This document shows, in pieces, positions 1 to 64,000 of a DNA stretch of 64,000 nucleotides. How positions within the stretch are numbered: position 1 is the first letter of the stretch; each line of letters starts with the position of its first letter. The notes under the pieces were generated by a model. The model worked only from the letters and a program-made list of their open reading frames with translations. It had not been told where the DNA came from and made no database searches. The position numbers and the translations under genes were made by a program. This DNA comes from Solibacteraceae bacterium (GTDB lineage: Bacteria; Acidobacteriota; Terriglobia; Bryobacterales; Bryobacteraceae): NCBI GenBank assembly GCA_026984795.1, contig JALSRK010000031.1, positions 62,001-126,000 on the forward strand, read 5' to 3'.

Positions 1-1050
1 CTCATGATCGCCGGCGGCGGCAGCATCAGGCGCAACGGCGTCTATGACGCCGTGGTCCGCTCGCTGAACCGCGCCGGTATCCGCTGGGACGAGTGCTGGG
101 GCGTGCAGCCGAACCCGGTCTTGAGCAAGGTCGAAGAGATGGCCGCCGTGGCCAAGAAGGCCGGCGTCGATGCCGTGCTCGGGGTCGGCGGCGGCAGCGT
201 GCTGGACTCGGCCAAGGCGGTCGCCGCCGGCTACTATGTGGACGACGTCTGGGGCCTCTTCGAAAAGAAAGAGCCGGTCGCCCGAGCCTTGCCCATCTAC
301 AGCGTCCTGACGCTGTCGGCGACGGGGTCGGAGATGAACGGCTACGCGGTCATCACCAAGGAAGACGAAAAGAAGAAGTGGCCCATCGGCGGGCCGGCGC
401 TCTTCCCTCAGGTCTCCATCGTCGATCCGTCGGTGCAAAGCACGCTGCCCTGGGAGCAGACGGTCAACGGCGCCGTCGACACCATCTCCCACATCCAGGA
501 GCTCTACTTCCCCGGCCGGGACGCCGAAGTCACCCTCGCCCTCGACGAGAGCCTCCTGCGCACCGTCGTCCGCGTCACCGACCGGCTGCGCGAAGAGCCC
601 GGCGACTACGCCGCCCGCGCCAGCCTCGCCTGGGCTTCCACCATGGCCCTGAACGGAGCGGCCGGCGCCGGCGTCGGCGACGGCGACTGGGCTACCCACG
701 CCCTGGAGCACGGCCTGAGCGGCGTGCATCCGGAGATCGCCCACGGCACGGGCCTGGGCATCCTCTTCCCGGCCTGGATCCTCTACTGCCAGGACGCCAA
801 CCCGGAGACCTTCGCTCGCTGGGCCCGCAACGTCTGGGGCAGGGACTCCGTCGAAGACGCCGTCGCCGCCTTCCGCGCCAAGCTCGCCGAGTGGGGCGCC
901 CCGACGTCCCTCAAACAGTTGGGCGTGGCCGAGTCCGAGATCGGCGCCATCGCCGAGAACGCCTACTCGAGCGGCATGCATGGCTCGCTGAAGCAGCTCA
1001 GTCTCGACGACTTCCGGCGCATCCTGGAGAGCGCCTGGGATCCGGCCTGA
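1..1050 (+). CDS. Iron-containing alcohol dehydrogenase (butanol dehydrogenase/YqhD type), 5' truncated
   Basis: Fe-dependent NAD(P)H alcohol dehydrogenase that interconverts aldehydes and alcohols in the cytoplasm. The frame is open from the first base, and family members have about 30 more residues before the GGGSIRRNGVYD segment, so the ATG at 4 is internal and the gene begins outside the window. Visible family features are the nucleotide-binding GVGGGSVLDSAK, then ATGSEMNGYAVIT, and the metal ligands: D159 and H163 in AVDTISH, H232 and H247 in HALEHGL...IAHG (numbered from the ATG at 4). The C-terminus is complete. A sulfatase follows after 32 bases. The family call is secure; the physiological substrate is not known. 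Confidence 0.9.
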   Translation, partial: LMIAGGGSIRRNGVYDAVVRSLNRAGIRWDECWGVQPNPVLSKVEEMAAVAKKAGVDAVLGVGGGSVLDSAKAVAAGYYVDDVWGLFEKKEPVARALPIYSVLTLSATGSEMNGYAVITKEDEKKKWPIGGPALFPQVSIVDPSVQSTLPWEQTVNGAVDTISHIQELYFPGRDAEVTLALDESLLRTVVRVTDRLREEPGDYAARASLAWASTMALNGAAGAGVGDGDWATHALEHGLSGVHPEIAHGTGLGILFPAWILYCQDANPETFARWARNVWGRDSVEDAVAAFRAKLAEWGAPTSLKQLGVAESEIGAIAENAYSSGMHGSLKQLSLDDFRRILESAWDPA

Positions 1051-1066
1051 CGCCCTCCGCCGGTGG

Positions 1067-1072
1067 TATAAC
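1067..1072 (+). promoter_or_regulatory. -10-like TATAAC immediately before the sulfatase gene
   Basis: TATAAC lies 10 nt before the ATG at 1083. If it is a -10 element, the transcript would start only a few bases before the start codon, giving a nearly leaderless mRNA. No good -35 is seen and no Shine-Dalgarno sequence lies between it and the ATG. The same arrangement recurs at other genes in this window. Confidence 0.35.
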
Positions 1073-1082
1073 GGACTCCGTT

Positions 1083-2495
1083 ATGGCCGGCTCACTGCAA
1101 CAACCCTCACCGCCGGAGGCCCGCCGCGGCGCGCGCCTCTCCCGCCGCTCCTTCCTGGCCGCGCCCCTGGCGGCGGCCTGCGCCCGCAAGCCGCCCGCCG
1201 GCGGCACGGCGCGGCCGCCGAACATCGTCTTCGTCATGCTCGACGACCTGGGCTACGCCGATTTCGGCTGTTACGGCTCCGAGATGATCGAGACGCCGAA
1301 CGTGGACCGTCTGGCCGCCTCGGCCCTCCGCTTCACTGACGTCTACGCCGGCGGCGCCGTCTGCGCCCCGGCCCGCTGCTCCCTGATGACCGGCCTGCAC
1401 ACCGGCCATACGACGATCCGCGCCAACGCCGGCACCGCCCCCATCCGCCCGGAAGACCTGACCGCCGGCGAGGTCCTGCAGCAAGCCGGCTACGTCACCG
1501 GCGTCTTCGGCAAGTGGGGCCTCGGCGACGCCCACACCCCCGGCGAGCCGCGCCTGCAGGGCTTCGACGAGTCCTTCGGCTACCTCCACCAGATCCACGC
1601 CCACTCTTATTACCCGGAATTTCTCTGGAAAAACGGCAAGAAATATCCCTTGCCCGGAAACGCCGGCGGCAAGCGCACTCAGTACAGCGCCGAAATCATT
1701 TTCGAGGCTTCCCTCGATTTCATCCGGAACCACAAGGACCGGCCCTTTTTCCTCTACGCCGCCTATACCCTGCCCCACGGCCGCTACGAGATCCCGTCCG
1801 ACGCCCCTTACACGGACCGCGACTGGCCCCGGCCGGCCAAGAACTACGCCGCCATGGTCACCCTGGCCGACCGGCAGATCGGCCGTCTCTGGCAACTCAT
1901 CCGCGACCTGGGCATCGAGGAAGACACCGTGCTGTTCGTCACCAGCGACAACGGCGGCACTCGCCAGCAGAACGAGTTCTTCCACAGCAACAAGCCGTTC
2001 CGCGGCGCCAAGGGGCAGCTCTACGAAGGCGGCATCCGCGTGCCGATGATCGTGCACTGGGCCGGCAAGACCGACGCCGGCCGCGTCTCGGACGTCCCCT
2101 GGTACTTCTGCGACTTCCTGCCCACCGCGGCCGAGATGGCCGGGGCCCGCACGCCGCCCGGCATCGACGGAAAGTCCGTGCTGCCGCTGATCATCGGCTC
2201 CTCCCGGCCCGTCCATGAGCATCTCTATTGGGAGCACTACACCTACAGCCGGAAACTTCGGCGGCTGAACCTCGATTCCCGCTGGCAGGCCGTCCGCATG
2301 GGCGAGTGGAAGGCCGTCCGGCCGTCGCCCACGGCCCCGCTCGAGCTCTACAGCCTCGCCGAGGACATCGGCGAGACGCGCGACCTGGCCCGCGACAAGC
2401 CCCAGCTCGTCAAGCGGGCCGAGGAAATCATCGCCGCCGAGCACACCGAACCCGGACCCCACGAGGGCGGCACCTTCCAGTTCGCTACGGCGTGA
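1083..2495 (+). CDS. Sulfatase, arylsulfatase A family, exported by Tat
   Basis: Hydrolyses sulfate esters outside the cytoplasm. The frame is open far upstream, but homology begins only after the ATG at 1083, which gives 470 aa. The N-terminus has a twin-arginine motif (SRRSFLAAPLAA, residues 20-31), followed by a cysteine that could be a lipobox, although Ala at -3 makes this weak. NIVFVMLDDLGY (metal-binding D54, D55) is followed by CAPAR (94-98), the C-x-P-x-R site where Cys becomes formylglycine, then GKWGLG and FVTSDNGG. The C-terminal RMGEWKAVR and ELYSLAED segments are typical. No sulfatase-maturing enzyme is seen nearby. The substrate (glycan or aryl sulfate) is unknown. Confidence 0.93.
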   Translation: MAGSLQQPSPPEARRGARLSRRSFLAAPLAAACARKPPAGGTARPPNIVFVMLDDLGYADFGCYGSEMIETPNVDRLAASALRFTDVYAGGAVCAPARCSLMTGLHTGHTTIRANAGTAPIRPEDLTAGEVLQQAGYVTGVFGKWGLGDAHTPGEPRLQGFDESFGYLHQIHAHSYYPEFLWKNGKKYPLPGNAGGKRTQYSAEIIFEASLDFIRNHKDRPFFLYAAYTLPHGRYEIPSDAPYTDRDWPRPAKNYAAMVTLADRQIGRLWQLIRDLGIEEDTVLFVTSDNGGTRQQNEFFHSNKPFRGAKGQLYEGGIRVPMIVHWAGKTDAGRVSDVPWYFCDFLPTAAEMAGARTPPGIDGKSVLPLIIGSSRPVHEHLYWEHYTYSRKLRRLNLDSRWQAVRMGEWKAVRPSPTAPLELYSLAEDIGETRDLARDKPQLVKRAEEIIAAEHTEPGPHEGGTFQFATA

Positions 2496-2596
2496 GTGCG
2501 GCCGGCCGCGCTGCGCCTTCGGACGAGGGATCCGCGGCGGGGGCGCGCTTTGATTGGAGCGGCTTGTATTCTAAGAAGTGGTATAGGCGCCGCGCG

Positions 2597-3487
2597 ATGG
2601 AATTCTTCCTGCTCAAGGTCTTTCAGACGGTGGCCGCCGAGCGCAGCTTCTCCCGCGCCGCCGACAAACTGGACCGCAGCCAGCCGGCCGTCTCGCTGGC
2701 CATCCAGCGCCTGGAAGCCGAGCTGGGCGAAAAGCTGATCGACCGCTCCGCCAAGGAGCTGCTGCTCACCGACGCCGGCCGCATCGTCCTCGAATACGCC
2801 CGCCGCACCGAGAACCTGATGCGCGACCTCCGCACCGCCCTGGCCGAGCTGCGCGACAACGCCGCCGGGCGCCTCATCATCGGCGCCAACGAATCCACCT
2901 CCCTCTATCTGCTGCCCCACATCGAGCGCTACCGGCGGCTTTACCCCAAAGTGAAGATCCAGGTGCGCCGCTGCCTGTCGAGCCGCATTCCGGCGCAGTT
3001 GCTCGACGGCGACCTCGAGCTGGGCGTCATCAGCTACGACCCCCAGAACGCCAACCTGGTCGCGCTGATCATCTACACCGACCACCTCGCCTTTGTCGTC
3101 TCGCCCGGGCACCGTTTCGCCCCCCGCAAGAGCGTCTCGATCACCGAGCTGGGCATGGAGACTTTCGTCGCCCACAACGTCGTCAGCCCGTACCGGGAGA
3201 TCGTGCTCCGCGAGTTCCGCCGCCACCGGGTGACGCTGAACATGGATCTCGAGATGCCCACGGTGGAAACCATCAAGAAGATGGTGCAGCGCAACGAGGG
3301 AGTGGCCTTCCTGCCGCGCATGTGCGTGGAGAGCGAGATCGCCCAGGGGACCTTGAAAGAAGTGAAGGTCGAAGAGCTTTCCGTCGAGCGGCCGATCCGG
3401 CTCGTCTATCCGGCGCGGCGGGAGCTGAGCCACGCTGCCCGCGCCTTCCTGGAGCTGGTGAACCCGGCCGAAGCGAGCGCCGGCTGA
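2597..3487 (+). CDS. LysR-family transcriptional regulator
   Basis: DNA-binding regulator of 296 aa, normal for LysR. The start is the ATG at 2597 (MEFFLLKVFQTV), although the frame is open upstream. The winged helix-turn-helix covers about residues 1-60 (SFSRAADKLDRSQPAVSLAI, RLEAELGEKLIDR). The substrate-binding fold follows at about 90-290, with the LIIGANES and LELGVISYD strands. It reads in the same direction as the sulfatase and starts about 100 bases after it, so it is not divergent from an obvious target; the target and co-inducer cannot be read from sequence. TATAGG lies at 2582-2587, 9 nt before the ATG. Confidence 0.92.
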   Translation: MEFFLLKVFQTVAAERSFSRAADKLDRSQPAVSLAIQRLEAELGEKLIDRSAKELLLTDAGRIVLEYARRTENLMRDLRTALAELRDNAAGRLIIGANESTSLYLLPHIERYRRLYPKVKIQVRRCLSSRIPAQLLDGDLELGVISYDPQNANLVALIIYTDHLAFVVSPGHRFAPRKSVSITELGMETFVAHNVVSPYREIVLREFRRHRVTLNMDLEMPTVETIKKMVQRNEGVAFLPRMCVESEIAQGTLKEVKVEELSVERPIRLVYPARRELSHAARAFLELVNPAEASAG

Positions 3488-3588
3488 CCAGCCTCCGCCG
3501 GGATCACGTCCCGGTCTTCTGGAACCGCCGCTGGCTGACTGTCGCCATGCCGGTATTGAATCACACCACCGCTTCGAAAAGTGCGGTT

Positions 3589-3605
3589 CCCCGGTAATGC
3601 CGGGG
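3589..3605 (+). terminator. Small GC hairpin after the LysR gene
   Basis: CCCCGG, loop TAATG, CCGGGG forms a perfect 6-bp stem about 100 nt after the LysR stop, followed by ATTT but no real T tract. It could be a weak terminator. The sequence between 3488 and 3719 holds no gene I can support. Confidence 0.25.
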
Positions 3606-3719
3606 ATTTCCCGAACCCAATCGGGCCTGCCCTGCATCAGGCTACCGCACGAAGACTTCCCGTCCCGGCGCCCGGCGCAGGTCTCGGAGCCATCTCCGGA
3701 TCGGCGGCCATGGCCCATC

Positions 3720-3959
3720 ATGAAGATGGTGGGCCTCGGCTCCCAGTACGCCTTCTGCCGCCGGGACGAAGACGGCCGCTACTTCGACGGCTCGAAGACC
3801 TACCGGCTGAGGATCCCGCCCAACGTCCCGGCCAAGGACTTCTGGTGCATCGTCGTCTACGCCCCCCAGACCCGCTCGCTGCTGCCCACCGGCCAGCAGT
3901 ACCCCTCCATCAACAGCCGGCGCAACGAGGGGGGAATCCGGCCGCAGCCGGCCGGCCGG
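3720..3959 (+). pseudogene. Remnant of a DUF1254/DUF1214-type protein
   Basis: The reading from the ATG at 3720 contains MVGLGSQYAF, DGSKTYRLRIPPNVPAKDFW and VYAPQTRSLL, which match the C-terminal DUF1214 domain of DUF1254/DUF1214 envelope proteins. Homology fades after the GGIRPQPAG segment (about 3959), just where an intact protein would go on to the GKEANW and GKGWF blocks. The 120 bases before 3720 do not encode the expected preceding region either. Both ends are missing, so this is a fragment left by deletion. The frame stays open to 4154 with no recognisable protein. Confidence 0.7.
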
Positions 3960-4322
3960 GAGGTGTCAGAAACTCTGTGTGCCCGCCCGCTGGAGCAGGA
4001 CACGATCGTAGCGGTTCGCGGCGGCTCCCGGTCAAAAGCGCCGGCGCCCTGGTTTGGCGGTAGCATTCGTAGGGGAAAGCGCCGCGGTTCTGATGACTTG
4101 AGAGCGCAAGCCGCGGATTTGACTGGACAACAGGCTGCGGTTCATGCACATTAGTAAGAGCAGCGTGAAGCCCCCGGGGCGGCTGGGATGCTGTTCTCTT
4201 CGCTGGGCCGGTTCTCGCTTCCCCAAGTGGTTTCCCTGGCTGAGTCTTCCTTGAGCCACGAGCGTGCTGGGCGTGGGCGAAAGGACGACGATTCCGGAGT
4301 CCCCGGAATATGAGGAGGCTGA
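3960..4322. other. Non-coding stretch before the secreted protein at 4323
   Basis: Only short frames without family features are present on either strand. The one clear signal is GAGGAGG at 4312-4318, a Shine-Dalgarno sequence for the GTG at 4323. Confidence 0.5.
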
Positions 4323-6221
4323 GTGCGGCGCCGGTTACTTTTCATCTCTGTCGTTTCTCTCCACTTGGTATGGACGTTCCCTGGAGCGGCGGCTCCCGCG
4401 ATCAACCCTGGAGGGGTTGTGGGAGCGGCGCGGTACTTGCCGGATTGGCACCCCCAGGGTGGTATCGCTCAGGGGTCGATCTTCGTAATCTTCGGGCAGG
4501 ATCTGGGGCCAGCGAAGCTGGTGGTCGTCAACGAGTTCCCGGTTCCTACCGAGCTTGCCGGAACGCAGGTACAGGTGGTCGCCGGCGGTGTAACGGTCGA
4601 CTGCCCGGTCATCTATACGTCGGCAGGCCAGGCGGCGGCGATCATGCCCTCCAACACTCCGCTGGGCGAGGCGGACGTTTTCGTGCGCTATAACGGCGGG
4701 GTGAGCAACGCCGGACGGGTGCGAGTCGTGCAACGCGCTCCGGGCTTCTTCACGCTCACCCAGACCGGCATGGGCGCGGCCGTGGTGACGGACGCCGATT
4801 ATGCGGTCAACACGATGTACACATCGTTCGCGCCGGGCAAAGTGGTTTCGTTCTGGGCGACCGGGCTGGGTGCGCGCAGCCATGATGACATCGCACAGGT
4901 GGAGGATCTCCGGGACCGGATGGACTTCCGGGTCTACATCGGCGATCGTCCGGCTGAGGTGATCTACGCCGGCCCGTCGGGCTGCTGTGCCGGCTTGGAC
5001 CAGGTGATCGTCCGGATCCCGGAGGAAACCGCTGATCACTGCTTCGTCCCGGTAGTCATGACGGCCGACGGAAAGCCGTCGAATACGCCCACGATTTCGG
5101 TCTCCTCGGACGGCGAAACGTGCGAAGTGCCCGGAATGCTGAGTAAACAAGACATGGAGGCCATCCGCCAGGGGGCCACGGTGCCGTTCGGCAGGTTGGA
5201 CATCGTTCTGGCGGTCGAGCCCCGGCAAGGCGCATCCGGTGGGTCCGCCGGCGAGGCGGCCCAATCGGCCGGGAACTCGAGAAGGTTGGAAACGGGCGCC
5301 GAGTCCCGAAGGTCTGTCGGAATCGGCCTCCGGATTGGAGGCCGGAACCGGCCGGAGTCTCTGGCGAAGTTGCGGCTCTGCGCAATCATGCTGGCGGGCG
5401 TCCCGTTCGAGCGTTTCGTGGATGACGTGCTGTTTTCAGCCGCGTTCAACGACCTTGGCTGCGCGGTGAATCAGTTTTATGATTTGGCTGACTTCGTCAA
5501 CTATTGTGAAAAGGCCCTGAAGTCGCCGCTGTCCGGCGTACCGCCGGCGTGGATGGTCGACGATCCCCTGCTCGACTTGCCAGGCGAGACCACGCCGGAC
5601 ACCGCAGTGGGCGGCAGCTTCGGTCCCCTGGTCGAGGTGGAAGGCCATGTTCCCAGGACGTACGTAAGACGGTACGATGTGGATCCCTCGGACCCACAGA
5701 ATCAACAGGTCGGTTTGACGATCTGGGACGGAAAAACCGACGAGTGCCTTTGCTCTACCGTTGACACCGCCCGGGAAGCGGGGATCATGGACGGCTTGGG
5801 CGACGATACCGAGTTCGTGGCCACCGTGCTGGAAGCGGCAGGCCCCCGATTGAAAGCCGTCGCGGCCGAAGCGCCTGACTACCGCGAACGGCTGCGGATG
5901 ATCAACGGGATGCGCATAGAAGGTCTGAACCCGGACGATCTCGTTTTCGTGTTCGGATCGATCACACAGGTAGACGGCGAGGGGAAGAGGTTCGGCACCG
6001 CGTTCTCGTGCGCCTTTGCCGGCGACCAGGAGATCCAGATCCCGGACTACGTTCGCAGCAACATGCTGGAGAGCGGCAGCCGCAAGGTAGTCGGCATCGA
6101 AGTGCGGACGCCGGCGCGGCAGCGGGCCAGCGTCAGGGCGATTGACGAAAGCGGTAAGGAAGTGCAAGTCGGGGTTGACGTCCGGGTAGGAGCGCGATAC
6201 ACGGTGGCCGAAGGGCAGTAG
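4323..6221 (+). CDS. Secreted protein with an N-terminal Solibacter-type (TIGR03437-like) domain
   Basis: 632 aa beginning at a GTG, chosen because GAGGAGG lies 4 nt upstream and the reading starts with a signal peptide (MRRRLLFISVVSLHL, cleavage near GAAA). Residues about 30-265 resemble the extracellular domain found at the C-terminus of many Solibacter proteins: GGIAQGSIFVIFGQDLGP, then APGFFTL, SFAPGKVVSFWATGLG and AEVIYAGPSG. Here the domain is at the N-terminus. It is followed by about 360 residues I do not recognise, with paired cysteines (DECLCS) and many acidic residues. It is probably a surface or periplasmic protein of unknown function. It borders decayed sequence upstream and a non-coding gap downstream. 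Confidence 0.75.
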   Translation: MRRRLLFISVVSLHLVWTFPGAAAPAINPGGVVGAARYLPDWHPQGGIAQGSIFVIFGQDLGPAKLVVVNEFPVPTELAGTQVQVVAGGVTVDCPVIYTSAGQAAAIMPSNTPLGEADVFVRYNGGVSNAGRVRVVQRAPGFFTLTQTGMGAAVVTDADYAVNTMYTSFAPGKVVSFWATGLGARSHDDIAQVEDLRDRMDFRVYIGDRPAEVIYAGPSGCCAGLDQVIVRIPEETADHCFVPVVMTADGKPSNTPTISVSSDGETCEVPGMLSKQDMEAIRQGATVPFGRLDIVLAVEPRQGASGGSAGEAAQSAGNSRRLETGAESRRSVGIGLRIGGRNRPESLAKLRLCAIMLAGVPFERFVDDVLFSAAFNDLGCAVNQFYDLADFVNYCEKALKSPLSGVPPAWMVDDPLLDLPGETTPDTAVGGSFGPLVEVEGHVPRTYVRRYDVDPSDPQNQQVGLTIWDGKTDECLCSTVDTAREAGIMDGLGDDTEFVATVLEAAGPRLKAVAAEAPDYRERLRMINGMRIEGLNPDDLVFVFGSITQVDGEGKRFGTAFSCAFAGDQEIQIPDYVRSNMLESGSRKVVGIEVRTPARQRASVRAIDESGKEVQVGVDVRVGARYTVAEGQ

Positions 6222-6703
6222 GCACGACTCCGGTCGTCCGGTCAGGCCATCTCGAATGAGCCCCGGAGCGCCGCCTCAGCGGTGATAGGCAAAGCTTCGG
6301 CGTGAACTCTTGTTCGTGCAGCTCAGCAGGTGTCCTGACACTGGTCCAATTCTCTTGCGCTCTTTCGTTGCGGTTTCAGCGTGCCGGCCCGGCTGGACAC
6401 AGGATCCCTCCAGCGCCCTGGTGGAGCGAATCGCGGCGTTCCACTGGGACGAGTCGGACTTTGCCCCTGCTGCTCGAGCGCACGTTTGCCGCGTACGGCT
6501 CCCCCTATCAGGCTGGTTATCTTCACGCATTTCGTAACAAGCGCCGCTCCTCGAGGACCCTGCCGCCGCCCGTGCCGGGAAACGCCAGGCGCCTGTCGCG
6601 GCTGACGCTCCTGCTTCCTGCATGTTCGGGAGACAGTTCCGAGAGCTGTTCCGTTCAATAGATTGAGCTTTGCAACAATGGTGGGCGGGAAAGGATAGAA
6701 CGA
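6222..6703. other. Intergenic region upstream of the metal-uptake cassette
   Basis: About 480 bases with no supportable gene. Near its right end are an imperfect palindrome (6633-6649), AACAAT at 6674-6679 and AAAGGA at 6690-6695 before the ATG at 6704. It probably holds the promoter and operator of the metal cassette. Confidence 0.5.
6633..6649. promoter_or_regulatory. Imperfect palindrome, possible operator of the metal cassette
   Basis: ACAGTTC-CGA-GAGCTGT is a 7-3-7 inverted repeat with one mismatch, 54 nt before the start at 6704. Its position upstream of metal-uptake genes makes a metalloregulator site conceivable, but it does not match a Zur or Fur consensus that I can recall with certainty. 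Confidence 0.25.
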
Positions 6704-8032
6704 ATGAGATTCTGGTGGCTGATCGTATGGAGCGTTCTTCTGAGCGGCGCCCGGTGCCGGGCCCAGGACCAACGAGAGCTGCTGGCGCGGATGGAGAAGA
6801 TGGAGAAGCGGATCGAATCCCTGGAAGAAGAAGTCGCCATGCTGAAGGCGGCGCTGGCCGCGGCGCCGAGCCCGAGCGCCCAGCCTCCCGCCCCTGTGCA
6901 GCCGGTCGCGCCGCCGCCCCAGGCGCCGGCCCCGCTCCCTTCCGCGGCCTCTCCCGGCGCACCCACTGTGGCGCAGCCCCCCGTCTCCACCGACCCGACG
7001 GCGACTGCCCGATTGATGAACCCCGCCATCAGCGTCATCGGCAATCTGATCGGCGCGCTGGGCAACAACCCTGCTCTCGGCTCGCCCCCTACGGTCGCCG
7101 CAACGCCTCTCGAACCTGTTCCGTCACTCGAGATGGCCGAGAGCGAGGTCGGCTTCAGCGCCGCAGTCGATCCCTACGCCCGGGCCGACTTCTTCCTGTC
7201 CTTCGGCCAACAGGGGGTGGACCTCGAGGAAGGATACCTCACGTTCCATAGCCTGCCCGCCGGGTTCCTCGTCAAAGGCGGCAAGATGCGGACGCCCTTC
7301 GGTAAAGTGAATACTTTCCACCGCCATGTGCTTCCGTGGGTGGACCGTCCGCTGGTGACCCACCATCTGGTAGGCGGCGAGGAGGGCATCAGCGATGCCG
7401 GATTCTTGGTCAGCCACCTGCTTCCCGCTCCGGGGGGCCTGTTCCTCGAGGCCACCGGGGGAGTCTTCCGCGGCGATTCCGAAGGGGTCTTCGAAGCGGC
7501 CCGGCGCAGCGATGTTTCGGTGGTGGCTCACTTGAAAGGCTATGGCGACCTCACCGAGAATTCGAACTTCGAGCTCGGCCTCTCCTACGCCCGCGGGCAC
7601 AACGGCCTCCCCATCGCGGGAAACGGCGCCGCCCGAACGTTCGTCACAAATTTGTATGGCATCGACGCCACCTACCGTTGGAAGCCGCTGCGGCGGGCCG
7701 TCTACCGTTCCGTGGTGGGCCGCTCGGAATTCATCTGGAGTCAACGCCGGGAAGCCGGCGGCCTCCGGAACGCCTTTGGATTCTTCGCTTCGGCCGAGTA
7801 TCAGTTCGCCAAGAGATGGTTCGCCGGATTCCGCTTTGACAACTCCGAACGTCCCCAGGCGGGCAATCTTCGCGACTCCGGGGTCTCGGCGATCCTCACT
7901 TACTGGCCCAGCGAATTCAGCCAGATCCGGGCGCAGTACCGCTTCACTGATTACTTCGAAGGGCTCCACAGCAATGAGCTGCTCTTCCAGTTCCAGTTCA
8001 GCGTCGGCGCTCACGGGGCTCACCCCTTCTGA
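6704..8032 (+). CDS. Outer-membrane beta-barrel protein with N-terminal coiled coil (metal-cassette porin candidate)
   Basis: 442 aa. A signal peptide (MRFWWLIVWSVLLSG) is followed by a coiled coil at about 22-55 (LLARMEKMEKRIESLEEEVA), a Pro/Ala-rich linker at about 60-130 and a long C-terminal region of alternating amphipathic strands. The region ends with LLFQFQFSVG, as expected for an outer-membrane barrel. A coiled coil before a barrel resembles trimeric porins of the phosphate-selective or zinc-regulated sort. The binding protein gene starts 24 bases downstream and a permease follows, so the likely role is passage of a metal or metal chelate across the outer membrane. That role is inference from context. 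Confidence 0.7.
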   Translation: MRFWWLIVWSVLLSGARCRAQDQRELLARMEKMEKRIESLEEEVAMLKAALAAAPSPSAQPPAPVQPVAPPPQAPAPLPSAASPGAPTVAQPPVSTDPTATARLMNPAISVIGNLIGALGNNPALGSPPTVAATPLEPVPSLEMAESEVGFSAAVDPYARADFFLSFGQQGVDLEEGYLTFHSLPAGFLVKGGKMRTPFGKVNTFHRHVLPWVDRPLVTHHLVGGEEGISDAGFLVSHLLPAPGGLFLEATGGVFRGDSEGVFEAARRSDVSVVAHLKGYGDLTENSNFELGLSYARGHNGLPIAGNGAARTFVTNLYGIDATYRWKPLRRAVYRSVVGRSEFIWSQRREAGGLRNAFGFFASAEYQFAKRWFAGFRFDNSERPQAGNLRDSGVSAILTYWPSEFSQIRAQYRFTDYFEGLHSNELLFQFQFSVGAHGAHPF

Positions 8033-8056
8033 CCGATCCTGGGAGAATAGTAGTTC

Positions 8057-8998
8057 ATGGACTTGACACGGCGGCGGATCATCACCGGCCTCCCCCTGTT
8101 GGCGCTCGGACAAGGCGCTGTCGCTCGAGCGAAAAGCAAGCTCCGGGTCGTAACCACTACGGAAGACCTCGCGGCTCTGACCCGCGAGGTCGGCGGCGAG
8201 CACGTCTCAGTGGAAGCGATCGCGCGGGGTTACCAGGATCCCCATTTTGTGGAGCCAAAGCCCAGCTTCATCATGAAGCTCCACCGGGCCGACCTGCTCA
8301 TCCTCGTCGGCCTCCAACTGGAAATCGCGTGGCTGCCGCCCCTGATGAACCAGAGCCGCAACCCGAAGATCCATAGCCCCCGCGGCTACCTCGACACTTC
8401 CCGCTTCGTCGAGATCTTACAGCGCCCGGTGGGGGCCATCAGCCGGGCGATGGGAGACGTCCACCCGCTGGGCAACCCTCACTATTGGCTCGATCCAAAC
8501 AACGGCCGCCGAATGGCGGCGGCGATCCGCGACAAGCTTTCCGAGAACTTGCCCGATTTGGCAGACTACTTCCGCCGGAGGTTCGAGGATTTCGACGCCC
8601 GGCTTACGAAGGCGGACGCCCAATGGGTTCGGAAGATGGCGCCCTACCACGGACGCCAGGTGGTCACCTACCACCAGTCGTGGCCGAATTTCGCTAAACA
8701 TTTCGGCATCGAAGTGGTCGGGTATATCGAGCCTTTGCCCGGCATCCCTCCGACGCCCAAGCACACGATGGCCCTGATCCAACAAATGCGGGCCCACAAG
8801 ATCAAGATGATCTGGTACGAACCGTACTTCGACTCCAAGACACCCAAGGCGATCGCCAACGCGGTGGGCGGCGAGGCGATCGTTATGCTGCCGTCGGTGG
8901 GCGGACGGAAGGAAGTTACGGACTACTTCAAGCTTTTCGATTACGATATCAACCTGGTCACTTCCGCCTTCGACCGTCTGGATCGGAATCGGAGCTGA
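8057..8998 (+). CDS. Metal ABC transporter substrate-binding protein (ZnuA/TroA family)
   Basis: Periplasmic cluster A-I binding protein for Zn2+ or Mn2+, 313 aa. The N-terminus (LTRRRIITGLPLLALG) looks Tat-like. The expected metal ligands are present: H in GYQDPHFVE, H in NPHYWLDP, H in VTYHQSW and an acidic residue in WYEPYFDSK. The long His-rich loop of zinc-specific ZnuA is absent. GGGAG precedes the ATG. The gene sits between the outer-membrane barrel and the ABC-3 permease, so it delivers metal to that permease. Zn versus Mn cannot be settled from sequence. Confidence 0.92.
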   Translation: MDLTRRRIITGLPLLALGQGAVARAKSKLRVVTTTEDLAALTREVGGEHVSVEAIARGYQDPHFVEPKPSFIMKLHRADLLILVGLQLEIAWLPPLMNQSRNPKIHSPRGYLDTSRFVEILQRPVGAISRAMGDVHPLGNPHYWLDPNNGRRMAAAIRDKLSENLPDLADYFRRRFEDFDARLTKADAQWVRKMAPYHGRQVVTYHQSWPNFAKHFGIEVVGYIEPLPGIPPTPKHTMALIQQMRAHKIKMIWYEPYFDSKTPKAIANAVGGEAIVMLPSVGGRKEVTDYFKLFDYDINLVTSAFDRLDRNRS

Positions 8999-9051
8999 GG
9001 CGGTCCCGTTCACGCCGCAAGATGGACTAGCTTGATAGCATCGGTATTGAT

Positions 9052-9879
9052 ATGGATCAGCTCCAGTTCCTCGCCGCTCCGTTCGTCGCCAGTCTCGTCC
9101 TCGCCGGCATCCATACCTATCTCGGACTTCACGTGGTTGAGCGCGGCGTCATCTTCGTCGATCTCGCCTTGGCCCAAATCGCCGCCCTCGGCTGGGCCGT
9201 GGCAGTTTGGTATGGGATCGAGCCCCATTCGACCGAAGCCTACCTCTTCAGCCTGGCCTTTACTTTCCTCGGAGCCGCTGTTTTCGCCGGCGTACGCGGC
9301 CGGGAATCCAACATCCCCCTGGAGGCGATCATCGGCATCGCCTACGCGGTCTCCTCGGCGGCCACTGTGCTCGTAATGAGCAAAGCCGTCGGCGAAACCG
9401 AGCATCTCGAACATATGCTGGTGGGCAACATCCTGTTCGTCTCTTGGGCCGAGGTGGGCAAGACGGCGGCTCTCTACGGCGCCATCGGGGCGTTCCATTA
9501 TGTCTTCCGCCGGGCCTTCCTGGCGGTCTCGTTGAATCCGGGCTTGGAACGCTATGGCGGCCTCTCCGTTCGGGTGTGGGACCTGCTCTTCTACGCCTCG
9601 TTCGGCTTCGTCGTCACTTCCTCGGTGTCCATCGCCGGCGTCCTGCTGGTTTTCTGCTATCTGATCGTTCCTTCGGTCGGCGCCATGCTCTTTGCCCGCA
9701 CGATCGGACGCCGGCTGTTGATCGGCTGGACCATGGGCGCCCTCGTTTCCACCTTGGGAGTTCTGCTCTCCCTGTCGCTCGATTTCCCCACGGGTGGGAC
9801 CATTGTCTGCACCTTCGGCCTCGTCCTCATTTTGATGGCCGTCGGCAAACAGCTCTCGATGCGCTTCCGCAACGCGTAA
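9052..9879 (+). CDS. Metal ABC transporter permease (ABC-3/ZnuB family)
   Basis: Inner-membrane permease of 275 aa with about eight hydrophobic segments. Family features are FVDLALAQIAALG near residue 40, ESNIPLEAIIGIAYAV and the SVSIAGVLLVFCYLIVPS helix. It follows the binding protein after 53 bases on the same strand. A working importer also needs an ATPase, and none is encoded on either side: the next gene is the convergent phosphate transporter. The ATPase must be elsewhere or shared. No clear Shine-Dalgarno sequence precedes the ATG. Confidence 0.92.
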   Translation: MDQLQFLAAPFVASLVLAGIHTYLGLHVVERGVIFVDLALAQIAALGWAVAVWYGIEPHSTEAYLFSLAFTFLGAAVFAGVRGRESNIPLEAIIGIAYAVSSAATVLVMSKAVGETEHLEHMLVGNILFVSWAEVGKTAALYGAIGAFHYVFRRAFLAVSLNPGLERYGGLSVRVWDLLFYASFGFVVTSSVSIAGVLLVFCYLIVPSVGAMLFARTIGRRLLIGWTMGALVSTLGVLLSLSLDFPTGGTIVCTFGLVLILMAVGKQLSMRFRNA

Positions 9880-10010
9880 ACGGCGCAGCCTCACACGCCA
9901 TCTGCAATTGAGAAACCTGGCCGGCAAGACGGGAAAGCGTCCCGCCCGTCACGCTGCGACTGTTCTCCGTCGGGCCCCCTTTGTCGGTTCACCCTCAGGG
10001 AGTCCCGCGC

Positions 10011-11129
10011 CTATCCAGCTAGACCCCAATAGAGCCCCGCCGCCACGGCCGCGCCCATGGGGAGCGTCGTCAACCAGGTGATGCCAATTTGGAGCAGAGC
10101 CATCCAGCGCAGAGACCGCCGTGCCGCCCCGATGCCAAAGATGGCCCCACAGGATACATGGGTCGTCGAGACCGGCACGCCGAGACGCGAGGCGCCGAGC
10201 ACCAAGAGAGCGGTTACGAGATTGGCCGTCAGCCCCTGACCCGGGTTGAGCTCGGTGATCCGCCGGCTCATGGTCTCCGCCACCCGTCTTGCCTGAAGCA
10301 GCCCGCCTACGCTCATAGCCAACGCCACCGGCGCCAGCTTCCAACCGATGGCCGGTGCGCCGGTGGCGAGCAGCAGCGCCGCGATCTTCGGCGTATCGTT
10401 GACCGCGCGGGCGAAGCATACAGCGCCTCCACTCAGAAGATGAGCGCCCTTGACGATCGACTGGACCGAAAGCCCCTCCGCCCGGCCCCCGAACCGCGCC
10501 ACGCACTCTCGCCGCTCCCCGACCATCATGCTGGGCGCCCCGCGTAAGCCGGCCGACGCAACGGACTGAGAGGGAGAGCAGTACGGCGCAGCCGCCACGG
10601 CGTCACTGCCCACACACACGCACGTCTCTCCTCCGACCCTCATCGCCAAGCGGGCGCCACGAAACACACGGTAGAGGACCGCCGCCCCTCCCATCGAGAG
10701 AACCGGGCTGAGGATCAGCGGCTTGAAGAACGAATCCCAAAGCTTGCCAAAATCGGCGTGTCCGTGTCCGGCCACCAGGGCGACGCCGGCCAGCGCCCCG
10801 ACGAGGGCATGGGTCGTCGAGGCCGGCATCCCCAGCCGCGTGGCCAACAGGATGGTGACGGCCGCCCCCGCCCCTACCGCGAAGAGCAGCGAAGGATCCC
10901 GCAGCAGGTCGTCCGGCGCCAGCCCTTTGCCGGAAAAAGTCTGGGTCAACCCGCGGGCCAGGGCAATGGAAACCAGACTGCCCGCAAGCGTCATTCCCGT
11001 GGCCAGCCATAACGCCGCCCGGTACCCTAACGCGCCGCTCCCGTACAGCGTGGCCACTCCCTTGAAGTTGTCGTTGGCGCCGTTGGCCCACGCTAGCCAG
11101 AAGACGGTCAACCCCAGCAGCCAGGTCAT
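10011..11129 (-). CDS. pit: Inorganic phosphate transporter, PiT family
   Basis: Low-affinity phosphate:cation symporter, 372 aa from the ATG at 11129 (MTWLLGLTVFWLAWANGAND). The frame is open to 11234, but the family starts here. The two inverted PiT signatures are visible: GANDNFKG at the N-terminus and VNDTPKIAALLLATG in the second half. Both halves have several membrane spans with matching STTHALVG and STTHVSCG segments. The central cytoplasmic loop has cysteines (ETCVCVG). It converges with the metal permease; the 131-base gap between them has only weak hairpins. Confidence 0.93.
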   Translation of the reverse strand: MTWLLGLTVFWLAWANGANDNFKGVATLYGSGALGYRAALWLATGMTLAGSLVSIALARGLTQTFSGKGLAPDDLLRDPSLLFAVGAGAAVTILLATRLGMPASTTHALVGALAGVALVAGHGHADFGKLWDSFFKPLILSPVLSMGGAAVLYRVFRGARLAMRVGGETCVCVGSDAVAAAPYCSPSQSVASAGLRGAPSMMVGERRECVARFGGRAEGLSVQSIVKGAHLLSGGAVCFARAVNDTPKIAALLLATGAPAIGWKLAPVALAMSVGGLLQARRVAETMSRRITELNPGQGLTANLVTALLVLGASRLGVPVSTTHVSCGAIFGIGAARRSLRWMALLQIGITWLTTLPMGAAVAAGLYWGLAG

Positions 11130-11471
11130 AATCGAGCGCTTCGTTGGCCACCGCCAAGGGCCCATCACTCGCGGCGTCGCGGGCCAGTCCGCTCCCGCAG
11201 TCCCAAAGATTGGACCGCAGAGTGAGTCGCCCACTATCCGATTGCCGTCAGCTCCCCTCCCGCAGCCTGCCGCAGAAGATGGTTCGAATCAGAACCGGCA
11301 GGGGTTATGGTGGCGCGAACTCGGGGGACGGATCACACCCGCCGGAGCGCCGTTCGTCTTCGCCCGCGCCGCCGGACCGACAAGAATGCCGGGCGGCGGT
11401 GAGGATCTTGCCGGTCGATGACGCCCCGGCGGCTGGCGGCTTCATCCCGGTTTGACGGTGGCTGATTCGGC
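11130..11471. other. Intergenic region between pit and the radical SAM gene
   Basis: 340 bases, both neighbours on the minus strand. The frames on the plus strand are shadows. No convincing promoter, terminator or RNA is seen. Confidence 0.45.
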
Positions 11472-13286
11472 TCAGTCCCCCGCGCTGCCGATGATCTGGA
11501 AGTCCGGCTCCTTCTCGACCACCTCGTGCCAGCCGTCCGGCAAGTCGCCGGCGTCCGGGCGGAGGTGCTTCCAGTGCTTCTTCTTGATGGTCGCCAGCAG
11601 CTCCTTGCGGCTCTTGATCTTCAGCGGCTTGCCCCGGTAAATCTTGCCCATCTTCTCCATCACCCGCTCGGGCAGCGCGCTGGCGAACATCAGGATCGGC
11701 CAGGTGAAGTTCGGTCCGTTCACCTTCCGCAGCTTGTAGAGCCAGTAGAAGATCGCCCCCAGCCGCCAGGCCGTCGGGCCCCACCAGCTGTACTGGCCCG
11801 GCCGCAGATTCATCTTCCAGCACTTCATCATCAACTGCCACTGCAGCGGCGAGAGCTCCCGCGTCTCGGTGACGCCCTTTTTGTTCTCCATCCGCGTGTC
11901 GTGCAGCGGCGTGAAGATCGACGGTACCAGGAAGGCGAACAGCCGCCGGCGCTCCATCTCGTAGACCAGATCCAGGGTGGCCTTGACGTCCTCGTCGGTC
12001 TCGCCCGGGTTGCCGATCATCAGCGTCATCACCGGGAACCAGTTGTTCCGGTTGAGGATCGTCAGCCCCTGGATGATGACGCTCGGCCACTCCTCGATCG
12101 GGAACGGCGAGGCCTTGGCCGGCATCATCGTCTTGGCCATCCGCACCGAACCGGTCTCGAGCCCGATCAGCGGACTCAAGATCTTCTTCTTCGGATGCGT
12201 ACTGTACATCGGCAGGTGCAGCGGACTCTTGTCGAGCAGGATCTCCGAGAGCTTTTCGATCAGCACCGGGTCCACCACCGCCGGCGCCATCGTCGCGTGG
12301 CTCAGCACGTGCTGCTCGATGCCCGGCGTATTGACGATCTCGCTGTAGAGATCGAGCAGCGCCTCGCGATTGGGAAAGTAGAACGGCGTCCCGGTCTTCA
12401 CCTGGCCCCAGATGAACATGTCCTCGGTGGCCAGCGAGATCTGCTTGTTGCCCTGCCGGGCGTTGGCCCGGACCGCCCGCATGATCTTCTCTTTCGGGAC
12501 GTCGAGTTGCGGGTTCAGATCCGGCACGCAAAACTGGCAGCGGCGCCCGCAGCCGGTGGTCATCTCCACCACGCCGAAGGTGGTGCGCTTCTCCGGAATC
12601 AGGATGCCGTCGCGGTCCTTCGGGTGCGAGACGTCGATCTGCCGCGGCAGCTCCTGACCCTCGATCGCCATCCGGAACAGCCGCATCGTGTCCTCGGACT
12701 CGCTGCGGCCCTCCACCACGCAATCGACCCCCAGATCTTCATAGGACTTCGTCTGGGTGATCTGCCAGCCGCCCGACCCGCCGACGATCACTTTGAAGCG
12801 GGCCCGGTGCGGGCTCGCCTTCAGCTTCTCGAACAACTGGCGGGCGTAATGGGAGTTGATCGGCTCCTTCGACGAGCCGAAGATCGAAGCGTAGACGCCC
12901 GCCGCGAAGGTCACCCCCAACGGGTTGTGCGTCGAGACGGCCACCACCCGCGTGTTCGGGCCGATGAACTTGTCCAGATCGTCCGGATAGCAGCAGACGA
13001 TGTCCTCCGGCGAGTACTCCCTGAGCAGCGCGATCTCGAGCGACCGCACCCCCGCCGGCATCCACCGCGCCGAGCCGTCCGGCTCGCGCTCCACCTCCCG
13101 CCAGTCCGGATACTTCGAGTTGATGATCGATTCCAGGCGCTTCGGCAGCGAGGCCAGCGCCATCTGGATGAAGTAACCGGCGTGATCCACCGTTTCCGTG
13201 AACGGGGCCGTCAGAACGATCAGCTTGCCCCCGTTCGCCGCCCCTTGGTCTTCCCTACCGGATGGTGCTACCGCAACGTCGCTCAT
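11472..13286 (-). CDS. Radical SAM protein with N-terminal B12-binding-like domain
   Basis: 604 aa. Residues about 20-215 form a cobalamin-binding-like Rossmann domain (VVAVSTHNPLG, VIVGGSGGWQ). The radical SAM core follows, with the [4Fe-4S] motif C246-x3-C250-x2-C253 (TTGCGRRCQFC). GLETGS and LMIGNPGETDEDV are typical of the BchE/P-methylase and MiaB-like groups. The C-terminal 130 residues hold tryptophan-rich, membrane-associating segments. Such enzymes methylate or couple unactivated carbons, often in lipids or cofactors. The substrate is unknown and no pathway neighbours help. A TTGACA lies upstream at 13477-13482. Confidence 0.88.
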   Translation of the reverse strand: MSDVAVAPSGREDQGAANGGKLIVLTAPFTETVDHAGYFIQMALASLPKRLESIINSKYPDWREVEREPDGSARWMPAGVRSLEIALLREYSPEDIVCCYPDDLDKFIGPNTRVVAVSTHNPLGVTFAAGVYASIFGSSKEPINSHYARQLFEKLKASPHRARFKVIVGGSGGWQITQTKSYEDLGVDCVVEGRSESEDTMRLFRMAIEGQELPRQIDVSHPKDRDGILIPEKRTTFGVVEMTTGCGRRCQFCVPDLNPQLDVPKEKIMRAVRANARQGNKQISLATEDMFIWGQVKTGTPFYFPNREALLDLYSEIVNTPGIEQHVLSHATMAPAVVDPVLIEKLSEILLDKSPLHLPMYSTHPKKKILSPLIGLETGSVRMAKTMMPAKASPFPIEEWPSVIIQGLTILNRNNWFPVMTLMIGNPGETDEDVKATLDLVYEMERRRLFAFLVPSIFTPLHDTRMENKKGVTETRELSPLQWQLMMKCWKMNLRPGQYSWWGPTAWRLGAIFYWLYKLRKVNGPNFTWPILMFASALPERVMEKMGKIYRGKPLKIKSRKELLATIKKKHWKHLRPDAGDLPDGWHEVVEKEPDFQIIGSAGD

Positions 13287-13683
13287 TTCCGTCCCTCTTT
13301 CGCGGTCCTTGATGCGCTTCCACCGGCCCGCGCCGCTCGTCCGGGCGCGCGTCCCGGCGGTCCCAGCAGCTTGTGTTCAGGCGTCCCGCTGCGTCCCATC
13401 GGCGCCCCTCGCCGGCGGCAGCGGCGCCCGGCATCCCCCGTCCGGGAATCGACTATGAAATTACGAACATAGCAGATGTCAAGCCCCGGGGGCCAGCAGA
13501 ACAGCAGTCCGCCGGCATCTCTCAGAGCGTCCGGGAGCCGCCGGCGCCCATCTGTTTCTTTCTGCCGCGCCCGGGTCGTCGCGGAGAACACTATGATATG
13601 ATTGCGGCTAACTGGGGATCTCGAGGGGACGATCTGTTACCGCGGCCTGTCCAGGTACCCAACTCTACTCTGGGAGGCATCCG
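13287..13683. other. Divergent intergenic region
   Basis: About 400 bases between the minus-strand radical SAM gene and the plus-strand FG-GAP gene. It holds a minus-strand -35-like TTGACA (13477-13482), TATGAT elements at 13592-13602 and a GGGAGG Shine-Dalgarno sequence just before 13684. No gene is supported. Confidence 0.5.
13454..13482 (-). promoter_or_regulatory. Possible promoter of the radical SAM gene
   Basis: On the minus strand TTGACA (13482-13477) is separated by 17 bases from TTCATA (13459-13454). The -35 is perfect and the -10 is poor. The leader to the ATG at 13286 would be about 160 nt. Confidence 0.35.
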
Positions 13684-16671
13684 ATGAAACGGTTTGCCCT
13701 GTTGGCCGCTCTCGTCCCGCTCGCGGCGCTTGTTTCGTTGCAAGTCGATCCGGAGGAGCCTGCCGCTTGTCCTGACGTGGACTTTCTCACCGCGCGACAG
13801 TTGGACGTCTCCGGCTGGCGCGACACATACCTTCTCTTCCGCGAACCCAACGGCTCATACTCCGGAGTCCTGTATCTGCCGGTGCCGCCCTACACCCGCT
13901 TTTCCTCGACCCCTTCGTTCAATCGCCGGTTCACGGATTGCCTTCCGGCGATCCCGCCGGCCCGGCCGCCGGCGGCCCTGGCGCGGAAGCCTCTCGGGGC
14001 CGGAGCTTCGCCGGTATTCGCCGACCGCAACTTCCTCGGCCGGGGCCGGGGTCTCGGAGCGTGGCCCCACTACTCGCGGGACTCGGTCACCGTCTTCGTG
14101 GAAAGCGGCCTGCGTCTTCTCGGAGCCCGCCGGGAGTATTTCGTGGGCGAGAACCCGCAGGCGGTCGCCGGCGGCGACTATGACCGCGACGGCCACAACG
14201 ATCTCCTCGCCGTCTATTCGGGCGGGACGGGTGGCGCTCCCGGCGGGGTCGCCGTCTTACGGGGCGCCGGAGACGGAACGTTCTCGGCCGCCCTCCAGAC
14301 ACAAATCCCCGATGGGCCCATCGCGTTCGCCCAATCCGACCTCAACGGCGATGGGCTCCTCGACCTCGTCATCGCCCTCTCGCGAGCTCCACGGGTAGAG
14401 ATCCTTACCGGCCAGGGCGACGGCCGCTTCACCGCCGCCGGCAGCGTCGAGACCGGGAACCCCCCGCTCGCCGTCACCCTCTCCGACATCGACGGCGACG
14501 GACGGCTCGACCTTCTGGTGGCGGACCCCGCAGGCGTTTCCCTCTTCCCCGCCGCCGGAGCCGCCTTCGGGGCGCCCACCAGCTACGCCGCCGGTCCTTC
14601 GCCCAGCTACATCGCAGTCGCGGACTTCAACCAGGACGGACGGCCCGACCTCGCCGTCGCCAGCCGCATCGCCGGCACGGCCTCGATCCTGCTCGGCGCG
14701 CCCGCCGGCCGCTTCGGCCCCCCGCACATCTACGCGATCGGCACCGCTCCCCTCGAGCTGGTCGTCACCGATTTCAACGCCGACGGCGCACTGGACCTGG
14801 TCGCCGGCGGGGGCGCCCCCGACATCCTCACCGCCGGAGAGATCGGTGGCTATGTCGCCGTGCTGCTCGGCCGCGGCGACGGCTCGTTCTTGGGCGCTCG
14901 CAGCTTCCCCGTCGATCGGAACCCAACGGCCGCCGCCGTGGCGGATCTCAACGCAGATGGCCGGGCCGATATCGTCTCCACCTCCGGCGGCAGCTTCTCC
15001 GTGCTGCTGAACGACGGCCGTGGGGCATTCGACGTCAGCCGGAACCCGGTGAGCGCCCGGCCGGCGGATCTTCTTCTCGCGGATTTCAACCAGGACGCCC
15101 TCCCGGACCTCGTCTTGGCCGATGCCTCCGGCGCCGGACTTCTCTTTCTCCCCGGCAGCGGCAACGGATCTTTCGCCCCCTCGGTGCGCCTTCCGCTTGG
15201 CCCCGGATCGACCTCGCTCACCGCCGCCGACTTCAACGGTGACGGGGTTCCCGACATCGCCGCCGTCGCCGAAGGGCCGTTTCGCGGCCACGGGGATCTC
15301 GCCATCCTGCTGGGAACCGGCGGCGGCGCGTTTGCCGCCGGGACCACCGTCTCCCTGGGCAGCCGTCCTACGAAGATCGTCAGCGGCGATTGGAACCGGG
15401 ATGGCGCCCCGGATCTTGCCGTGGTCGAATCCGGGGTCCGCGGCGAAAACCCCGGCGCCGTACGCATCCTCCACGGTGACGGTGACGGCGGTTTCCAGAC
15501 TCCGCTGCTGCTTACGGGCCTGGGGAACCCGATCGCCATCGCCGCGGGCGACCTGAATGCCGACGGCTTCCCCGATCTCGCGGTCACCACCGCGACCGAG
15601 GATTTCAGGAACCGGATCCTGCTGTTCTTCGGCCAACCCGGCGGCGGTTTTCCAACTCCTGTTTCCCTCCGTACCGAATTCGGCCCGGTCGACATCGTCC
15701 TGGCCGATTTCAACGGAGATGCCCGCCTGGACATGGTCATCGCCCATTGTTGCGGCGAAGTTGCCCCGGCCGTGCGCGCCGGCAACGGGGACGGCACATT
15801 CACCGAGGAAACTCCATTCGTCGCCGGCAACGACACGGCGGCCTTCGTCCCGGCGGACCTGGACGGCGACGGACGGCCGGATCTCGCCGCCCTGAATGCG
15901 CCGGCTACGGGCCCGGGCGGCGTCACCGTCCTTACCAACTTCTCTCCGGCGCCGGGCGACTTCGTGAACGTCTCCGCTGCCAGCTTCGAACGCGGCCCCC
16001 TGGCTCCCGGCTCGATCGTCACCGCCGCCGGCACGGACCTCGCCGCCGCCACCGCCGCCGCTGCCGGCCTTCCGCTTCCGGAAAACCTCGGAGACCTCAC
16101 CATCGCCGTGCGCGACTATCTCGGCGTCACCCGCAACGCCGGCATCTATTTCGTTTCCCCCGGGCAAGTCAACTACGTCCTCCCCGCGGGCGCCGCCCTC
16201 GGGCCGGCCAGCGTGCTCTTCCGGCGGCCCGGGGCGCCCGAGAAGAGAGCCGTCATCCAGGTGCGGCGGATCGCTCCGGCGCTGTTCTTCGTCAACGCCG
16301 ATCGCCTCGCCGCCGCACTCGTACTTCGCGTCCGGCCGTCCGGCGAACAGCTCGTCGAGCCCGTGGCGCGCTTCGACCCCGACTCTCAGAGCGTGGTCCC
16401 GGCGCCCATCGATCTCGGCCCCGCCGATGAACAGGTATTCCTGGAACTGTTCGGCGTGGGGATCCGCGGCCGCAAGGACCAGAATTCGGTCCGCGTCACG
16501 ATCGCCGGCGCCCCCGCCGAGGTTCTCTATGCCGGAGACCAGGGCGGTTTTCCCGGCATGGACCAGGTCAACGCCCGCCTCGCCCGCAGCCTCGCCGGCG
16601 CCGGTCTCGTGAAGGTCGTCCTGGAGGTGGAAGAGGAAAGCGCCAACGCCGTGTGGGTCGAGATTCAGTGA
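13684..16671 (+). CDS. Secreted FG-GAP/VCBS-repeat protein with C-terminal Solibacter-type domain
   Basis: 995 aa with a signal peptide (MKRFALLAALVPLAALVSL). About twelve FG-GAP/VCBS repeats run from about residue 150 to 745. Each has a calcium-binding D-x-[DN]-x-D-G loop, for example SDLNGDGLLDLVIA, ADFNQDGRPDLAVA and ADLDGDGRPDLAAL, as in integrin-like beta propellers. From about residue 765 comes the TIGR03437-like domain: NVSAASFERGPLAPGSIV, VNYVLPAGAALGPASV and AEVLYAGDQGG. GGGAGG lies just before the ATG. Likely an extracellular calcium-binding adhesion or polysaccharide-interaction protein; the ligand is unknown. It is transcribed alone, with a strong hairpin 20 bases after the stop. 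Confidence 0.88.
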   Translation: MKRFALLAALVPLAALVSLQVDPEEPAACPDVDFLTARQLDVSGWRDTYLLFREPNGSYSGVLYLPVPPYTRFSSTPSFNRRFTDCLPAIPPARPPAALARKPLGAGASPVFADRNFLGRGRGLGAWPHYSRDSVTVFVESGLRLLGARREYFVGENPQAVAGGDYDRDGHNDLLAVYSGGTGGAPGGVAVLRGAGDGTFSAALQTQIPDGPIAFAQSDLNGDGLLDLVIALSRAPRVEILTGQGDGRFTAAGSVETGNPPLAVTLSDIDGDGRLDLLVADPAGVSLFPAAGAAFGAPTSYAAGPSPSYIAVADFNQDGRPDLAVASRIAGTASILLGAPAGRFGPPHIYAIGTAPLELVVTDFNADGALDLVAGGGAPDILTAGEIGGYVAVLLGRGDGSFLGARSFPVDRNPTAAAVADLNADGRADIVSTSGGSFSVLLNDGRGAFDVSRNPVSARPADLLLADFNQDALPDLVLADASGAGLLFLPGSGNGSFAPSVRLPLGPGSTSLTAADFNGDGVPDIAAVAEGPFRGHGDLAILLGTGGGAFAAGTTVSLGSRPTKIVSGDWNRDGAPDLAVVESGVRGENPGAVRILHGDGDGGFQTPLLLTGLGNPIAIAAGDLNADGFPDLAVTTATEDFRNRILLFFGQPGGGFPTPVSLRTEFGPVDIVLADFNGDARLDMVIAHCCGEVAPAVRAGNGDGTFTEETPFVAGNDTAAFVPADLDGDGRPDLAALNAPATGPGGVTVLTNFSPAPGDFVNVSAASFERGPLAPGSIVTAAGTDLAAATAAAAGLPLPENLGDLTIAVRDYLGVTRNAGIYFVSPGQVNYVLPAGAALGPASVLFRRPGAPEKRAVIQVRRIAPALFFVNADRLAAALVLRVRPSGEQLVEPVARFDPDSQSVVPAPIDLGPADEQVFLELFGVGIRGRKDQNSVRVTIAGAPAEVLYAGDQGGFPGMDQVNARLARSLAGAGLVKVVLEVEEESANAVWVEIQ

Positions 16672-16691
16672 GGACAAAGCTCGAACCCGCG

Positions 16692-16714
16692 GGCGCCGGG
16701 AAGCCCCCGGCGCC
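16692..16714 (+). terminator. GC-rich hairpin after the FG-GAP gene
   Basis: GGCGCCGGG, loop AAGCC, CCCGGCGCC forms a perfect 9-bp stem 20 nt after the stop at 16671. There is no T tract, so it is a terminator candidate of the U-less kind or a 3' stabilising hairpin. Confidence 0.5.
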
Positions 16715-16995
16715 GCCACACCTCCAGCCCGCGGCCACCAGCGCGCCACCAGGGAGAACACCGCCAGAGCCGGTCCGGACGATCAGGCGCGCCGCCCGCG
16801 AAGGGAGGGCGTAATTCTAAAGCAGAGCTGTGCTCGCCGGACTCGTCGATATTTTGAGAACCTGCGGCTTCGGCGACGGCCGGCGATCGCCCGCAGCCCC
16901 CCGTAGAGGAGGTCTGCACCGGCCCCCACGCTTTCGATCTCGTCTAGCCACATACTACCACCCCCCCTGCACCGGTCGATGGATGTGGCAATGAA
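16715..16995. other. Non-coding stretch
   Basis: No supportable gene. The sequence leads into the broken AraC gene on the minus strand. Confidence 0.45.
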
Positions 16996-17091
16996 TCATC
17001 GGGCCTCGTTCTCTCGTCGGGTCACCCCCCGCGGGAACGCCGCCGGCGTGCGCCCCGTATGGGCCTGGAACGCCCGGGAGAAGTGGCTCCA
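16996..17091 (-). pseudogene. C-terminal fragment of an AraC-family regulator
   Basis: Reading the minus strand from 17091 gives WSHFSRAFQAHTGRTPAAF, the second helix-turn-helix and end of an AraC-type DNA-binding domain, then a basic tail and a TGA at 16998-16996. Seven codons further upstream the frame is closed by TAA, and the first helix-turn-helix and sensor domain are absent. Only 31 residues remain of a protein normally near 300, so this is a relic. Confidence 0.65.
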
Positions 17092-17186
17092 AAGTGCTGG
17101 GACTGCCACCGATTACGCGGCGCCGCGACGCCGCTTCTCATCACGAGCGCGCCAGTGGCTGGCGGTTCCCCAGATTACCCGCTTCG

Positions 17187-18076
17187 GCCCAGAAGTACAA
17201 CGATATCCACTACTATCCCGGACCCCAGATCAACGACCAGGTCTACCGGAAGCTGCGCATGATCGGCCAGCCGGAAGACGGGCAACGGGCCGCCGGCATC
17301 CGGGGCCGGTTGCCCGGACGGAACGTGGTCCCGGGCTTGCCTGTCTACGTCTCCGAGCTGGGCTACGGAAGCCTCCCGAATCTGCCCGCTATCAATGAAC
17401 GGTTCATCGAAGAGCGCAACCCGATCGTTCCGCCCGCCCTGTACCACCGCCGGCTCGCCCGCCAGCGCGAGCACGCGCTTGGGAGAGCGGCTTCCACCGC
17501 ATCTACCCGGAACTCGAACGCTTCTGTCTCGACGAGCAGCGGATCCACGGCCGGGCGAACGAACGGATGATCGAGGCCGTGCGGACCAACCCCAACGTGA
17601 TCGGCTATTGCGTCCACGCCCTCACCGCGGGCGACCGGATTATCGGCGCCGGAGTGCTCGACCTGTTCCGGAACCCGAAAGGCTGCGCCTACGAGGCGAC
17701 CAGGGAAGCCAACCGGCCGCGCATCCTCTCCATCCGCGTCGTGCCGCGGAACGTTTACGCCGGGCGGGGCGCAACGCTCGAGATCACCGCAGTGAGCGAC
17801 CTGGAGCCGGTGGAAGGCGTCATGGAAGTCCGAATCTCACCCCAGCGCGGCGGTCCGGTCTTCGAGCGCCCGCTCCCTGTGGAGATGCCCGAGCGAATTC
17901 GTCAACTCCTCACCGCCGAACTCGACACGCGCCGCTGGCGCGGAACCGACGTCATCCGCCTGCGCCACGGGAAAGGTGCGATCATTGTGTCGCAGTTGCG
18001 GCTGCTGGAGAATCTGGGCAAAGATCCGGTGGCCGACAAGATTCTCTTCAACCTGATCCGGTACGTGACCGAGTGA
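17187..18076 (+). pseudogene. Broken glycoside hydrolase family 2-like gene
   Basis: Two frames together read like the end of a GH2-type TIM barrel and its C-terminal domain. The first frame has QKYNDIHYYPGPQINDQVY, YVSELGYGSLPNLPAINERF and IVPPALYHRRLA. A shift between about 17460 and 17483 moves the reading to the frame giving WESGFHRIYPELERF and ERMIEAVRTNPNVIGYCVH, which continues to the stop at 18076. The last part (KGAIIVSQLRLLENLG, DKILFNLIRYV) is well kept. The N-terminal half is missing. The GH2 call is from motif memory; a related beta-galactosidase or mannosidase family is possible. Confidence 0.6.
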
Positions 18077-18599
18077 TGCGTCTCCGGCCCCGGGGCCCGC
18101 GCCCTTGCCTCGATGTGGAGCTGGCGCGACCCGCCCCGCCATCCCGGCGCTCGACGCCGCCGGCGTGCCCCTCCACACTTCCACCCGCCGTTCCAGCCGG
18201 CTCCCCGGAGTTCATTCACCAGCTTTCAGTCCCCTCCATCCCCGTCGCTCTACAGGACTTGTTCACTCCGAGAGTCCGCCCCACGGCGCTCGGCGTGCTA
18301 CAACACGAAGCGGCGGGGCACCTCACCCGCCGGCGAGGTTCGAAACCCGGAGAGGAGGAACGCTCGAAGTGTGTCCAGTTACCGAATCCCTCCCGCAGGA
18401 GCGCCGGGGGCCGGCCGGTTTTCGCTGTTTCGTCGCGTATCTTGCTGCCCGCGCCGGGCGGCGCCGCGCCCTGCCGACGCGTCACACCTCGCGCCAACTC
18501 ATAGAAATGAAACGATTTCTCCTTTTCAACGTTTTGCGCGCCTTTTTCGCCACGCGTCACGCCACGCGCAGCGCGGAGTCCGGCCCCCGGACGCCCACA
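18077..18599. other. Non-coding stretch between the GH2-like relic and the histidine kinase
   Basis: About 520 GC-rich bases. Open frames cross it on both strands but have no start signal, no family features and proline/arginine-rich shadow composition. I see no tRNA, although GGTTCGAAACC near 18338 briefly resembles a T-arm. Confidence 0.5.
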
Positions 18600-20015
18600 T
18601 CAGGCGCGCCCGCCCCCGTCGCCCGGCTCCCGCGGCAGCCGCACGCGGAAGGCCGAGCCCTTGCCCGGCTCGCTTTCGACCTCGATCGAGCCCCGGTGCA
18701 CCTCGGCGATCCAGCGGGCGATCGAGAGCCCCAGCCCGGCGCCCCCCATCTCCCTCGAGCGCACCTTGTCGGCCCGCCAGAACCGCTCGAAGATGTGTGG
18801 CAGATCCTCGGGCGCGATGCCGATCCCGGTGTCGCGCACCTCGCCCACCGCGTAGCCGTCCCGGGACTCGAGCCGCACCTCGACCCGGCCGGCCCGGGGC
18901 GTGTACTTTACGGCATTGTCGATAAGGATCAGGAACAGCCGCCGCAGCGCCGTGGGATCGCCGCGGATCGGGAACCGGCCCTTGGGTACCACGGCCTGGA
19001 ACTCGACGCCCTTGCCCTTGGCCAGCTTCTCGCCCTGGCTGCAAGCGTCCCGCACAGTGCCCGCCAGGTCCATCGCCTGCAGATCGAGATCGACGATCCC
19101 GGAATCGGCCCGGGCCAGCGTCAGCAAATCCTCGATGAGCCGCGACGTGCGTTCCAGCTCGCTCAGGATCTGCTCGAGCGCCTCGCGGTACTCCTCGGGC
19201 GAGCGGTCCCGGCGCAGGGCCAGCTCCGCCGTGGTCCGCATGATCGATACCGGAGTGCGCAGCTCGTGCGAGGCGTCGGCGGTGAAACGGGTCATGCGCC
19301 GGAAAGCGGCCTCGATCCGACGCATCATGTCGTTGAGGGTCTCCGAGAGCCGCGCCAGCTCGTCGCCGGTCTCGGGCACCTCGAGCCGCAGCGAGAGGTT
19401 CTCGGCGCTGATCCGCCGCGCCGTCCGGGTGATGGCGTCCACCGGGGCCAGCGCCCGCCGGCTCATCCAGTAGCCGCCCAGCGACGCGGCGGCCAGCACT
19501 ACAGGCAGGAAGCCGACGAGCAGCCAGGCGAAGGTCTCCAGCGCGTGAAACGCCTCCTCGACCGGCGTGGCGATCTGGACCAGGAACTCCCGCTCGCCCA
19601 CGGTGACCGAGGCTTCGAGAACCCGCAACCGGCTTCCCTTCGGCTGAGCCGTATAGAAGCGGGGCTCCCCGCCGAGAGCAACCTTGGCGGGCGGCGCCAG
19701 GTTGTAGCGCTCCATGCCTCGGGAATGGTAGCTCCAGCCGGTGGCCGGCTCCCGGACCTCGAGCAGATCCCGGCCAGGCTCCAGGCCGGAGTGTTCCCGG
19801 AACTCGTCTTCGAGATCTTCCTCGTCGAGCCGCGGGACCTTCCGCTCGAGGAAGCGGTGCACCGCCCCCAGCCGGGCCTCGAGTTCCTCATCAGCGGCAT
19901 GCAGGATGCTCTGGCGCATCGCCACCAGCATCGCCGCGCCGAACAGACACAGGCTGACGGCCAGCACGGAGAAGTACCATGCCGTGAGCCGGAACCGGAT
20001 GGACCGGGCCTTCAT
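18600..20015 (-). CDS. Sensor histidine kinase of an OmpR-type two-component system
   Basis: 471 aa inner-membrane kinase. TM1 at about 8-32, a periplasmic sensor region at about 33-160, TM2 at about 161-183, then HAMP (about 184-236). The phosphoacceptor H250 lies in ASHELRTP. The ATPase domain has DNAVKYT, DTGIGI, FERFWRAD and GAGLGLSI. The layout is like CusS/heavy-metal sensors, but the periplasmic domain shows no His/Met metal cluster. The start overlaps the regulator stop by 4 bases (20012-20015), so the pair is co-translated. Confidence 0.94.
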   Translation of the reverse strand: MKARSIRFRLTAWYFSVLAVSLCLFGAAMLVAMRQSILHAADEELEARLGAVHRFLERKVPRLDEEDLEDEFREHSGLEPGRDLLEVREPATGWSYHSRGMERYNLAPPAKVALGGEPRFYTAQPKGSRLRVLEASVTVGEREFLVQIATPVEEAFHALETFAWLLVGFLPVVLAAASLGGYWMSRRALAPVDAITRTARRISAENLSLRLEVPETGDELARLSETLNDMMRRIEAAFRRMTRFTADASHELRTPVSIMRTTAELALRRDRSPEEYREALEQILSELERTSRLIEDLLTLARADSGIVDLDLQAMDLAGTVRDACSQGEKLAKGKGVEFQAVVPKGRFPIRGDPTALRRLFLILIDNAVKYTPRAGRVEVRLESRDGYAVGEVRDTGIGIAPEDLPHIFERFWRADKVRSREMGGAGLGLSIARWIAEVHRGSIEVESEPGKGSAFRVRLPREPGDGGGRA

Positions 20016-20692
20016 TCCGATTGAGGCTCCCGGATCGAGTAGCCGAATCCGCGCACGGTGTGGATCAGCTTCACCTCGTGGCCGTTGTCTACCTTGGTCC
20101 GCAGCAGCCGGATGAAGGCGTCCAGCGTGTTGCTTTCCACCTCACGCTCCGAGCCCCACACGGCTTCGATGATCTCGTCCCGCGGAGCCACCCGGCCGGC
20201 GCGCCGCATGAGGAACTCGAGCAGACGGTACTCGGTCGGGGTCAGGTTGATCCGGCGCCCGTCCCGGCGGACCTCACGGGAGGCCGGGTCCAGTACCAGA
20301 TCGCCGGCGCGGAGCCTGGTCGGGCGGGCCGGAGAGGTCCGGCGGGCGATCGTCCGCAGCCGCGCCAGCAGCTCACTGAAAGCGAAGGGCTTCGTCAAGT
20401 AGTCGTCGGCCCCCAGATCGAGCCCGTGGACGATGTCCGGAACGGCGTCGCGGGCCGTCAACACCAGGATCGGCGTCGTGTTGCCCAGCTCCCGAAGCCG
20501 CCGCAGCACCTCGAAGCCGTCGAGGCCGGGCAGCATCAGGTCGAGGATGATCGCGTCGAAGGCGCGCATCCGCGCCGCCTCCAGGCCGACCCGGCCGTCG
20601 TAGGCTACCATCACGCTGTGGCCTTCCTCCTCCAGTCCCTTGCGGAGGAGTTCGGCCATCCGCCGTTCGTCCTCGACCACCAGGATCCACAT
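20012..20692 (-). CDS. OmpR/PhoB-family response regulator
   Basis: 226 aa. Receiver domain with phospho-acceptor D51 (IILDLMLPGLDG), the acidic VEDE near the start and K101 (YLTKPF). The winged-helix output domain is at about 130-222 (NLTPTEYRLLEFL, VAPRDEIIEAVWG, RLLRTKVD, GFGYSIR). Its gene is divergent from the secreted protein at 20833. The 140-base gap contains two pairs of 11-bp-spaced repeats, the layout such head-to-tail winged-helix dimers bind, so it probably regulates itself and that neighbour. Confidence 0.95.
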   Translation of the reverse strand: MWILVVEDERRMAELLRKGLEEEGHSVMVAYDGRVGLEAARMRAFDAIILDLMLPGLDGFEVLRRLRELGNTTPILVLTARDAVPDIVHGLDLGADDYLTKPFAFSELLARLRTIARRTSPARPTRLRAGDLVLDPASREVRRDGRRINLTPTEYRLLEFLMRRAGRVAPRDEIIEAVWGSEREVESNTLDAFIRLLRTKVDNGHEVKLIHTVRGFGYSIREPQSE

Positions 20693-20746
20693 GACCGCCG
20701 TCTGCGCTCCGCCGCCCGGCTCCTGATCTTATGTTACCCGCCGCGT

Positions 20747-20796
20747 CTGAAAGCCGTCTGAAAACAATCCGCCGGAGGCCTTCAGCCGATTTTCAG
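20747..20796. promoter_or_regulatory. Paired 11-bp direct repeats, probable OmpR-type operator
   Basis: CTGAA occurs at 20747-20751 and 20758-20762, exactly 11 bases apart within near-identical units GTCTGAAAGCC and GTCTGAAAACA. Its reverse complement TTCAG occurs at 20781-20785 and 20792-20796, again 11 bases apart. So two direct-repeat pairs face each other between the response regulator gene and the gene at 20833. The spacing matches one helical turn, as in PhoB boxes. Function is inferred. Confidence 0.6.
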
Positions 20797-20832
20797 GTTG
20801 CCGGGCCACAATCGGGCCAGGAGGTCACGAAC

Positions 20833-21510
20833 GTGCATGTCAGGAATCTGCTGTGGGCCGTAGCGGCCGCCGCTCTGCTGGCAGTGGCTGCCCCAGCGCA
20901 AAAGAAAGTGGAAGCCAATTTCGATTCGGACCCGGTGAACCGGTTGCCTCCCGGATGGATCTCGGCAATGACCCATAAAGGCGGAGCCCCCCGTTGGGAG
21001 GTGGTCCGGGACGAGACGGCCCCGAGCCGGCCCAACGTCCTGGCGCAGCTCTCCAATGACCGGACCCACGGCCGCTTTCCGCTGGCGATCTACCAGAAGC
21101 TGGAGCTGAAGGACGGCGACTTGAGCGTCAAGTTCAAGCCGATCTCCGGCAAGATCGACGCTTCCGGCGGCCTGGTCTGGCGGTACAAAGATCCGAACAA
21201 TTATTACATCGTCCGCTCCAACGCCCTCGAGGACAACACCGTCCTCTATAAGGTCGAAAACGGCCGCCGGAGCTCGATCGCTCCGAAGGGTACGCCGCCG
21301 CGGACCTACGGCGTGAACCACAAGGTGACTCTCGGCGACTGGCACACCCTGCGCGTGACGTTCCAGGGCCCGCTGTTCACGGTTTACTACGACGGCAAGA
21401 AGATGTTCGAGGTCGAGGACCATACCTTCTCGGAAGCCGGCAAAGTGGGACTGTGGACAAAGGCGGACAGCGTCACCCACTTCGATGATTTCCGTGCGAC
21501 TGGCCGCTAG
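20833..21510 (+). CDS. Secreted concanavalin-like (DUF1080/LamG-type) protein
   Basis: 225 aa from the GTG at 20833, chosen because AGGAGG (20819-20824) lies 8 nt upstream and the reading begins with a clean signal peptide (NLLWAVAAAALLAVAAPAQ). The frame is open further upstream, but that would place coding sequence over the operator repeats. The mature part is a jelly-roll lectin fold: GGLVWRYKDPNNYYIVR, LGDWHTLRVTFQG, FTVYYDGKKMFEVED and VGLWTKADSVTHFDDF. Such domains bind or cleave sugars. Catalysis is unproven. It is probably controlled by the divergent two-component pair. Confidence 0.78.
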   Translation: MHVRNLLWAVAAAALLAVAAPAQKKVEANFDSDPVNRLPPGWISAMTHKGGAPRWEVVRDETAPSRPNVLAQLSNDRTHGRFPLAIYQKLELKDGDLSVKFKPISGKIDASGGLVWRYKDPNNYYIVRSNALEDNTVLYKVENGRRSSIAPKGTPPRTYGVNHKVTLGDWHTLRVTFQGPLFTVYYDGKKMFEVEDHTFSEAGKVGLWTKADSVTHFDDFRATGR

Positions 21511-21574
21511 CGCAGGCGGCGGCGTCCGGGAACTGCTCACGGCGCTGATCATGGCGTCACTCCTGCCGGATGCT

Positions 21575-21609
21575 CGGGCGGCGGCCGACCACGTGGTCCA
21601 CGCCGCCCG
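21575..21609. terminator. Hairpin with apical GACCACGTGGTC palindrome
   Basis: CGGGCGGCG (21575-21583) pairs with CGCCGCCCG (21601-21609), a 9-bp stem. Within the loop GACCACGTGGTC (21587-21598) is itself a perfect palindrome. It lies 65 nt after the stop at 21510, so it may end that transcript, but there is no T tract. Confidence 0.35.
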
Positions 21610-21722
21610 GGCCGTCCGGGCGCCCGTGACCGGCGGCTCGATCGGCGGGTGAGAGCGGCCCACCGCAGTTCGCGCCCGGTGAGGGAAAACGGCATCGGGG
21701 GCGCCATTCCGCCGATTCCGTC

Positions 21723-21751
21723 TTGATTTTCCATTCCGTTGCGTCTAAATT
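21723..21751 (+). promoter_or_regulatory. Sigma-70-type promoter of the ACT-domain gene
   Basis: TTGATT (21723-21728), a 17-base spacer and TAAATT (21746-21751) make a good housekeeping promoter. The leader to the ATG at 21798 would be about 40 nt and includes GAGGAGG at 21782-21788, a strong Shine-Dalgarno sequence 9 nt from the start. Confidence 0.65.
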
Positions 21752-21797
21752 TCTTGGTGACTGAGCACCCACACTGAACTCGAGGAGGGAGCACACC

Positions 21798-22259
21798 ATG
21801 GCAGTAGCCGTAAAGAAGATCAAGCTCTGGCGAGTTGAAGTGGAGAATAAGCCGGGCGTGCTGGCGGCGGCGCTGGAGCCGCTGGCGGGCGCCGGAGCGG
21901 ATCTCCAAATCGTTATGGGTTACCGGATCCCAGGAACCGAGAACAAGGCGGCGATCGAGGTCTTCCCGGTTTCCGGCAAGAAATCCAAGGACGCCGCGGG
22001 AAAGGCGGGTCTGGCCGAATCGGCGATCCCGACCTTGCTTGTCGAGGGTGACAACAAGCCCGGCCTGGGGCATACCGTCGCCCAAGCGATCGCGGCGGCG
22101 GGCATCAACATCGCCTTTTTCATCGCCCAGGTGGTTGGCCGGCGGTACTCGGCCGTGGTCGGTTTCGAGAGCGACCCTGACGCCCGCAAAGCTTCGGCGA
22201 TCATCAAGAAGGTAACGGCCCCGCGCCGGGCGGCGAAGAAGGCAGCCAGGCGCAAGTAG
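21798..22259 (+). CDS. Protein of two ACT domains
   Basis: 153 aa made of two ACT-like ligand-binding domains and a Lys/Arg/Ala-rich tail. The first runs from WRVEVENKPGVLAAALEPLA (residues 11-30). The second starts at LLVEGDNKPGLGHTVAQAI (about 80-98) and ends in AVVGFES. ACT domains bind amino acids or other small ligands and usually regulate metabolic enzymes; with no catalytic domain this is a stand-alone sensor. The basic tail (RRAAKKAARRK) could bind nucleic acid or a partner. Strong promoter and ribosome-site signals suggest high expression. The ligand is unknown. Confidence 0.8.
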   Translation: MAVAVKKIKLWRVEVENKPGVLAAALEPLAGAGADLQIVMGYRIPGTENKAAIEVFPVSGKKSKDAAGKAGLAESAIPTLLVEGDNKPGLGHTVAQAIAAAGINIAFFIAQVVGRRYSAVVGFESDPDARKASAIIKKVTAPRRAAKKAARRK

Positions 22260-22317
22260 CTCGGTTGTCAGCGCCGCTTCAGCGGGCACAACCGGTGAAG
22301 AGGGGGACCTTTGTCCC

Positions 22318-22944
22318 TCAAGCTCCACCGGCGGCGAAGTAGCCGGCCCCGACGCGGAATCCGTGGTGCCAGGCCGCCGGCGCGAGCCAGTAGAGGGCTG
22401 AGGAAAGCAGCGTCTGGAGCAAGGCCAGGCCGAAGACGCTGGGCACGCGCCGGAACAGCCGGCATGAGATGGCGCCCCAAAGCAGCGTCGCCGGCGCAAG
22501 AACCGGATTTGGCAAGTGGACGAGGGCGAACAAGACACCCGCCGCCAGACACGCAGAGCGGTCGGAAGCCGCCGCCCGGCATAGCGGCTTGGCCACGACG
22601 TTCTGGTAAAGCAACTGCTGGACGGCCGCCCACCAGAAATACAGAAACCCGCTCCACCACGACGCTACGCTCAGCGACCGGGCCCCCGCCGCCCAAACGA
22701 GCGCTGCCGCGGCCCCGATCAGGCCCCATCGCCAGCGGCGGCAGGCTTCGGCGAACGTCCGGGGCGCCAGGCCGAGCGACGCCGGCGTCTCGCGCCGCAC
22801 CCGAAAAACCGCGATCACGGCCAATAGCAGAATTCCAGCCAGCACCGGCGACCACGCCCGGTCGCGGACCCAAAGGTACACGGCGACCCCCGCGGTAAAC
22901 ACGACGGCCTGGAGTTTGTCCCTCACCGGCGCAGCCCCGTCCAT
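22318..22944 (-). CDS. CPBP-family intramembrane protein with QQ in place of the catalytic EE
   Basis: 208 aa integral membrane protein with about six hydrophobic segments. It resembles CPBP/CAAX-protease (Abi) proteins in motif 1 at residues 109-114 and motif 2 FALVH (139-143). In active members motif 1 is EExxxR; here it reads QQLLYQ, so both glutamates and the arginine are replaced, while the motif 2 His is kept. It is therefore probably not a standard glutamic protease. The gene is divergent from the DUF4198 gene. Confidence 0.65.
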   Translation of the reverse strand: MDGAAPVRDKLQAVVFTAGVAVYLWVRDRAWSPVLAGILLLAVIAVFRVRRETPASLGLAPRTFAEACRRWRWGLIGAAAALVWAAGARSLSVASWWSGFLYFWWAAVQQLLYQNVVAKPLCRAAASDRSACLAAGVLFALVHLPNPVLAPATLLWGAISCRLFRRVPSVFGLALLQTLLSSALYWLAPAAWHHGFRVGAGYFAAGGA

Positions 22945-23031
22945 CTATTTCAAACTAGCTTGGCAAAGAACCGCCGTGAACTCGCAGGAAACGGCGCTTC
23001 GCCCCGGCCGGTGGGATACAATCGCCGGAGG

Positions 23032-23829
23032 ATGGCTGCCCTGACCAGATCGCTGTGCGCTGTGGTGCTCCTCGCCGCGGCGGCGCCTGGGCACGATTTC
23101 TGGATCGAACCCTCCTGCTATCACGTCCAGGAAAGCGCCCTGGTGGCGCTTCACCTCAGGGTGGGCATGCAGTTCGAGGGCGAACCGGTAGCCCGGAACG
23201 CGGAATTGACGCGCCAGTTCGTGGTCGCCGGGGCCCGAAGCGAATCGCCGGTCGCCGGCGAAGACGGCGCCGAACCGGCGGGCTGGTTCCGAGCCGGAGC
23301 TCCGGGCGTCTACGTGGTGGGCTACCGGTCGAACCGGAAGTTCATCGAGATCGAGCCGAAGCACTTCCAGGAGTATCTCGAGGAAGAGGGCATGGGGGAG
23401 ATCATTGAGAGGCGCCGCCAATCGGGCGAGGCCGACATGCCCGGCCGGGAGTGGTATTCCCGCTGCGCCAAGCTCCTGGTAGAAGTGGGCGGCGGCCGGG
23501 ACGGTTACGAGCGGGTCCTCGGCTTTGAACTCGAGTTGATTCCGGAGAAGAACCCCTACGCTCTCCAGCCGGGCGATGAGCTTCCTATCAGGCTGCTGTT
23601 CCGCGGCCGGCCTCTGGCGGGGGCCCTGATCGAGGCGGAGGCCAAAGGCCGGCCCGAGGCCAGGCGGCAGGCGCGAACCGACGCCCATGGCCGCGCCGTC
23701 ATCCGGCTTCCAGCAGCGGGTCCGTGGCTGCTGGCCGTAGTCCACGTGGAGCGGACCCCGCCGGGCCGCCAGGCCGATTGGGAAAGCTGGTGGGCCTCAT
23801 TGGTCTTCGACCTGCCCGGGAGGCGCTGA
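23032..23829 (+). CDS. Exported DUF4198-type protein
   Basis: 265 aa from the ATG at 23032, where a signal peptide starts (ALTRSLCAVVLLAAAAPGH); the longer frame from 22960 has no signal. The mature N-terminus HDFWIEPSCYHV is characteristic of DUF4198 proteins, periplasmic beta-sandwich proteins often near metal-uptake genes. Cytosolic-looking EEGMGEIIERRRQSGEAD in the middle is common in the family. The C-terminal half is an immunoglobulin-like domain (GDELPIRLLFRGRPLAGALI). TACAAT lies 9 nt before the ATG and GGAGG abuts it. Function is unknown. Confidence 0.8.
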   Translation: MAALTRSLCAVVLLAAAAPGHDFWIEPSCYHVQESALVALHLRVGMQFEGEPVARNAELTRQFVVAGARSESPVAGEDGAEPAGWFRAGAPGVYVVGYRSNRKFIEIEPKHFQEYLEEEGMGEIIERRRQSGEADMPGREWYSRCAKLLVEVGGGRDGYERVLGFELELIPEKNPYALQPGDELPIRLLFRGRPLAGALIEAEAKGRPEARRQARTDAHGRAVIRLPAAGPWLLAVVHVERTPPGRQADWESWWASLVFDLPGRR

Positions 23830-23897
23830 GGCTGCCCGCCATCCGGGTTGCAGAAGGGGTGACGGCGGTTTTGCCACAATGGAAATAGGAGTCCGGT

Positions 23898-24761
23898 ATG
23901 CGGGAATCAGGTGGCAGGGCAGCGGAGACACGGCGAGGCTCCGCGCTCACACGGACCATCGTCCTGGTGGCGGTCCTGGCCGGCGTGGCCGGCGTTGTCT
24001 GGTACACGGTGGGCCGCATCAAGGAACTCAATCGCCAGTTGGCGGCTTCCGAACGCCGCGCCGCGGAGATGAACGAGCGTCTGAGGGAGTACTCGGCGGA
24101 ACTCGAAGGGGTGATCGAGCGGGCTCGCGAGGCCCGGACCCGGGCGGAAGTAGCGGAGAAGCGGGCGCAAGAAACGGAAGAGGCGCTGCGGAAGACCGAG
24201 CAGCAGGCCGAGTCGGCGGCGCGGCAACGGAACCGGGCCAAACAGGAAGCGATGGCCGCCCAGGCCGAAGCCCTTCGGGCCAGGCGGCAAGTCGAAGAGA
24301 TCCGGCGGCGCCGGGAGGCCGAACTGGACCGGATGCAACAGGCTCTCAACAAGATCGCCCCCACCCGCCGCACACCCTCCGGCATGGTCCTCACGTTGGC
24401 CGATTCCCAGTTCCGCTTCGACTTCGACAGCGCCAAGCTGCGGCCGGAGAATCGCGAGAAGCTGGCCCGAATCGCTGGGGTACTGCTGGCCAGCGAGGGT
24501 TATCGGCTCTTCATCGACGGCCACACCGACGACATCGGCACGGCGGAGTATAATCAGAAGCTTTCGGAAAGACGGGCCAAGGCGGTGCGCGACTACCTGG
24601 TGAAGGCAGGTATCCCGCCGGAATTGATCGAAGTGCGGGGTTTCGGCAAGACCCAGCCGCTCGTCAAGGCGAAGACGAAAGAAGCCCGGGCCAAGAACCG
24701 GCGCGTCGAGATCGGCATCGTCGATACGATCATCCATTATGAACGGGCGGTGCGCCGGTAG
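23898..24761 (+). CDS. OmpA-family protein with membrane anchor and long coiled coil
   Basis: 287 aa. One N-terminal membrane anchor (residues about 20-42, TIVLVAVLAGVAGVVWY) is followed by a coiled coil of about 105 residues (45-150) rich in Arg, Glu and Ala. An OmpA/MotB peptidoglycan-binding domain occupies 165-280: FDFDSAKL, FIDGHTDDIGTAEYNQKLS, VRGFGKTQPLV, KNRRVEI. The anchor is uncleaved, so it probably spans from the inner membrane to peptidoglycan and acts as an envelope spacer. AGGAG precedes the ATG. Confidence 0.87.
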   Translation: MRESGGRAAETRRGSALTRTIVLVAVLAGVAGVVWYTVGRIKELNRQLAASERRAAEMNERLREYSAELEGVIERAREARTRAEVAEKRAQETEEALRKTEQQAESAARQRNRAKQEAMAAQAEALRARRQVEEIRRRREAELDRMQQALNKIAPTRRTPSGMVLTLADSQFRFDFDSAKLRPENREKLARIAGVLLASEGYRLFIDGHTDDIGTAEYNQKLSERRAKAVRDYLVKAGIPPELIEVRGFGKTQPLVKAKTKEARAKNRRVEIGIVDTIIHYERAVRR

Positions 24762-24826
24762 CCGGCTTCGCGCCATGCTGCCCTGGCCGGACCGCCTGCA
24801 CCCGTAACTGTGGCGCCGCGGCGCCC

Positions 24827-24839
24827 GAATCTTCGATTC
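24827..24839. promoter_or_regulatory. Inverted repeat upstream of the arsenosugar genes
   Basis: GAATC-TTC-GATTC is a perfect 5-3-5 palindrome 19 nt before the start at 24859, between the -10 region and the GGGAGGA ribosome site. It could be an operator, for example for an ArsR-type repressor, but no such gene is in the window. Confidence 0.3.
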
Positions 24840-24858
24840 ACGGGAGGACTTCAACTTT

Positions 24859-25191
24859 ATGTCGAGCTACTACCATGAGGACGACCTGGCCCGGTTCGCC
24901 GAGATCGGCGCGGCGGCCCCGGAACTGTGGCAGAAGTTCCAGCAGTGGTATTCGGCGGTTTTCACCGAAGGCGCCTTGACGGCCCGGGAAAAGAGCCTCA
25001 TCGCATTGGCCGTGGCCCACGCCGTCCAGTGCCCCTACTGTATACACGCCTACACGGAAGACTGCCTGGAAAAGGGCGCCGACGTGACCCAGATGACCGA
25101 GGCGGTGCACGTGGCGGCGGCCATCCGCGGCGGGGCGAGCCTGGTCCACGGGGTGCAGATGCGCAATATGGCGCAGAAACTTAGCATGTGA
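24859..25191 (+). CDS. Arsenosugar biosynthesis-associated peroxidase-like protein (AhpD/CMD fold)
   Basis: 110 aa all-helical carboxymuconolactone decarboxylase/AhpD-like protein. It has the C58-x2-C61 redox motif with following His63 (QCPYCIHAY) and a further C69, then the AVHVAAAIRGG helix. Members of this subgroup are found next to arsS, as here, with 40 bases between the genes, and are thought to support arsenosugar synthesis. The precise reaction is unproven. GGGAGGA lies before the ATG. Confidence 0.82.
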   Translation: MSSYYHEDDLARFAEIGAAAPELWQKFQQWYSAVFTEGALTAREKSLIALAVAHAVQCPYCIHAYTEDCLEKGADVTQMTEAVHVAAAIRGGASLVHGVQMRNMAQKLSM

Positions 25192-25215
25192 AACGGACGA
25201 AGGAATATAGAGTGT

Positions 25216-25223
25216 AAAGGAGG
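25216..25223 (+). promoter_or_regulatory. Shine-Dalgarno AAAGGAGG that fixes a TTG start for arsS
   Basis: AAAGGAGG lies 8 nt before the TTG at 25232, and no ATG or GTG occurs in the family-consistent N-terminal stretch, so translation most likely begins at TTG. Confidence 0.7.
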
Positions 25224-25231
25224 GGTGGTAG

Positions 25232-26269
25232 TTGTCCACGCTGATCAGCCGTCAGCATCCGCTGGCCTCCCCGGCGGAACAGTTGCGTATTCTGAACCAG
25301 CCGGAGGGGCTGAAGCCGTTCCGTGAGGCCCTTGCCGCTTCGGGTCTCTACCCGCTTACTGCGACCGGCATCCAGATCTTCCAGGTGAACGTCGGCAAGC
25401 TGTGCAATCAAGCTTGCAAGCATTGCCACGTGGATGCCGGACCGGACCGCAAAGAGACCATGTCCCGGGAAACCGCCGAGCTGGTGATCGAGAAGCTGGC
25501 CTCCACCGACATTCCGATCCTGGCCATCACCGGCGGAGCGCCCGAGCTGAACCCGAACTTCCGGTTCCTGGTCACGGAAGCGCGGCGGCTGGGGCGCCAC
25601 GTGATGGACCGGTGCAACCTCACCGTGCTGCTGCTGCCCTCGCAGCGGGATCTGGCCGAGTTCCTTGCCCGGCACGAGGTCGAGATCGTGGCCAGCCTGC
25701 CTTACTACACGGCCGAGCGCACCGACGCCCAGCGCGGCGAGAAGGTCTTCGACAAGTCGATCGAAGCGCTGAGACTGCTGAACGGCCTCGGCTACGGCCA
25801 GCCGGACTCGAAACTGAAGCTCAACCTGGTCTATAACCCGGTCGGGGCCTTCCTGCCGCCCGAGCAGCAGGCCATCGAAGCCGACTTCCGCCGGGAACTC
25901 GAGCGCCGGCACGGCGTGGTCTTCCACCACCTGTTCACGATGACCAACATGCCGATCAGCCGGTTCCTCGACTTCCTGATCCGGAGCGGCAACTACGGCC
26001 ACTACATGCAGAAGCTGGTCCGCGCGTACAACCCGCAGGCCGCCGCGGCGGTGATGTGCCGGTACACGCTCTCGGTCGGCTGGGACGGCAGGCTGTATGA
26101 CTGCGATTTCAACCAGATGATCGGGCTGCCGGTCGATCACGGCGCTCCGAGCCACCTGCGGGACTTCGACTACGAGGCGCTGAAAGCCCGGCGGATCGTG
26201 ACCGGCCAGCACTGCTACGGCTGTACGGCCGGGGCCGGCTCCTCCTGTGGCGGGGCCACCGCTTCCTGA
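25232..26269 (+). CDS. arsS: Arsenosugar biosynthesis radical SAM protein ArsS
   Basis: 345 aa radical SAM enzyme that adds the 5'-deoxyadenosyl group to dimethylarsenic, giving an arsenosugar precursor. The start is TTG. The cluster motif is C58-x3-C62-x2-C65 (GKLCNQACKHCHVDAGP). Other family marks are ITGGAPELNPNFR, LPYYTAERTDAQRG, LNLVYNPVGAFLPP, SVGWDGRLYDCDFNQMIGL and a C-terminal cysteine motif (HCYGCTAGAGSSCGG) that probably holds an auxiliary cluster. The peroxidase-like gene precedes it. The arsM methyltransferase that would supply the substrate is not in the window. Confidence 0.95.
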   Translation: MSTLISRQHPLASPAEQLRILNQPEGLKPFREALAASGLYPLTATGIQIFQVNVGKLCNQACKHCHVDAGPDRKETMSRETAELVIEKLASTDIPILAITGGAPELNPNFRFLVTEARRLGRHVMDRCNLTVLLLPSQRDLAEFLARHEVEIVASLPYYTAERTDAQRGEKVFDKSIEALRLLNGLGYGQPDSKLKLNLVYNPVGAFLPPEQQAIEADFRRELERRHGVVFHHLFTMTNMPISRFLDFLIRSGNYGHYMQKLVRAYNPQAAAAVMCRYTLSVGWDGRLYDCDFNQMIGLPVDHGAPSHLRDFDYEALKARRIVTGQHCYGCTAGAGSSCGGATAS

Positions 26270-26343
26270 ACCGGGAGCAGCCCGCCGGCGCGCTGCAGAG
26301 TGGCCGCGGAGGCGCCGCTCCTGCGACCATCTGTAGAGACGCC

Positions 26344-27553
26344 ATGACCACGATCACGCATCTGGAATGCTCCGGCTGCCGGCGGCGTTACGAGGCCGGC
26401 CGCGTCTGGGGGCTCTGCGAGTGCGGCGAACCGCTGCTCGTGCGCTACGACCTGGAGAAGGCCCGGCGGAGCTGGAACCGGGCCTGGGTGGCCAACGGCC
26501 CTTCGTCGATGTGGCGCTACCAGCCGGTGCTGCCGCCGCGCCGGAGCTCGATCGTCTCCCTGGGCGAGGGCTTTACTCCACTGCTCCGCTCGCGCCGGAT
26601 CCACCGGCGCCTCGGCTGCGAGAACCTTTGGTTCAAGGACGAGGGCCTGAACCCGACCGGATCCTTCAAAGCGCGGGGCATGGCCTGCGCGGTGTCGATG
26701 GCGGTCGAGCTGGGGGCCAGGAAGCTGGCGGCCCCCTCGGCGGGCAATGCCGCGAGCGCCCTGGCCGCCTACGCCGCGGCGGCCGGCCTGGAGGCCCATA
26801 TCTTCATGCCACGGGACGTTCCTCAGGCCAACTACCTCGAGTGCCGGGCCTACGGGGCGCACGTGACCCTGGTGGACGGGCTGATCAGCGACTGCGGCCG
26901 CATCGTCGCCGAACGCCGGGACGAAGAGGGCTGGTACGACGTCAGCACGCTCAAAGAGCCCTATCGAATCGAAGGCAAGAAGACCATGGGCTACGAGGTG
27001 GCCGAGCAGTTCCACTGGGAGCCGCCGGACGCCATCTTCTACCCCACCGGCGGCGGCGTTGGGCTGATCGGTATGTGGAAGGCCTTCGAGGAGCTGGAAG
27101 CTTTGGGCTGGATCGGGGTCAAGCGCCCGAAGATGATCGCCGTGCAGGCCGAGGGCTGCGCCCCGGTGGTCCGGGCCTTCGAAGAGGGGAGCGAGCGTTG
27201 CCGCCCATGGGAAGCGGCGTCCACGGTAGCCGCCGGCCTGCGCGTACCGAAGCCCCTGGGCGACGCCTTGATCCTGCGCGCCTTGCGCGACAGCGGCGGC
27301 TGCGCCGTGGCGGTAAGCGACGCCGAACTGATGGATGCCGGAGTGGAGCTGGCCTCGGAAGAGGGAATTTACGCAGCGCCCGAGGGAGCGGCCTGCGTGG
27401 CGGCGCTCGGGAAACTGCTGGCCAAGGGTTTCCTCAAGCCCGGCGAGCGGATCGTGATCTTCATCACCGGCAGCGGGCTGAAGTATCCCGAAGCCTACGG
27501 CACGCGATTCCCGCGCCCGCAAGGGGGAGAGCAAGACAAGCTCGGCGGCTTGA

Positions 27554-27567
<14 letters not shown>
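26344..27567 (+). CDS. thrC: Threonine synthase (paralogue 1)
   Basis: 407 aa PLP enzyme of the beta family that turns O-phosphohomoserine into threonine. A small zinc-ribbon-like N-terminus (C9, C12, C25, C27) precedes the catalytic domain. The PLP lysine is K109 in NPTGSFKARG, the phosphate-cradle loop is PTGGGVGL, and SAGNAASALAAY contacts the cofactor. The 3' end overlaps the convergent histidine kinase gene by 14 bases. A second, more divergent threonine synthase lies at 30819-32126; one of the two may act on a different substrate. Confidence 0.87.
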
Positions 27568-30661
<3,094 letters not shown>

Positions 30662-30818
30662 GTTACCCCGCGGGCTCTCGCATCGTGCTCCGCCTGATAG
30701 AGAATCGGTAGGCGCCGTGGCCGGACACTCTCCTATTATTTACCAGGCTCCGCTCAACAATATCGGCAGCGGAGCGGAAAATCCTGAAGCGCCGGGGCCG
30801 CCCGACCGTCAAGTCCTG

Positions 30819-32126
30819 CTACTCGGAAAGCAACTCGACAATCCGGTCCGGATCGTTGGCTACGACGACGGGCTTGTTGGCGAACCGGCCGCGCACAGGC
30901 CGCCCGTCGGCCGCTTTCAACTGGCCGGTATGGTAGCGGTGGACGTAGTCGGGATCCTTGAGCAGGTTGCCGGTCAGGACGGCCACGACGTCGGCCTCCT
31001 GGTCGATTACGCCGGCCGCGGTGAGCTTGCGGATGCCCGCCAGGGTCGCCGCCGAGGCCGGCTCGCAGCCGATCCCGGCCCGGCCGATCTGGGCCTTGGC
31101 GTCCGCGATCTCCTCCTCGGAAACCTGCTCGACGACGCCGTTCGACTGTTCGATCTCGTGCCAGGCCTTCGGCCAGGAAACCGGCGCGCCGATGCGGATG
31201 GCGGTGGCCAGCGTCTCCGGGCGCCGCTCCGGTTCGAAGCCGCCGGGCCGTGGGGCCTTCATGAAGCGGTAGAAGGGCGCGGCGCCCTCGGCCTGGATCA
31301 CGGCCAGACGGGGCAGGCGCGGAATGAAGCCGAGGTCGCGCAGCTCGCGGAACGCCTTGCCCAGGGCGGAGACGTTGCCCAGGTTGCCGCCGGGCAGCAC
31401 CACCCAGTCCGGCGGGCGCCAGTCGCGCTGGTCCATCATCTCGATGGCGATCGACTTCTGGCCTTCGATCCGGAACGGGTTGATCGAGTTCAGCAAATAG
31501 ATGCCCAAGCGCTCGGCGAGGGTGCGGACCAGGGCCAGGATCTGGTCGAAGTTCGCCTCGACTTGAAGCGTCAGGGCGCCGTACTCGAGCGCCTGGGCGA
31601 GCTTGCCCAAAGCGATGTTGCCGTGGGGCACGAAGACGATGGGCTGCAGGCCGGCCGCCGAAGCATAGGCGGACATGGATGCCGACGTATTGCCGGTGGA
31701 GACGCAGGCCACCCGGCGCATGCCGAGGCGAATGGCCTGGGAGGCCCCGCAGGTCATGCCGTTGTCCTTGAACGAACCGGTGGGGTTGAAGCCCTGGTGC
31801 TTGAAGGCGATGTTCTTCAGCCCGCCGTAGGCGGCCGCCTTCGGGGATTCGAGCAGCGGCGTGTTGCCCTCGCGCAAAGTCACGACGTTGCCGAAGTCGT
31901 CGAGGAAGGGGATCAGCTCCCGGTAGCGCCAGACGCCGCTCTGCTCCAGCGGCGCATTGCTCATGCGGCGTTCCCGGAAGACGCGTTTCAGGCGCTCCGG
32001 ATCGAGCGTCCACTCCGAATAAGCCACCTCGAGCAGGCCGCCGCAGGACGGGCAGTTGTAGATCACCTCGGTCACCGGATACCGCTTCCGGCAGGCCTTC
32101 TCGAAACAGACAAGATGGGCGGGCAT
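30819..32126 (-). CDS. thrC: Threonine synthase (paralogue 2)
   Basis: 435 aa from the ATG at 32126; the longer frame upstream is antisense to the alcohol dehydrogenase. The zinc-ribbon N-terminus is complete: C7, C12, C25, C28. PLP lysine K120 is in NPTGSFKDNG, with STGNTSASMSAYASAAG and PGGNLGN for the cofactor phosphate. This is the more canonical threonine synthase of the two. It is divergent from the alcohol dehydrogenase gene with only 36 bases between the starts. TATAAT lies 10 nt before the ATG. Confidence 0.92.
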   Translation of the reverse strand: MPAHLVCFEKACRKRYPVTEVIYNCPSCGGLLEVAYSEWTLDPERLKRVFRERRMSNAPLEQSGVWRYRELIPFLDDFGNVVTLREGNTPLLESPKAAAYGGLKNIAFKHQGFNPTGSFKDNGMTCGASQAIRLGMRRVACVSTGNTSASMSAYASAAGLQPIVFVPHGNIALGKLAQALEYGALTLQVEANFDQILALVRTLAERLGIYLLNSINPFRIEGQKSIAIEMMDQRDWRPPDWVVLPGGNLGNVSALGKAFRELRDLGFIPRLPRLAVIQAEGAAPFYRFMKAPRPGGFEPERRPETLATAIRIGAPVSWPKAWHEIEQSNGVVEQVSEEEIADAKAQIGRAGIGCEPASAATLAGIRKLTAAGVIDQEADVVAVLTGNLLKDPDYVHRYHTGQLKAADGRPVRGRFANKPVVVANDPDRIVELLSE

Positions 32127-32136
32127 GAAACCTACG

Positions 32137-32142
32137 ATTATA
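32137..32142 (-). promoter_or_regulatory. Perfect -10 TATAAT next to the thrC start
   Basis: On the minus strand TATAAT ends 10 nt before the ATG at 32126. No good -35 or Shine-Dalgarno sequence is seen, so the thrC transcript would be nearly leaderless. Confidence 0.5.
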
Positions 32143-32162
32143 GGGGAGTGGCGGCTGAAAGA

Positions 32163-33137
32163 ATGAAGCGGACGATGCTGGCGGTTCATCTCGAGAACGG
32201 AACGGTCTCGGTGCGCGAGGTTCCCCTGCCGAGGCGGCGGCCTGGGTTCGCCCTGATCCGGGTCCGGGTAGCCGGCATCTGCAACACGGACCTCGAGCTC
32301 CAGCGCGGCTACTACGGCTTCCGGGGACGGCCCGGGCACGAGTTCGCCGGTGAGGTGGCGGCGGCGGATTCTCCGCACTGGGTGGGCAAGCGGGTAGTAG
32401 GGGAGATCAATCTGGCCTGCGGGAAGTGCGAGTGGTGCCGCCGGGGGCTGGGACGGCACTGCCCGAAACGCACCGTCCTCGGCATCGTGAAGCATCCCGG
32501 GGCCTTCGCCGAGTACCTGACGCTGCCCGAAGCCAACTTGCACCGCGTGCCGCGCGGCGTGCCGGACGAGCACGCGGTCTTCACCGAGCCGGTGGCGGCG
32601 GCGTGCGAGATTCTCGAGCAGGTGCGCATCCGGAAGGGGGCGGGCGTGGCCGTGCTGGGAGACGGAAAGCTCGGCCTGCTGATCGCCCAGGTGCTGGCGG
32701 CCCGCGGAGCGCGCGTGCGGGTCTACGGCAAGCACAGTAAGAAGATGGCGATCGCCGAACGGGCGGGCATCGAGACCGAGCGGGCGGGCAAGCGGCTGCC
32801 GGAGAGGACCTGGGACTGGGTGGTGGAGGCCACGGGGTCCGAGCACGGACTGGAGGCGGCGATCCGGATGGCGCGGCCGCGGGGCACGGTGATCCTGAAA
32901 TCCACTGTCCACGGCCTGCCGCGCTGCGATACGGCGCGCGTCGTGGTGGACGAGCTCACCCTCGTCGGCTCCCGCTGCGGTCCGTTCCCCCCGGCGCTGA
33001 AGCTAATCCGGGGCGGCGTGCTGCGGCTCGACGAGATGATCACGGCGCGATATCCGCTGGCCGAGGCCCCGGCGGCCTTCGCCCACGCGGCGCGGCCGGG
33101 GGCGCTGAAGGTGCTGCTGGTTCCGCCGGGCGGCTAG
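32163..33137 (+). CDS. Zinc-dependent alcohol dehydrogenase (MDR superfamily)
   Basis: 324 aa. Catalytic zinc ligands are C40 (GICNTDLEL) and H59 (PGHEFAG) with the Glu of FTEPVAAA; the structural zinc site is C86, C89, C92 and C100 (CGKCEWC...HC). The NAD-binding turn is VLGDGKLGLL. It resembles threonine/sorbitol dehydrogenase-like members, and its neighbour is threonine synthase, but substrate prediction is not safe. Translation probably starts at the ATG at 32163; an ATG at 32175 is possible. Confidence 0.88.
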   Translation: MKRTMLAVHLENGTVSVREVPLPRRRPGFALIRVRVAGICNTDLELQRGYYGFRGRPGHEFAGEVAAADSPHWVGKRVVGEINLACGKCEWCRRGLGRHCPKRTVLGIVKHPGAFAEYLTLPEANLHRVPRGVPDEHAVFTEPVAAACEILEQVRIRKGAGVAVLGDGKLGLLIAQVLAARGARVRVYGKHSKKMAIAERAGIETERAGKRLPERTWDWVVEATGSEHGLEAAIRMARPRGTVILKSTVHGLPRCDTARVVVDELTLVGSRCGPFPPALKLIRGGVLRLDEMITARYPLAEAPAAFAHAARPGALKVLLVPPGG

Positions 33138-33155
33138 GCGGCGGGTGGCGGGGCG

Positions 33156-34208
33156 CTACCGCAAAACGGGTTTGCCAGCGGGTTGCTGCTGGGTGAGGCA
33201 GTGGATCGTGCCGAGGCCGAGGACGAGGTCGCGGCTGTAGATGCCGACCACCTGCCGGCCCGGGAAGCACCGCGCCAGTACGTTCAACGCCCGGCAGTCG
33301 TTCGGATCGCTGAAAACGGGAACCAGCACCACCGAGTTGGCGATATAGAAGTTCGCGTAGCTGGCGGGCAGGCGCTGACCCTTGAAGTAGACCGGTTCGG
33401 GCATGGGCAGTGGGATGACGCGCAAGGGGCGGCCGGCGGCGGTGGAGGCCCGCTTCAGCCTTTTGAAGTTCTCCCGCAGCGGCTCGTAGTTCGGATCGCT
33501 GCGGTCCCGCTCCACCGCGGCGACGACGGTACCCGGCGAAGTAAAGCGGGCGATGTCGTCGATGTGGCCGTGGGTGTCGTCGCCGGCGATGCCGCGGCCG
33601 AGCCAGACGGTGCGCTGGACGCCAAGGAATTGCCGGAAAGCCGCTTCCCAATCGGCCTTCGAGAAGCCCGGATTGCGGGCCTGCACCGGGCTAAGCAGGC
33701 ACTCCTCGGTGACCAGCGCCGTGCCGCGGCCATCGACGTCGATGGCCCCTCCTTCGAAGACGATCCCGGTCTCTACCTGCGGGATGCCCAGCTTGCGGGA
33801 GACGAAGCCGGGGACGCGGTCGTCGAGCTGCCAGTCCGAGTACTTGGCCCAGGCGTTGAATTTCCAGTTGGTGATCGAGACGCGGCCGGCGCGGTCCGTG
33901 ACGAAGATCGGCCCGGAATCGCGCAGCCAGCCGCGGTTGGTCGGGCAAAAGTAGAACTCGACCGAGGGGGCCAGGGCGCCGGCGGCGCGGAGGGTTCGCC
34001 TGGCCTTCTCGGCGTGATCGCGGTCCTGGACCAGGATGCGGACCTTCTCGTACGGGGCCAGGCGCCGAACGATCTCGGCGTAGACCCAACGGATGGGAGC
34101 GAACTTGCCCGGCCAGTCGGTCCGTTCATGGGGCCAACCGATCCAAGTAGCTTCGTGGGGCTCCCACTCGGCCGGCATCCGGAGCGCCCCGGGTCGGGAA
34201 GATCTCAT
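33156..34208 (-). CDS. aguA: Agmatine deiminase
   Basis: 350 aa. Hydrolyses agmatine to N-carbamoylputrescine and ammonia. The pentein-fold active site is visible: WLRDSGPIFV, FEGGAIDVDG, DDTHGHIDDIARF and the nucleophile C337 in GLGTIHCLTQQQ. The ATG at 34208 overlaps the stop of aguB by 4 bases (ATGA), so the two are translationally coupled and carry out consecutive steps from agmatine to putrescine. The start choice is fixed by this overlap; the long open frame upstream is a shadow of aguB. Confidence 0.95.
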   Translation of the reverse strand: MRSSRPGALRMPAEWEPHEATWIGWPHERTDWPGKFAPIRWVYAEIVRRLAPYEKVRILVQDRDHAEKARRTLRAAGALAPSVEFYFCPTNRGWLRDSGPIFVTDRAGRVSITNWKFNAWAKYSDWQLDDRVPGFVSRKLGIPQVETGIVFEGGAIDVDGRGTALVTEECLLSPVQARNPGFSKADWEAAFRQFLGVQRTVWLGRGIAGDDTHGHIDDIARFTSPGTVVAAVERDRSDPNYEPLRENFKRLKRASTAAGRPLRVIPLPMPEPVYFKGQRLPASYANFYIANSVVLVPVFSDPNDCRALNVLARCFPGRQVVGIYSRDLVLGLGTIHCLTQQQPAGKPVLR

Positions 34209-35098
34209 GAATCCAGCCACCTCGCCGTGAGGCCCCCGTAAGCGTCCACGCGGCGGTCGCGCAGGAACGGCCAGTTGCGCCGGACCTCCTCGATGCGGGC
34301 CGGGTCGCACTCGGCGATGAGGGTTTCCTCGCGGTCCACCGGGGCTTCGGCGACGATTTCGCCGAAGGGGCCGGCCAGGAAGGAAGAACCCCAGAACTCC
34401 AACTGCTCGCCGCCGGAACCCTCGACGCCGGTGCGGTTCACCGCCGCCACGTAGACGCCGTTGGCGATGGCGTGCGCCCGCTGGATGATCTGCCAGGCCT
34501 CGCGCTGGCCGGCGCCGGACTCCTCTTTCTCGGACGGGTGCCAGCCGATGGCCGTGGGGTAGAAGAGGATCTGCGCCCCCTGCAGCGCGGTGAGGCGGGC
34601 GGCCTCGGGATACCACTGGTCCCAGCAGACCAGCACGCCGATGCGGGCGTAGCGCGTGGCGAAGGTGCGGTAGCCGGTGTCGCCGGGGGTGAAGTAGAAC
34701 TTCTCGTAGTAGAGCGGATCGTGGGGGATGTGCGACTTGCGGTAGAGGCCGAGCAGCTCGCCGCCGGCGTCGATGACGACGGCCGTGTTGTGGTAGAGGC
34801 CGGGCGAGCGGCGCTCGAAGAGGGAGCCGACGATGACCACGCCGAGCTCGGCGGCCAGGCGCGAAAGCCGCTCGGTGGTAGGTCCGGGCACCGGCTCGGC
34901 CAGATTGAAAAGCGACGCGTCCTCGACCCGGCAAAAGTACTCGGTGTGGAACAGCTCCTGGAGGCAGACGATCTGGGCGCCGTGTCCGGCGGCTTCGCGG
35001 ATGCGCCAGGCGGCCTTCTCGGTGTTCTCGGCGGGGTCGGCGGAACAGGCCATCTGAATGAGTCCGACGCGGAACGGCAATGCGGCTCGAGCGCTCAT
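34205..35098 (-). CDS. aguB: N-carbamoylputrescine amidase
   Basis: 297 aa nitrilase-superfamily enzyme. Converts N-carbamoylputrescine to putrescine, CO2 and ammonia. The catalytic triad is E48 (LQELF), K121 (YRKSHIP) and C158 (VCWDQWYPE). The sequence HDPLYYEKFYFTPGD is typical of the AguB branch. It is upstream of aguA in one operon and follows the purine nucleoside phosphorylase gene after 29 bases. GGGGAG lies directly before the ATG. Confidence 0.94.
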   Translation of the reverse strand: MSARAALPFRVGLIQMACSADPAENTEKAAWRIREAAGHGAQIVCLQELFHTEYFCRVEDASLFNLAEPVPGPTTERLSRLAAELGVVIVGSLFERRSPGLYHNTAVVIDAGGELLGLYRKSHIPHDPLYYEKFYFTPGDTGYRTFATRYARIGVLVCWDQWYPEAARLTALQGAQILFYPTAIGWHPSEKEESGAGQREAWQIIQRAHAIANGVYVAAVNRTGVEGSGGEQLEFWGSSFLAGPFGEIVAEAPVDREETLIAECDPARIEEVRRNWPFLRDRRVDAYGGLTARWLDS

Positions 35099-35127
35099 CT
35101 CCCCTATCTTCGCAGAGCGGCCGCCGG

Positions 35128-35949
35128 CTATAGAAGCCCGGCAAACTCGGCGAGCAGGCGTGCGAGAGCGTCTTCCACCCGCCGGCCGGCCTCGAGGACC
35201 TCGGTGTGGGAAAGCGGCTCAGGGGAGAGTCCGGCGGCCAGGTTCGTCACGCAGGAGATGCCCAGGATCTCGATGCCCATCTGGCGGGCGGCGATCACCT
35301 CCTGGACGGTGGACATGCCCACGAGGTCGGCTCCGATCGTGCGCAGGAAGCGGATCTCTGCCGGCGTCTCGAAGTTCGGGCCCAAAACGGCGGCATAGAC
35401 GCCCTCTGCAAGCTCCATCCCGCACCGGGCCGCCGCCTCGCGGGCGAGCGACCGCAGCCGAGGCGAATAGGCCTCGGACATGTCCACGAAGCGCGTCCCG
35501 AACGCTTCGGCCCCGGCTCCGGCGAGGGGACTGGCGGCTTGCAGGTTCAGGTGGTCGCGGATGAGAACGAGTGAGCCGGGCGCCAGCGCGGGATTCACCG
35601 CCCCGGCGGCGTTGGTCACTACGAGCATGCCGGCGCCCAGTTTGCCCAGAACCCGCACGGCGAAGGCGGCATCGGCGGCGCTGAAGCCCTCGTACAGGTG
35701 AACGCGGCCGCAGAGGGCGAGAACACGCCTGCCCCGGACGCGGCCGGCGATCAAGCGGCCCGGATGTCCCGCGGCGGCCGACCGGGGCCAGCCGGAGATC
35801 CGGGAAAACGGGATGCTGGCATCCACCTCCAGGAACCGTGCGGCCCCGCTGAGGCCGCTGCCGAACAAGACGCCGAAATCGGGGCGCGGGACGCCCTGGG
35901 CTCGAAGAAAGAGCGCAGCGCGCTCGATGCGGTCTGCTAGTTCGGCTAT
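35128..35949 (-). CDS. Purine nucleoside phosphorylase (trimeric PNP family), probable AUA start
   Basis: Phosphorolysis of purine nucleosides. Family marks: VLFGSGL, NAAGAVNPALAPGSLVLI, GPNFETPAEIRFLR, VGMSTVQEVIAARQMG and SCVTNLAAG. The first conventional start in frame is a TTG at 35868, but conserved sequence (RIERAALFLRAQG, VPRPDFGVLF) runs 27 codons further up. Between an in-frame TGA and that TTG there is no ATG, GTG or TTG. The only sensible start is ATA at 35949-35947, which overlaps the stop of the upstream gene as ATAG and has GAGG a few bases before it. That gives 273 aa, the usual length. A sequencing or assembly error of ATG is the alternative. Confidence 0.85.
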   Translation of the reverse strand: MAELADRIERAALFLRAQGVPRPDFGVLFGSGLSGAARFLEVDASIPFSRISGWPRSAAAGHPGRLIAGRVRGRRVLALCGRVHLYEGFSAADAAFAVRVLGKLGAGMLVVTNAAGAVNPALAPGSLVLIRDHLNLQAASPLAGAGAEAFGTRFVDMSEAYSPRLRSLAREAAARCGMELAEGVYAAVLGPNFETPAEIRFLRTIGADLVGMSTVQEVIAARQMGIEILGISCVTNLAAGLSPEPLSHTEVLEAGRRVEDALARLLAEFAGLL

Positions 35950-37250
35950 CCCACCACCTCGAGAATCAAGTTGGTCTCATCCGGCGGCTGATTCGAGATC
36001 CGGAAAGCGTCTTCGACCTGCTCGGCCGCCTCGTCGAGCCGCTCCTCGCTGGTGTAATAGAGCCGGCACAGCACGGCGCCTTCGTCGACTTTCTGACCGA
36101 CCTTCACTTCGAGGATGACGCCGACGGCCGGATCGATCGTCTCGTCGCGGGACTCGCGGCTGGCTCCGATCATGCCGGCGGCCACGCCGATGTCGTGGGC
36201 GTCGATGCCGGTGACGAAACCCGTCCGGGGGCTCAGGATTTCGCGGGCGCCCATGGCGTTGGGCAGCAGGTCGAAGCGATCCAGCACCTGGGGGTTGCCG
36301 CCCTGGGCTTCGATGACCTCTTTGAACTTCTGGTAACCCGAGCCGTCCAGCAGTTTCGCCTGGGCCATCTCGCGCGCCTCACCGATGGTGGCCGTGACCT
36401 CGCCGAGGAAGATCATCCGGGCGGCCAGCTCGAGTGACAGGGCCGTCAAGTCGGTCGGACCGACGTTCTGCAGCGTTTGAGACGCTTCCATGACCTCCAG
36501 CGCGTTGCCGATGGCGTAGCCGAGAGGCTGGTTCATATCGGTGATCAGCGCCTGGACGCGCTTGTCCGAGCGGCGGGCGATGGCCACCATCATCTGTGCG
36601 AGACGGCGGGCTTTCACCTGGCGCCGCAGCCCCCCGCCGGAGCCGACCTTGATATCGACCACGCTGGCGTCGAGAGCGGTGGCGAGCTTCTTCGCCATTA
36701 CGGAGGCGGCCATGAGCGGTACGGACTCCACAGTGGCGGTGTTCTCGCGCAGCACCCGCAGCCGGGCGTCGGCAGGAACCATATCGGGGCTGCCGGCCGA
36801 GTAAGCCAGGCCCACCTGGTTCAACTGCGTACGGAGTTCGTCCGTGCTGAGGTCGGTCCGGAAACCGGGGATCGATTCCAGCTTGTCGAGGGTGCCGCCG
36901 ACCGCTCCAAGAGCCCGCTCAGCGAGCATCGGCACCACGACGCCCGCCGAGGCGGCCAGGGGTGCGGCGATCATCGCCGTTTTGTCCCCGACGCCGCCGG
37001 TAGAGTACATATCGACTTTGACGCCGGGTACCGCGGACAGGTCGAGAGGGACGGCAGTTTGCAGCAAGTGGTTCGTCAGCGCCGTCACTTCGGCGTCGGA
37101 CATGCCGGAGAAATAGACGGCCATCAAAAAGGCGGCCATCTGGTAGTCCGGCACCTCATTGCGGGAGTAGGCTTCGAGGAGCGCGGTCAGCTCCTCCGGG
37201 GCAAGTTCCTCCCCATCCCGCTTACGCTGGATCAAGTCGACTATACGCAT
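35946..37250 (-). CDS. Thymidine/pyrimidine-nucleoside phosphorylase homologue with altered active site
   Basis: 434 aa, full length, aligning without gaps (constant offset of 3) to the E. coli enzyme over the active-site region. Retained are S86, L117, T123, R171, S186 and K190 (here S83, L114, T120, R168, S183, K187). Replaced are K84 (M81), H85 (Y82), S95 (A92), S113 (A110), H119 (A116) and F210 (G207). Three phosphate ligands and the thymine-contacting His are thus lost. The C-terminal barrel-sandwich domain is normal. It may act on a different acceptor or substrate. The gene overlaps the purine nucleoside phosphorylase start by 4 bases. Residue roles are from memory of the E. coli structure. 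Confidence 0.88.
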   Translation of the reverse strand: MRIVDLIQRKRDGEELAPEELTALLEAYSRNEVPDYQMAAFLMAVYFSGMSDAEVTALTNHLLQTAVPLDLSAVPGVKVDMYSTGGVGDKTAMIAAPLAASAGVVVPMLAERALGAVGGTLDKLESIPGFRTDLSTDELRTQLNQVGLAYSAGSPDMVPADARLRVLRENTATVESVPLMAASVMAKKLATALDASVVDIKVGSGGGLRRQVKARRLAQMMVAIARRSDKRVQALITDMNQPLGYAIGNALEVMEASQTLQNVGPTDLTALSLELAARMIFLGEVTATIGEAREMAQAKLLDGSGYQKFKEVIEAQGGNPQVLDRFDLLPNAMGAREILSPRTGFVTGIDAHDIGVAAGMIGASRESRDETIDPAVGVILEVKVGQKVDEGAVLCRLYYTSEERLDEAAEQVEDAFRISNQPPDETNLILEVVG

Positions 37251-37355
37251 GGGACAAATGACAGCGTACCATCTTTTGTAGTTGATAGTAAAGGACTTTT
37301 CCAGATCCTCCGGCTGCGCCTCGGGGCAACGACCGCCGGCGCGCGACGAGGCCGG

Positions 37356-39179
37356 CTAAGGTTGAGGCGCAAGCGGCGGACGGAACTCGATGGCGGTGAC
37401 GACGCCCCGGGTTGCAGTGGCTGGGTCGGTGTGTTCGGCGTATTCCACCCTCACCTCCCGGCTCGAGGGTCCGCAAGCGAATGGGAACGACACGGCGCCG
37501 GCGTGGCGCAACTCGACTTTCCGGGGATCGGCGACCAGCAGCGGGAGCCGTCCACCCGGGGTCTCGAGGATCAATCTCGCCTGTTTGCCCAGGCAATCGA
37601 TGCGGACGAGCCTGCCCGTGGCGGTCCGGTCGCCGCGGGGCGGAAACCAGGCTGCCGGCGTCTCGACCTCGGGACGCGCGCCGAGCGGCACCCAATCCGA
37701 AGGCTTTTCGACCAGCCGGATCGCCGCCTCCGCCATCTGCCGTTCTTGGGGCGTTCGCGCCGCCCGCAGCGCGTGCCGGGCCGCCCGGCGGGCTTCCTCC
37801 GCACGTCCCGAGCGGTGATAAGCCAGCGCCAAGGCGTGCCAGAAGCTCGACTGCCGGGGCAGCACCCGCACCGCCTGCTCGAAGGCCCTGGCCGCATCGG
37901 CGTGGCGCCCTTCGGCGACGGCCTCCAGCCCCAGCAGGAACCACGCTTCGGCATAACGGGGGTTCAATTGGACAGCTTTCTCCAACCGCTGCTGCACCTG
38001 TTCCCGCGGAGCTCCTGTCTCCTTCAATAACATGGCGTACTCGAGCCACACACGGGCGTCTTGGGAACCAAGCCGGATGGCCCGGTCGAAGTGCGCCTTG
38101 GCGGCGCCGTACTGCTTGCGGCTGAGAGCGAGCAGCGCGCGGGCCGTCTCCACCCTAGGGGAGTCCCGGCGGCGGTGGGCCAGACGGGCCAGTTCGCGCT
38201 CGGTGACCTCCCAAGCGCCGAGGGCGAGTTCCAGGCCGAGCAACGCGAGCCGAGCCTGATCCTCGCTCAACTTCTCAACGTGAACGTCGGCGGGGGCCGG
38301 GGGATCCCACGCGTACTCCACCGTTGGCCACGCTCCCCGCCGCACATACTGCGCCAAGGCGGCCAACGCCTGCGACAAGTCTTGTTGATACGCGCGGCGA
38401 AAGGCCTCGGCCGGGGCGACGCCTTCGGTGAGCATCTCAAACCAATGGGGCGTACGTTCCCGGTAAGGCGGCATGGCCAGGAGCATGTGGACGAGGGCCC
38501 AGCTCTGAGCGTAGAAGACGCCCGTGCGGTCGTCATCGGAATAGACGGGCGAGTCGTGGCCGACAGCTTCGAGCGTCCGGCTATCGAGCCACCGCTGGGT
38601 ACGCAGGACGCGCAGGTGGTTCGGAATCACACGGCCGGCGATGATGCGGTCTTTTTCCAGAACGACCGTCGAATAGAACTCAGCCAGTCCCTCCTCGAGC
38701 CACTGAGGCAAGCGGACCGAAGTGTGGTTCAGAACCACGTGCACGTACTCATGCGCCAGGATTCGCCGGCGTTCGGGGGAAGAGGCGTCGACGACGATGT
38801 AGTCGGCCTCGGGCGCACCTTGGAAGAAGCCCCGGGTACGGCGCGTAGGCCGATACACGGCAAACTGTTTACTGGAGCGGAACAGGAAGACCTTGACGGG
38901 TGGCGTGGCCGGTTGCGCTCCGGAACCGATGCCGGCAAACACCTGGCGGAGCTGTTCGAGCTGCCGCGCGGCGCTGAAGCCGGCTTGTCGGCCGCCGTCG
39001 GTGTAGATCTCGAAGTGGGCCGTATCGACCCGCACCCACTCCGCCGCCGCGGCGGGAAGGGCCAGCCAGGCGAGCAAGACAAGCGGAAAGCCCACCCGCC
39101 GCCAACGACCGCCCAGGGGGAACCTTCCGGCGCCGACGGGCGGCCTCTCGGGCAAGAGATTCCGGACCAAAGGCGCCAT
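37356..39179 (-). CDS. Exported TPR protein with HExxH metallopeptidase-like domain (DUF1570 type)
   Basis: 607 aa. A signal or anchor segment at about 30-46 is followed by a gluzincin-like domain (about 48-290): zinc motif H143-E-Y-V-H147 (AHEYVHVVLN) and the downstream third-ligand region LPQWLEEGLAEFY. From about 330 to 490 there are TPR repeats (ALLALSRKQYGAAKAHFDRA, NPRYAEAWFLLGLEAVAEGR). The last 90 residues are a small beta domain. Likely a periplasmic or surface protease or scaffold. It lies upstream of the nucleoside phosphorylase genes on the same strand with a 105-base gap, so a link to them is uncertain. Confidence 0.8.
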   Translation of the reverse strand: MAPLVRNLLPERPPVGAGRFPLGGRWRRVGFPLVLLAWLALPAAAAEWVRVDTAHFEIYTDGGRQAGFSAARQLEQLRQVFAGIGSGAQPATPPVKVFLFRSSKQFAVYRPTRRTRGFFQGAPEADYIVVDASSPERRRILAHEYVHVVLNHTSVRLPQWLEEGLAEFYSTVVLEKDRIIAGRVIPNHLRVLRTQRWLDSRTLEAVGHDSPVYSDDDRTGVFYAQSWALVHMLLAMPPYRERTPHWFEMLTEGVAPAEAFRRAYQQDLSQALAALAQYVRRGAWPTVEYAWDPPAPADVHVEKLSEDQARLALLGLELALGAWEVTERELARLAHRRRDSPRVETARALLALSRKQYGAAKAHFDRAIRLGSQDARVWLEYAMLLKETGAPREQVQQRLEKAVQLNPRYAEAWFLLGLEAVAEGRHADAARAFEQAVRVLPRQSSFWHALALAYHRSGRAEEARRAARHALRAARTPQERQMAEAAIRLVEKPSDWVPLGARPEVETPAAWFPPRGDRTATGRLVRIDCLGKQARLILETPGGRLPLLVADPRKVELRHAGAVSFPFACGPSSREVRVEYAEHTDPATATRGVVTAIEFRPPLAPQP

Positions 39180-39327
39180 AAGCCTTTCCTACAGGGTCCC
39201 CTGCCGGCATTGTACCCCGCGGGCGCGCGCTGCCGGCGCGCAACCACGGCGCCGCCGCGGTCTTGGGGTGACAACTTGCTGTAAATTCGTGCCTTAGCTA
39301 TGTTCGCCGCGGCGGCGGCGACGGCGC

Positions 39328-40134
39328 GTGATAATCTGTAGAGAAGTGTCGTCCCCGCTGAACGTTCACCTCGAGCAGTACGACGGGCCGCTCGATCTGT
39401 TGCTCGACCTGATCCGCAAACAGCAGATCGACATTCACGACATCCCGATCGCCAAGATCACGGCCCAGTACCTTGAGTACATGGAGCGGGCGGCGGAACT
39501 CAACATCGATCTGGGGGCCGAGTTCATCTACATGGCGGCCACGCTGATCCACATCAAGTCGCGCATGCTTCTGCCCCGGGATCCGGCGCTGGCGGAGATG
39601 GACGGCGAGGAAGAGGACCCGCGGACCGAGCTCGTCAACCGGCTCCTGGAGCATGAGAAGTTCCGGAACGCGGCCGAGATGCTGAAGCAGAAGCGGCTGC
39701 TCGAAGAAGCGTCCTGGTCGAATCCGGCGCTCGAGGAGTTCCTGGCGGACGATGACGGGCCGGGCCTGGCGGTGAGCCTCTTCGACCTGGTGAGAACGCT
39801 CCAGGCGGTGCTCGACCGCGCCAAGAACCGGCCGATGTACGAAGTGAAGCCGGACGACGTCAGCGTGCCGGACATGATGATGTACTTGCACGCGGTATTG
39901 CGGGCCAAGCCGCGGAACGAAACGATCCCGGTGGTCCGGCTGTTCGAGCAGCAAAAGAGCCGGCGGGCCATGATTTGCCTGTTCCTGGCGATCCTGGAAC
40001 TGGTGAAGCTGCAGACCGTGGCGGTGGTGCAGGAAGAAGCCTTCGGCGAAATCGTAGTTCGCAGAGGAAGACGGTTCGACGAAACGGCGGCCTCTGAACA
40101 GTTCCTGTCGGCGATCCAGGAGGATTACCAGTAA
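39328..40134 (+). CDS. scpA: Segregation and condensation protein A
   Basis: Kleisin subunit of the SMC-ScpAB condensin, 268 aa. N-terminal EQYDGPLDLLLDLIRKQQID and IPIAKITAQYLEYM are diagnostic; the C-terminal winged helix binds the SMC head (RRAMICLFLAILELVKLQ). The first GTG is at 39328; a second GTG at 39346, just before the conserved part and after AGAGAA, is equally possible. GATAATCT overlaps the first start and resembles a -10. scpB follows after 5 bases, so the pair is co-expressed. Confidence 0.93.
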   Translation: MIICREVSSPLNVHLEQYDGPLDLLLDLIRKQQIDIHDIPIAKITAQYLEYMERAAELNIDLGAEFIYMAATLIHIKSRMLLPRDPALAEMDGEEEDPRTELVNRLLEHEKFRNAAEMLKQKRLLEEASWSNPALEEFLADDDGPGLAVSLFDLVRTLQAVLDRAKNRPMYEVKPDDVSVPDMMMYLHAVLRAKPRNETIPVVRLFEQQKSRRAMICLFLAILELVKLQTVAVVQEEAFGEIVVRRGRRFDETAASEQFLSAIQEDYQ

Positions 40135-40139
40135 CGCGC

Positions 40140-41126
<987 letters not shown>

Positions 41127-41909
41127 ATGGCCGAAGAACGCCTCCAGAAGATCATCGCGCGGGCCGGACTGGCCAGCCGCCGGAAGGCCGAAGAGATGAT
41201 TCTCGAGGGCCGGGTGACAGTGAACGGCAAGGTGGTTACTGAGCTGGGGACGAAAGCCGACCCGGAGCGCGACCACATCAAAGTAGACGGCAAGCTGATC
41301 CGGTCCGGGACCGAGCTCGTCTACATCCTGCTCTACAAGCCGAAGGGGGTGATGACGACGGTCTCGGACCCTCAGGGCCGTCCCACCGTGATCGATCTGC
41401 TGGGCAAGAAGGTCAGACAGCGGGTCTACCCGGTGGGCCGGCTCGACTACCACAGCGAAGGCCTGCTGCTGCTCACCAACGACGGCCAACTCGCGGCGCA
41501 CCTGACGGCGCCCAAGAGCCATGTCGAGAAGGCCTACCACGTGAAGGTGAACGGCTATCTGACACCCGAGCAGGAAGAGAAGTTCCGCTCCGGCGTCCCC
41601 ATCCACGGCCGCAGGACGGCCCCGGCGGGACTGCGCCTGCTCAAGCGCGGCGCCAACCCCTGGTACGAGGTGACGCTCACCGAAGGGCGGACGCGGCAGA
41701 TCCGGCTCATGTTCCAACACTTCGGGCGGCTGGTGGAGAAGATCAAGCGGGTGCGCCTGGGTTTCCTGACGTTGGGGAAGCTGAAGCCCGGTGAGTTCCG
41801 CACGCTGACGCCCCGCGAAGTGGAACGGTTGCGCAGGCTGTTGCGCAAGAAAGACATGTCGGGCGGAGCCGGGACGAGGAGGTCTCGGGCGGTCCGCGCC
41901 AGGCGGTGA
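41127..41909 (+). CDS. rluB: 23S rRNA pseudouridine synthase, RluB/RsuA family
   Basis: 260 aa. An S4 RNA-binding domain (residues 2-60, LQKIIARAGLASRRKAEEMI) precedes the catalytic domain with D107 in GRLDYHSEGLLLLTNDG. Other marks: LYKPKGVMTT, KAYHVKVNGYL and EGRTRQIRLMF. The gene follows scpB with no spacer, the scpA-scpB-rluB order common in bacteria. It modifies a uridine in 23S rRNA; RluB versus RluE/F cannot be separated by sight, but the context favours RluB. Confidence 0.92.
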   Translation: MAEERLQKIIARAGLASRRKAEEMILEGRVTVNGKVVTELGTKADPERDHIKVDGKLIRSGTELVYILLYKPKGVMTTVSDPQGRPTVIDLLGKKVRQRVYPVGRLDYHSEGLLLLTNDGQLAAHLTAPKSHVEKAYHVKVNGYLTPEQEEKFRSGVPIHGRRTAPAGLRLLKRGANPWYEVTLTEGRTRQIRLMFQHFGRLVEKIKRVRLGFLTLGKLKPGEFRTLTPREVERLRRLLRKKDMSGGAGTRRSRAVRARR

Positions 41910-41957
41910 TCCCCGGGTGGAGTTCGCGTTTCAGTACAATGAAGTACGCCAGCCGAG

Positions 41958-42380
41958 ATGAGCCCTGAAATCGCCGAGCTTCTGCGGACGAGCAAGACGA
42001 TCGCCGTCGTCGGCCTCTCGAGTAAGCGGCACCGCCCCAGCTACGGGGTTACCGAATACATGCAGCGCCAAGGGTACCGGATCATCCCGGTGAACCCAGG
42101 CGAGAGCGAGGTGCTCGGCGAGAAGGCTTATCCCGATCTCGAATCGATCCCCGAGAAGGTGGATATCGTGAACATCTTCCGGCGGTCCGAGCACGTGCCG
42201 GAAATCGTGGAGGCGGCGATCCGGATCGGGGCGCGGGCGGTCTGGATGCAGGAGGGCGTCTTCCATCCCGAGGCGGCGCGGAGAGCCGAAGAGGCCGGCC
42301 TGTTCGTCATCCAGGACCGCTGCATTCTCAAGGAGCACCGGAAACTCACCTCCTCCGGCGCGGCCGAGGCTGCCGGCTGA
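41958..42380 (+). CDS. CoA-binding domain protein (YccU type)
   Basis: 140 aa Rossmann-fold protein of the CoA_binding_2 family. Features: KTIAVVGLSSKRHRPSYGV near residue 12, YRIIPVNPGE, VDIVNIFRRSEHVPEIV and GARAVWMQEGV followed by the conserved ...VIQDRCILKEH with the family Cys. The cellular role is unknown; it binds CoA-like ligands in vitro in relatives. TACAAT lies 17 nt before the ATG. Confidence 0.88.
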   Translation: MSPEIAELLRTSKTIAVVGLSSKRHRPSYGVTEYMQRQGYRIIPVNPGESEVLGEKAYPDLESIPEKVDIVNIFRRSEHVPEIVEAAIRIGARAVWMQEGVFHPEAARRAEEAGLFVIQDRCILKEHRKLTSSGAAEAAG

Positions 42381-42499
42381 GATCGCGGCAAGAAACGCCC
42401 TCCCAACGCGTATTGCTTATTGGACTTACGCCCGGAAAAGCGGCCATGGCGCTGCCGGGACCGCCGGATGTGGTAGTCTCGTTCGGCGAAGGAGGAACG

Positions 42500-42940
42500 A
42501 TGGAGGGTATTGCGGTTGCGTGGTGGATCTGGACGCTCGGAGGGATTCTGCTGCTGCTGGCCGAGTTCTTGACGCCGGGCGCTTTCTACCAGTTCTTCTT
42601 CGGACTGGGGGCGATAGCTGTAGGAGTGCTGGGCGCGCTCGGCCTCGAGCTCAGGTTGCCCCTCCAACTCGGCCTGTTCCTGGTTCTTTCGATCGGCAGC
42701 CTGGCGCTCCTGCGCAAGCCGCTGCGGATGCGGTTTGCGGGCGGTCCCGAGGAGCCCGTGGACCAGTTGATAGGAGAAACTGCGATAGCCCTGGGGGAGA
42801 TCGCCGCCGGAAGTGCGGGCCAGGTGGAGTTTCGGGGATCGGTATGGCAGGCGTGCAACGTGGGTGACACTCCCATCGGCAAGTCCGGGCGCTGCCGGAT
42901 CGTCGCGATCCACGGCTTGACTCTGGACGTCCGCGCGTAA
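42500..42940 (+). CDS. NfeD-like membrane protein
   Basis: 146 aa from the ATG at 42500, which has AAGGAGG 5-6 nt upstream. Two to three N-terminal membrane helices (about 5-72, WWIWTLGGILLLLAEFLTPG) are followed by a soluble OB-fold domain (LIGETAIALGEI, FRGSVWQACN, GRCRIVAIHGLTLDV). It precedes an SPFH protein gene by 48 bases; NfeD and SPFH proteins form membrane-quality or raft-like complexes. Confidence 0.9.
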   Translation: MEGIAVAWWIWTLGGILLLLAEFLTPGAFYQFFFGLGAIAVGVLGALGLELRLPLQLGLFLVLSIGSLALLRKPLRMRFAGGPEEPVDQLIGETAIALGEIAAGSAGQVEFRGSVWQACNVGDTPIGKSGRCRIVAIHGLTLDVRA

Positions 42941-42988
42941 TCGCGTCCCACCGGCTTTTCCGAGCAATACGCAGAAGGAGGAAAAGAA

Positions 42989-43930
42989 ATGGAGATTACG
43001 GGAAGTCTTGTTGTTCTCTTTGCCCTGATCCTGTTCGCGGTCATCGTGCTGGCCAAGACGGCGGTGGTGGTGCCGCAACAGAACGCCTACATTGTCGAGC
43101 GGCTCGGCAAATATTACGGTACGCTCAACGCGGGCTTCCACGTTCTGATGCCGTTTGTGGATGCAATCCGCTACCGGCTGTCGCTGAAGGAGCAGGCGAT
43201 CGACGTGCCCGAACAGATCTGCATCACCCGCGACAACGTCCAGGTGGCGGTGGACGGGGTGCTGTATCTGAAGGTAGTCAACCCGGAGCGGGCCGCATAT
43301 GGTATCGCCGACTACCGGTTCGCCATCAGCCAGCTTGCCCAGACGACCTTGCGCAGCGAGATCGGCAAGATCGACCTGGACAAGACCTTCGAGGAGCGCA
43401 CGAACATCAACATCGCGGTGGTGAGCGAGCTGGACAAGGCCTCGGAGCCTTGGGGCGTGAAAGTGCTGCGCTATGAGATCAAGAACATCACCCCGCCGCA
43501 GGACGTGCTGAACGCAATGGAGAAGCAGATGCGCGCCGAGCGCGAGAAGCGGGCCGCGATCCTGATGTCCGAGGGCGAGCGCGACGCGGCGATCAACCAG
43601 GCCGAGGGCGAGAAGCAGCGGGTGATCAAAGAGTCCGAGGCCAAGAAGATGCAGCAGATCAACGAGGCCGAGGGGCAGGGACAGGCGATCCTGACCATCG
43701 CCAGCGCCACGGCCGAGGGAATCCGGCGCGTGGGCGAGGCGATCCGCGCGCCCGGCGGACTGGAAGCCGTAAACCTGCGGGTGGCCGAACAGTACATCAA
43801 ACAGTTCGGCAACCTGGCCCGGGAGGCGAACACGCTGATCATCCCGGCGACGCTCAGCGACCCGGGCGGCTTCATCGCGGCGGCGATGAAAGTGATCCAG
43901 ACGGTACCGAAAACCGGAGCCGAGGCGTGA
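42989..43930 (+). CDS. SPFH/Band 7 (stomatin/QmcA-like) membrane protein
   Basis: 313 aa. An N-terminal membrane anchor (about 5-28) is followed by the SPFH domain (VVPQQNAYIVERLGKYYGTL, ADYRFAISQLAQTTLRSEIG) and a helical coiled coil at about 195-250 rich in Glu/Arg/Ala. The C-terminus holds GFIAAAMKVIQ. AAGGAGG is 8 nt before the ATG. It forms a two-gene unit with the NfeD gene; together they probably organise membrane domains or proteolysis. Confidence 0.93.
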   Translation: MEITGSLVVLFALILFAVIVLAKTAVVVPQQNAYIVERLGKYYGTLNAGFHVLMPFVDAIRYRLSLKEQAIDVPEQICITRDNVQVAVDGVLYLKVVNPERAAYGIADYRFAISQLAQTTLRSEIGKIDLDKTFEERTNINIAVVSELDKASEPWGVKVLRYEIKNITPPQDVLNAMEKQMRAEREKRAAILMSEGERDAAINQAEGEKQRVIKESEAKKMQQINEAEGQGQAILTIASATAEGIRRVGEAIRAPGGLEAVNLRVAEQYIKQFGNLAREANTLIIPATLSDPGGFIAAAMKVIQTVPKTGAEA

Positions 43931-43935
43931 CGCCG

Positions 43936-43951
43936 GCCGCCGGCGGGCGGC
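43936..43951. terminator. Hairpin between convergent SPFH and aspS genes
   Basis: GCCGCC, loop GGCG, GGCGGC, then ATTTT ten bases later on the plus strand. It lies between two convergent stops and may end the SPFH transcript. Confidence 0.4.
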
Positions 43952-43966
43952 GCCCCGGGATTTTGG

Positions 43967-45754
43967 CTAGCGGCGGAGCATGAGTCCCAGCTCCCGAAGC
44001 TGCCGCTCGGAAACCTCGCTCGGGGCCTCGCACATCAAATCGGTGGCCTTGGCGGTCTTGGGGAATGGGATGACCTCCCGGATCGAGTTCTCCCCCGCGA
44101 GGAGCATCACCAGCCGGTCCAAACCCAAGGCGATGCCGCCGTGAGGCGGGGCGCCGTACTCGAGAGCCCGCAGCAGGAAGCCGAAGCGGCGCTGCGCCTC
44201 CTCGGGGGTGAAGCCCAGGGCGGCGAAGACTTTCGACTGGACGTCGCGGCGGTGGATACGGATGGAGCCGGAGCCGAGTTCGACCCCGTTCATCACCAAG
44301 TCGTAGGACTTCGCCCGGCAGGCGGCCGGGTCGGTGACGAGCTTGTCCAAGTCGTCGTCGTGGACCGAGGTGAAGGGGTGATGGGCGGCCACCCAGCGCT
44401 CCTCGTCCTCGTCCCACTCGAACATGGGGAAATCGACCACCCACAGCAGTTCGAAGCGGGCGGGATCGAGCAGCTTGTGCCGCTCGTTATAGGTCTGCGC
44501 GGCATGGACGCGCAGGGTTCCGCACGCCTCGTAGACGGCCTGCTCGGGGCGCCACCTCCTCGGCTTGCCGGCCCAGGTGGCGAGCAGAAGCGCATCGTCC
44601 GGGCCGGCTTCGCAGCGCTCGCGGACGGCGCCGATCTCCGCCGGGTTCTTCTCGCCCAGCTTGCGGACGTTGTCGAACACCTTGAGGCCCAGGCTCTCGC
44701 CGAAGGCGCGCAGGTCGCCCCGCTGCTTGCCAGTAAGCTGGCCGACGGCGGGGATCTTGACGGCGACCATGGGCAGCCCGTCGCGGGTCAAGCCGGTAGG
44801 CTTCATCAGATCGGTGACATCGTAGAAGGGAGGGAAACGCAGGTCGGGCTTGTCGGTGCCGTAGTTGCGCATCGCCTCGGCGTAGCTCATACGGCGGAAA
44901 GGGGTCTGGACCTCGAAGCCGGCCACCTCGCAGGCGGCCTTCATCACCGGCTCGATGACCTCGAAGATCCGGTCCGGCTGGACGAAGGACATCTCGACGT
45001 CGAGCTGGGTGAACTCGGGCTGCCGGTCGGCGCGGAGATCCTCGTCGCGGAAGCAACGGACGAGCTGGAAGTAGCGTTCGTAGCCGGCGATCATGAGCAA
45101 CTGCTTGAACAACTGCGGCGACTGCGGCAGGGCGTAGAAGTGGCCGGGCTGCAAGCGGCTGGGGACGAGGTAGTCGCGGGCGCCTTCCGGGGTGGAACGC
45201 GTCAGGAACGGAGTCTCGATCTCGTGGAATCCCTGGGCGTACATGTTCTGCCGGATGGCGAAAGAGATCCTGGAACGCAGGATGACGTTGCGCTGCATCC
45301 GGGGCCGGCGGAGGTCGATGAAGCGGTATTTGAGCCGGACGTCCTCGCTGACCTCTACGCTGTCCTCCATAGGGAACGGCGGAGTCCGGGAGTCGTTGAG
45401 AATCCAGAGGCGATCGGCGTAGACCTCGATCTCGCCGGTGGGCATCTTCGGGTTGACTGTGTCCTCGCTGCGCTCGCGGACGACGCCCTCGACGGCGATG
45501 ACGTACTCAGGCCGCAAAAGCTCGGCTTTGCGGTGGACCTCGGCGTCCAGATCGGCCCGGAAGACCACCTGGGTCTCACCTTCGCGGTCCCGCAGGTGGA
45601 TGAAAATCACCCCGCCAAGGTCCCGCCGGCGGTGGACCCATCCCATGAGGACGGCGCGGTTGCCGGCGTCAGAGCGACGGAGTTCTCCGCAGTTGTGTGT
45701 CCGGCGCAAATCGCCGAGAAAGTCCAAGTTTACAGAAGATTCCTGTTCAGGCAT
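43967..45754 (-). CDS. aspS: Aspartyl-tRNA synthetase
   Basis: 595 aa class II synthetase of the bacterial type. The start is the ATG at 45754 (MPEQESSVNLDF), which overlaps the 3' end of hisS by 8 bases; the frame is open further up inside hisS. N-terminal anticodon-binding OB fold (LMGWVHRRRDLGGVIFI), motif 2 (RCFRDEDLRADRQPEFTQLD), the bacterial GAD insertion and motif 3 (GIALGLDRLVMLL). The Leu in RRRDLGG is the residue associated with discriminating AspRS, where non-discriminating enzymes usually have His. Confidence 0.96.
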   Translation of the reverse strand: MPEQESSVNLDFLGDLRRTHNCGELRRSDAGNRAVLMGWVHRRRDLGGVIFIHLRDREGETQVVFRADLDAEVHRKAELLRPEYVIAVEGVVRERSEDTVNPKMPTGEIEVYADRLWILNDSRTPPFPMEDSVEVSEDVRLKYRFIDLRRPRMQRNVILRSRISFAIRQNMYAQGFHEIETPFLTRSTPEGARDYLVPSRLQPGHFYALPQSPQLFKQLLMIAGYERYFQLVRCFRDEDLRADRQPEFTQLDVEMSFVQPDRIFEVIEPVMKAACEVAGFEVQTPFRRMSYAEAMRNYGTDKPDLRFPPFYDVTDLMKPTGLTRDGLPMVAVKIPAVGQLTGKQRGDLRAFGESLGLKVFDNVRKLGEKNPAEIGAVRERCEAGPDDALLLATWAGKPRRWRPEQAVYEACGTLRVHAAQTYNERHKLLDPARFELLWVVDFPMFEWDEDEERWVAAHHPFTSVHDDDLDKLVTDPAACRAKSYDLVMNGVELGSGSIRIHRRDVQSKVFAALGFTPEEAQRRFGFLLRALEYGAPPHGGIALGLDRLVMLLAGENSIREVIPFPKTAKATDLMCEAPSEVSERQLRELGLMLRR

Positions 45755-47006
45755 GGCTGGAAAACCGTTCAATGAGCTGCTCCCTGGTGAGTTCCGTCTG
45801 GGCGCCGGACTCCATTTCCTTGAGTATGTAACGGCCGGAGGCGATCTCGTGTTCACCGACGATGAGGGCGAAGCGGGCCCCGGACTTGTTGGCCAGATCC
45901 AGGAGCTTCTTGAGCCGACCGCCCACGCCGACTTCGACCGATGCCCCGGACCGGCGCAGCTCGGCGGCCAAGATCCCGGCGACTCTGACAGCCGCTTCGC
46001 CCACCGGAGCGATGAAGAGGTCGGGGGAAACCTGCACCCGGGTGCGGCCGGCCTCTTCGAGGACCATTACGAGGCGGTCTTCGCCGATCGAAAAGCCGAT
46101 CCCCGGGGCGGGCACTTTCGAGCCGAGCTGCTCGGCCAGGCCGTCGTAACGCCCTCCGCCCAAGACGGAGTTCTGCGCCCCAAGGGCGCCGTGCAGGATT
46201 TCGAAAGTCGTTCTCGTATAGTAGTCCAGGCCGCGGACCAGCCGCGGGGCGATCGTGTAGGAGACAGCGCGGTCATCGAGACAGGCGCGCACGGTGGAGA
46301 AATGTCCCCGGCAGGCAGGGCACAGATGATCGAGCAGGACGGGCAGCCGCTCGATGATCGGCTGATCGGCCGGAACCTTGCAGTCCAGAACCCGCAGCGG
46401 GTTGGTGACGGCCCGCCGGCGGCAGCTCTCGCACATGCGCGGAGCTACTGCCTGGAGCGCCTGGCGCAGAAGCTCGACGTAGCGCGGACGGCACTCCGGG
46501 CACCCGACGGAGTTCAAGAGCAGTTCGAGGTTGTCGAGCTCGAGGGCCCGAAGGATCTCGAGGACCATCTCGATCACTTCAGCGTCGATGTAGGGGGAGT
46601 CCGAACCGATGCACTCGGCGCCGATCTGGTAGAACTGGCGGAAGCGCCCCTTCTGCGGCCGTTCACGGCGGAACATGGGGCCCAGGTAGTAGAGCTTCTG
46701 CAGGCCGGGCCGCTGATCGAGCCGGTGCTCGATGTACGCGCGGATCACCGAAGCGGTGGCTTCCGGCCTCAGGGTGAGCGAGGCGCCGTCACGATCGGTG
46801 AAGGTGTACATCTCCTTGGTAACGATGTCGGTCTCCTCACCCACACCGCGGGTGAACAGCTCGGTGAACTCGAAGAGCGGGGTGCGGATCTCGTGGTAGT
46901 TGTAGCGCCGGAAGACGTCACGGGCGACGGCCTCGACGTGATTCCACAGAGCGGTGGCCGGCGGGAGGAGGTCCCGCGTCCCCTTGACGGTCTTGATTGG
47001 TTTCAC
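45747..47006 (-). CDS. hisS: Histidyl-tRNA synthetase
   Basis: 419 aa from a GTG at 47006 (KPIKTVKGTRDLLPP), the usual HisRS beginning and length; the open frame upstream has no family sequence. Motifs: LRPEATASVIRAYIEH, MFRRERPQKGRFRQFYQ (motif 2), RLVRGLDYYTRTTFEI (histidine-specific) and GGGRYDGL. A C-terminal anticodon-binding domain follows. GAGAG sits directly before the start, so the ribosome site is weak. It forms an operon with aspS. Confidence 0.95.
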   Translation of the reverse strand: MKPIKTVKGTRDLLPPATALWNHVEAVARDVFRRYNYHEIRTPLFEFTELFTRGVGEETDIVTKEMYTFTDRDGASLTLRPEATASVIRAYIEHRLDQRPGLQKLYYLGPMFRRERPQKGRFRQFYQIGAECIGSDSPYIDAEVIEMVLEILRALELDNLELLLNSVGCPECRPRYVELLRQALQAVAPRMCESCRRRAVTNPLRVLDCKVPADQPIIERLPVLLDHLCPACRGHFSTVRACLDDRAVSYTIAPRLVRGLDYYTRTTFEILHGALGAQNSVLGGGRYDGLAEQLGSKVPAPGIGFSIGEDRLVMVLEEAGRTRVQVSPDLFIAPVGEAAVRVAGILAAELRRSGASVEVGVGGRLKKLLDLANKSGARFALIVGEHEIASGRYILKEMESGAQTELTREQLIERFSSHA

Positions 47007-47496
47007 CTCTCGCAAAGCAGCAATGGAGCCAGCGCCTTCACGCCGCCGCCCGGCGAGCTTCCATCCGCCGGGCGGGAAGCGGTGCGGAAACGGGCGTCGG
47101 GCGGCGCGGAAACCAGCCGTCAATCGGTCTTGCGGCCGCGGCTGCCGGGGGCCCCTGGGGAGTCCGGCCGGCGCGGCGAGCTTCCGGCAAGAAACAGGTT
47201 CCGCACACCGGAGCGCTGAAGGCACAACATTGGGAGACGCCGGTGAGTTTCCATGCTATCACATGGCGCCACGAGCTTGAGGCCCCTGGCGCGGGGAGCG
47301 GCGGCGCAAGGCGCTGGGATGCTGCTTCAGGGGAGCGGCGCCCCGAGCGGGGACCGCCTCTCCAGGCCGCAAGGCTGCGATCCACCGCCAGCCCGGCGGT
47401 CTGGCGCCGAGGGAACCGGCTTGGTAGACTCGGTGACAGCAGGCGGGCGCAGGCCACTCGGGCACACGGCGTCCCGCCGCTGGAGCTCGATTCCTC
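47007..47496. other. Divergent intergenic region between hisS and pyrD
   Basis: 490 GC-rich bases. Frames on both strands are compositional shadows. I looked for a T-box leader before hisS and see none of its conserved bases. No RNA gene or clear promoter is visible. Confidence 0.5.
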
Positions 47497-48420
47497 ATGC
47501 CGGACAATCCGCTTGCGGTAACCCTTTGTGGCATTCCTCTTCGCAACCCGGTGATCGCCGCTTCCGGCACCTGCGGCTACGGCGTCGAGTTTGAGAGGCT
47601 TGTCGACTGGAGCACGGTGGGCGGGCTGGTGGTAAAAGGGCTCTCCCGAGAGCCGATCGCCGGCAATCCGCCGCCGCGGCTGTGGGAGACCGAGGGCGGG
47701 ATGCTCAACAGCGTCGGGTTGCAGAACATCGGCGTGAGGGCCTTCGTCCGGGAAAAGCTGCCGGCCGTTCGGCGCTTGGACACACAGGTGTTCGCCAACG
47801 TCTTCGGTTATACGGAAGAAGACTACGTCGAGGTGATCCGGGCGCTCGAGGAGGCCGAGGGCATCGCCGGCTACGAGTTGAACGTCTCCTGCCCGAACAC
47901 GCGCCACGGTGGCATCTACTTCTCCAGCGATCCGGCGCTGCTCGCCGGGGTGGTGGGGTCGGCGGTGAAGACCGCCACCCGCCCGGTAATCGTCAAGCTG
48001 TCGCCCAACGCCGGCGCTATCGCCGAGCTGGCGCGGGCGGCCGAAGAGTCCGGGGCGGCGGCGGTCTCGCTGGTAAACACATTTCGGGCGCTGGCCATCG
48101 ACCCCAGGACCCGGCGGCCGAGGCTGGGAGCCGGCTTTGGAGGCTTGTCCGGCCCGGCGATCAAGCCGATCGCACTGCGCATGGTCTACGAGGCGGCGCA
48201 GGCGGTTCGGATTCCTGTAGTCGGAATGGGGGGTATTGCCACCGGAGAAGACGCCGCCGAGTTCCTCATTGCGGGGGCGACAGCCGTGCAAGTAGGCACG
48301 GCGGCGTTCTGGGACCCGGCGGCGGCGGCGCGGATCGCCAGCGAACTGGGCAGATTTCTGCGCGAGACGGATTGCCGTAGCGTAACCGAACTCACAGGCT
48401 CTCTAGAGCTGCCGGGCTAA
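47497..48420 (+). CDS. pyrD: Dihydroorotate dehydrogenase, class 1B catalytic subunit
   Basis: 307 aa FMN enzyme that oxidises dihydroorotate to orotate in pyrimidine synthesis. The catalytic base is C132 in NVSCPNTRHGG, as in class 1 enzymes (class 2 has Ser). Other marks: NPVIAASGTCGYG, VVKGLS, MLNSVGLQN, VIVKLSPN, GLSGPAIKPIALR and GMGGIATGEDA. Class 1B enzymes use a PyrK electron-transfer subunit, which is not adjacent. Confidence 0.94.
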   Translation: MPDNPLAVTLCGIPLRNPVIAASGTCGYGVEFERLVDWSTVGGLVVKGLSREPIAGNPPPRLWETEGGMLNSVGLQNIGVRAFVREKLPAVRRLDTQVFANVFGYTEEDYVEVIRALEEAEGIAGYELNVSCPNTRHGGIYFSSDPALLAGVVGSAVKTATRPVIVKLSPNAGAIAELARAAEESGAAAVSLVNTFRALAIDPRTRRPRLGAGFGGLSGPAIKPIALRMVYEAAQAVRIPVVGMGGIATGEDAAEFLIAGATAVQVGTAAFWDPAAAARIASELGRFLRETDCRSVTELTGSLELPG

Positions 48421-48446
48421 CCCCCGCTCCTCGAAAAAACAAAAAG

Positions 48447-48474
48447 AAAGGGGAGGGCCGGAGCCCTCCCCTTT
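48447..48474 (-). terminator. Intrinsic terminator of the secreted-protein gene
   Basis: AAAGGGGAGGGC, loop CGGA, GCCCTCCCCTTT is a perfect 12-bp stem. On the minus strand it is followed by a T-rich run, giving a strong terminator 22 bases after the stop at 48497. On the plus strand it may also slow transcription from pyrD, but lacks a T tract there. Confidence 0.85.
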
Positions 48475-48496
48475 CGGTGGGTGAGTTGCGTCCTAA

Positions 48497-50365
48497 CTAC
48501 TGGTTCAGCGGCTCACTCTTGGAGTTGGTGCGGGAGCCACCGTTGCCGCCACCCCAGATCGGCTGATCCAGGATGAGGGCGAGGTAGCCCTGCGACAGCC
48601 TCGAGGCGCCGAGATCGCTGATGAACCCGTAGCCATGTGCGTACTGGAACAGGCAGTGAGCGATCACGTAACCTTCGAAGCCCGGCGCAGCCGCGATGGA
48701 ACCGGTGAGGCCTTGACCCCACTGCTTCACGCCGCCGCCACTGGACAGCGTCCAGATAGCGTAGCCACCGCCAGAGATGGTCGGCGTGGTGTCCATCGCC
48801 GGCGGATCGCCGCCGTTGGAGTTGCCGAAGTAGTAGATCTCGCACGGACCCTCCTGCGTGGCGGTGCCGAACGGATCCATGGACGTGTTCGAGATCACCA
48901 AGCCGGTATCGAAGCCAGCCTGGTTGGTCACGAACGGCCACAGCAGGTTGGTCGCGCAGCTATTGATGGTCAGCAGGTCTTCAGCGGTCGAGTCGTCGAT
49001 GAAGCGCGGCTGGATATCAGCGGACGTCGCGGCGGTCAGGTCACTGATCGGACCGTAGGAGCCGCCCACCGAGCCCGTACCGAGGGCCGGAATTCCGGCC
49101 TGGGTATTCGCGGTGTAATCCACCCGAACCGAGAACCCGAAGTCCTCGACGGCCACCGGATTGGCGTCCACGACCTCCCAAGTCGCGGTCCCGGCGCCGC
49201 CACTCAGTACGACCTGGGTCTCACCGGCAGCGCAATCGGGCGTACCGCCCCAGCCGTTGGAGTCAGCCCCAGGCACGATGCAGGCAGCGTGCCCGGCGGC
49301 GAACAAGTTATTGGTGCCGCTGACATAGAGATCAACACCGGCCGGGATGTTCGAGAAATGCGCCACCAAGCGAGTACCCTGGCTGGCCAACCCCGCGGGA
49401 TCGGCGTTGTGAGTTTGTGAACCAACGATCGTCCACCCCGAGAACCCGGAATAGAACCCGGTTTCCGTATTGTAGATGGCACCGGGGACATTCTGGTCTT
49501 GAGGTGTTGCGTTCGGAGTGGCTGAAGTCGTGGCCTGGTTCCGGACCAGGAACGCCGTCGCAAACCGTTCGCTGAATGTGACGCCGATCGGATTGGATCC
49601 CGAGGTTGGGTTGTCCGGGTCCTCGCACTGCAGGAAGCTGGCGAAACCGCCGCTGAAGTCCAGACCGTCCTGGACGAAAGCGACGATCTGCTGCGGGTTG
49701 TTGATCGGGATCGAGGTGGTGCCCGTCGCGGAGATGAAGGCGATCAACTGGCTCGGAATCAAGCCACCGCCGACGCCCTTCTCAGCGGCGTTCGCCCGGA
49801 TGTTGGTGATCCGGATGATGCGCACCGCCTGGGTCCCGGGAGGATCCACCGGCACGCCCAGCCATTCGATGGTGTTGCCAGCGCCCGGGGTGTTACCGAA
49901 AACCGCCCGGCCCTGCCAGACGTTCGGCGGTTCGTCGTTGTTGAAATCACCGTTGATGTAATCGACGCCCGGCTCGGCGCCGACACCCCAGAGGGTGCAG
50001 CCGTCGTCCATCTGGCACAACCGCTGGTTGGCCGGATCCGGCTCGTCGATCATGAGCAGGGCCTCGTTCCACGGGGAATCCAGCAGACGGCTGGTCACCG
50101 TGGTGTTGAGGAAGACGCGGAAGTTGACCTTCGGCACCTGCACGCCATTGGCAGTGGGGGTGCCGCCGGTACAATTGAGCACGATGTCGCCGACCAACTC
50201 CGCGAGCCCTTCGGACCGTACGAGCGGAGGCACACCGGCATTCGCAACGCACTGGAACGCCGGCGGCGGACCGACTTGCGCGTTCGCTACTGCGGCCATC
50301 ATCCCTGCGGCCATCATCGCAGTCATAGCCAGCAGCAGCAGTGGACTCTTGCGAAAAGTTACCAT
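48497..50365 (-). CDS. Secreted protein of unknown function with strong expression signals
   Basis: 622 aa from the ATG at 50365, set by AAGGAG 6 nt upstream and a good signal peptide (SPLLLLAMTAMMAAGMM, cleavage after ANA). The frame upstream to 50470 lacks a signal. The mature protein is Asn/Gly/Thr/Pro-rich, predicted beta, with scattered cysteines (FQCVANAG, LNCTGG, LCQMDDGC, SFLQCED, AHCLFQYAHGYGF) that could form disulfides. The C-terminal 130 residues (NLLWPFVTNQAGFDTGLVIS, DLGASRLSQGYLALIL) look like a separate domain. No known family is recognised. Own promoter and terminator and a place beside the type II secretion operon suggest an abundant exported or surface protein, possibly a secretion substrate. 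Confidence 0.82.
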   Translation of the reverse strand: MVTFRKSPLLLLAMTAMMAAGMMAAVANAQVGPPPAFQCVANAGVPPLVRSEGLAELVGDIVLNCTGGTPTANGVQVPKVNFRVFLNTTVTSRLLDSPWNEALLMIDEPDPANQRLCQMDDGCTLWGVGAEPGVDYINGDFNNDEPPNVWQGRAVFGNTPGAGNTIEWLGVPVDPPGTQAVRIIRITNIRANAAEKGVGGGLIPSQLIAFISATGTTSIPINNPQQIVAFVQDGLDFSGGFASFLQCEDPDNPTSGSNPIGVTFSERFATAFLVRNQATTSATPNATPQDQNVPGAIYNTETGFYSGFSGWTIVGSQTHNADPAGLASQGTRLVAHFSNIPAGVDLYVSGTNNLFAAGHAACIVPGADSNGWGGTPDCAAGETQVVLSGGAGTATWEVVDANPVAVEDFGFSVRVDYTANTQAGIPALGTGSVGGSYGPISDLTAATSADIQPRFIDDSTAEDLLTINSCATNLLWPFVTNQAGFDTGLVISNTSMDPFGTATQEGPCEIYYFGNSNGGDPPAMDTTPTISGGGYAIWTLSSGGGVKQWGQGLTGSIAAAPGFEGYVIAHCLFQYAHGYGFISDLGASRLSQGYLALILDQPIWGGGNGGSRTNSKSEPLNQ

Positions 50366-50389
50366 TTCCTTCTCCTTGTGGAATCTGAA

Positions 50390-50418
50390 ATTGTGAATCG
50401 ATGGAAGTTCTCTTTCAA
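50390..50418 (-). promoter_or_regulatory. Promoter close to the secreted-protein gene
   Basis: On the minus strand TTGAAA (50418-50413), a 17-base spacer and CACAAT (50395-50390). The ATG at 50365 is 24 nt after the -10, leaving a short leader that contains the AAGGAG ribosome site. Confidence 0.6.
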
Positions 50419-50865
50419 CCTGAGCCTCAATATCGTTCCACGTGTGCGCTGCCGGTAAATGCCGCGCCACGGGTCTTCGTCCGTTTCTGACAGCTCAAAT
50501 TGAGTTCGACCTCTTCTGTGTCGTTCTCTTTCTATCCTGTTGTGCTCGCGGGATCCATCCTTCGAGAAATGAATGCCGCTACAGTCGTTGGACGCAGTCA
50601 AATTATTCTTAACACTAAAGCAACGTCAAGTCAAGGGGTTTCCTCGAGCAGTGCTGCTACCGCCAACGACACCCACCAGCCTGCGATTTAACCACGGCCG
50701 GCGGGCCGGAGTCAAGCCTTTGGCATCAGACGCCTCGTGTTTCTATCGGCCGGTCCGGGGCGGAACTTGAACGGGGAAAATCCGGGGCTGAACGGTGCTC
50801 TAGCCCCGCTCACGGCCACCGTACCGCGCCGACTGAGGCAACCGACCCGGGAGCGGACGGCAGGG
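50419..50865. other. Intergenic region upstream of the secreted-protein gene
   Basis: About 450 bases, visibly lower in GC than the surroundings around 50480-50640. It contains a second, more distal promoter candidate. Short plus-strand frames have no family features. Confidence 0.5.
50602..50629 (-). promoter_or_regulatory. Distal promoter candidate of the secreted-protein gene
   Basis: On the minus strand TTGACG (50629-50624), a 16-base spacer and AATAAT (50607-50602), in an AT-rich patch. Its transcript would have a leader of about 230 nt. Confidence 0.45.
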
Positions 50866-53358
50866 CTACTGCATCTCGTCGAGATCCCGGGCGATCCGGC
50901 GGAACCGCGACTTCAGCTCCTCGGTGGCCTCGGTGAGCTGGTTGGTGTCGTAGACGACCCGGGGAGTCATGAAGATCACCAACTCGGTGCGCTGCTTGTT
51001 CTTGGATTTTCCTCCGAAGGCGTAACCGATGATGGGAAGCCGGTGCAGGAAGGGCAGACCGGCGCTCGAAATGGTCTCGGTCTCGTTGATGATGCCGCCG
51101 ATGGCGATCGTATCGCCGTCGCGGACGGTGACCTGGGTCTGCACCGTCCGTTTCGTGAAAGAAGGCGATTGAATGCCGCCCACCGGAGGGGGCTGGGGCG
51201 CGCTCACCTCCTGGTCGATGATGAGGGTGACGATCCCGCTGGGATTCACCCGGGCCAGCACTTTGAGAGTGACGCCGCTGTCGCGGTTGGCGATGGCGTT
51301 GGTGAACAGCGAGGTTCCGCCGCTCTGCACCGGCGACACCGCTTGCGCGGTCAGCACGGGAACCTCGGTCCCGACGTTGATCGAGGCGGGCACGCTGTCG
51401 GTGGCGATGATGCTGGGCGCGGCGATCACCTTGGCCCGGCTGGTATTCTCCTGGGCCTGGAGGAACGCCAGGAGCTCCCGGCTCTGATCGACGAGAGCGC
51501 CCACGGAAAAATTCAGCCCGGCGCTGGTAATGCTGCCGAGCGGCTTCAATGTGGGCACGCTCGCCCCGCCCTCCTGGCCGCGCTTTTGAAGGAACGCCGA
51601 AACACCCGCCGCAAAGGCGCCGGTGAGGCTGACTTCGTAGATTTTCGCGTCGATGAGGACCTGGCGGGGCGGGATATCGATCTTGTCGAGCAGATCAATG
51701 ATCTGGCGGTACTGCTGCGGCGTCGCCTGGATCAGCAAGGTGTTGTCGAGGGGGTTGGGGATCACCCTGGGATACCCGGCCCAGCCGCCGTAACCCATCC
51801 CGGCTCCGGCGCCCAGGTACATGCCGGTCTGATCCGACGGCGCGGAAAAGGACGGGGGGCCCTGCACGACCCCGCCTTCCTTCTTTCGCCCTTGCCCGGC
51901 CATCCGGCTGGCCACGTTCGGGGCCACGAAAGCGTTGGACCCGTAGCCGTAAGGCCGGAACCCGCCGGGGCCCGGCGCACCATAGCCACCGTAACCTCCA
52001 TAACCCCCGTAGCCGCCGTACGCTCCAAAGCCGCCGTAGCCCCCGTAACCTCCGTAGCCGCCGTAACCGCCGGGGGCAAGCCCCAGCACCCCCAATCCGC
52101 CCAGCGAGGTGAAGCGGTTCCCGAAGCCTGCCGCGGCCCCGCTGAAGAGGCCGCCGAGCCCAGTCATCCCGAAGCCCCCGAATCCAAAGCCGCCGCCGTA
52201 GCCTCCGTAAAGCTGCATGATCGCCATGGCGAGGATCTCAGCCCTTCGGTATTTGACGCGGTAGACATAGTTGTCCACCGTGCCGGCGGTCACCTTGACG
52301 GGCTGGTCCAGTTTCTTGAGCCACTCTTCGACGGTTTCGAAGGCTCCAGGGTTTGGCGCGACGGCGACGATCAGGTTGAGCCGGTCGATCGGGAGAAACC
52401 GGATGGGCGTCGCTTCCTGGCTCAGCGAGATAGACTTCAGAACGGTCTCCAACTCGTCGGCGAGCTCCGATGGGCGGCGGTGCTCGGTCTCGAAGACCCG
52501 CACCCGCCGTCGGGCCAGGACGTCGCTGTCGAAGAGGTTGATCAGCTCCATGGTGCGATGCATGTTGCGGCGGTTGTCGAGGATCATGAGCAGGTTCGCC
52601 GGCGGGTAGGCCCAGGTGCTGGCGCCCTCGCCCACGAACGGCTCGATGACCTTGGCGATCTCCTCCACGGTGACGTACTTGAGGAAGATCAGATTCAGCA
52701 TGATCTGCTCGTCCAAGGGGATCTCTTTCGGGTTCACCTGGGGCGGGATCGGAAGGCGGGGCGCGTCCTCGATGGGGACGATCCGGTAGATCTCGCCGAC
52801 CTTGACCATCGCCGCGCCGTTGATGCGAAGGATCATGTCGAGCAGTTGGCGGGTGTCGATCTTGCTGGTGTCGCCGTAAGTATTCAGGATCACGCCGCCT
52901 TTGACGCGCGGATCGAGGATGTAGTTGATCTTGAGCTGCCGGCAGAGCGCGTCGATCACCTCGGTAAGGGCCGCGTTCTGTAAGTTGAGCGAGCCCGTGG
53001 GCGTGCGAGGCCGCCTCGGGGCCGGTGCAGCAGAAGTTTGTTGAGACGCAGCCCGGGCGCCCTCGGCGCCACCTTCAACGGCCGGAGCCCCCTTCTTCGG
53101 CGCTCCCGTCGGGGACTCCTGCGGCCTGGCCGGAGAGGGTCCAGCGGCCGGCGTCCGGCCGGCCGGCTTGGCCTGAGGGCCAGCCGCCGGGGCGGCGGGC
53201 TGGGGCTTGGCCGGCTCCACAGGGCGCTGCTTCTTGGGTTTCTCGCGAGGTTTCGACTGACGAATCACGCGTCCAAAACCCGGCGGCGGCACCTGCGCCG
53301 GGGCGGCGGACGCGCCGGCGAAAAAGACGATGGTGGCCAGAATCCAAACACGCGGCAT
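50866..53358 (-). CDS. gspD: Type II secretion system secretin
   Basis: 830 aa outer-membrane secretin. A signal peptide and a long Pro/Ala/Lys-rich linker (about 22-120) precede N0/N1-type domains (SLNLQNAALTEVIDALCRQL, NLIFLKYVTVEEIAKVI, LLMILDNRRNMHRTMELI). A Gly/Tyr/Phe-rich insertion at about 380-470 contains tandem GGY units. The secretin core follows (RQVLIDAKIYEVSL, VPVLTAQAVSPV, RTVQTQVTVRDGDTIAIGGI, LPIIGYAFGGKSKNKQRTEL). It is the last gene of the secretion operon, 6 bases after the small unknown protein. The glycine-rich insertion is not usual for GspD. Confidence 0.93.
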   Translation of the reverse strand: MPRVWILATIVFFAGASAAPAQVPPPGFGRVIRQSKPREKPKKQRPVEPAKPQPAAPAAGPQAKPAGRTPAAGPSPARPQESPTGAPKKGAPAVEGGAEGARAASQQTSAAPAPRRPRTPTGSLNLQNAALTEVIDALCRQLKINYILDPRVKGGVILNTYGDTSKIDTRQLLDMILRINGAAMVKVGEIYRIVPIEDAPRLPIPPQVNPKEIPLDEQIMLNLIFLKYVTVEEIAKVIEPFVGEGASTWAYPPANLLMILDNRRNMHRTMELINLFDSDVLARRRVRVFETEHRRPSELADELETVLKSISLSQEATPIRFLPIDRLNLIVAVAPNPGAFETVEEWLKKLDQPVKVTAGTVDNYVYRVKYRRAEILAMAIMQLYGGYGGGFGFGGFGMTGLGGLFSGAAAGFGNRFTSLGGLGVLGLAPGGYGGYGGYGGYGGFGAYGGYGGYGGYGGYGAPGPGGFRPYGYGSNAFVAPNVASRMAGQGRKKEGGVVQGPPSFSAPSDQTGMYLGAGAGMGYGGWAGYPRVIPNPLDNTLLIQATPQQYRQIIDLLDKIDIPPRQVLIDAKIYEVSLTGAFAAGVSAFLQKRGQEGGASVPTLKPLGSITSAGLNFSVGALVDQSRELLAFLQAQENTSRAKVIAAPSIIATDSVPASINVGTEVPVLTAQAVSPVQSGGTSLFTNAIANRDSGVTLKVLARVNPSGIVTLIIDQEVSAPQPPPVGGIQSPSFTKRTVQTQVTVRDGDTIAIGGIINETETISSAGLPFLHRLPIIGYAFGGKSKNKQRTELVIFMTPRVVYDTNQLTEATEELKSRFRRIARDLDEMQ
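51981..52071 (-). repeat. Tandem GGY-coding repeat inside gspD
   Basis: About ten imperfect 9-base units encode Gly-Gly-Tyr with occasional Phe or Ala-Tyr. Synonymous codon changes differ between units, so the amino-acid repeat appears to be kept by selection rather than being a fresh slippage product. Confidence 0.85.
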
Positions 53359-53364
53359 GCAGCA

Positions 53365-53856
53365 CTACTCCTTTTTTTTCCTCGATTTCTCTGCTGACGC
53401 AGGCCGTGAGTCACTGCCGGGCCCGGTTCCGGATTTCCGCGACGCCTCCCAGGCAAGGCGCTCCTCTCGCGTAAGGTTGCCTTTCTTACGCCTCCAGGTG
53501 TACTTGCCGAAGGGACCTTTGCGCTCGAAGCGGATGGAGTCACCTTCGTCGAACGCCTTCAGCCCCGGTGGAGGCGCCTCAGACTTCCGAGCCGAAGCGC
53601 CGGTGTCCCGGGATCCCTGTTTCGGCTCCTCGTAACGCACGAGCCCAAAGGGCGTCTGCCGGTAGATCCAGATCTTGCCCTGGGGATCCTTGTACCGGTA
53701 GGTAAAAGGCTCGATCTTGACCGCCTCTTTGGGCAAGGTGAGGCGCCCGCGCCGGGCGGTCCCCGTGGAGCGCTGCGGCTCCTGGCTCTTCTGCTCCGGC
53801 ATCCCGGCGAGTAAGGCCAAAGGAGCGAGGTAGATCATCCAACGGGCCAATTTCAT
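53365..53856 (-). CDS. Small exported or anchored protein of the secretion operon, unknown function
   Basis: 163 aa from the ATG at 53856, chosen because GGAGG (53870-53866) is 9 nt upstream; an earlier ATG at 53865 has no room for a ribosome site. One hydrophobic N-terminal segment (WMIYLAPLALLAG) is followed by a charged, basic protein. It has two copies of a short motif, RQTPFGLVRY and RKGPFGKYTW, and the neighbouring GspC-like protein ends with QTPFGKVCRW. The C-terminus is Lys/Ser-rich. It lies between the GspC-like gene and gspD, so a role in secretin assembly or coupling is plausible. No family recognised. Confidence 0.72.
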   Translation of the reverse strand: MKLARWMIYLAPLALLAGMPEQKSQEPQRSTGTARRGRLTLPKEAVKIEPFTYRYKDPQGKIWIYRQTPFGLVRYEEPKQGSRDTGASARKSEAPPPGLKAFDEGDSIRFERKGPFGKYTWRRKKGNLTREERLAWEASRKSGTGPGSDSRPASAEKSRKKKE

Positions 53857-53892
53857 CTTCTGCATCCTCCATAGTTCGCCAGGCACGGCGGG

Positions 53893-54612
53893 CTACCCCA
53901 CGGGTTCCCACCGGCAGACCTTTCCGAACGGCGTCTGCGTTACGACCTTCTTGTAACCGCCGACGACGGTGCCCGGGGGCGACGGATCGCCGGGCTTACA
54001 GGCGCGAATCCCTCCGCCCATGTCGATATCGCTCGGACCAGGCTTTTCCGTGTCGCTGAGCACGGCAGACTTCGACTCCGGGGGCTTGTCAGGTTTGGCC
54101 GCCGCCACCTGGGGCGGCTGTTCCGGTTTCTCCTTGGGCTTCAGTTGCTCGAGGCTCCGCCGGACCTCGCGGCCTTCCCACTCGAAGACGATGTAATCGG
54201 GAGCGATCTCGGCGATCACGAATTCTCCGAACTGTTCGCCCACGCGGTAACCCCGCTGGGGGCTATCGGGGCGTTCCGAAAGGATCACCGTCGGCCCGGC
54301 GCCGAGATCGAGGACGCCGTGGGCCACGGGAAGGGGAGGCATCGGCTTCGGCGCCACCGCGTCGAGGACGACGTCGGGGTTGCGGTCCGGCGCAAAGAGG
54401 AACTTCTGGGCCACCGGCAGGTAATCGGCGGCCACAAACGGCTTCGGCGGTCCCTGCCCCGGGGATACCTTCACATCGGCCGGGGGCAAGGGCCGGCCGA
54501 CGACGGCGTTCTTGCGCTCCTCGGCCCGCCGCAGGGTGTCCCAGATCCGCCAGGCCGTCACGGCGGAGAGAAGAGCCAGGGCGAGGTTGAGGGCCAGGAG
54601 TTTCCGGCTCAA
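53893..54612 (-). CDS. GspC/PilP-like inner-membrane coupling protein
   Basis: 239 aa from a TTG at 54612. AAAGGAGG (54629-54622) is 9 nt upstream, and the TTG overlaps the stop of gspM as TTGA. One N-terminal membrane helix (KLLALNLALALLSAVTAW), a periplasmic segment, then an HR-like beta domain (GPTVILSERPDSPQRGYRVG, FVIAEIAPDYIVFEWEG) as in GspC, which touches the secretin. A Pro/Lys linker and a short C-terminal module (GGYKKVVTQTPFGKVCRWE) follow. The GspC assignment rests on position and topology; sequence similarity is modest. Confidence 0.72.
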   Translation of the reverse strand: MSRKLLALNLALALLSAVTAWRIWDTLRRAEERKNAVVGRPLPPADVKVSPGQGPPKPFVAADYLPVAQKFLFAPDRNPDVVLDAVAPKPMPPLPVAHGVLDLGAGPTVILSERPDSPQRGYRVGEQFGEFVIAEIAPDYIVFEWEGREVRRSLEQLKPKEKPEQPPQVAAAKPDKPPESKSAVLSDTEKPGPSDIDMGGGIRACKPGDPSPPGTVVGGYKKVVTQTPFGKVCRWEPVG

Positions 54613-55208
54613 AACGCGGCCCCTCCTTTCCGCTGCGGAACCAGGGAGCCGGGGACCAGCCCGGCCACGCGGAGTTGCACGCGCAGCAGCTTGTCCTTGC
54701 GCCTGGTGGCGGTGATGCGGATCTCGTCGGTGACGACGGCCTCCGGGCGCGCGGCGAGATCGGCAAACAGGTTCACCAACTGCTCGATGGCGCAATCGAA
54801 CGTGACCGACACCAGGGCTTCGCCGTAGTGTCCGCCCTTGCCGAACGGCCGGATCCGTCCGATGTCCACCGAAGCGAACTCCAGGGGGGGCGTCTGCCGG
54901 GAAGCGATCTCGCGCAGGATCTGGACGACGTCCGCCTGTGCCTGCTGCCCGGTCTCGGCGCGGATCAGGCCGGCTTCCCAGCGGGCGAGTTCCTGCTGCA
55001 TGGCTTTCAGTTGGCGTTCGCGGGCCGGCAGTTGGGCGGCGAGCCGGCGGACCCGCTCCAGGCGCTTCTCGGAGGCTTTGACGGATGCGGCCGGCTCGAC
55101 GACGGCCGGAGCCGGCTCATTTTGCGGCCAGAAGTACACGGCAAGCGACACGACAAGGGCGACGCCGAGGGCAGCCAGGGCTCGCTTGTCCCGGGCGGTG
55201 AGGGTCAT
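54609..55208 (-). CDS. gspM: Type II secretion protein GspM/PilO-like
   Basis: 199 aa. One N-terminal membrane helix (ALAALGVALVVSLAVYFWP), a periplasmic coiled coil at about 45-85 (RLERVRRLAAQLPARERQLK) and a ferredoxin-like C-terminal domain (YGEALVSVTFDCAIEQLVNLF, DEIRITATRRKDKLLRVQLRV). The ATG overlaps the gspL stop by 4 bases and the end overlaps the next start by 4. It is an assembly-platform protein that pairs with GspL/PilN. Confidence 0.83.
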   Translation of the reverse strand: MTLTARDKRALAALGVALVVSLAVYFWPQNEPAPAVVEPAASVKASEKRLERVRRLAAQLPARERQLKAMQQELARWEAGLIRAETGQQAQADVVQILREIASRQTPPLEFASVDIGRIRPFGKGGHYGEALVSVTFDCAIEQLVNLFADLAARPEAVVTDEIRITATRRKDKLLRVQLRVAGLVPGSLVPQRKGGAAF

Positions 55209-56527
55209 TTCGCCTTCTCCGTCGCCGCCTGCTCCCGCAGCGCGCGGATGCTGAAACGTTCGAGTTCCCCGCTTGCCGAGATCGGAGCGGTGTACTCGGA
55301 ATTGCGCAGCCGGGGGGAGGAGTCGATGATCTCCAGCAGTTTGCCGGCTTCGGCCGCCTCGCCGGAGAAGCGGACCTCCGAACGCGCGATCTGAAGATTT
55401 CGCAGCCACGCCGGCGGGGCCAGCAGGTTCGTCAAGTCGCGCAAGACGTCCAAATCGTCCCGGGTCTGGGCGTAGAAGCGGCGGAGAAGCTCGCGCCGGG
55501 CCTGGAGTCTTTGGATCTCCGCCTCCAACCCGCGCACGCGCGCCGCCTGGGCCGTGTAGCGGTTGATCTCTTGCTGGAGCGCGGCCTGGTAGTCGCGTTC
55601 GGCCATCCCGCTGACGACGCCGAGAGCGCCGAGCAAGACGAGCAGGATAGAGGCCAGGACAACCGTTGGGATGTAGACAGCCCGCGAACTGCGGCGGCGG
55701 TGCTCGGGAGCGAGCAAATTGGCCGACAGCGCCAGCCAGGGACAAGCCCCGGCCAGCGCTGTGGCGTAAGAAGCGACGGCATCGCTCAGATTCCACCCTT
55801 CCGGCGCGGCAACGGGCTCCGGAAGCAGTTCCACAAGGCGAAACGGTTGGGTGTCCGGCGGCAGCCGGAGCTCGGCCGCAGCCAGAGCCACGGCGCGTTC
55901 CCGCGGCAAGTCGAAAGTAGCCGAGAACAGGGGCCGGGACGGGCTCTCCCCATAAGCTTCCCATCCCTCGCCGTGCGGCTCCAGCACAAGGAATCCGCCG
56001 GCCGGCGGCGTACGGAGCATTCGGAAAGCCGCGTAGCAGGCAGCGGCGGAAAAAGTGAAAGCGGCCGCGCGCAGGCCGGCCTCGGCGAAGGAGGCGGCGT
56101 AGTGCTCGATGGCTTCCCGGAGAGCAATCGCCACCAGGACGACGGAAGTGCCGGGGACGCGGGCCCAAGTGAAGACGACGTCATCCTCCGGGTAGGGGTG
56201 CAGCGAGTCCACCTGGTAGCCCACAGCGGATTCCAAATCCTTGTCGGAGACGCCGGGCAGCGAAAGCTGGCGGACGATGATCTGTTCGCGCGGCAGCAAG
56301 ACGGCAGCCGAGAGGTGCGCGCATCCATGCCGGCGCAAGAACTGCTGATATTCAGCCCCCCAGTCGGCGGCAGGCCGGCGGCGGAAGCCCGCGACAACGG
56401 CGCCGCCCAGGATGCGCACTTCGCTGGGGCGCACCCGAACGGCGGTGACGACGAGATCGTCGCCGCGGATTTCGACCCCGATACCGGTGCCGAAAGAGAG
56501 CCACTTGCGCAGATCACCCGTAATCAT
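55205..56527 (-). CDS. gspL: Type II secretion protein GspL (PilM-PilN fusion-like)
   Basis: 440 aa from the ATG at 56527, which overlaps the gspK stop as ATGA. The N-terminal half is an actin-like PilM/GspL cytoplasmic domain (GVEIRGDDLVVTAVRV, LLPREQIIVRQLSLPGV, AVGYQVDSLHPYPEDDVVF). A membrane helix at about 288-308 (VVLASILLVLLGALGVVSGM) leads to a periplasmic coiled coil and a ferredoxin-like end as in PilN (NLLAPPAWLRNLQIARSEVR). It recruits the GspE ATPase to the membrane platform. Confidence 0.86.
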   Translation of the reverse strand: MITGDLRKWLSFGTGIGVEIRGDDLVVTAVRVRPSEVRILGGAVVAGFRRRPAADWGAEYQQFLRRHGCAHLSAAVLLPREQIIVRQLSLPGVSDKDLESAVGYQVDSLHPYPEDDVVFTWARVPGTSVVLVAIALREAIEHYAASFAEAGLRAAAFTFSAAACYAAFRMLRTPPAGGFLVLEPHGEGWEAYGESPSRPLFSATFDLPRERAVALAAAELRLPPDTQPFRLVELLPEPVAAPEGWNLSDAVASYATALAGACPWLALSANLLAPEHRRRSSRAVYIPTVVLASILLVLLGALGVVSGMAERDYQAALQQEINRYTAQAARVRGLEAEIQRLQARRELLRRFYAQTRDDLDVLRDLTNLLAPPAWLRNLQIARSEVRFSGEAAEAGKLLEIIDSSPRLRNSEYTAPISASGELERFSIRALREQAATEKAK

Positions 56528-57531
56528 GGCCAATTCCAGTCTCCGGCGACGGCGTAGTCATGCCACCGCAACACCTGGTACGGCGGCTGGAAGCCGGAGC
56601 CGAAGAGCTTCACCAAGGCGGCCACGGAACGGCGGAGATCGGAAAGCGACCCGTCCTGGCGGCGCAGCCGGGCGGTGGCGCGGATCGTAAAGATCGAGTT
56701 GCCGCCCACGGCGAGCCTGGATGCCGCCGGCCCCGCATACCGGCGGAACTGGTTCAGGTCCTCCACCGTCAGCGGCCGGAGCCGCCGCAGCGTGACGATC
56801 TCTTCGACCGCGGGCGCCGGCACCCCCAAGGCGCGAAGCAGGGCGGGGTCCGCCGTATTGATATCGAAGGCGGCGTTGTTGCCGAAGACAGAGACGCAGT
56901 CCCGCAACCCGCTGCGCCGGACGAGCCGGCCCTCGGCGTCCCGGACGTAGGTACCGTAAAAGAGTTCCGGTGTCATGCCCTCGACCAGCAGAAGCTCTTC
57001 GACCTGTTGGAAAGACGCATGGCGGGCGCGAAAAGACGGAGTGCGGGCCAGGTATCGCTGGTCGAAAGAGCTGAGGCCGGGGCCGGGGATGGGACGCCGC
57101 CAGTCGAGCACCGCGGCGGCGATGAGCTGCGCCCGCGCCGGCTCGGCTCCGAGAGCCACCAGCAGACGAACGATCTCTTCCTCGGAGGCGAGGTTGATGT
57201 TGAGCTTCGCGCTCGCGGGAATGATCTCGACAACGGCGTCGCCTTCGGGGAAGCGGTGATAAAGGCGCGGTATGCCTTGCGCCCAGTACCGGCTGGTACC
57301 GTCGGGGTTTTTCGCCTGGGGGCCCCAGAGCATATAGCAGACGGTGCGGTCCACGGCGCCGGCGGCGAGGTAGTAGCTCTGCAGCCCCTCGACGTCGGTA
57401 GCGGTTCGCTCGGTCTCCCCGCGCACGGTCATCGCTACGGAAAAGGCAATCACCGAAAGCGCGGCGGTCAGCCAGAGAACCACCAGCAAAGCGGCGCCCC
57501 GTTGCCGGCGACAGGAAGCGTCAGTCCACAT
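56524..57531 (-). CDS. gspK: Minor pseudopilin GspK
   Basis: 335 aa. Prepilin-like N-terminus RQRGAALLVVLWLTAALSVI, with no Glu at position 5 after the cleavage Gly, as normal for GspK at the pilus tip. The large globular domain has two helix-hairpin-helix-like parts (LNINLASEEEIVRLLVALG and FDINTADPALLRALGVPAP), typical of GspK. The start overlaps gspJ by 11 bases and the stop overlaps gspL by 4. Confidence 0.92.
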   Translation of the reverse strand: MWTDASCRRQRGAALLVVLWLTAALSVIAFSVAMTVRGETERTATDVEGLQSYYLAAGAVDRTVCYMLWGPQAKNPDGTSRYWAQGIPRLYHRFPEGDAVVEIIPASAKLNINLASEEEIVRLLVALGAEPARAQLIAAAVLDWRRPIPGPGLSSFDQRYLARTPSFRARHASFQQVEELLLVEGMTPELFYGTYVRDAEGRLVRRSGLRDCVSVFGNNAAFDINTADPALLRALGVPAPAVEEIVTLRRLRPLTVEDLNQFRRYAGPAASRLAVGGNSIFTIRATARLRRQDGSLSDLRRSVAALVKLFGSGFQPPYQVLRWHDYAVAGDWNWP

Positions 57532-58249
57532 ACTGAAACCCTGGGATGCGATTCACCCGGACCGGGACGGTGATCGGCAGAATGGGAATGCCGGTAGCAT
57601 CGGGCTCGAGCTGAGCCATGTCAATGCGGATCGCCAATGGGAACTCCCGTTCCGACCAGACCGGCGCCCACTCGCGGAAGACGGGCGCGGGGGCGGGCTT
57701 CTGGTAGGAAAAGCGGCAGTAGGCCAGCCGGTCCGCCAGGACGAAGGAGCGCGGGCCGGCCTCCACCGGAACGAAAAGCGTGCCCTGGTTCGGGGGGCCG
57801 GGTCCGAGGCACAAGCGGCCGGTCGAGGCCGGACCGGTGTAATAATGCTCATTGACGATGAGCCGGACGCCGCGGCCGTCGTCGCGGGGGATCACCTGAT
57901 ACTCGAGGATCCGCGGATACCCCCGATGCCCTTCTTCGAGCGAGTAGCTGGAGACAAACCGCATCGTCTGGGGGAGCCCCTGAAAGAACGGCAAGGGGTG
58001 GACCGGTCCGCCCGCCTGGATGCCACACTCGGCCACGGTGACGATCATCCCGGCGATCTGTTGCTCGAGGATCCGCTGGGCGCCGAAGACCCGGCGGTTC
58101 TTGATGACCCGGCTGTTGGTCTTCTCCATCGCGTTGAGCCCAACGTGGAGCGCCACGAGCACGGCGGTGGAGAGCAAGCTGACCAGGGAGATGGCGATCA
58201 GCAGCTCGAGGAGCGTGACACCGGCGCGGAGATTGCGTTTCCGGGTCAT
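57521..58249 (-). CDS. gspJ: Minor pseudopilin GspJ
   Basis: 242 aa from the ATG at 58249, which overlaps the gspI stop by 4 bases. Prepilin motif RAGVTLLELLIAISLVSLLS with Glu at +5. The beta-rich globular domain (FVSSYSLEEGHRGYPRILEY, GTLFVPVEAGPRSFVLADRL) fits the GspJ size and position. It forms the tip complex with GspI and GspK. Confidence 0.85.
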   Translation of the reverse strand: MTRKRNLRAGVTLLELLIAISLVSLLSTAVLVALHVGLNAMEKTNSRVIKNRRVFGAQRILEQQIAGMIVTVAECGIQAGGPVHPLPFFQGLPQTMRFVSSYSLEEGHRGYPRILEYQVIPRDDGRGVRLIVNEHYYTGPASTGRLCLGPGPPNQGTLFVPVEAGPRSFVLADRLAYCRFSYQKPAPAPVFREWAPVWSEREFPLAIRIDMAQLEPDATGIPILPITVPVRVNRIPGFQYVD

Positions 58250-58680
58250 GGGACCATCGGCGGCATGGACAGATCCTCCGGGCGCAGCACCGCGGAACGG
58301 TAGGCCGCCAACCGCAGCGTCCGGCGCCGTCCCGCCGCCATCCACCAAACTTCGACCTCGATGCGGTCCAGGGCGATCTGCCCCGGGGCGGCGTGGGGAG
58401 CGCGCTGGAAGGGGACTACCCGAGCCCGCCAGCCGCCTTCGAGGCCGGTGGTCTCAGGATTCCAGGCGCCCTGGATGTCGGCGCCCTTCGGCAGCGAGGG
58501 CTGAGTGAGCAGCTCGTCCATGGTTCGCTTGGCAAGCAGCCGGGCCCGGCCGTAGTCGGTGAGGCGGGAAGCGTTCGAAAGCGAAGTCGAGAGGTTCGAC
58601 AGCAGGCCGACGACCGCCACGGCCATGATCACGGTGGCGACCAGGACCTCCAGCAGAGTGTAGCCGCGTTCGGATTTCAT
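58246..58680 (-). CDS. gspI: Minor pseudopilin GspI
   Basis: 144 aa with the prepilin motif SERGYTLLEVLVATVIMAVA (cleavage after Gly6, Glu at +5) and a small globular domain with the conserved early RARLLAKRTMDELL helix. Overlaps gspH and gspJ by 4 bases each. It nucleates the tip complex. Confidence 0.87.
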   Translation of the reverse strand: MKSERGYTLLEVLVATVIMAVAVVGLLSNLSTSLSNASRLTDYGRARLLAKRTMDELLTQPSLPKGADIQGAWNPETTGLEGGWRARVVPFQRAPHAAPGQIALDRIEVEVWWMAAGRRRTLRLAAYRSAVLRPEDLSMPPMVP

Positions 58681-59159
58681 TGGGCCGCCCCCCGCTGGAT
58701 CTCGGGCACTCCGGTGATGGGATCGATGCGCACGGTGCGCAACCCGCCGCGGGCATTGACAAGTTCGACGCTGATCCGGGGGATTGTTGCACCGGGGAAC
58801 AACAGGAACCGGCGGGCCGCCCCCGGCTGCCCAAGGATCTCCGGCAGCACGCGGCGGACCTTCACGCCGGCGGGCAACTCGAGCGTCTTCCGGAAACCCG
58901 GCCGGGAAGACCGCATGGTAAGCCGGGCCTCGCCGGGCAGGATCTCGATCTCGACCACCTCCTGCAGGCGCTCGGCCCGGCTCAGACCGCCGTTGAGGAA
59001 AGCGGCCACGGAATCGCCGGCCGAAGCCAGCCGGATCGAGTCGATGCCGGAGGAGATCGAGGGAAACGTGATGCCGACCAAGAGGGCGATCAACGAGACC
59101 ACGATGAGCATCTCGATGAGGGTGACGCCCTGCTCGGCTCTTTTCGACGCGAATCCCAT
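58677..59159 (-). CDS. gspH: Minor pseudopilin GspH
   Basis: 160 aa. Prepilin motif EQGVTLIEMLIVVSLIALLV with Glu at +5, followed by a beta-sandwich domain (VVEIEILPGEARLTMRSS, RFLLFPGATIPRISVELVN) as in GspH/FimT. It lies 34 bases after the gspG start gene end and is coupled to gspI by a 4-base overlap. Confidence 0.88.
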   Translation of the reverse strand: MGFASKRAEQGVTLIEMLIVVSLIALLVGITFPSISSGIDSIRLASAGDSVAAFLNGGLSRAERLQEVVEIEILPGEARLTMRSSRPGFRKTLELPAGVKVRRVLPEILGQPGAARRFLLFPGATIPRISVELVNARGGLRTVRIDPITGVPEIQRGAAQ

Positions 59160-59193
59160 CCGCCGCCTCCCGCGTGCAGCCCGCAGCGGACCG

Positions 59194-59640
59194 CTACTTG
59201 CTCTTCCAGCTCACGATATCGGCGAAGATGCCGTCGCCTCCGGGCTGGCCGTCGGCGCCGTAGCTGATGATCTCCGGCTCCAGGCCGCCGTTTTCCGGCG
59301 GATACCGGTAGACGTACGGATTGCCCCACGGGTCGTCGGGGATCTCCTGGGGCAGGTACGGGCCCTGCCAGTTGTTGACCCCCTGGGGCGGAGTGCGGAG
59401 CGCCTGGAGCCCTTGTTCGGTGGTCGGATAGACTCCGGTATCGAGCTTGTAGGCGCCCAGAGCGGTCATGAACGAGTTGATCTGAGCACGGGCGGCGGTA
59501 ATCCGCGCCGTGTCGCTTTTTTGCAGCATTCGCGGGGCCACCAGCGCGGCGAAGAGGGCGATGATGGTCACCACGACCAGCATCTCGATCAGCGTGACGC
59601 CGGCTTGCCGCCGTTTCTTTCGTCGGTTGGGTTGTCGCAT
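59194..59640 (-). CDS. gspG: Major pseudopilin GspG
   Basis: 148 aa. Basic leader and prepilin motif RQAGVTLIEMLVVVTIIALF with Glu at +5. The GspG body is clear: DTGVYPTTEQGLQALRTPP, DPWGNPYVYRYP, and the C-terminal calcium-binding loop SYGADGQPGGDGIFADI. It polymerises into the pseudopilus. No prepilin peptidase gene is in the window. Confidence 0.95.
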   Translation of the reverse strand: MRQPNRRKKRRQAGVTLIEMLVVVTIIALFAALVAPRMLQKSDTARITAARAQINSFMTALGAYKLDTGVYPTTEQGLQALRTPPQGVNNWQGPYLPQEIPDDPWGNPYVYRYPPENGGLEPEIISYGADGQPGGDGIFADIVSWKSK

Positions 59641-59650
59641 AGTTACACCG

Positions 59651-60859
59651 TTACACCGCTACGTCATTGATGCTGGTAATCGCCAGCAGCATGCTCAGGA
59701 CAAGGATTCCTACCAGCACGCCCATCACGAGGATCACCAAGGGCTCGAACAGAGAGGTAAACCTCTTGATGGCCGCACGGGTGTCTTTCTCATAGATTTT
59801 CGCCATTTGAGCGAACATTTCGTCCAGCCGCCCGGTTTCCTCGCCCACGGTGAGCAGGTGGCCGGCCAGCGGAGGAAACTCGCCGGTGCGTTTCAACGGC
59901 CCGGAGATGCCTTCGCCGCGCTTCACCCCCTGGGCGACGGAATCGAGACACGAAGCGATCTTGCGGTTGTTCAGGATGGCCCCGGCAATGGCGATCGACT
60001 GAACCAGGGGCACGCTGTTGGCCACCAGGGTGGACATGGCGCCGGCGAACCGGGCGGTCTCGGCCTTGAGCAGCGCGTCACCGAGCAGGGGAATCCGGAG
60101 GCGGAAGCCGTCCCACCAGAGGCGTCCTCTCTCGGTCTGAATGTAGCTCCGCATCCCGGCCACGCCGGCCAGCAGGGCGGCGATTCCGATCCAGCCGTAG
60201 GCACGGAGGAAGGCGCTGGCCTCGAGCAGCATCTTCGTGGGCAGCGGCATCTCCATGCGGGACTGCTCGAAGACGGCGGCGAAGCGCGGCACGACGAAGT
60301 ACATCAGCACGAGGATGGAAGCGAGGCCGACGAGGGTCAGCAGGGCTGGATAGACCATCGACGAGACGATGTAGTTGCGCAAATCGTCGCGGGTCTCCTC
60401 GAACTCCGCCAAACGCTCGAACACCGCCGCCAGCGATCCGCTGGCCTCGCCAGCGCGCACCATGTTGACATAGAGCTGCGAGAAGTACTCGGGATGTCCG
60501 GCGAGGCTGTCGGCCAGCGATTTGCCGCCCTTGAGGGTCCGGATTACCTCATGCAGGACGCCGCGGAAGACGTCCCGCTCGGTGAGGTCTCTGGCGATGG
60601 TGAGGGCGCGGTCCACGGGAACGCCGGCGCTGAGCAGCGTCGAGAGCTCGCGGGTGAACAGGAGCACGTCCTTGCGCCTGCCCCCGCCGAAAGAGGGCAT
60701 CTTTAGGGAGAGCCTGGCGGAGCGGGGCTGCCCGACATAGACCGGCGTGAGGCCCTGGCGGCGCAGCTCGGAGGCCACGGCCTTCTCGTCGGGCCCGGCC
60801 AAGGTGCCGGTCCGGAGCTTGCCGTCGGAGGCCACCGCTTTGAAGTAGAAGCTCGCCAT
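59651..60859 (-). CDS. gspF: Type II secretion inner-membrane protein GspF
   Basis: 402 aa platform protein of the GspF/PilC family. Two repeated cytoplasmic helical domains (FTRELSTLLSAGVPVDRALT and FAGAMSTLVANSVPLVQSIA) are separated by membrane helices, with the last one at the C-terminus (LVILVMGVLVGILVLSMLLA). A short N-terminal domain resembles YFKAVASDGKLRTG as in other GspF proteins. It lies 6 bases after gspE and 10 bases before gspG. Confidence 0.95.
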   Translation of the reverse strand: MASFYFKAVASDGKLRTGTLAGPDEKAVASELRRQGLTPVYVGQPRSARLSLKMPSFGGGRRKDVLLFTRELSTLLSAGVPVDRALTIARDLTERDVFRGVLHEVIRTLKGGKSLADSLAGHPEYFSQLYVNMVRAGEASGSLAAVFERLAEFEETRDDLRNYIVSSMVYPALLTLVGLASILVLMYFVVPRFAAVFEQSRMEMPLPTKMLLEASAFLRAYGWIGIAALLAGVAGMRSYIQTERGRLWWDGFRLRIPLLGDALLKAETARFAGAMSTLVANSVPLVQSIAIAGAILNNRKIASCLDSVAQGVKRGEGISGPLKRTGEFPPLAGHLLTVGEETGRLDEMFAQMAKIYEKDTRAAIKRFTSLFEPLVILVMGVLVGILVLSMLLAITSINDVAV

Positions 60860-60865
60860 GGCGGC

Positions 60866-62506
60866 TCAGAACTCCTGGGTCACCCGGAGCACCTCGTCGG
60901 CGGTGGTGATGCCCTGGCGCACCTTCATCCAACCATCTTCTCTAAGCGTACGCATGCCGTTGCGGATGGCGGCCTTGGCCAGCTCGGAGGCGTCGGCGTT
61001 GGCCATGATCAGCTTGCGGATCTCGTCGTTGAGCTCCATCAACTCGAAAATGCCGATGCGGCCGGTGTAGCCGGAGCCGAAGCAGCGGTCGCAGCCGGCC
61101 CCGGCGTAGACTTCGATCTCCTCGCCCTCCGGGGTGAGCCGCGTGCCCGCGGGGCGCTTGCAGAACGGGCAGATGACGCGCACCAAGCGCTGGGCCATCA
61201 CCGCCACGACGGAGGAGGTGATCAAATAGTTCTCCACGCCCATGTCGGTGAGGCGGGTGATGGCGCTGGGGGCGTCGTTGGTATGCAGCGTCGAGTAGAC
61301 GAAGTGGCCGGTGAGGGCGGCGCGGATGGCGATGTCGGCCGTCTCGCGGTCGCGGATCTCGCCCACCATGATGACGTCCGGGTCCTGGCGGACGATGTGG
61401 CGCAGGCCGGCGGCGAAGGTGAGCCCGATCTGGGTGTTGACGTGGATCTGGTTGATCCCGTCCATCTGATACTCGACGGGATCCTCGATGGTGATGATCT
61501 TCCGGTCCGTCTTGTTGACGCGTTTGAGAGCCGAGTAAAGCGTCGTGGATTTGCCGGAGCCGGTGGGACCGGTGACGAGGAAGATGCCGTGGGGAAGCTG
61601 GGTGAAGTGCTCCATGCGGGTAAGCATCTGCTCGTCGAAGCCCAGGCTCTGCAGGTCGAAGAACTCGCTCTGGGAGCGGTCCAGCAGGCGCATGACGACG
61701 CTTTCCCCGTAAAGCGTCGGGAGCGTCGAGACGCGGAGGTCCACCTCGCGGCCGAGGGTCTTCACCTTGATGCGGCCGTCCTGGGGCAGGCGGCGCTCGG
61801 CGATGTTGAGCCTGGCCATGAGCTTGACGCGGGAGATGACGGCGGCGCGCAAGTCCTTCGGCGGCGGCTCCTGGGGATAGAGCACGCCGTCGATGCGGAA
61901 GCGGACGCGGAACTCCTTCTCGAACGGCTCCAGGTGGATGTCGCTGGCCCGTTTCTCCACCGCCTGGGCGATCATGGCGTTCACCAGGCGGATCACCGGA
62001 GCCTCGCTGGCCATGTCGCGGAGGTGCTCCAGATCTTCGGTGGAAGCTCCGCCGGCTTCCTCGACGGCCACCGTCTCCGGCTGCTCGGCCTCCCCGTAGT
62101 ACTTGTCGATGGCCTCGAGGATCTCGCTTTCGGCCGCCAGCTCGGTCTTCACCTTCATTCCGGTGACGTTCTTGACCACGGCGATAGTCTCGAAGTCCAG
62201 CGGGTCGGCCATCGCCAGGCTGAGCGTGGAGTCGCTCACCGCCACCGGGAAGCACTTGAACTGGCGGAGAAACTTCGCGGTAAGCCCTTCGGTCTCCGGG
62301 GTGACCGGCGGAGGGCTGTCCAATTTGGCCAAGGGAATCTCGAGCTGGTCCGAGAGAGCGGCCATGACGTCGCGCTGGGCGACGAAGCCGAGATCGATGA
62401 GGATCCTGCCGATCTTCTCGTTGCGCTCCTTCTGGATCTCGAGAGCTTTCTCGAGGTCTTCGGGGGTGAGCAACCGACGCTCGATGAGGATCTCGCCGAG
62501 TCGCAT
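60866..62506 (-). CDS. gspE: Type II secretion ATPase GspE
   Basis: 546 aa cytoplasmic hexameric ATPase. N-terminal MshEN-type domain (LGEILIERRLLTPEDLEKAL). Walker A GPTGSGKS at 313-320, Asp box TIEDPVEYQMDGINQIHVN, Walker B DPDVIMVGEIRDRETADIA, His box TGHFVYSTLHTNDAPSAITR. A zinc-binding tetracysteine (CPFC and CDRC, about 445-485) is present, as in GspE. It powers assembly of the pseudopilus through GspF and GspL. Confidence 0.96.
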   Translation of the reverse strand: MRLGEILIERRLLTPEDLEKALEIQKERNEKIGRILIDLGFVAQRDVMAALSDQLEIPLAKLDSPPPVTPETEGLTAKFLRQFKCFPVAVSDSTLSLAMADPLDFETIAVVKNVTGMKVKTELAAESEILEAIDKYYGEAEQPETVAVEEAGGASTEDLEHLRDMASEAPVIRLVNAMIAQAVEKRASDIHLEPFEKEFRVRFRIDGVLYPQEPPPKDLRAAVISRVKLMARLNIAERRLPQDGRIKVKTLGREVDLRVSTLPTLYGESVVMRLLDRSQSEFFDLQSLGFDEQMLTRMEHFTQLPHGIFLVTGPTGSGKSTTLYSALKRVNKTDRKIITIEDPVEYQMDGINQIHVNTQIGLTFAAGLRHIVRQDPDVIMVGEIRDRETADIAIRAALTGHFVYSTLHTNDAPSAITRLTDMGVENYLITSSVVAVMAQRLVRVICPFCKRPAGTRLTPEGEEIEVYAGAGCDRCFGSGYTGRIGIFELMELNDEIRKLIMANADASELAKAAIRNGMRTLREDGWMKVRQGITTADEVLRVTQEF

Positions 62507-62509
62507 GGC

Positions 62510-63061
62510 TCAGTACTCGGTGTAGCGGATTCGGGCGAGCAGTTCGTCCGGTTGAAGCTTGCCGGCTTTGAAGTCGAGCAAAGCCCGCCGGCTGGCCTCC
62601 ATCAGAATCTGCCGCGGCAGGCCCCGGGAGTCCTCCCAGGAGAAGCGGAACAGGGAGACGCCGACGGCGATCTTCTGCCCGGGGGAAACACCCTGCAAGG
62701 CCACGGCGCATTCGATCATCATGTCGCGCATCATGCGCTTGAGATCTTCCAGGCGCCGGAGTTTCTTCAGCCGGAGCTGTTCGATCTGCTCCCGGGTGAA
62801 AGGCGGGCGGAAGGGGGTGACGACGGCGGCGGCCACCAGGTTGATCTCGGCGGTGAAGACGACGCCGTAGTCGGCCAGATAGACGCCGCGGGTGTTGCCG
62901 AGCAGGTGAAACGGATCGTTGATGTCGTAGCTCTGGATGCGCCGGTCGAACTTGCGCTCCAGGGCGGCGAGACTCTCGCGGCTGACGCGCGGGTGAGGCG
63001 TGGCGGCCGCGGCCACGACACCCAGAGCCAAGGGCAGCAACAGGACGCGGACCGGCTTCAC
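62510..63061 (-). CDS. Exported protein of the secretion operon, unknown function
   Basis: 183 aa. Signal peptide (VRVLLLPLALGVVAAAA), then a mixed alpha/beta protein with LLGNTRGVYLADYGVVFTAE, a charged helix LRLKKLRRLEDLKRMMRDMM and GVSLFRFSWEDSRGLPRQI. I recognise no family. It overlaps the anti-sigma stop by 4 bases and ends 3 bases before gspE, so it is a fixed part of the operon and probably acts in the periplasm. Confidence 0.75.
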   Translation of the reverse strand: MKPVRVLLLPLALGVVAAAATPHPRVSRESLAALERKFDRRIQSYDINDPFHLLGNTRGVYLADYGVVFTAEINLVAAAVVTPFRPPFTREQIEQLRLKKLRRLEDLKRMMRDMMIECAVALQGVSPGQKIAVGVSLFRFSWEDSRGLPRQILMEASRRALLDFKAGKLQPDELLARIRYTEY

Positions 63062-63642
63062 GGCTCACCCTCCCGGTAGACGCTGGCGACCTGCAGGACG
63101 TTCACCCGCTTCAGAAGATATTCGAAGTTTTCCTGGATGGTGACCATGTCGGCGCGCCGCTGGAGCTCGAAGCGCTGCTCGGCGGCGGCCAGCAGCCGCG
63201 CGGTCTCTTCGCGGTGGCGCTGCTCGGCGGCGGCCAGGGCCTGGGAAACCGCCGCGTCGAGGCGGGCGGCCACCTGCTGGTCCACGACTTGCCGGATCTC
63301 GGCGCGGTCCAGCGCCGGAGGAGGGACCGGGGCCGGCCGGGTGAAGGCGTGGACCAGGATGGCCACCGAGAGCATCGCCGCGGAGGCGAAACCCAGCCGG
63401 GGCGCCGACTGCCAGAAGCGCTGCCACCAGGAAGGTTCCAGCACCTTGTCGGAGACGAAGGCGATCCGCTGCGGGACCGGCTCCTCGCGCACGCTGAGCA
63501 GGGCCGTCCTGGTCAGCTCCAGCCGTTCCAGCTCCTGGCGGCACGCTTCGCAGGCGGCGAGGTGGCGTTCCACCGCCCGGCGCTCGGCGGGCGGAATCTC
63601 TGCGAGGAAGTAACCCTTCAGATCGATATTCGAGCAACTCAT
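63058..63642 (-). CDS. Zinc-finger anti-sigma factor
   Basis: 194 aa. N-terminal ZAS domain with H27-x3-C31-x2-C34 (ERHLAACEACRQELERLE), one membrane helix at about 82-100 (RLGFASAAMLSVAILVHAF) and a periplasmic coiled coil rich in Ala, Gln and Glu (about 115-170). It follows the sigma gene after 45 bases and overlaps the next gene by 4, so the regulator is at the head of the secretion operon and probably controls it through release of its sigma factor. Confidence 0.88.
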   Translation of the reverse strand: MSCSNIDLKGYFLAEIPPAERRAVERHLAACEACRQELERLELTRTALLSVREEPVPQRIAFVSDKVLEPSWWQRFWQSAPRLGFASAAMLSVAILVHAFTRPAPVPPPALDRAEIRQVVDQQVAARLDAAVSQALAAAEQRHREETARLLAAAEQRFELQRRADMVTIQENFEYLLKRVNVLQVASVYREGEP

Positions 63643-63687
63643 GCGTCACCCCATGATCCAGTCTGCGGCGCACCACCGCGGAAGACC

Positions 63688-64000
63688 TCAATGAAGATTC
63701 TTCCGCGCCGTCCCGCCGGTCCGCTGGATGGGAGCCAGGGTCTGCTTCAGCGCATCGAGCGCCGTGTAGACCCGCGACTTGACCGTCGATGCCGGGCAGT
63801 CCAGGATCTCGGCGATCTCGTCGAACTTGAATCCGTGGTAGATTTTCAGCACCACCGCCTCGCGCTGGTCCGGCGACAGGCGCCGGAGGGCGCTCGCCAC
63901 GGCGATCGAAGTCTCCACCGGGAGCATGTCCGAGGCCGGCCTGGCAGGCGGCGGCGAATCTTCCACCTCCGTTTCCGGCTTCTTCCGGCGCAGCAGCGAG
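63688..64000 (-). CDS. ECF-type sigma factor, N-terminal part outside the window
   Basis: The C-terminal 104 codons are visible and the frame is open to the right edge. Region 4 is clear: ALRRLSPDQREAVVLKIYHG followed by the helix-turn-helix FDEIAEILDCPASTVKSRVY. A charged linker (about 35 residues) precedes it; region 2 lies beyond position 64000. The GTG at 63966 is internal, not the start. Paired with the downstream zinc anti-sigma factor. Confidence 0.88.
   Translation of the reverse strand, partial: SLLRRKKPETEVEDSPPPARPASDMLPVETSIAVASALRRLSPDQREAVVLKIYHGFKFDEIAEILDCPASTVKSRVYTALDALKQTLAPIQRTGGTARKNLH

Follow-up and report, generated by a model that had tools for sequence, protein, structure and literature searches.

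The main result of this study is that a gene of the thymidine phosphorylase (TP) family in the window—the whole stretch of 64,000 nucleotides of Solibacteraceae DNA analyzed here—encodes a protein that has kept the TP fold and, judging from its active-site residues, very probably no longer performs phosphorolysis. In place of a glycine at position 114, in the glycine-rich loop, stands a new carboxylate, and such an acid appears to have arisen at least twice in the order. The best explanation that we can offer, tentatively and by analogy with GH65 hydrolases, is a phosphate-independent nucleoside-cleaving enzyme in which the new carboxylate would occupy the phosphate site. The features on which the argument rests are collected in Table 1.

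Table 1. Features discussed in the text, with positions in the window; substitutions are numbered as in E. coli TP
Feature	Position	Strand	Basis
Agmatine-deiminase-like gene (aguA-like)	33156..34208	-	NF010070 296.2 bits (cut-off 483), TIGR03380 293.2 bits (cut-off 382), both below
N-carbamoylputrescine-amidase-like gene (aguB-like)	34205..35098	-	best NCBIfam TIGR03381 315.9 bits, below cut-off 410
Purine nucleoside phosphorylase (PNP)	35128..35868	-	NF006054 317 bits, cut-off 218
TP-like gene (thymidine/pyrimidine-nucleoside-phosphorylase homologue, altered active site)	35946..37250	-	ORF, 434 aa, complete
G207 codon: F210G	36630..36632	-	alignment
S183 to K187: S186 and K190, retained	36690..36704	-	alignment
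R168 codon: R171, retained	36747..36749	-	alignment
R165 codon: Y168R	36756..36758	-	alignment
A116-V117 codons: H119A, T120V	36900..36905	-	alignment
A110-E111 codons: S113A, G114E (new carboxylate, glycine-rich loop)	36918..36923	-	alignment; G114E codon 36920-36918
A92 codon: S95A	36975..36977	-	alignment
M81 and Y82 codons: K84M, H85Y	37005..37010	-	alignment; K84M codon 37010-37008

The TP-like protein has the full three-domain architecture of the NP-II family (PF02885, PF00591 and PF07831, its only Pfam matches), and the inosine-uridine nucleoside hydrolase domain PF01156 is absent. It scores above the NCBIfam cut-offs of TIGR02644 (447.7 bits, cut-off 409) and NF004490 (431.5, cut-off 269) and below those of the stricter models TIGR02643 (340.7, cut-off 570.7) and NF004747 (423.5, cut-off 559). 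Its AlphaFold model has a pLDDT of 91, and the closest solved structure is 1brw (phmmer E 1e-114; Foldseek TM 0.97, rmsd 1.5). AlphaFold confidence is low in the altered loops, but we do not read this as dismantling, because the canonical control L033 is equally low in the blocks 111-120, 151-160 and 161-170 (71, 63 and 65, versus 76, 64 and 77 in the window protein), which makes loop confidence uninformative on this point. The gene is single in its genome, where the sole other match is a TrpD-like gene (L002); the TP-like protein itself reaches 51.6 bits against the TrpD model TIGR01245 (cut-off 199, not passed) and lacks the KHGN motif. The canonical TP of the same family (176 full-length members without the acid) is an apparently orthologous single-copy gene with 63-71% identity to that of the window, and most members keep the motifs KH..S, SGR..GHTGGT, Y..RD and GAFM.

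Residues are given in what we take to be the numbering of E. coli TP, from which the window protein is offset by 3 through the active site. Presumably, the classical phosphate contacts of TP are K84, S86, S95, S113 and T123; three of these five are gone (K84, S95, S113) and two retained (S86, T123). Among the base contacts, R171, S186 and K190 are retained and Y168 has become Arg. Compared with NP-II phosphorylases of known structure (PDB 1brw, 7m7k, 1tpt and 2wk6), the protein thus shares the full-length fold, R171, S186, K190, S86, T123 and the STGGVGD loop, R115 being kept as well, but differs by K84M, H85Y, S95A, S113A, G114E, H119A, T120V, Y168R and F210G. The preliminary description had already reported a constant three-residue offset, the replacement of K84, S95 and S113 by Met, Ala and Ala and of H85, H119 and F210 by Tyr, Ala and Gly, and the retention of R171, S186 and K190; the codons and the alignment agree with it on all of these points. 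Its view that everything else is intact was too generous, for G114E, Y168R, G155A, Q156G and D172E lie in columns where 166 canonical relatives show at least 97% invariance, and T120V has to be added. The most telling of all these changes are G114E and Y168R. It had also considered that another set of residues might take over phosphate binding; none was seen, and a carboxylate (G114E/D) appears at the site instead.

The functional weight of these positions can be gauged from human TP. PMC2719695 proposes that the glycine-rich loop formed by residues 144-154 binds the catalytic phosphate, with the authors' own caveat that water occupied this loop in their structure and that its role could not be settled. 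With an offset of 31 between human and E. coli TP, this loop corresponds to positions 113-123 and includes position 114. The same paper lists H116F, H116K, Y199A, R202S/E, S217G and K115E as dead mutants and Y199F/L as impaired (PMC2719695), where human H116, Y199, R202, S217 and K115 are E. coli H85, Y168, R171, S186 and K84. Because H85 and Y168, both changed in the window protein, are among the positions with dead human TP mutants, ordinary thymidine phosphorolysis by this protein is very unlikely. The loss of K84 by itself would not show this, since human K115A is reported there as nearly normal (kcat 6.8 versus 8.2 per s; PMC2719695).

The acid at position 114 is not peculiar to the window. 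The order comprises 257 genomes in 84 genera, with an acid-114 profile match in 248, four of them of TrpD strength only, which leaves a TP-strength match in 244 of the 257; one genome that is 98% complete (G396) has none. We read 238 homologues (205 in 203 of the order's genomes, two on the contigs L032 and L033, and 31 more), and restricted tree and column counts to those covering >380 residues. Glu or Asp stands at position 114 in 18 of the 205 genes of the order, a count outside which lie 54 of the 257 genomes, about 41 of them with a TP-strength match where the acid may occur, and in 0 of 203 canonical homologues, all of which have Gly. These 18 genes form two clades: the window clade, with four genera of family f1 (the window's genome G000, G427, G450 and G445), and a second clade of 14 genomes of family f89 (11 of genus g287 and one each of g289, g290 and g292). 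A further 46 homologues, drawn from other families of the phylum (40) and from IMG/VR contigs (6), are all K84/G114, and the 162 matches in plasmid records are all <60% identical.

Within the acid-114 set, S113 is lost in 18/18 genes and K84 in 17/18. Over 235 sequences, 216 have K84 without the acid, 17 have lost K84 and gained the acid, one combines K84 with the acid (L042) and one has lost K84 without the acid (L228); when acid 114 and K84 loss were compared in a sign test on independent pairs, there were only two pairs, which puts significance out of reach. The STGGVGD loop is retained in 18/18, R171 in 17/18, S186 in 17/18 and K190 in 15/18. Only columns 113, 114, 210 and 211 differ in all 18 from nearly all 203 canonical sequences, and since the usual F210 and M211 are missing from the canonical f89 sisters too (F210 being Leu there), the changes at 210 and 211 are not acid-specific. 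Residue 85 is Cys in 8 genes, Tyr in 5, His in 4 and Leu in 1, and is either Cys or Tyr within genus g287. Among the four window-clade proteins, positions 84, 85, 95, 119, 123, 168, 190 and 210 differ: Y168 is replaced by R, R, K and Q (it is kept in 13/14 second-clade proteins), K190 by N or R in three of the four, R171 by Ala in L047 and S186 by Cys in L236.

Altered TP sites without the acid also occur elsewhere, in genera g2 and g218, where PNP, and NupC where checkable, stay beside TP. Genus g218 (L186, L205, L210, L213, L228) offers a graded series, with G122N, H119F and F210H, then H85Y or N, then K84Q, at a dN/dS of 0.03-0.09. In g2, the single TP gene occurs in three site versions, S113P (L004, L073, L245; dN/dS 0.08-0.11), S113G or A with H119F (L178, L181, L246, L247) and canonical (L003, L062 and others), with PNP nearby in the five altered neighborhoods checked. 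Split or shortened TP genes, each on one contig, occur in the window's family (G428:C100, G461:C48 and G487:C202) and may be real pseudogenes.

Phylogeny places the two acid clades apart. A 233-sequence tree has the window clade (support 1.0) nested in family f1 and the f89 acid set (0.987) elsewhere. Both clades were recovered (99/94 and 98/94) by IQ-TREE from 55 sequences with 48 active-site columns removed, a set that includes 12 of the 18 acid genes (all four of the window clade and 8/14 of f89), and on that tree the acid at 114 needs two changes. A single origin was rejected, the forced grouping being 184 lnL units worse (p-AU 1.5e-6), in a test whose group had been named after a first tree was seen. 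The TP of one contig in these data, L032, groups with the window's family although the contig is titled "Chloroflexi bacterium"; a wrong title or gene transfer are both possible.

The changes are concentrated where catalysis would take place. The reference was a set of 166 canonical relatives from this family, in which 165 columns are at least 97% invariant, 40 in the active site and 125 elsewhere. The window protein changes 18 of these columns, 13/40 in the active site versus 5/125 elsewhere (Fisher p 6e-6, for active-site stretches picked with the alignment in view and groups set after data inspection). Nine homologues with the canonical K84/G114, 41-61% identical, change 0-6/40 and 3-45/125, respectively. 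The acid-bearing L042, L047 and L236 change 13, 16 and 19 of the 40 and 7, 3 and 11 of the 125; the four second-clade proteins tested change 11-16/40 and 14-23/125, a weaker focus in proteins that are more distant from the reference set.

Selection on the gene can be read most clearly in the second clade, where it is under purifying selection: dN/dS is 0.020-0.063 in 15 close g287 pairs and 0.10-0.17 in wider, more saturated ones, the median for canonical same-genus pairs (n = 112, dS 0.1-0.9) being 0.075 with quartiles of 0.048 and 0.094. Values of 0.19-0.25 in the window clade (three of six pairs) are rough upper bounds with dS near saturation (0.93-1.18). All 18 acid-114 reading frames are open. 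Sequencing or assembly error was rejected as an origin of the altered sites, given 18 open genes in 18 genomes that include one-contig and three-contig assemblies (G596 and G603). So was the presence of a second, canonical copy doing the work, for there is none in the window's genome nor in the other 17 acid-114 genomes, in each of which the search found one TP and any extra match was of TrpD strength.

The neighborhood of the gene differs between the clades and their canonical relatives. Canonical TP genes of the family are typically followed by a NupC-type nucleoside transporter gene and then PNP, an order found in all four canonical f1 neighborhoods examined (L263, L264, L265 and L267), and TP is followed by NupC in the one canonical f89 neighborhood examined (L266); in the window, by contrast, PNP and the aguB-/aguA-like genes lie downstream and NupC is not adjacent. 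An aguB-like and then an aguA-like gene follow the TP-like gene in 4/4 window-clade genera, and PNP intervenes in the window alone. The nucleoside and polyamine operon of the preliminary description therefore holds in outline, with the reservation that the two polyamine-type genes score below curated NCBIfam cut-offs. The PNP frame of the window (35128-35945, minus strand) stays open on its upstream side as far as the last part of the TP-like gene and would give a plausible N terminus (...ELADRIERAALFLRAQGVPRPDFGVLFGSGL), but the first ATG, GTG or TTG codon in it is the TTG at 35868, where a start would cut ~28 residues; without a usual start codon in this upstream frame, a non-standard or coupled start is likely. 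In the other three window-clade genera, the TP-like gene is preceded by an inositol-monophosphatase-family gene and a VWA-domain gene and, in two of the three, by a MoaD-MoaE fusion. The fusion, the VWA-domain protein (TIGR03436) and the phosphatase-family gene lie upstream in members of both acid clades (L250 4907-7678; L262 8779-11476). In f89, this block is complete in L260 and L262, lacks MoaDE in L261 and is reduced to the phosphatase before the canonical TP of L266. Because parts of it also precede f89 genes, including a canonical f89 TP, the block is probably an ancestral arrangement and no new partnership.

Genes for nucleoside uptake and sugar-phosphate use change as well. The nucleoside transporter beside TP is lost or altered in many acid-114 genomes: NupC does not adjoin the TP-like gene in the window clade or in the two g287 neighborhoods examined. 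A distant NupC lineage with GMVEAP, at a motif that we take to contact the base, is found elsewhere in the genomes G000, G427 and G450 (canonical f1 genomes have GQTEAP), and none was found in G445 (91% complete). The motif is GQAEAP in the six g287 genomes examined and GQNEAP in G600. A rule that acid genomes have lost NupC was rejected, since G609 and G600 do have NupC next to the TP-like gene, and the GQSEAP of the canonical f89 genomes G606 and G610 recurs in G603 and G609. The lysine of FVKTSTG, presumably the Schiff-base lysine of the deoxyribose-phosphate aldolase DeoC, is absent in 9/9 aligned DeoC homologues from f89 acid-114 genomes (a count that leaves out G600, not alignable, G612, with no match, and G598, G601 and G608) and is kept in both canonical f89 genomes examined (G606 and G610). 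The lysine-less genes (L320, L326-L332 and L334, from G603, G597, G596, G602, G594, G607, G609, G599 and G611) are the sole DeoC homologue found in each genome, which includes the one-contig genome G596. In two close g287 genome pairs, lysine-less DeoC has a dN/dS of 0.141 and 0.193 versus 0.033 and 0.037 for the TP-like gene, a contrast read without a baseline for intact DeoC. The window clade lacks the usual DeoC type and has other DeoC paralogues with the lysine; we rejected this loss as acid-specific there, because G474, with an ordinary TP, also lacks that type. Extra lysine-less DeoC-like paralogues occur beside another DeoC in G000 (L337), G485 (L338) and G402 (L339), thus also in non-acid-114 genomes. 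Aldolase and transporter change along with TP most sharply in g287, and less regularly elsewhere.

In the phosphate-independent enzyme that we tentatively propose, the carboxylate at 114, which by its position in the loop and the alignment with TrpD would sit in the phosphate site, would replace the phosphate ion and could act as a general base for water or as a nucleophile. The N-glycosidic bond of a nucleoside would then be cleaved without phosphate, and free (deoxy)ribose released instead of a sugar 1-phosphate. A carboxylate in the phosphate loop is expected to repel phosphate, and release of free sugar would leave the aldolase less to do or even without a substrate, which fits the inactivation of DeoC in the second clade. 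The substrate in the window clade is probably different from thymidine and uridine because of the change in the base pocket at Y168. There is a parallel for such a conversion in an unrelated family. According to PMC8626586, the Ser, Ser, His and Lys of GH65 phosphorylases are replaced by Pro, Ala, Phe and Met in the GH65 hydrolase FjGH65A, whose general base is a Glu located in the phosphate site, and E616Q loses activity; phosphorylase-to-hydrolase differences are described there for the sugar-cleaving families GH65 and GH130. The likeness to the window protein lies in the change of a phosphate-site Lys to Met and of Ser to Ala or Pro, and in the new Glu in the site. The differences are an unrelated fold and substrate, and an activity that is proven for FjGH65A, whereas the window protein is known from its sequence. 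A fuller evolutionary account would be that two lineages independently turned a single-copy TP into a phosphate-independent nucleosidase (or deoxyribosyltransferase), with S113 and K84 going out and the acid coming in at 114, as the earlier steps of nucleoside uptake and sugar-phosphate use disappeared or changed; we regard this whole sequence of events as possible, though less likely than not.

Several observations speak against a hydrolase. There is no fixed substitute for H85, residue 85 being variable (C/Y/H/L), and the sites of relatives in g218 and g2 are altered with no acid at 114. The changes at R171, S186 and K190 in single window-clade members are unlikely for one conserved pyrimidine activity and, together with the variability of 85, favor a binding-only pseudoenzyme: a TP fold that has lost catalysis and persists to bind nucleosides or bases, to regulate or to scaffold, in which the acid at 114 would fill the empty anion site and lock the closed form. 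That many site positions vary among the four window-clade proteins, and residue 85 even inside g287, that conserved catalytic residues are lost and the fold kept (TM 0.97 to 1brw), and that the old pathway looks gone in the second clade, where the DeoC lysine is missing from all nine alignable homologues, would all suit such a protein. By itself, however, it does not predict the same E/D114 in two clades with S113 lost in all 18 genes, and R171 and S186 are each retained in 17/18. We consider it a serious possibility, if a somewhat doubtful one, and a close rival of the hydrolase, so that the earlier suggestion of a nucleoside-binding or non-phosphorolytic enzyme survives with both of its halves as leading readings. 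Nucleoside 2'-deoxyribosyltransferases work through a Glu glycosyl-enzyme, and the TP-like protein might likewise have turned to another acceptor or substrate, by deoxyribosyl transfer through such an intermediate or by binding a phosphorylated or carboxylated substrate with the new R168. The basic or polar residues (R, R, K or Q) near R171 in the window clade are consistent with this, as is TrpD (anthranilate phosphoribosyltransferase), a member of the same superfamily whose carboxylate substrate is handled by a conserved Arg and by the Asn equivalent to position 114. The Asn of its KHGNR motif aligns with position 114 (MLAER in the window) and, according to PMC9835598, this residue (N138) contacts anthranilate beside the ribose of PRPP. 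The window protein differs from TrpD in lacking KHGN, in being longer and in its PYNP_C domain, and TrpD is a separate gene of the same genome. With Y168 kept in 13/14 of the second clade and no partner gene indicating a specific acceptor, a transfer chemistry of this kind seems unlikely.

It is very improbable that the protein is still a phosphorylase with a rearranged phosphate site. The window protein keeps S86, T123 and the STGGVGD loop, and human K115A has nearly wild-type activity, but H85Y and Y168R fall where human H116F, H116K and Y199A are dead, three phosphate contacts are gone at once, and a carboxylate stands in the phosphate loop. Ordinary decay of an unneeded salvage gene whose frame is not yet broken is scarcely credible overall and is largely refuted for the second clade. 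Decay would be in keeping with the lack of an adjoining NupC (window clade and two g287 neighborhoods), the lost DeoC lysine of the second clade and the broken TP genes elsewhere in the family, and the window-clade dN/dS is only an upper bound, with dS nearly saturated. Against it stand the dN/dS of close g287 pairs, which lies under the canonical median, the excess of window changes in active-site columns, and 18 open frames out of 18. Change rather than decay is thus highly probable, and the preliminary description, which had preferred a change of chemistry, is upheld in so far as an intact frame, an active-site focus and purifying selection in relatives disfavor decay; for the window clade itself, it has the bounded dN/dS to contend with.

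To our knowledge, no hydrolase of the NP-II fold is known. Our literature search found nothing on TP as a pseudoenzyme or on TP in acidobacteria, and no hydrolase of the TP fold was among the matches listed, which is weak evidence in both cases because most subscription journals lay outside the search. The finding has consequences for annotation and for the study of this family. As the protein passes the NCBIfam cut-offs for pyrimidine-nucleoside phosphorylase (TIGR02644) and thymidine phosphorylase (NF004490), metabolic models of these bacteria would be given a reaction that it very likely cannot do. The two acid clades, their canonical sisters, L042 (which has E114 and keeps K84) and the relatives altered without the acid amount to a natural replicated experiment, which makes the question of a change from phosphorylase to another function testable. 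If the phosphate-independent enzyme that we tentatively propose is real, the NP-II fold would gain its first known hydrolase, and a new, phosphate-free role would have been hidden under the usual database name.
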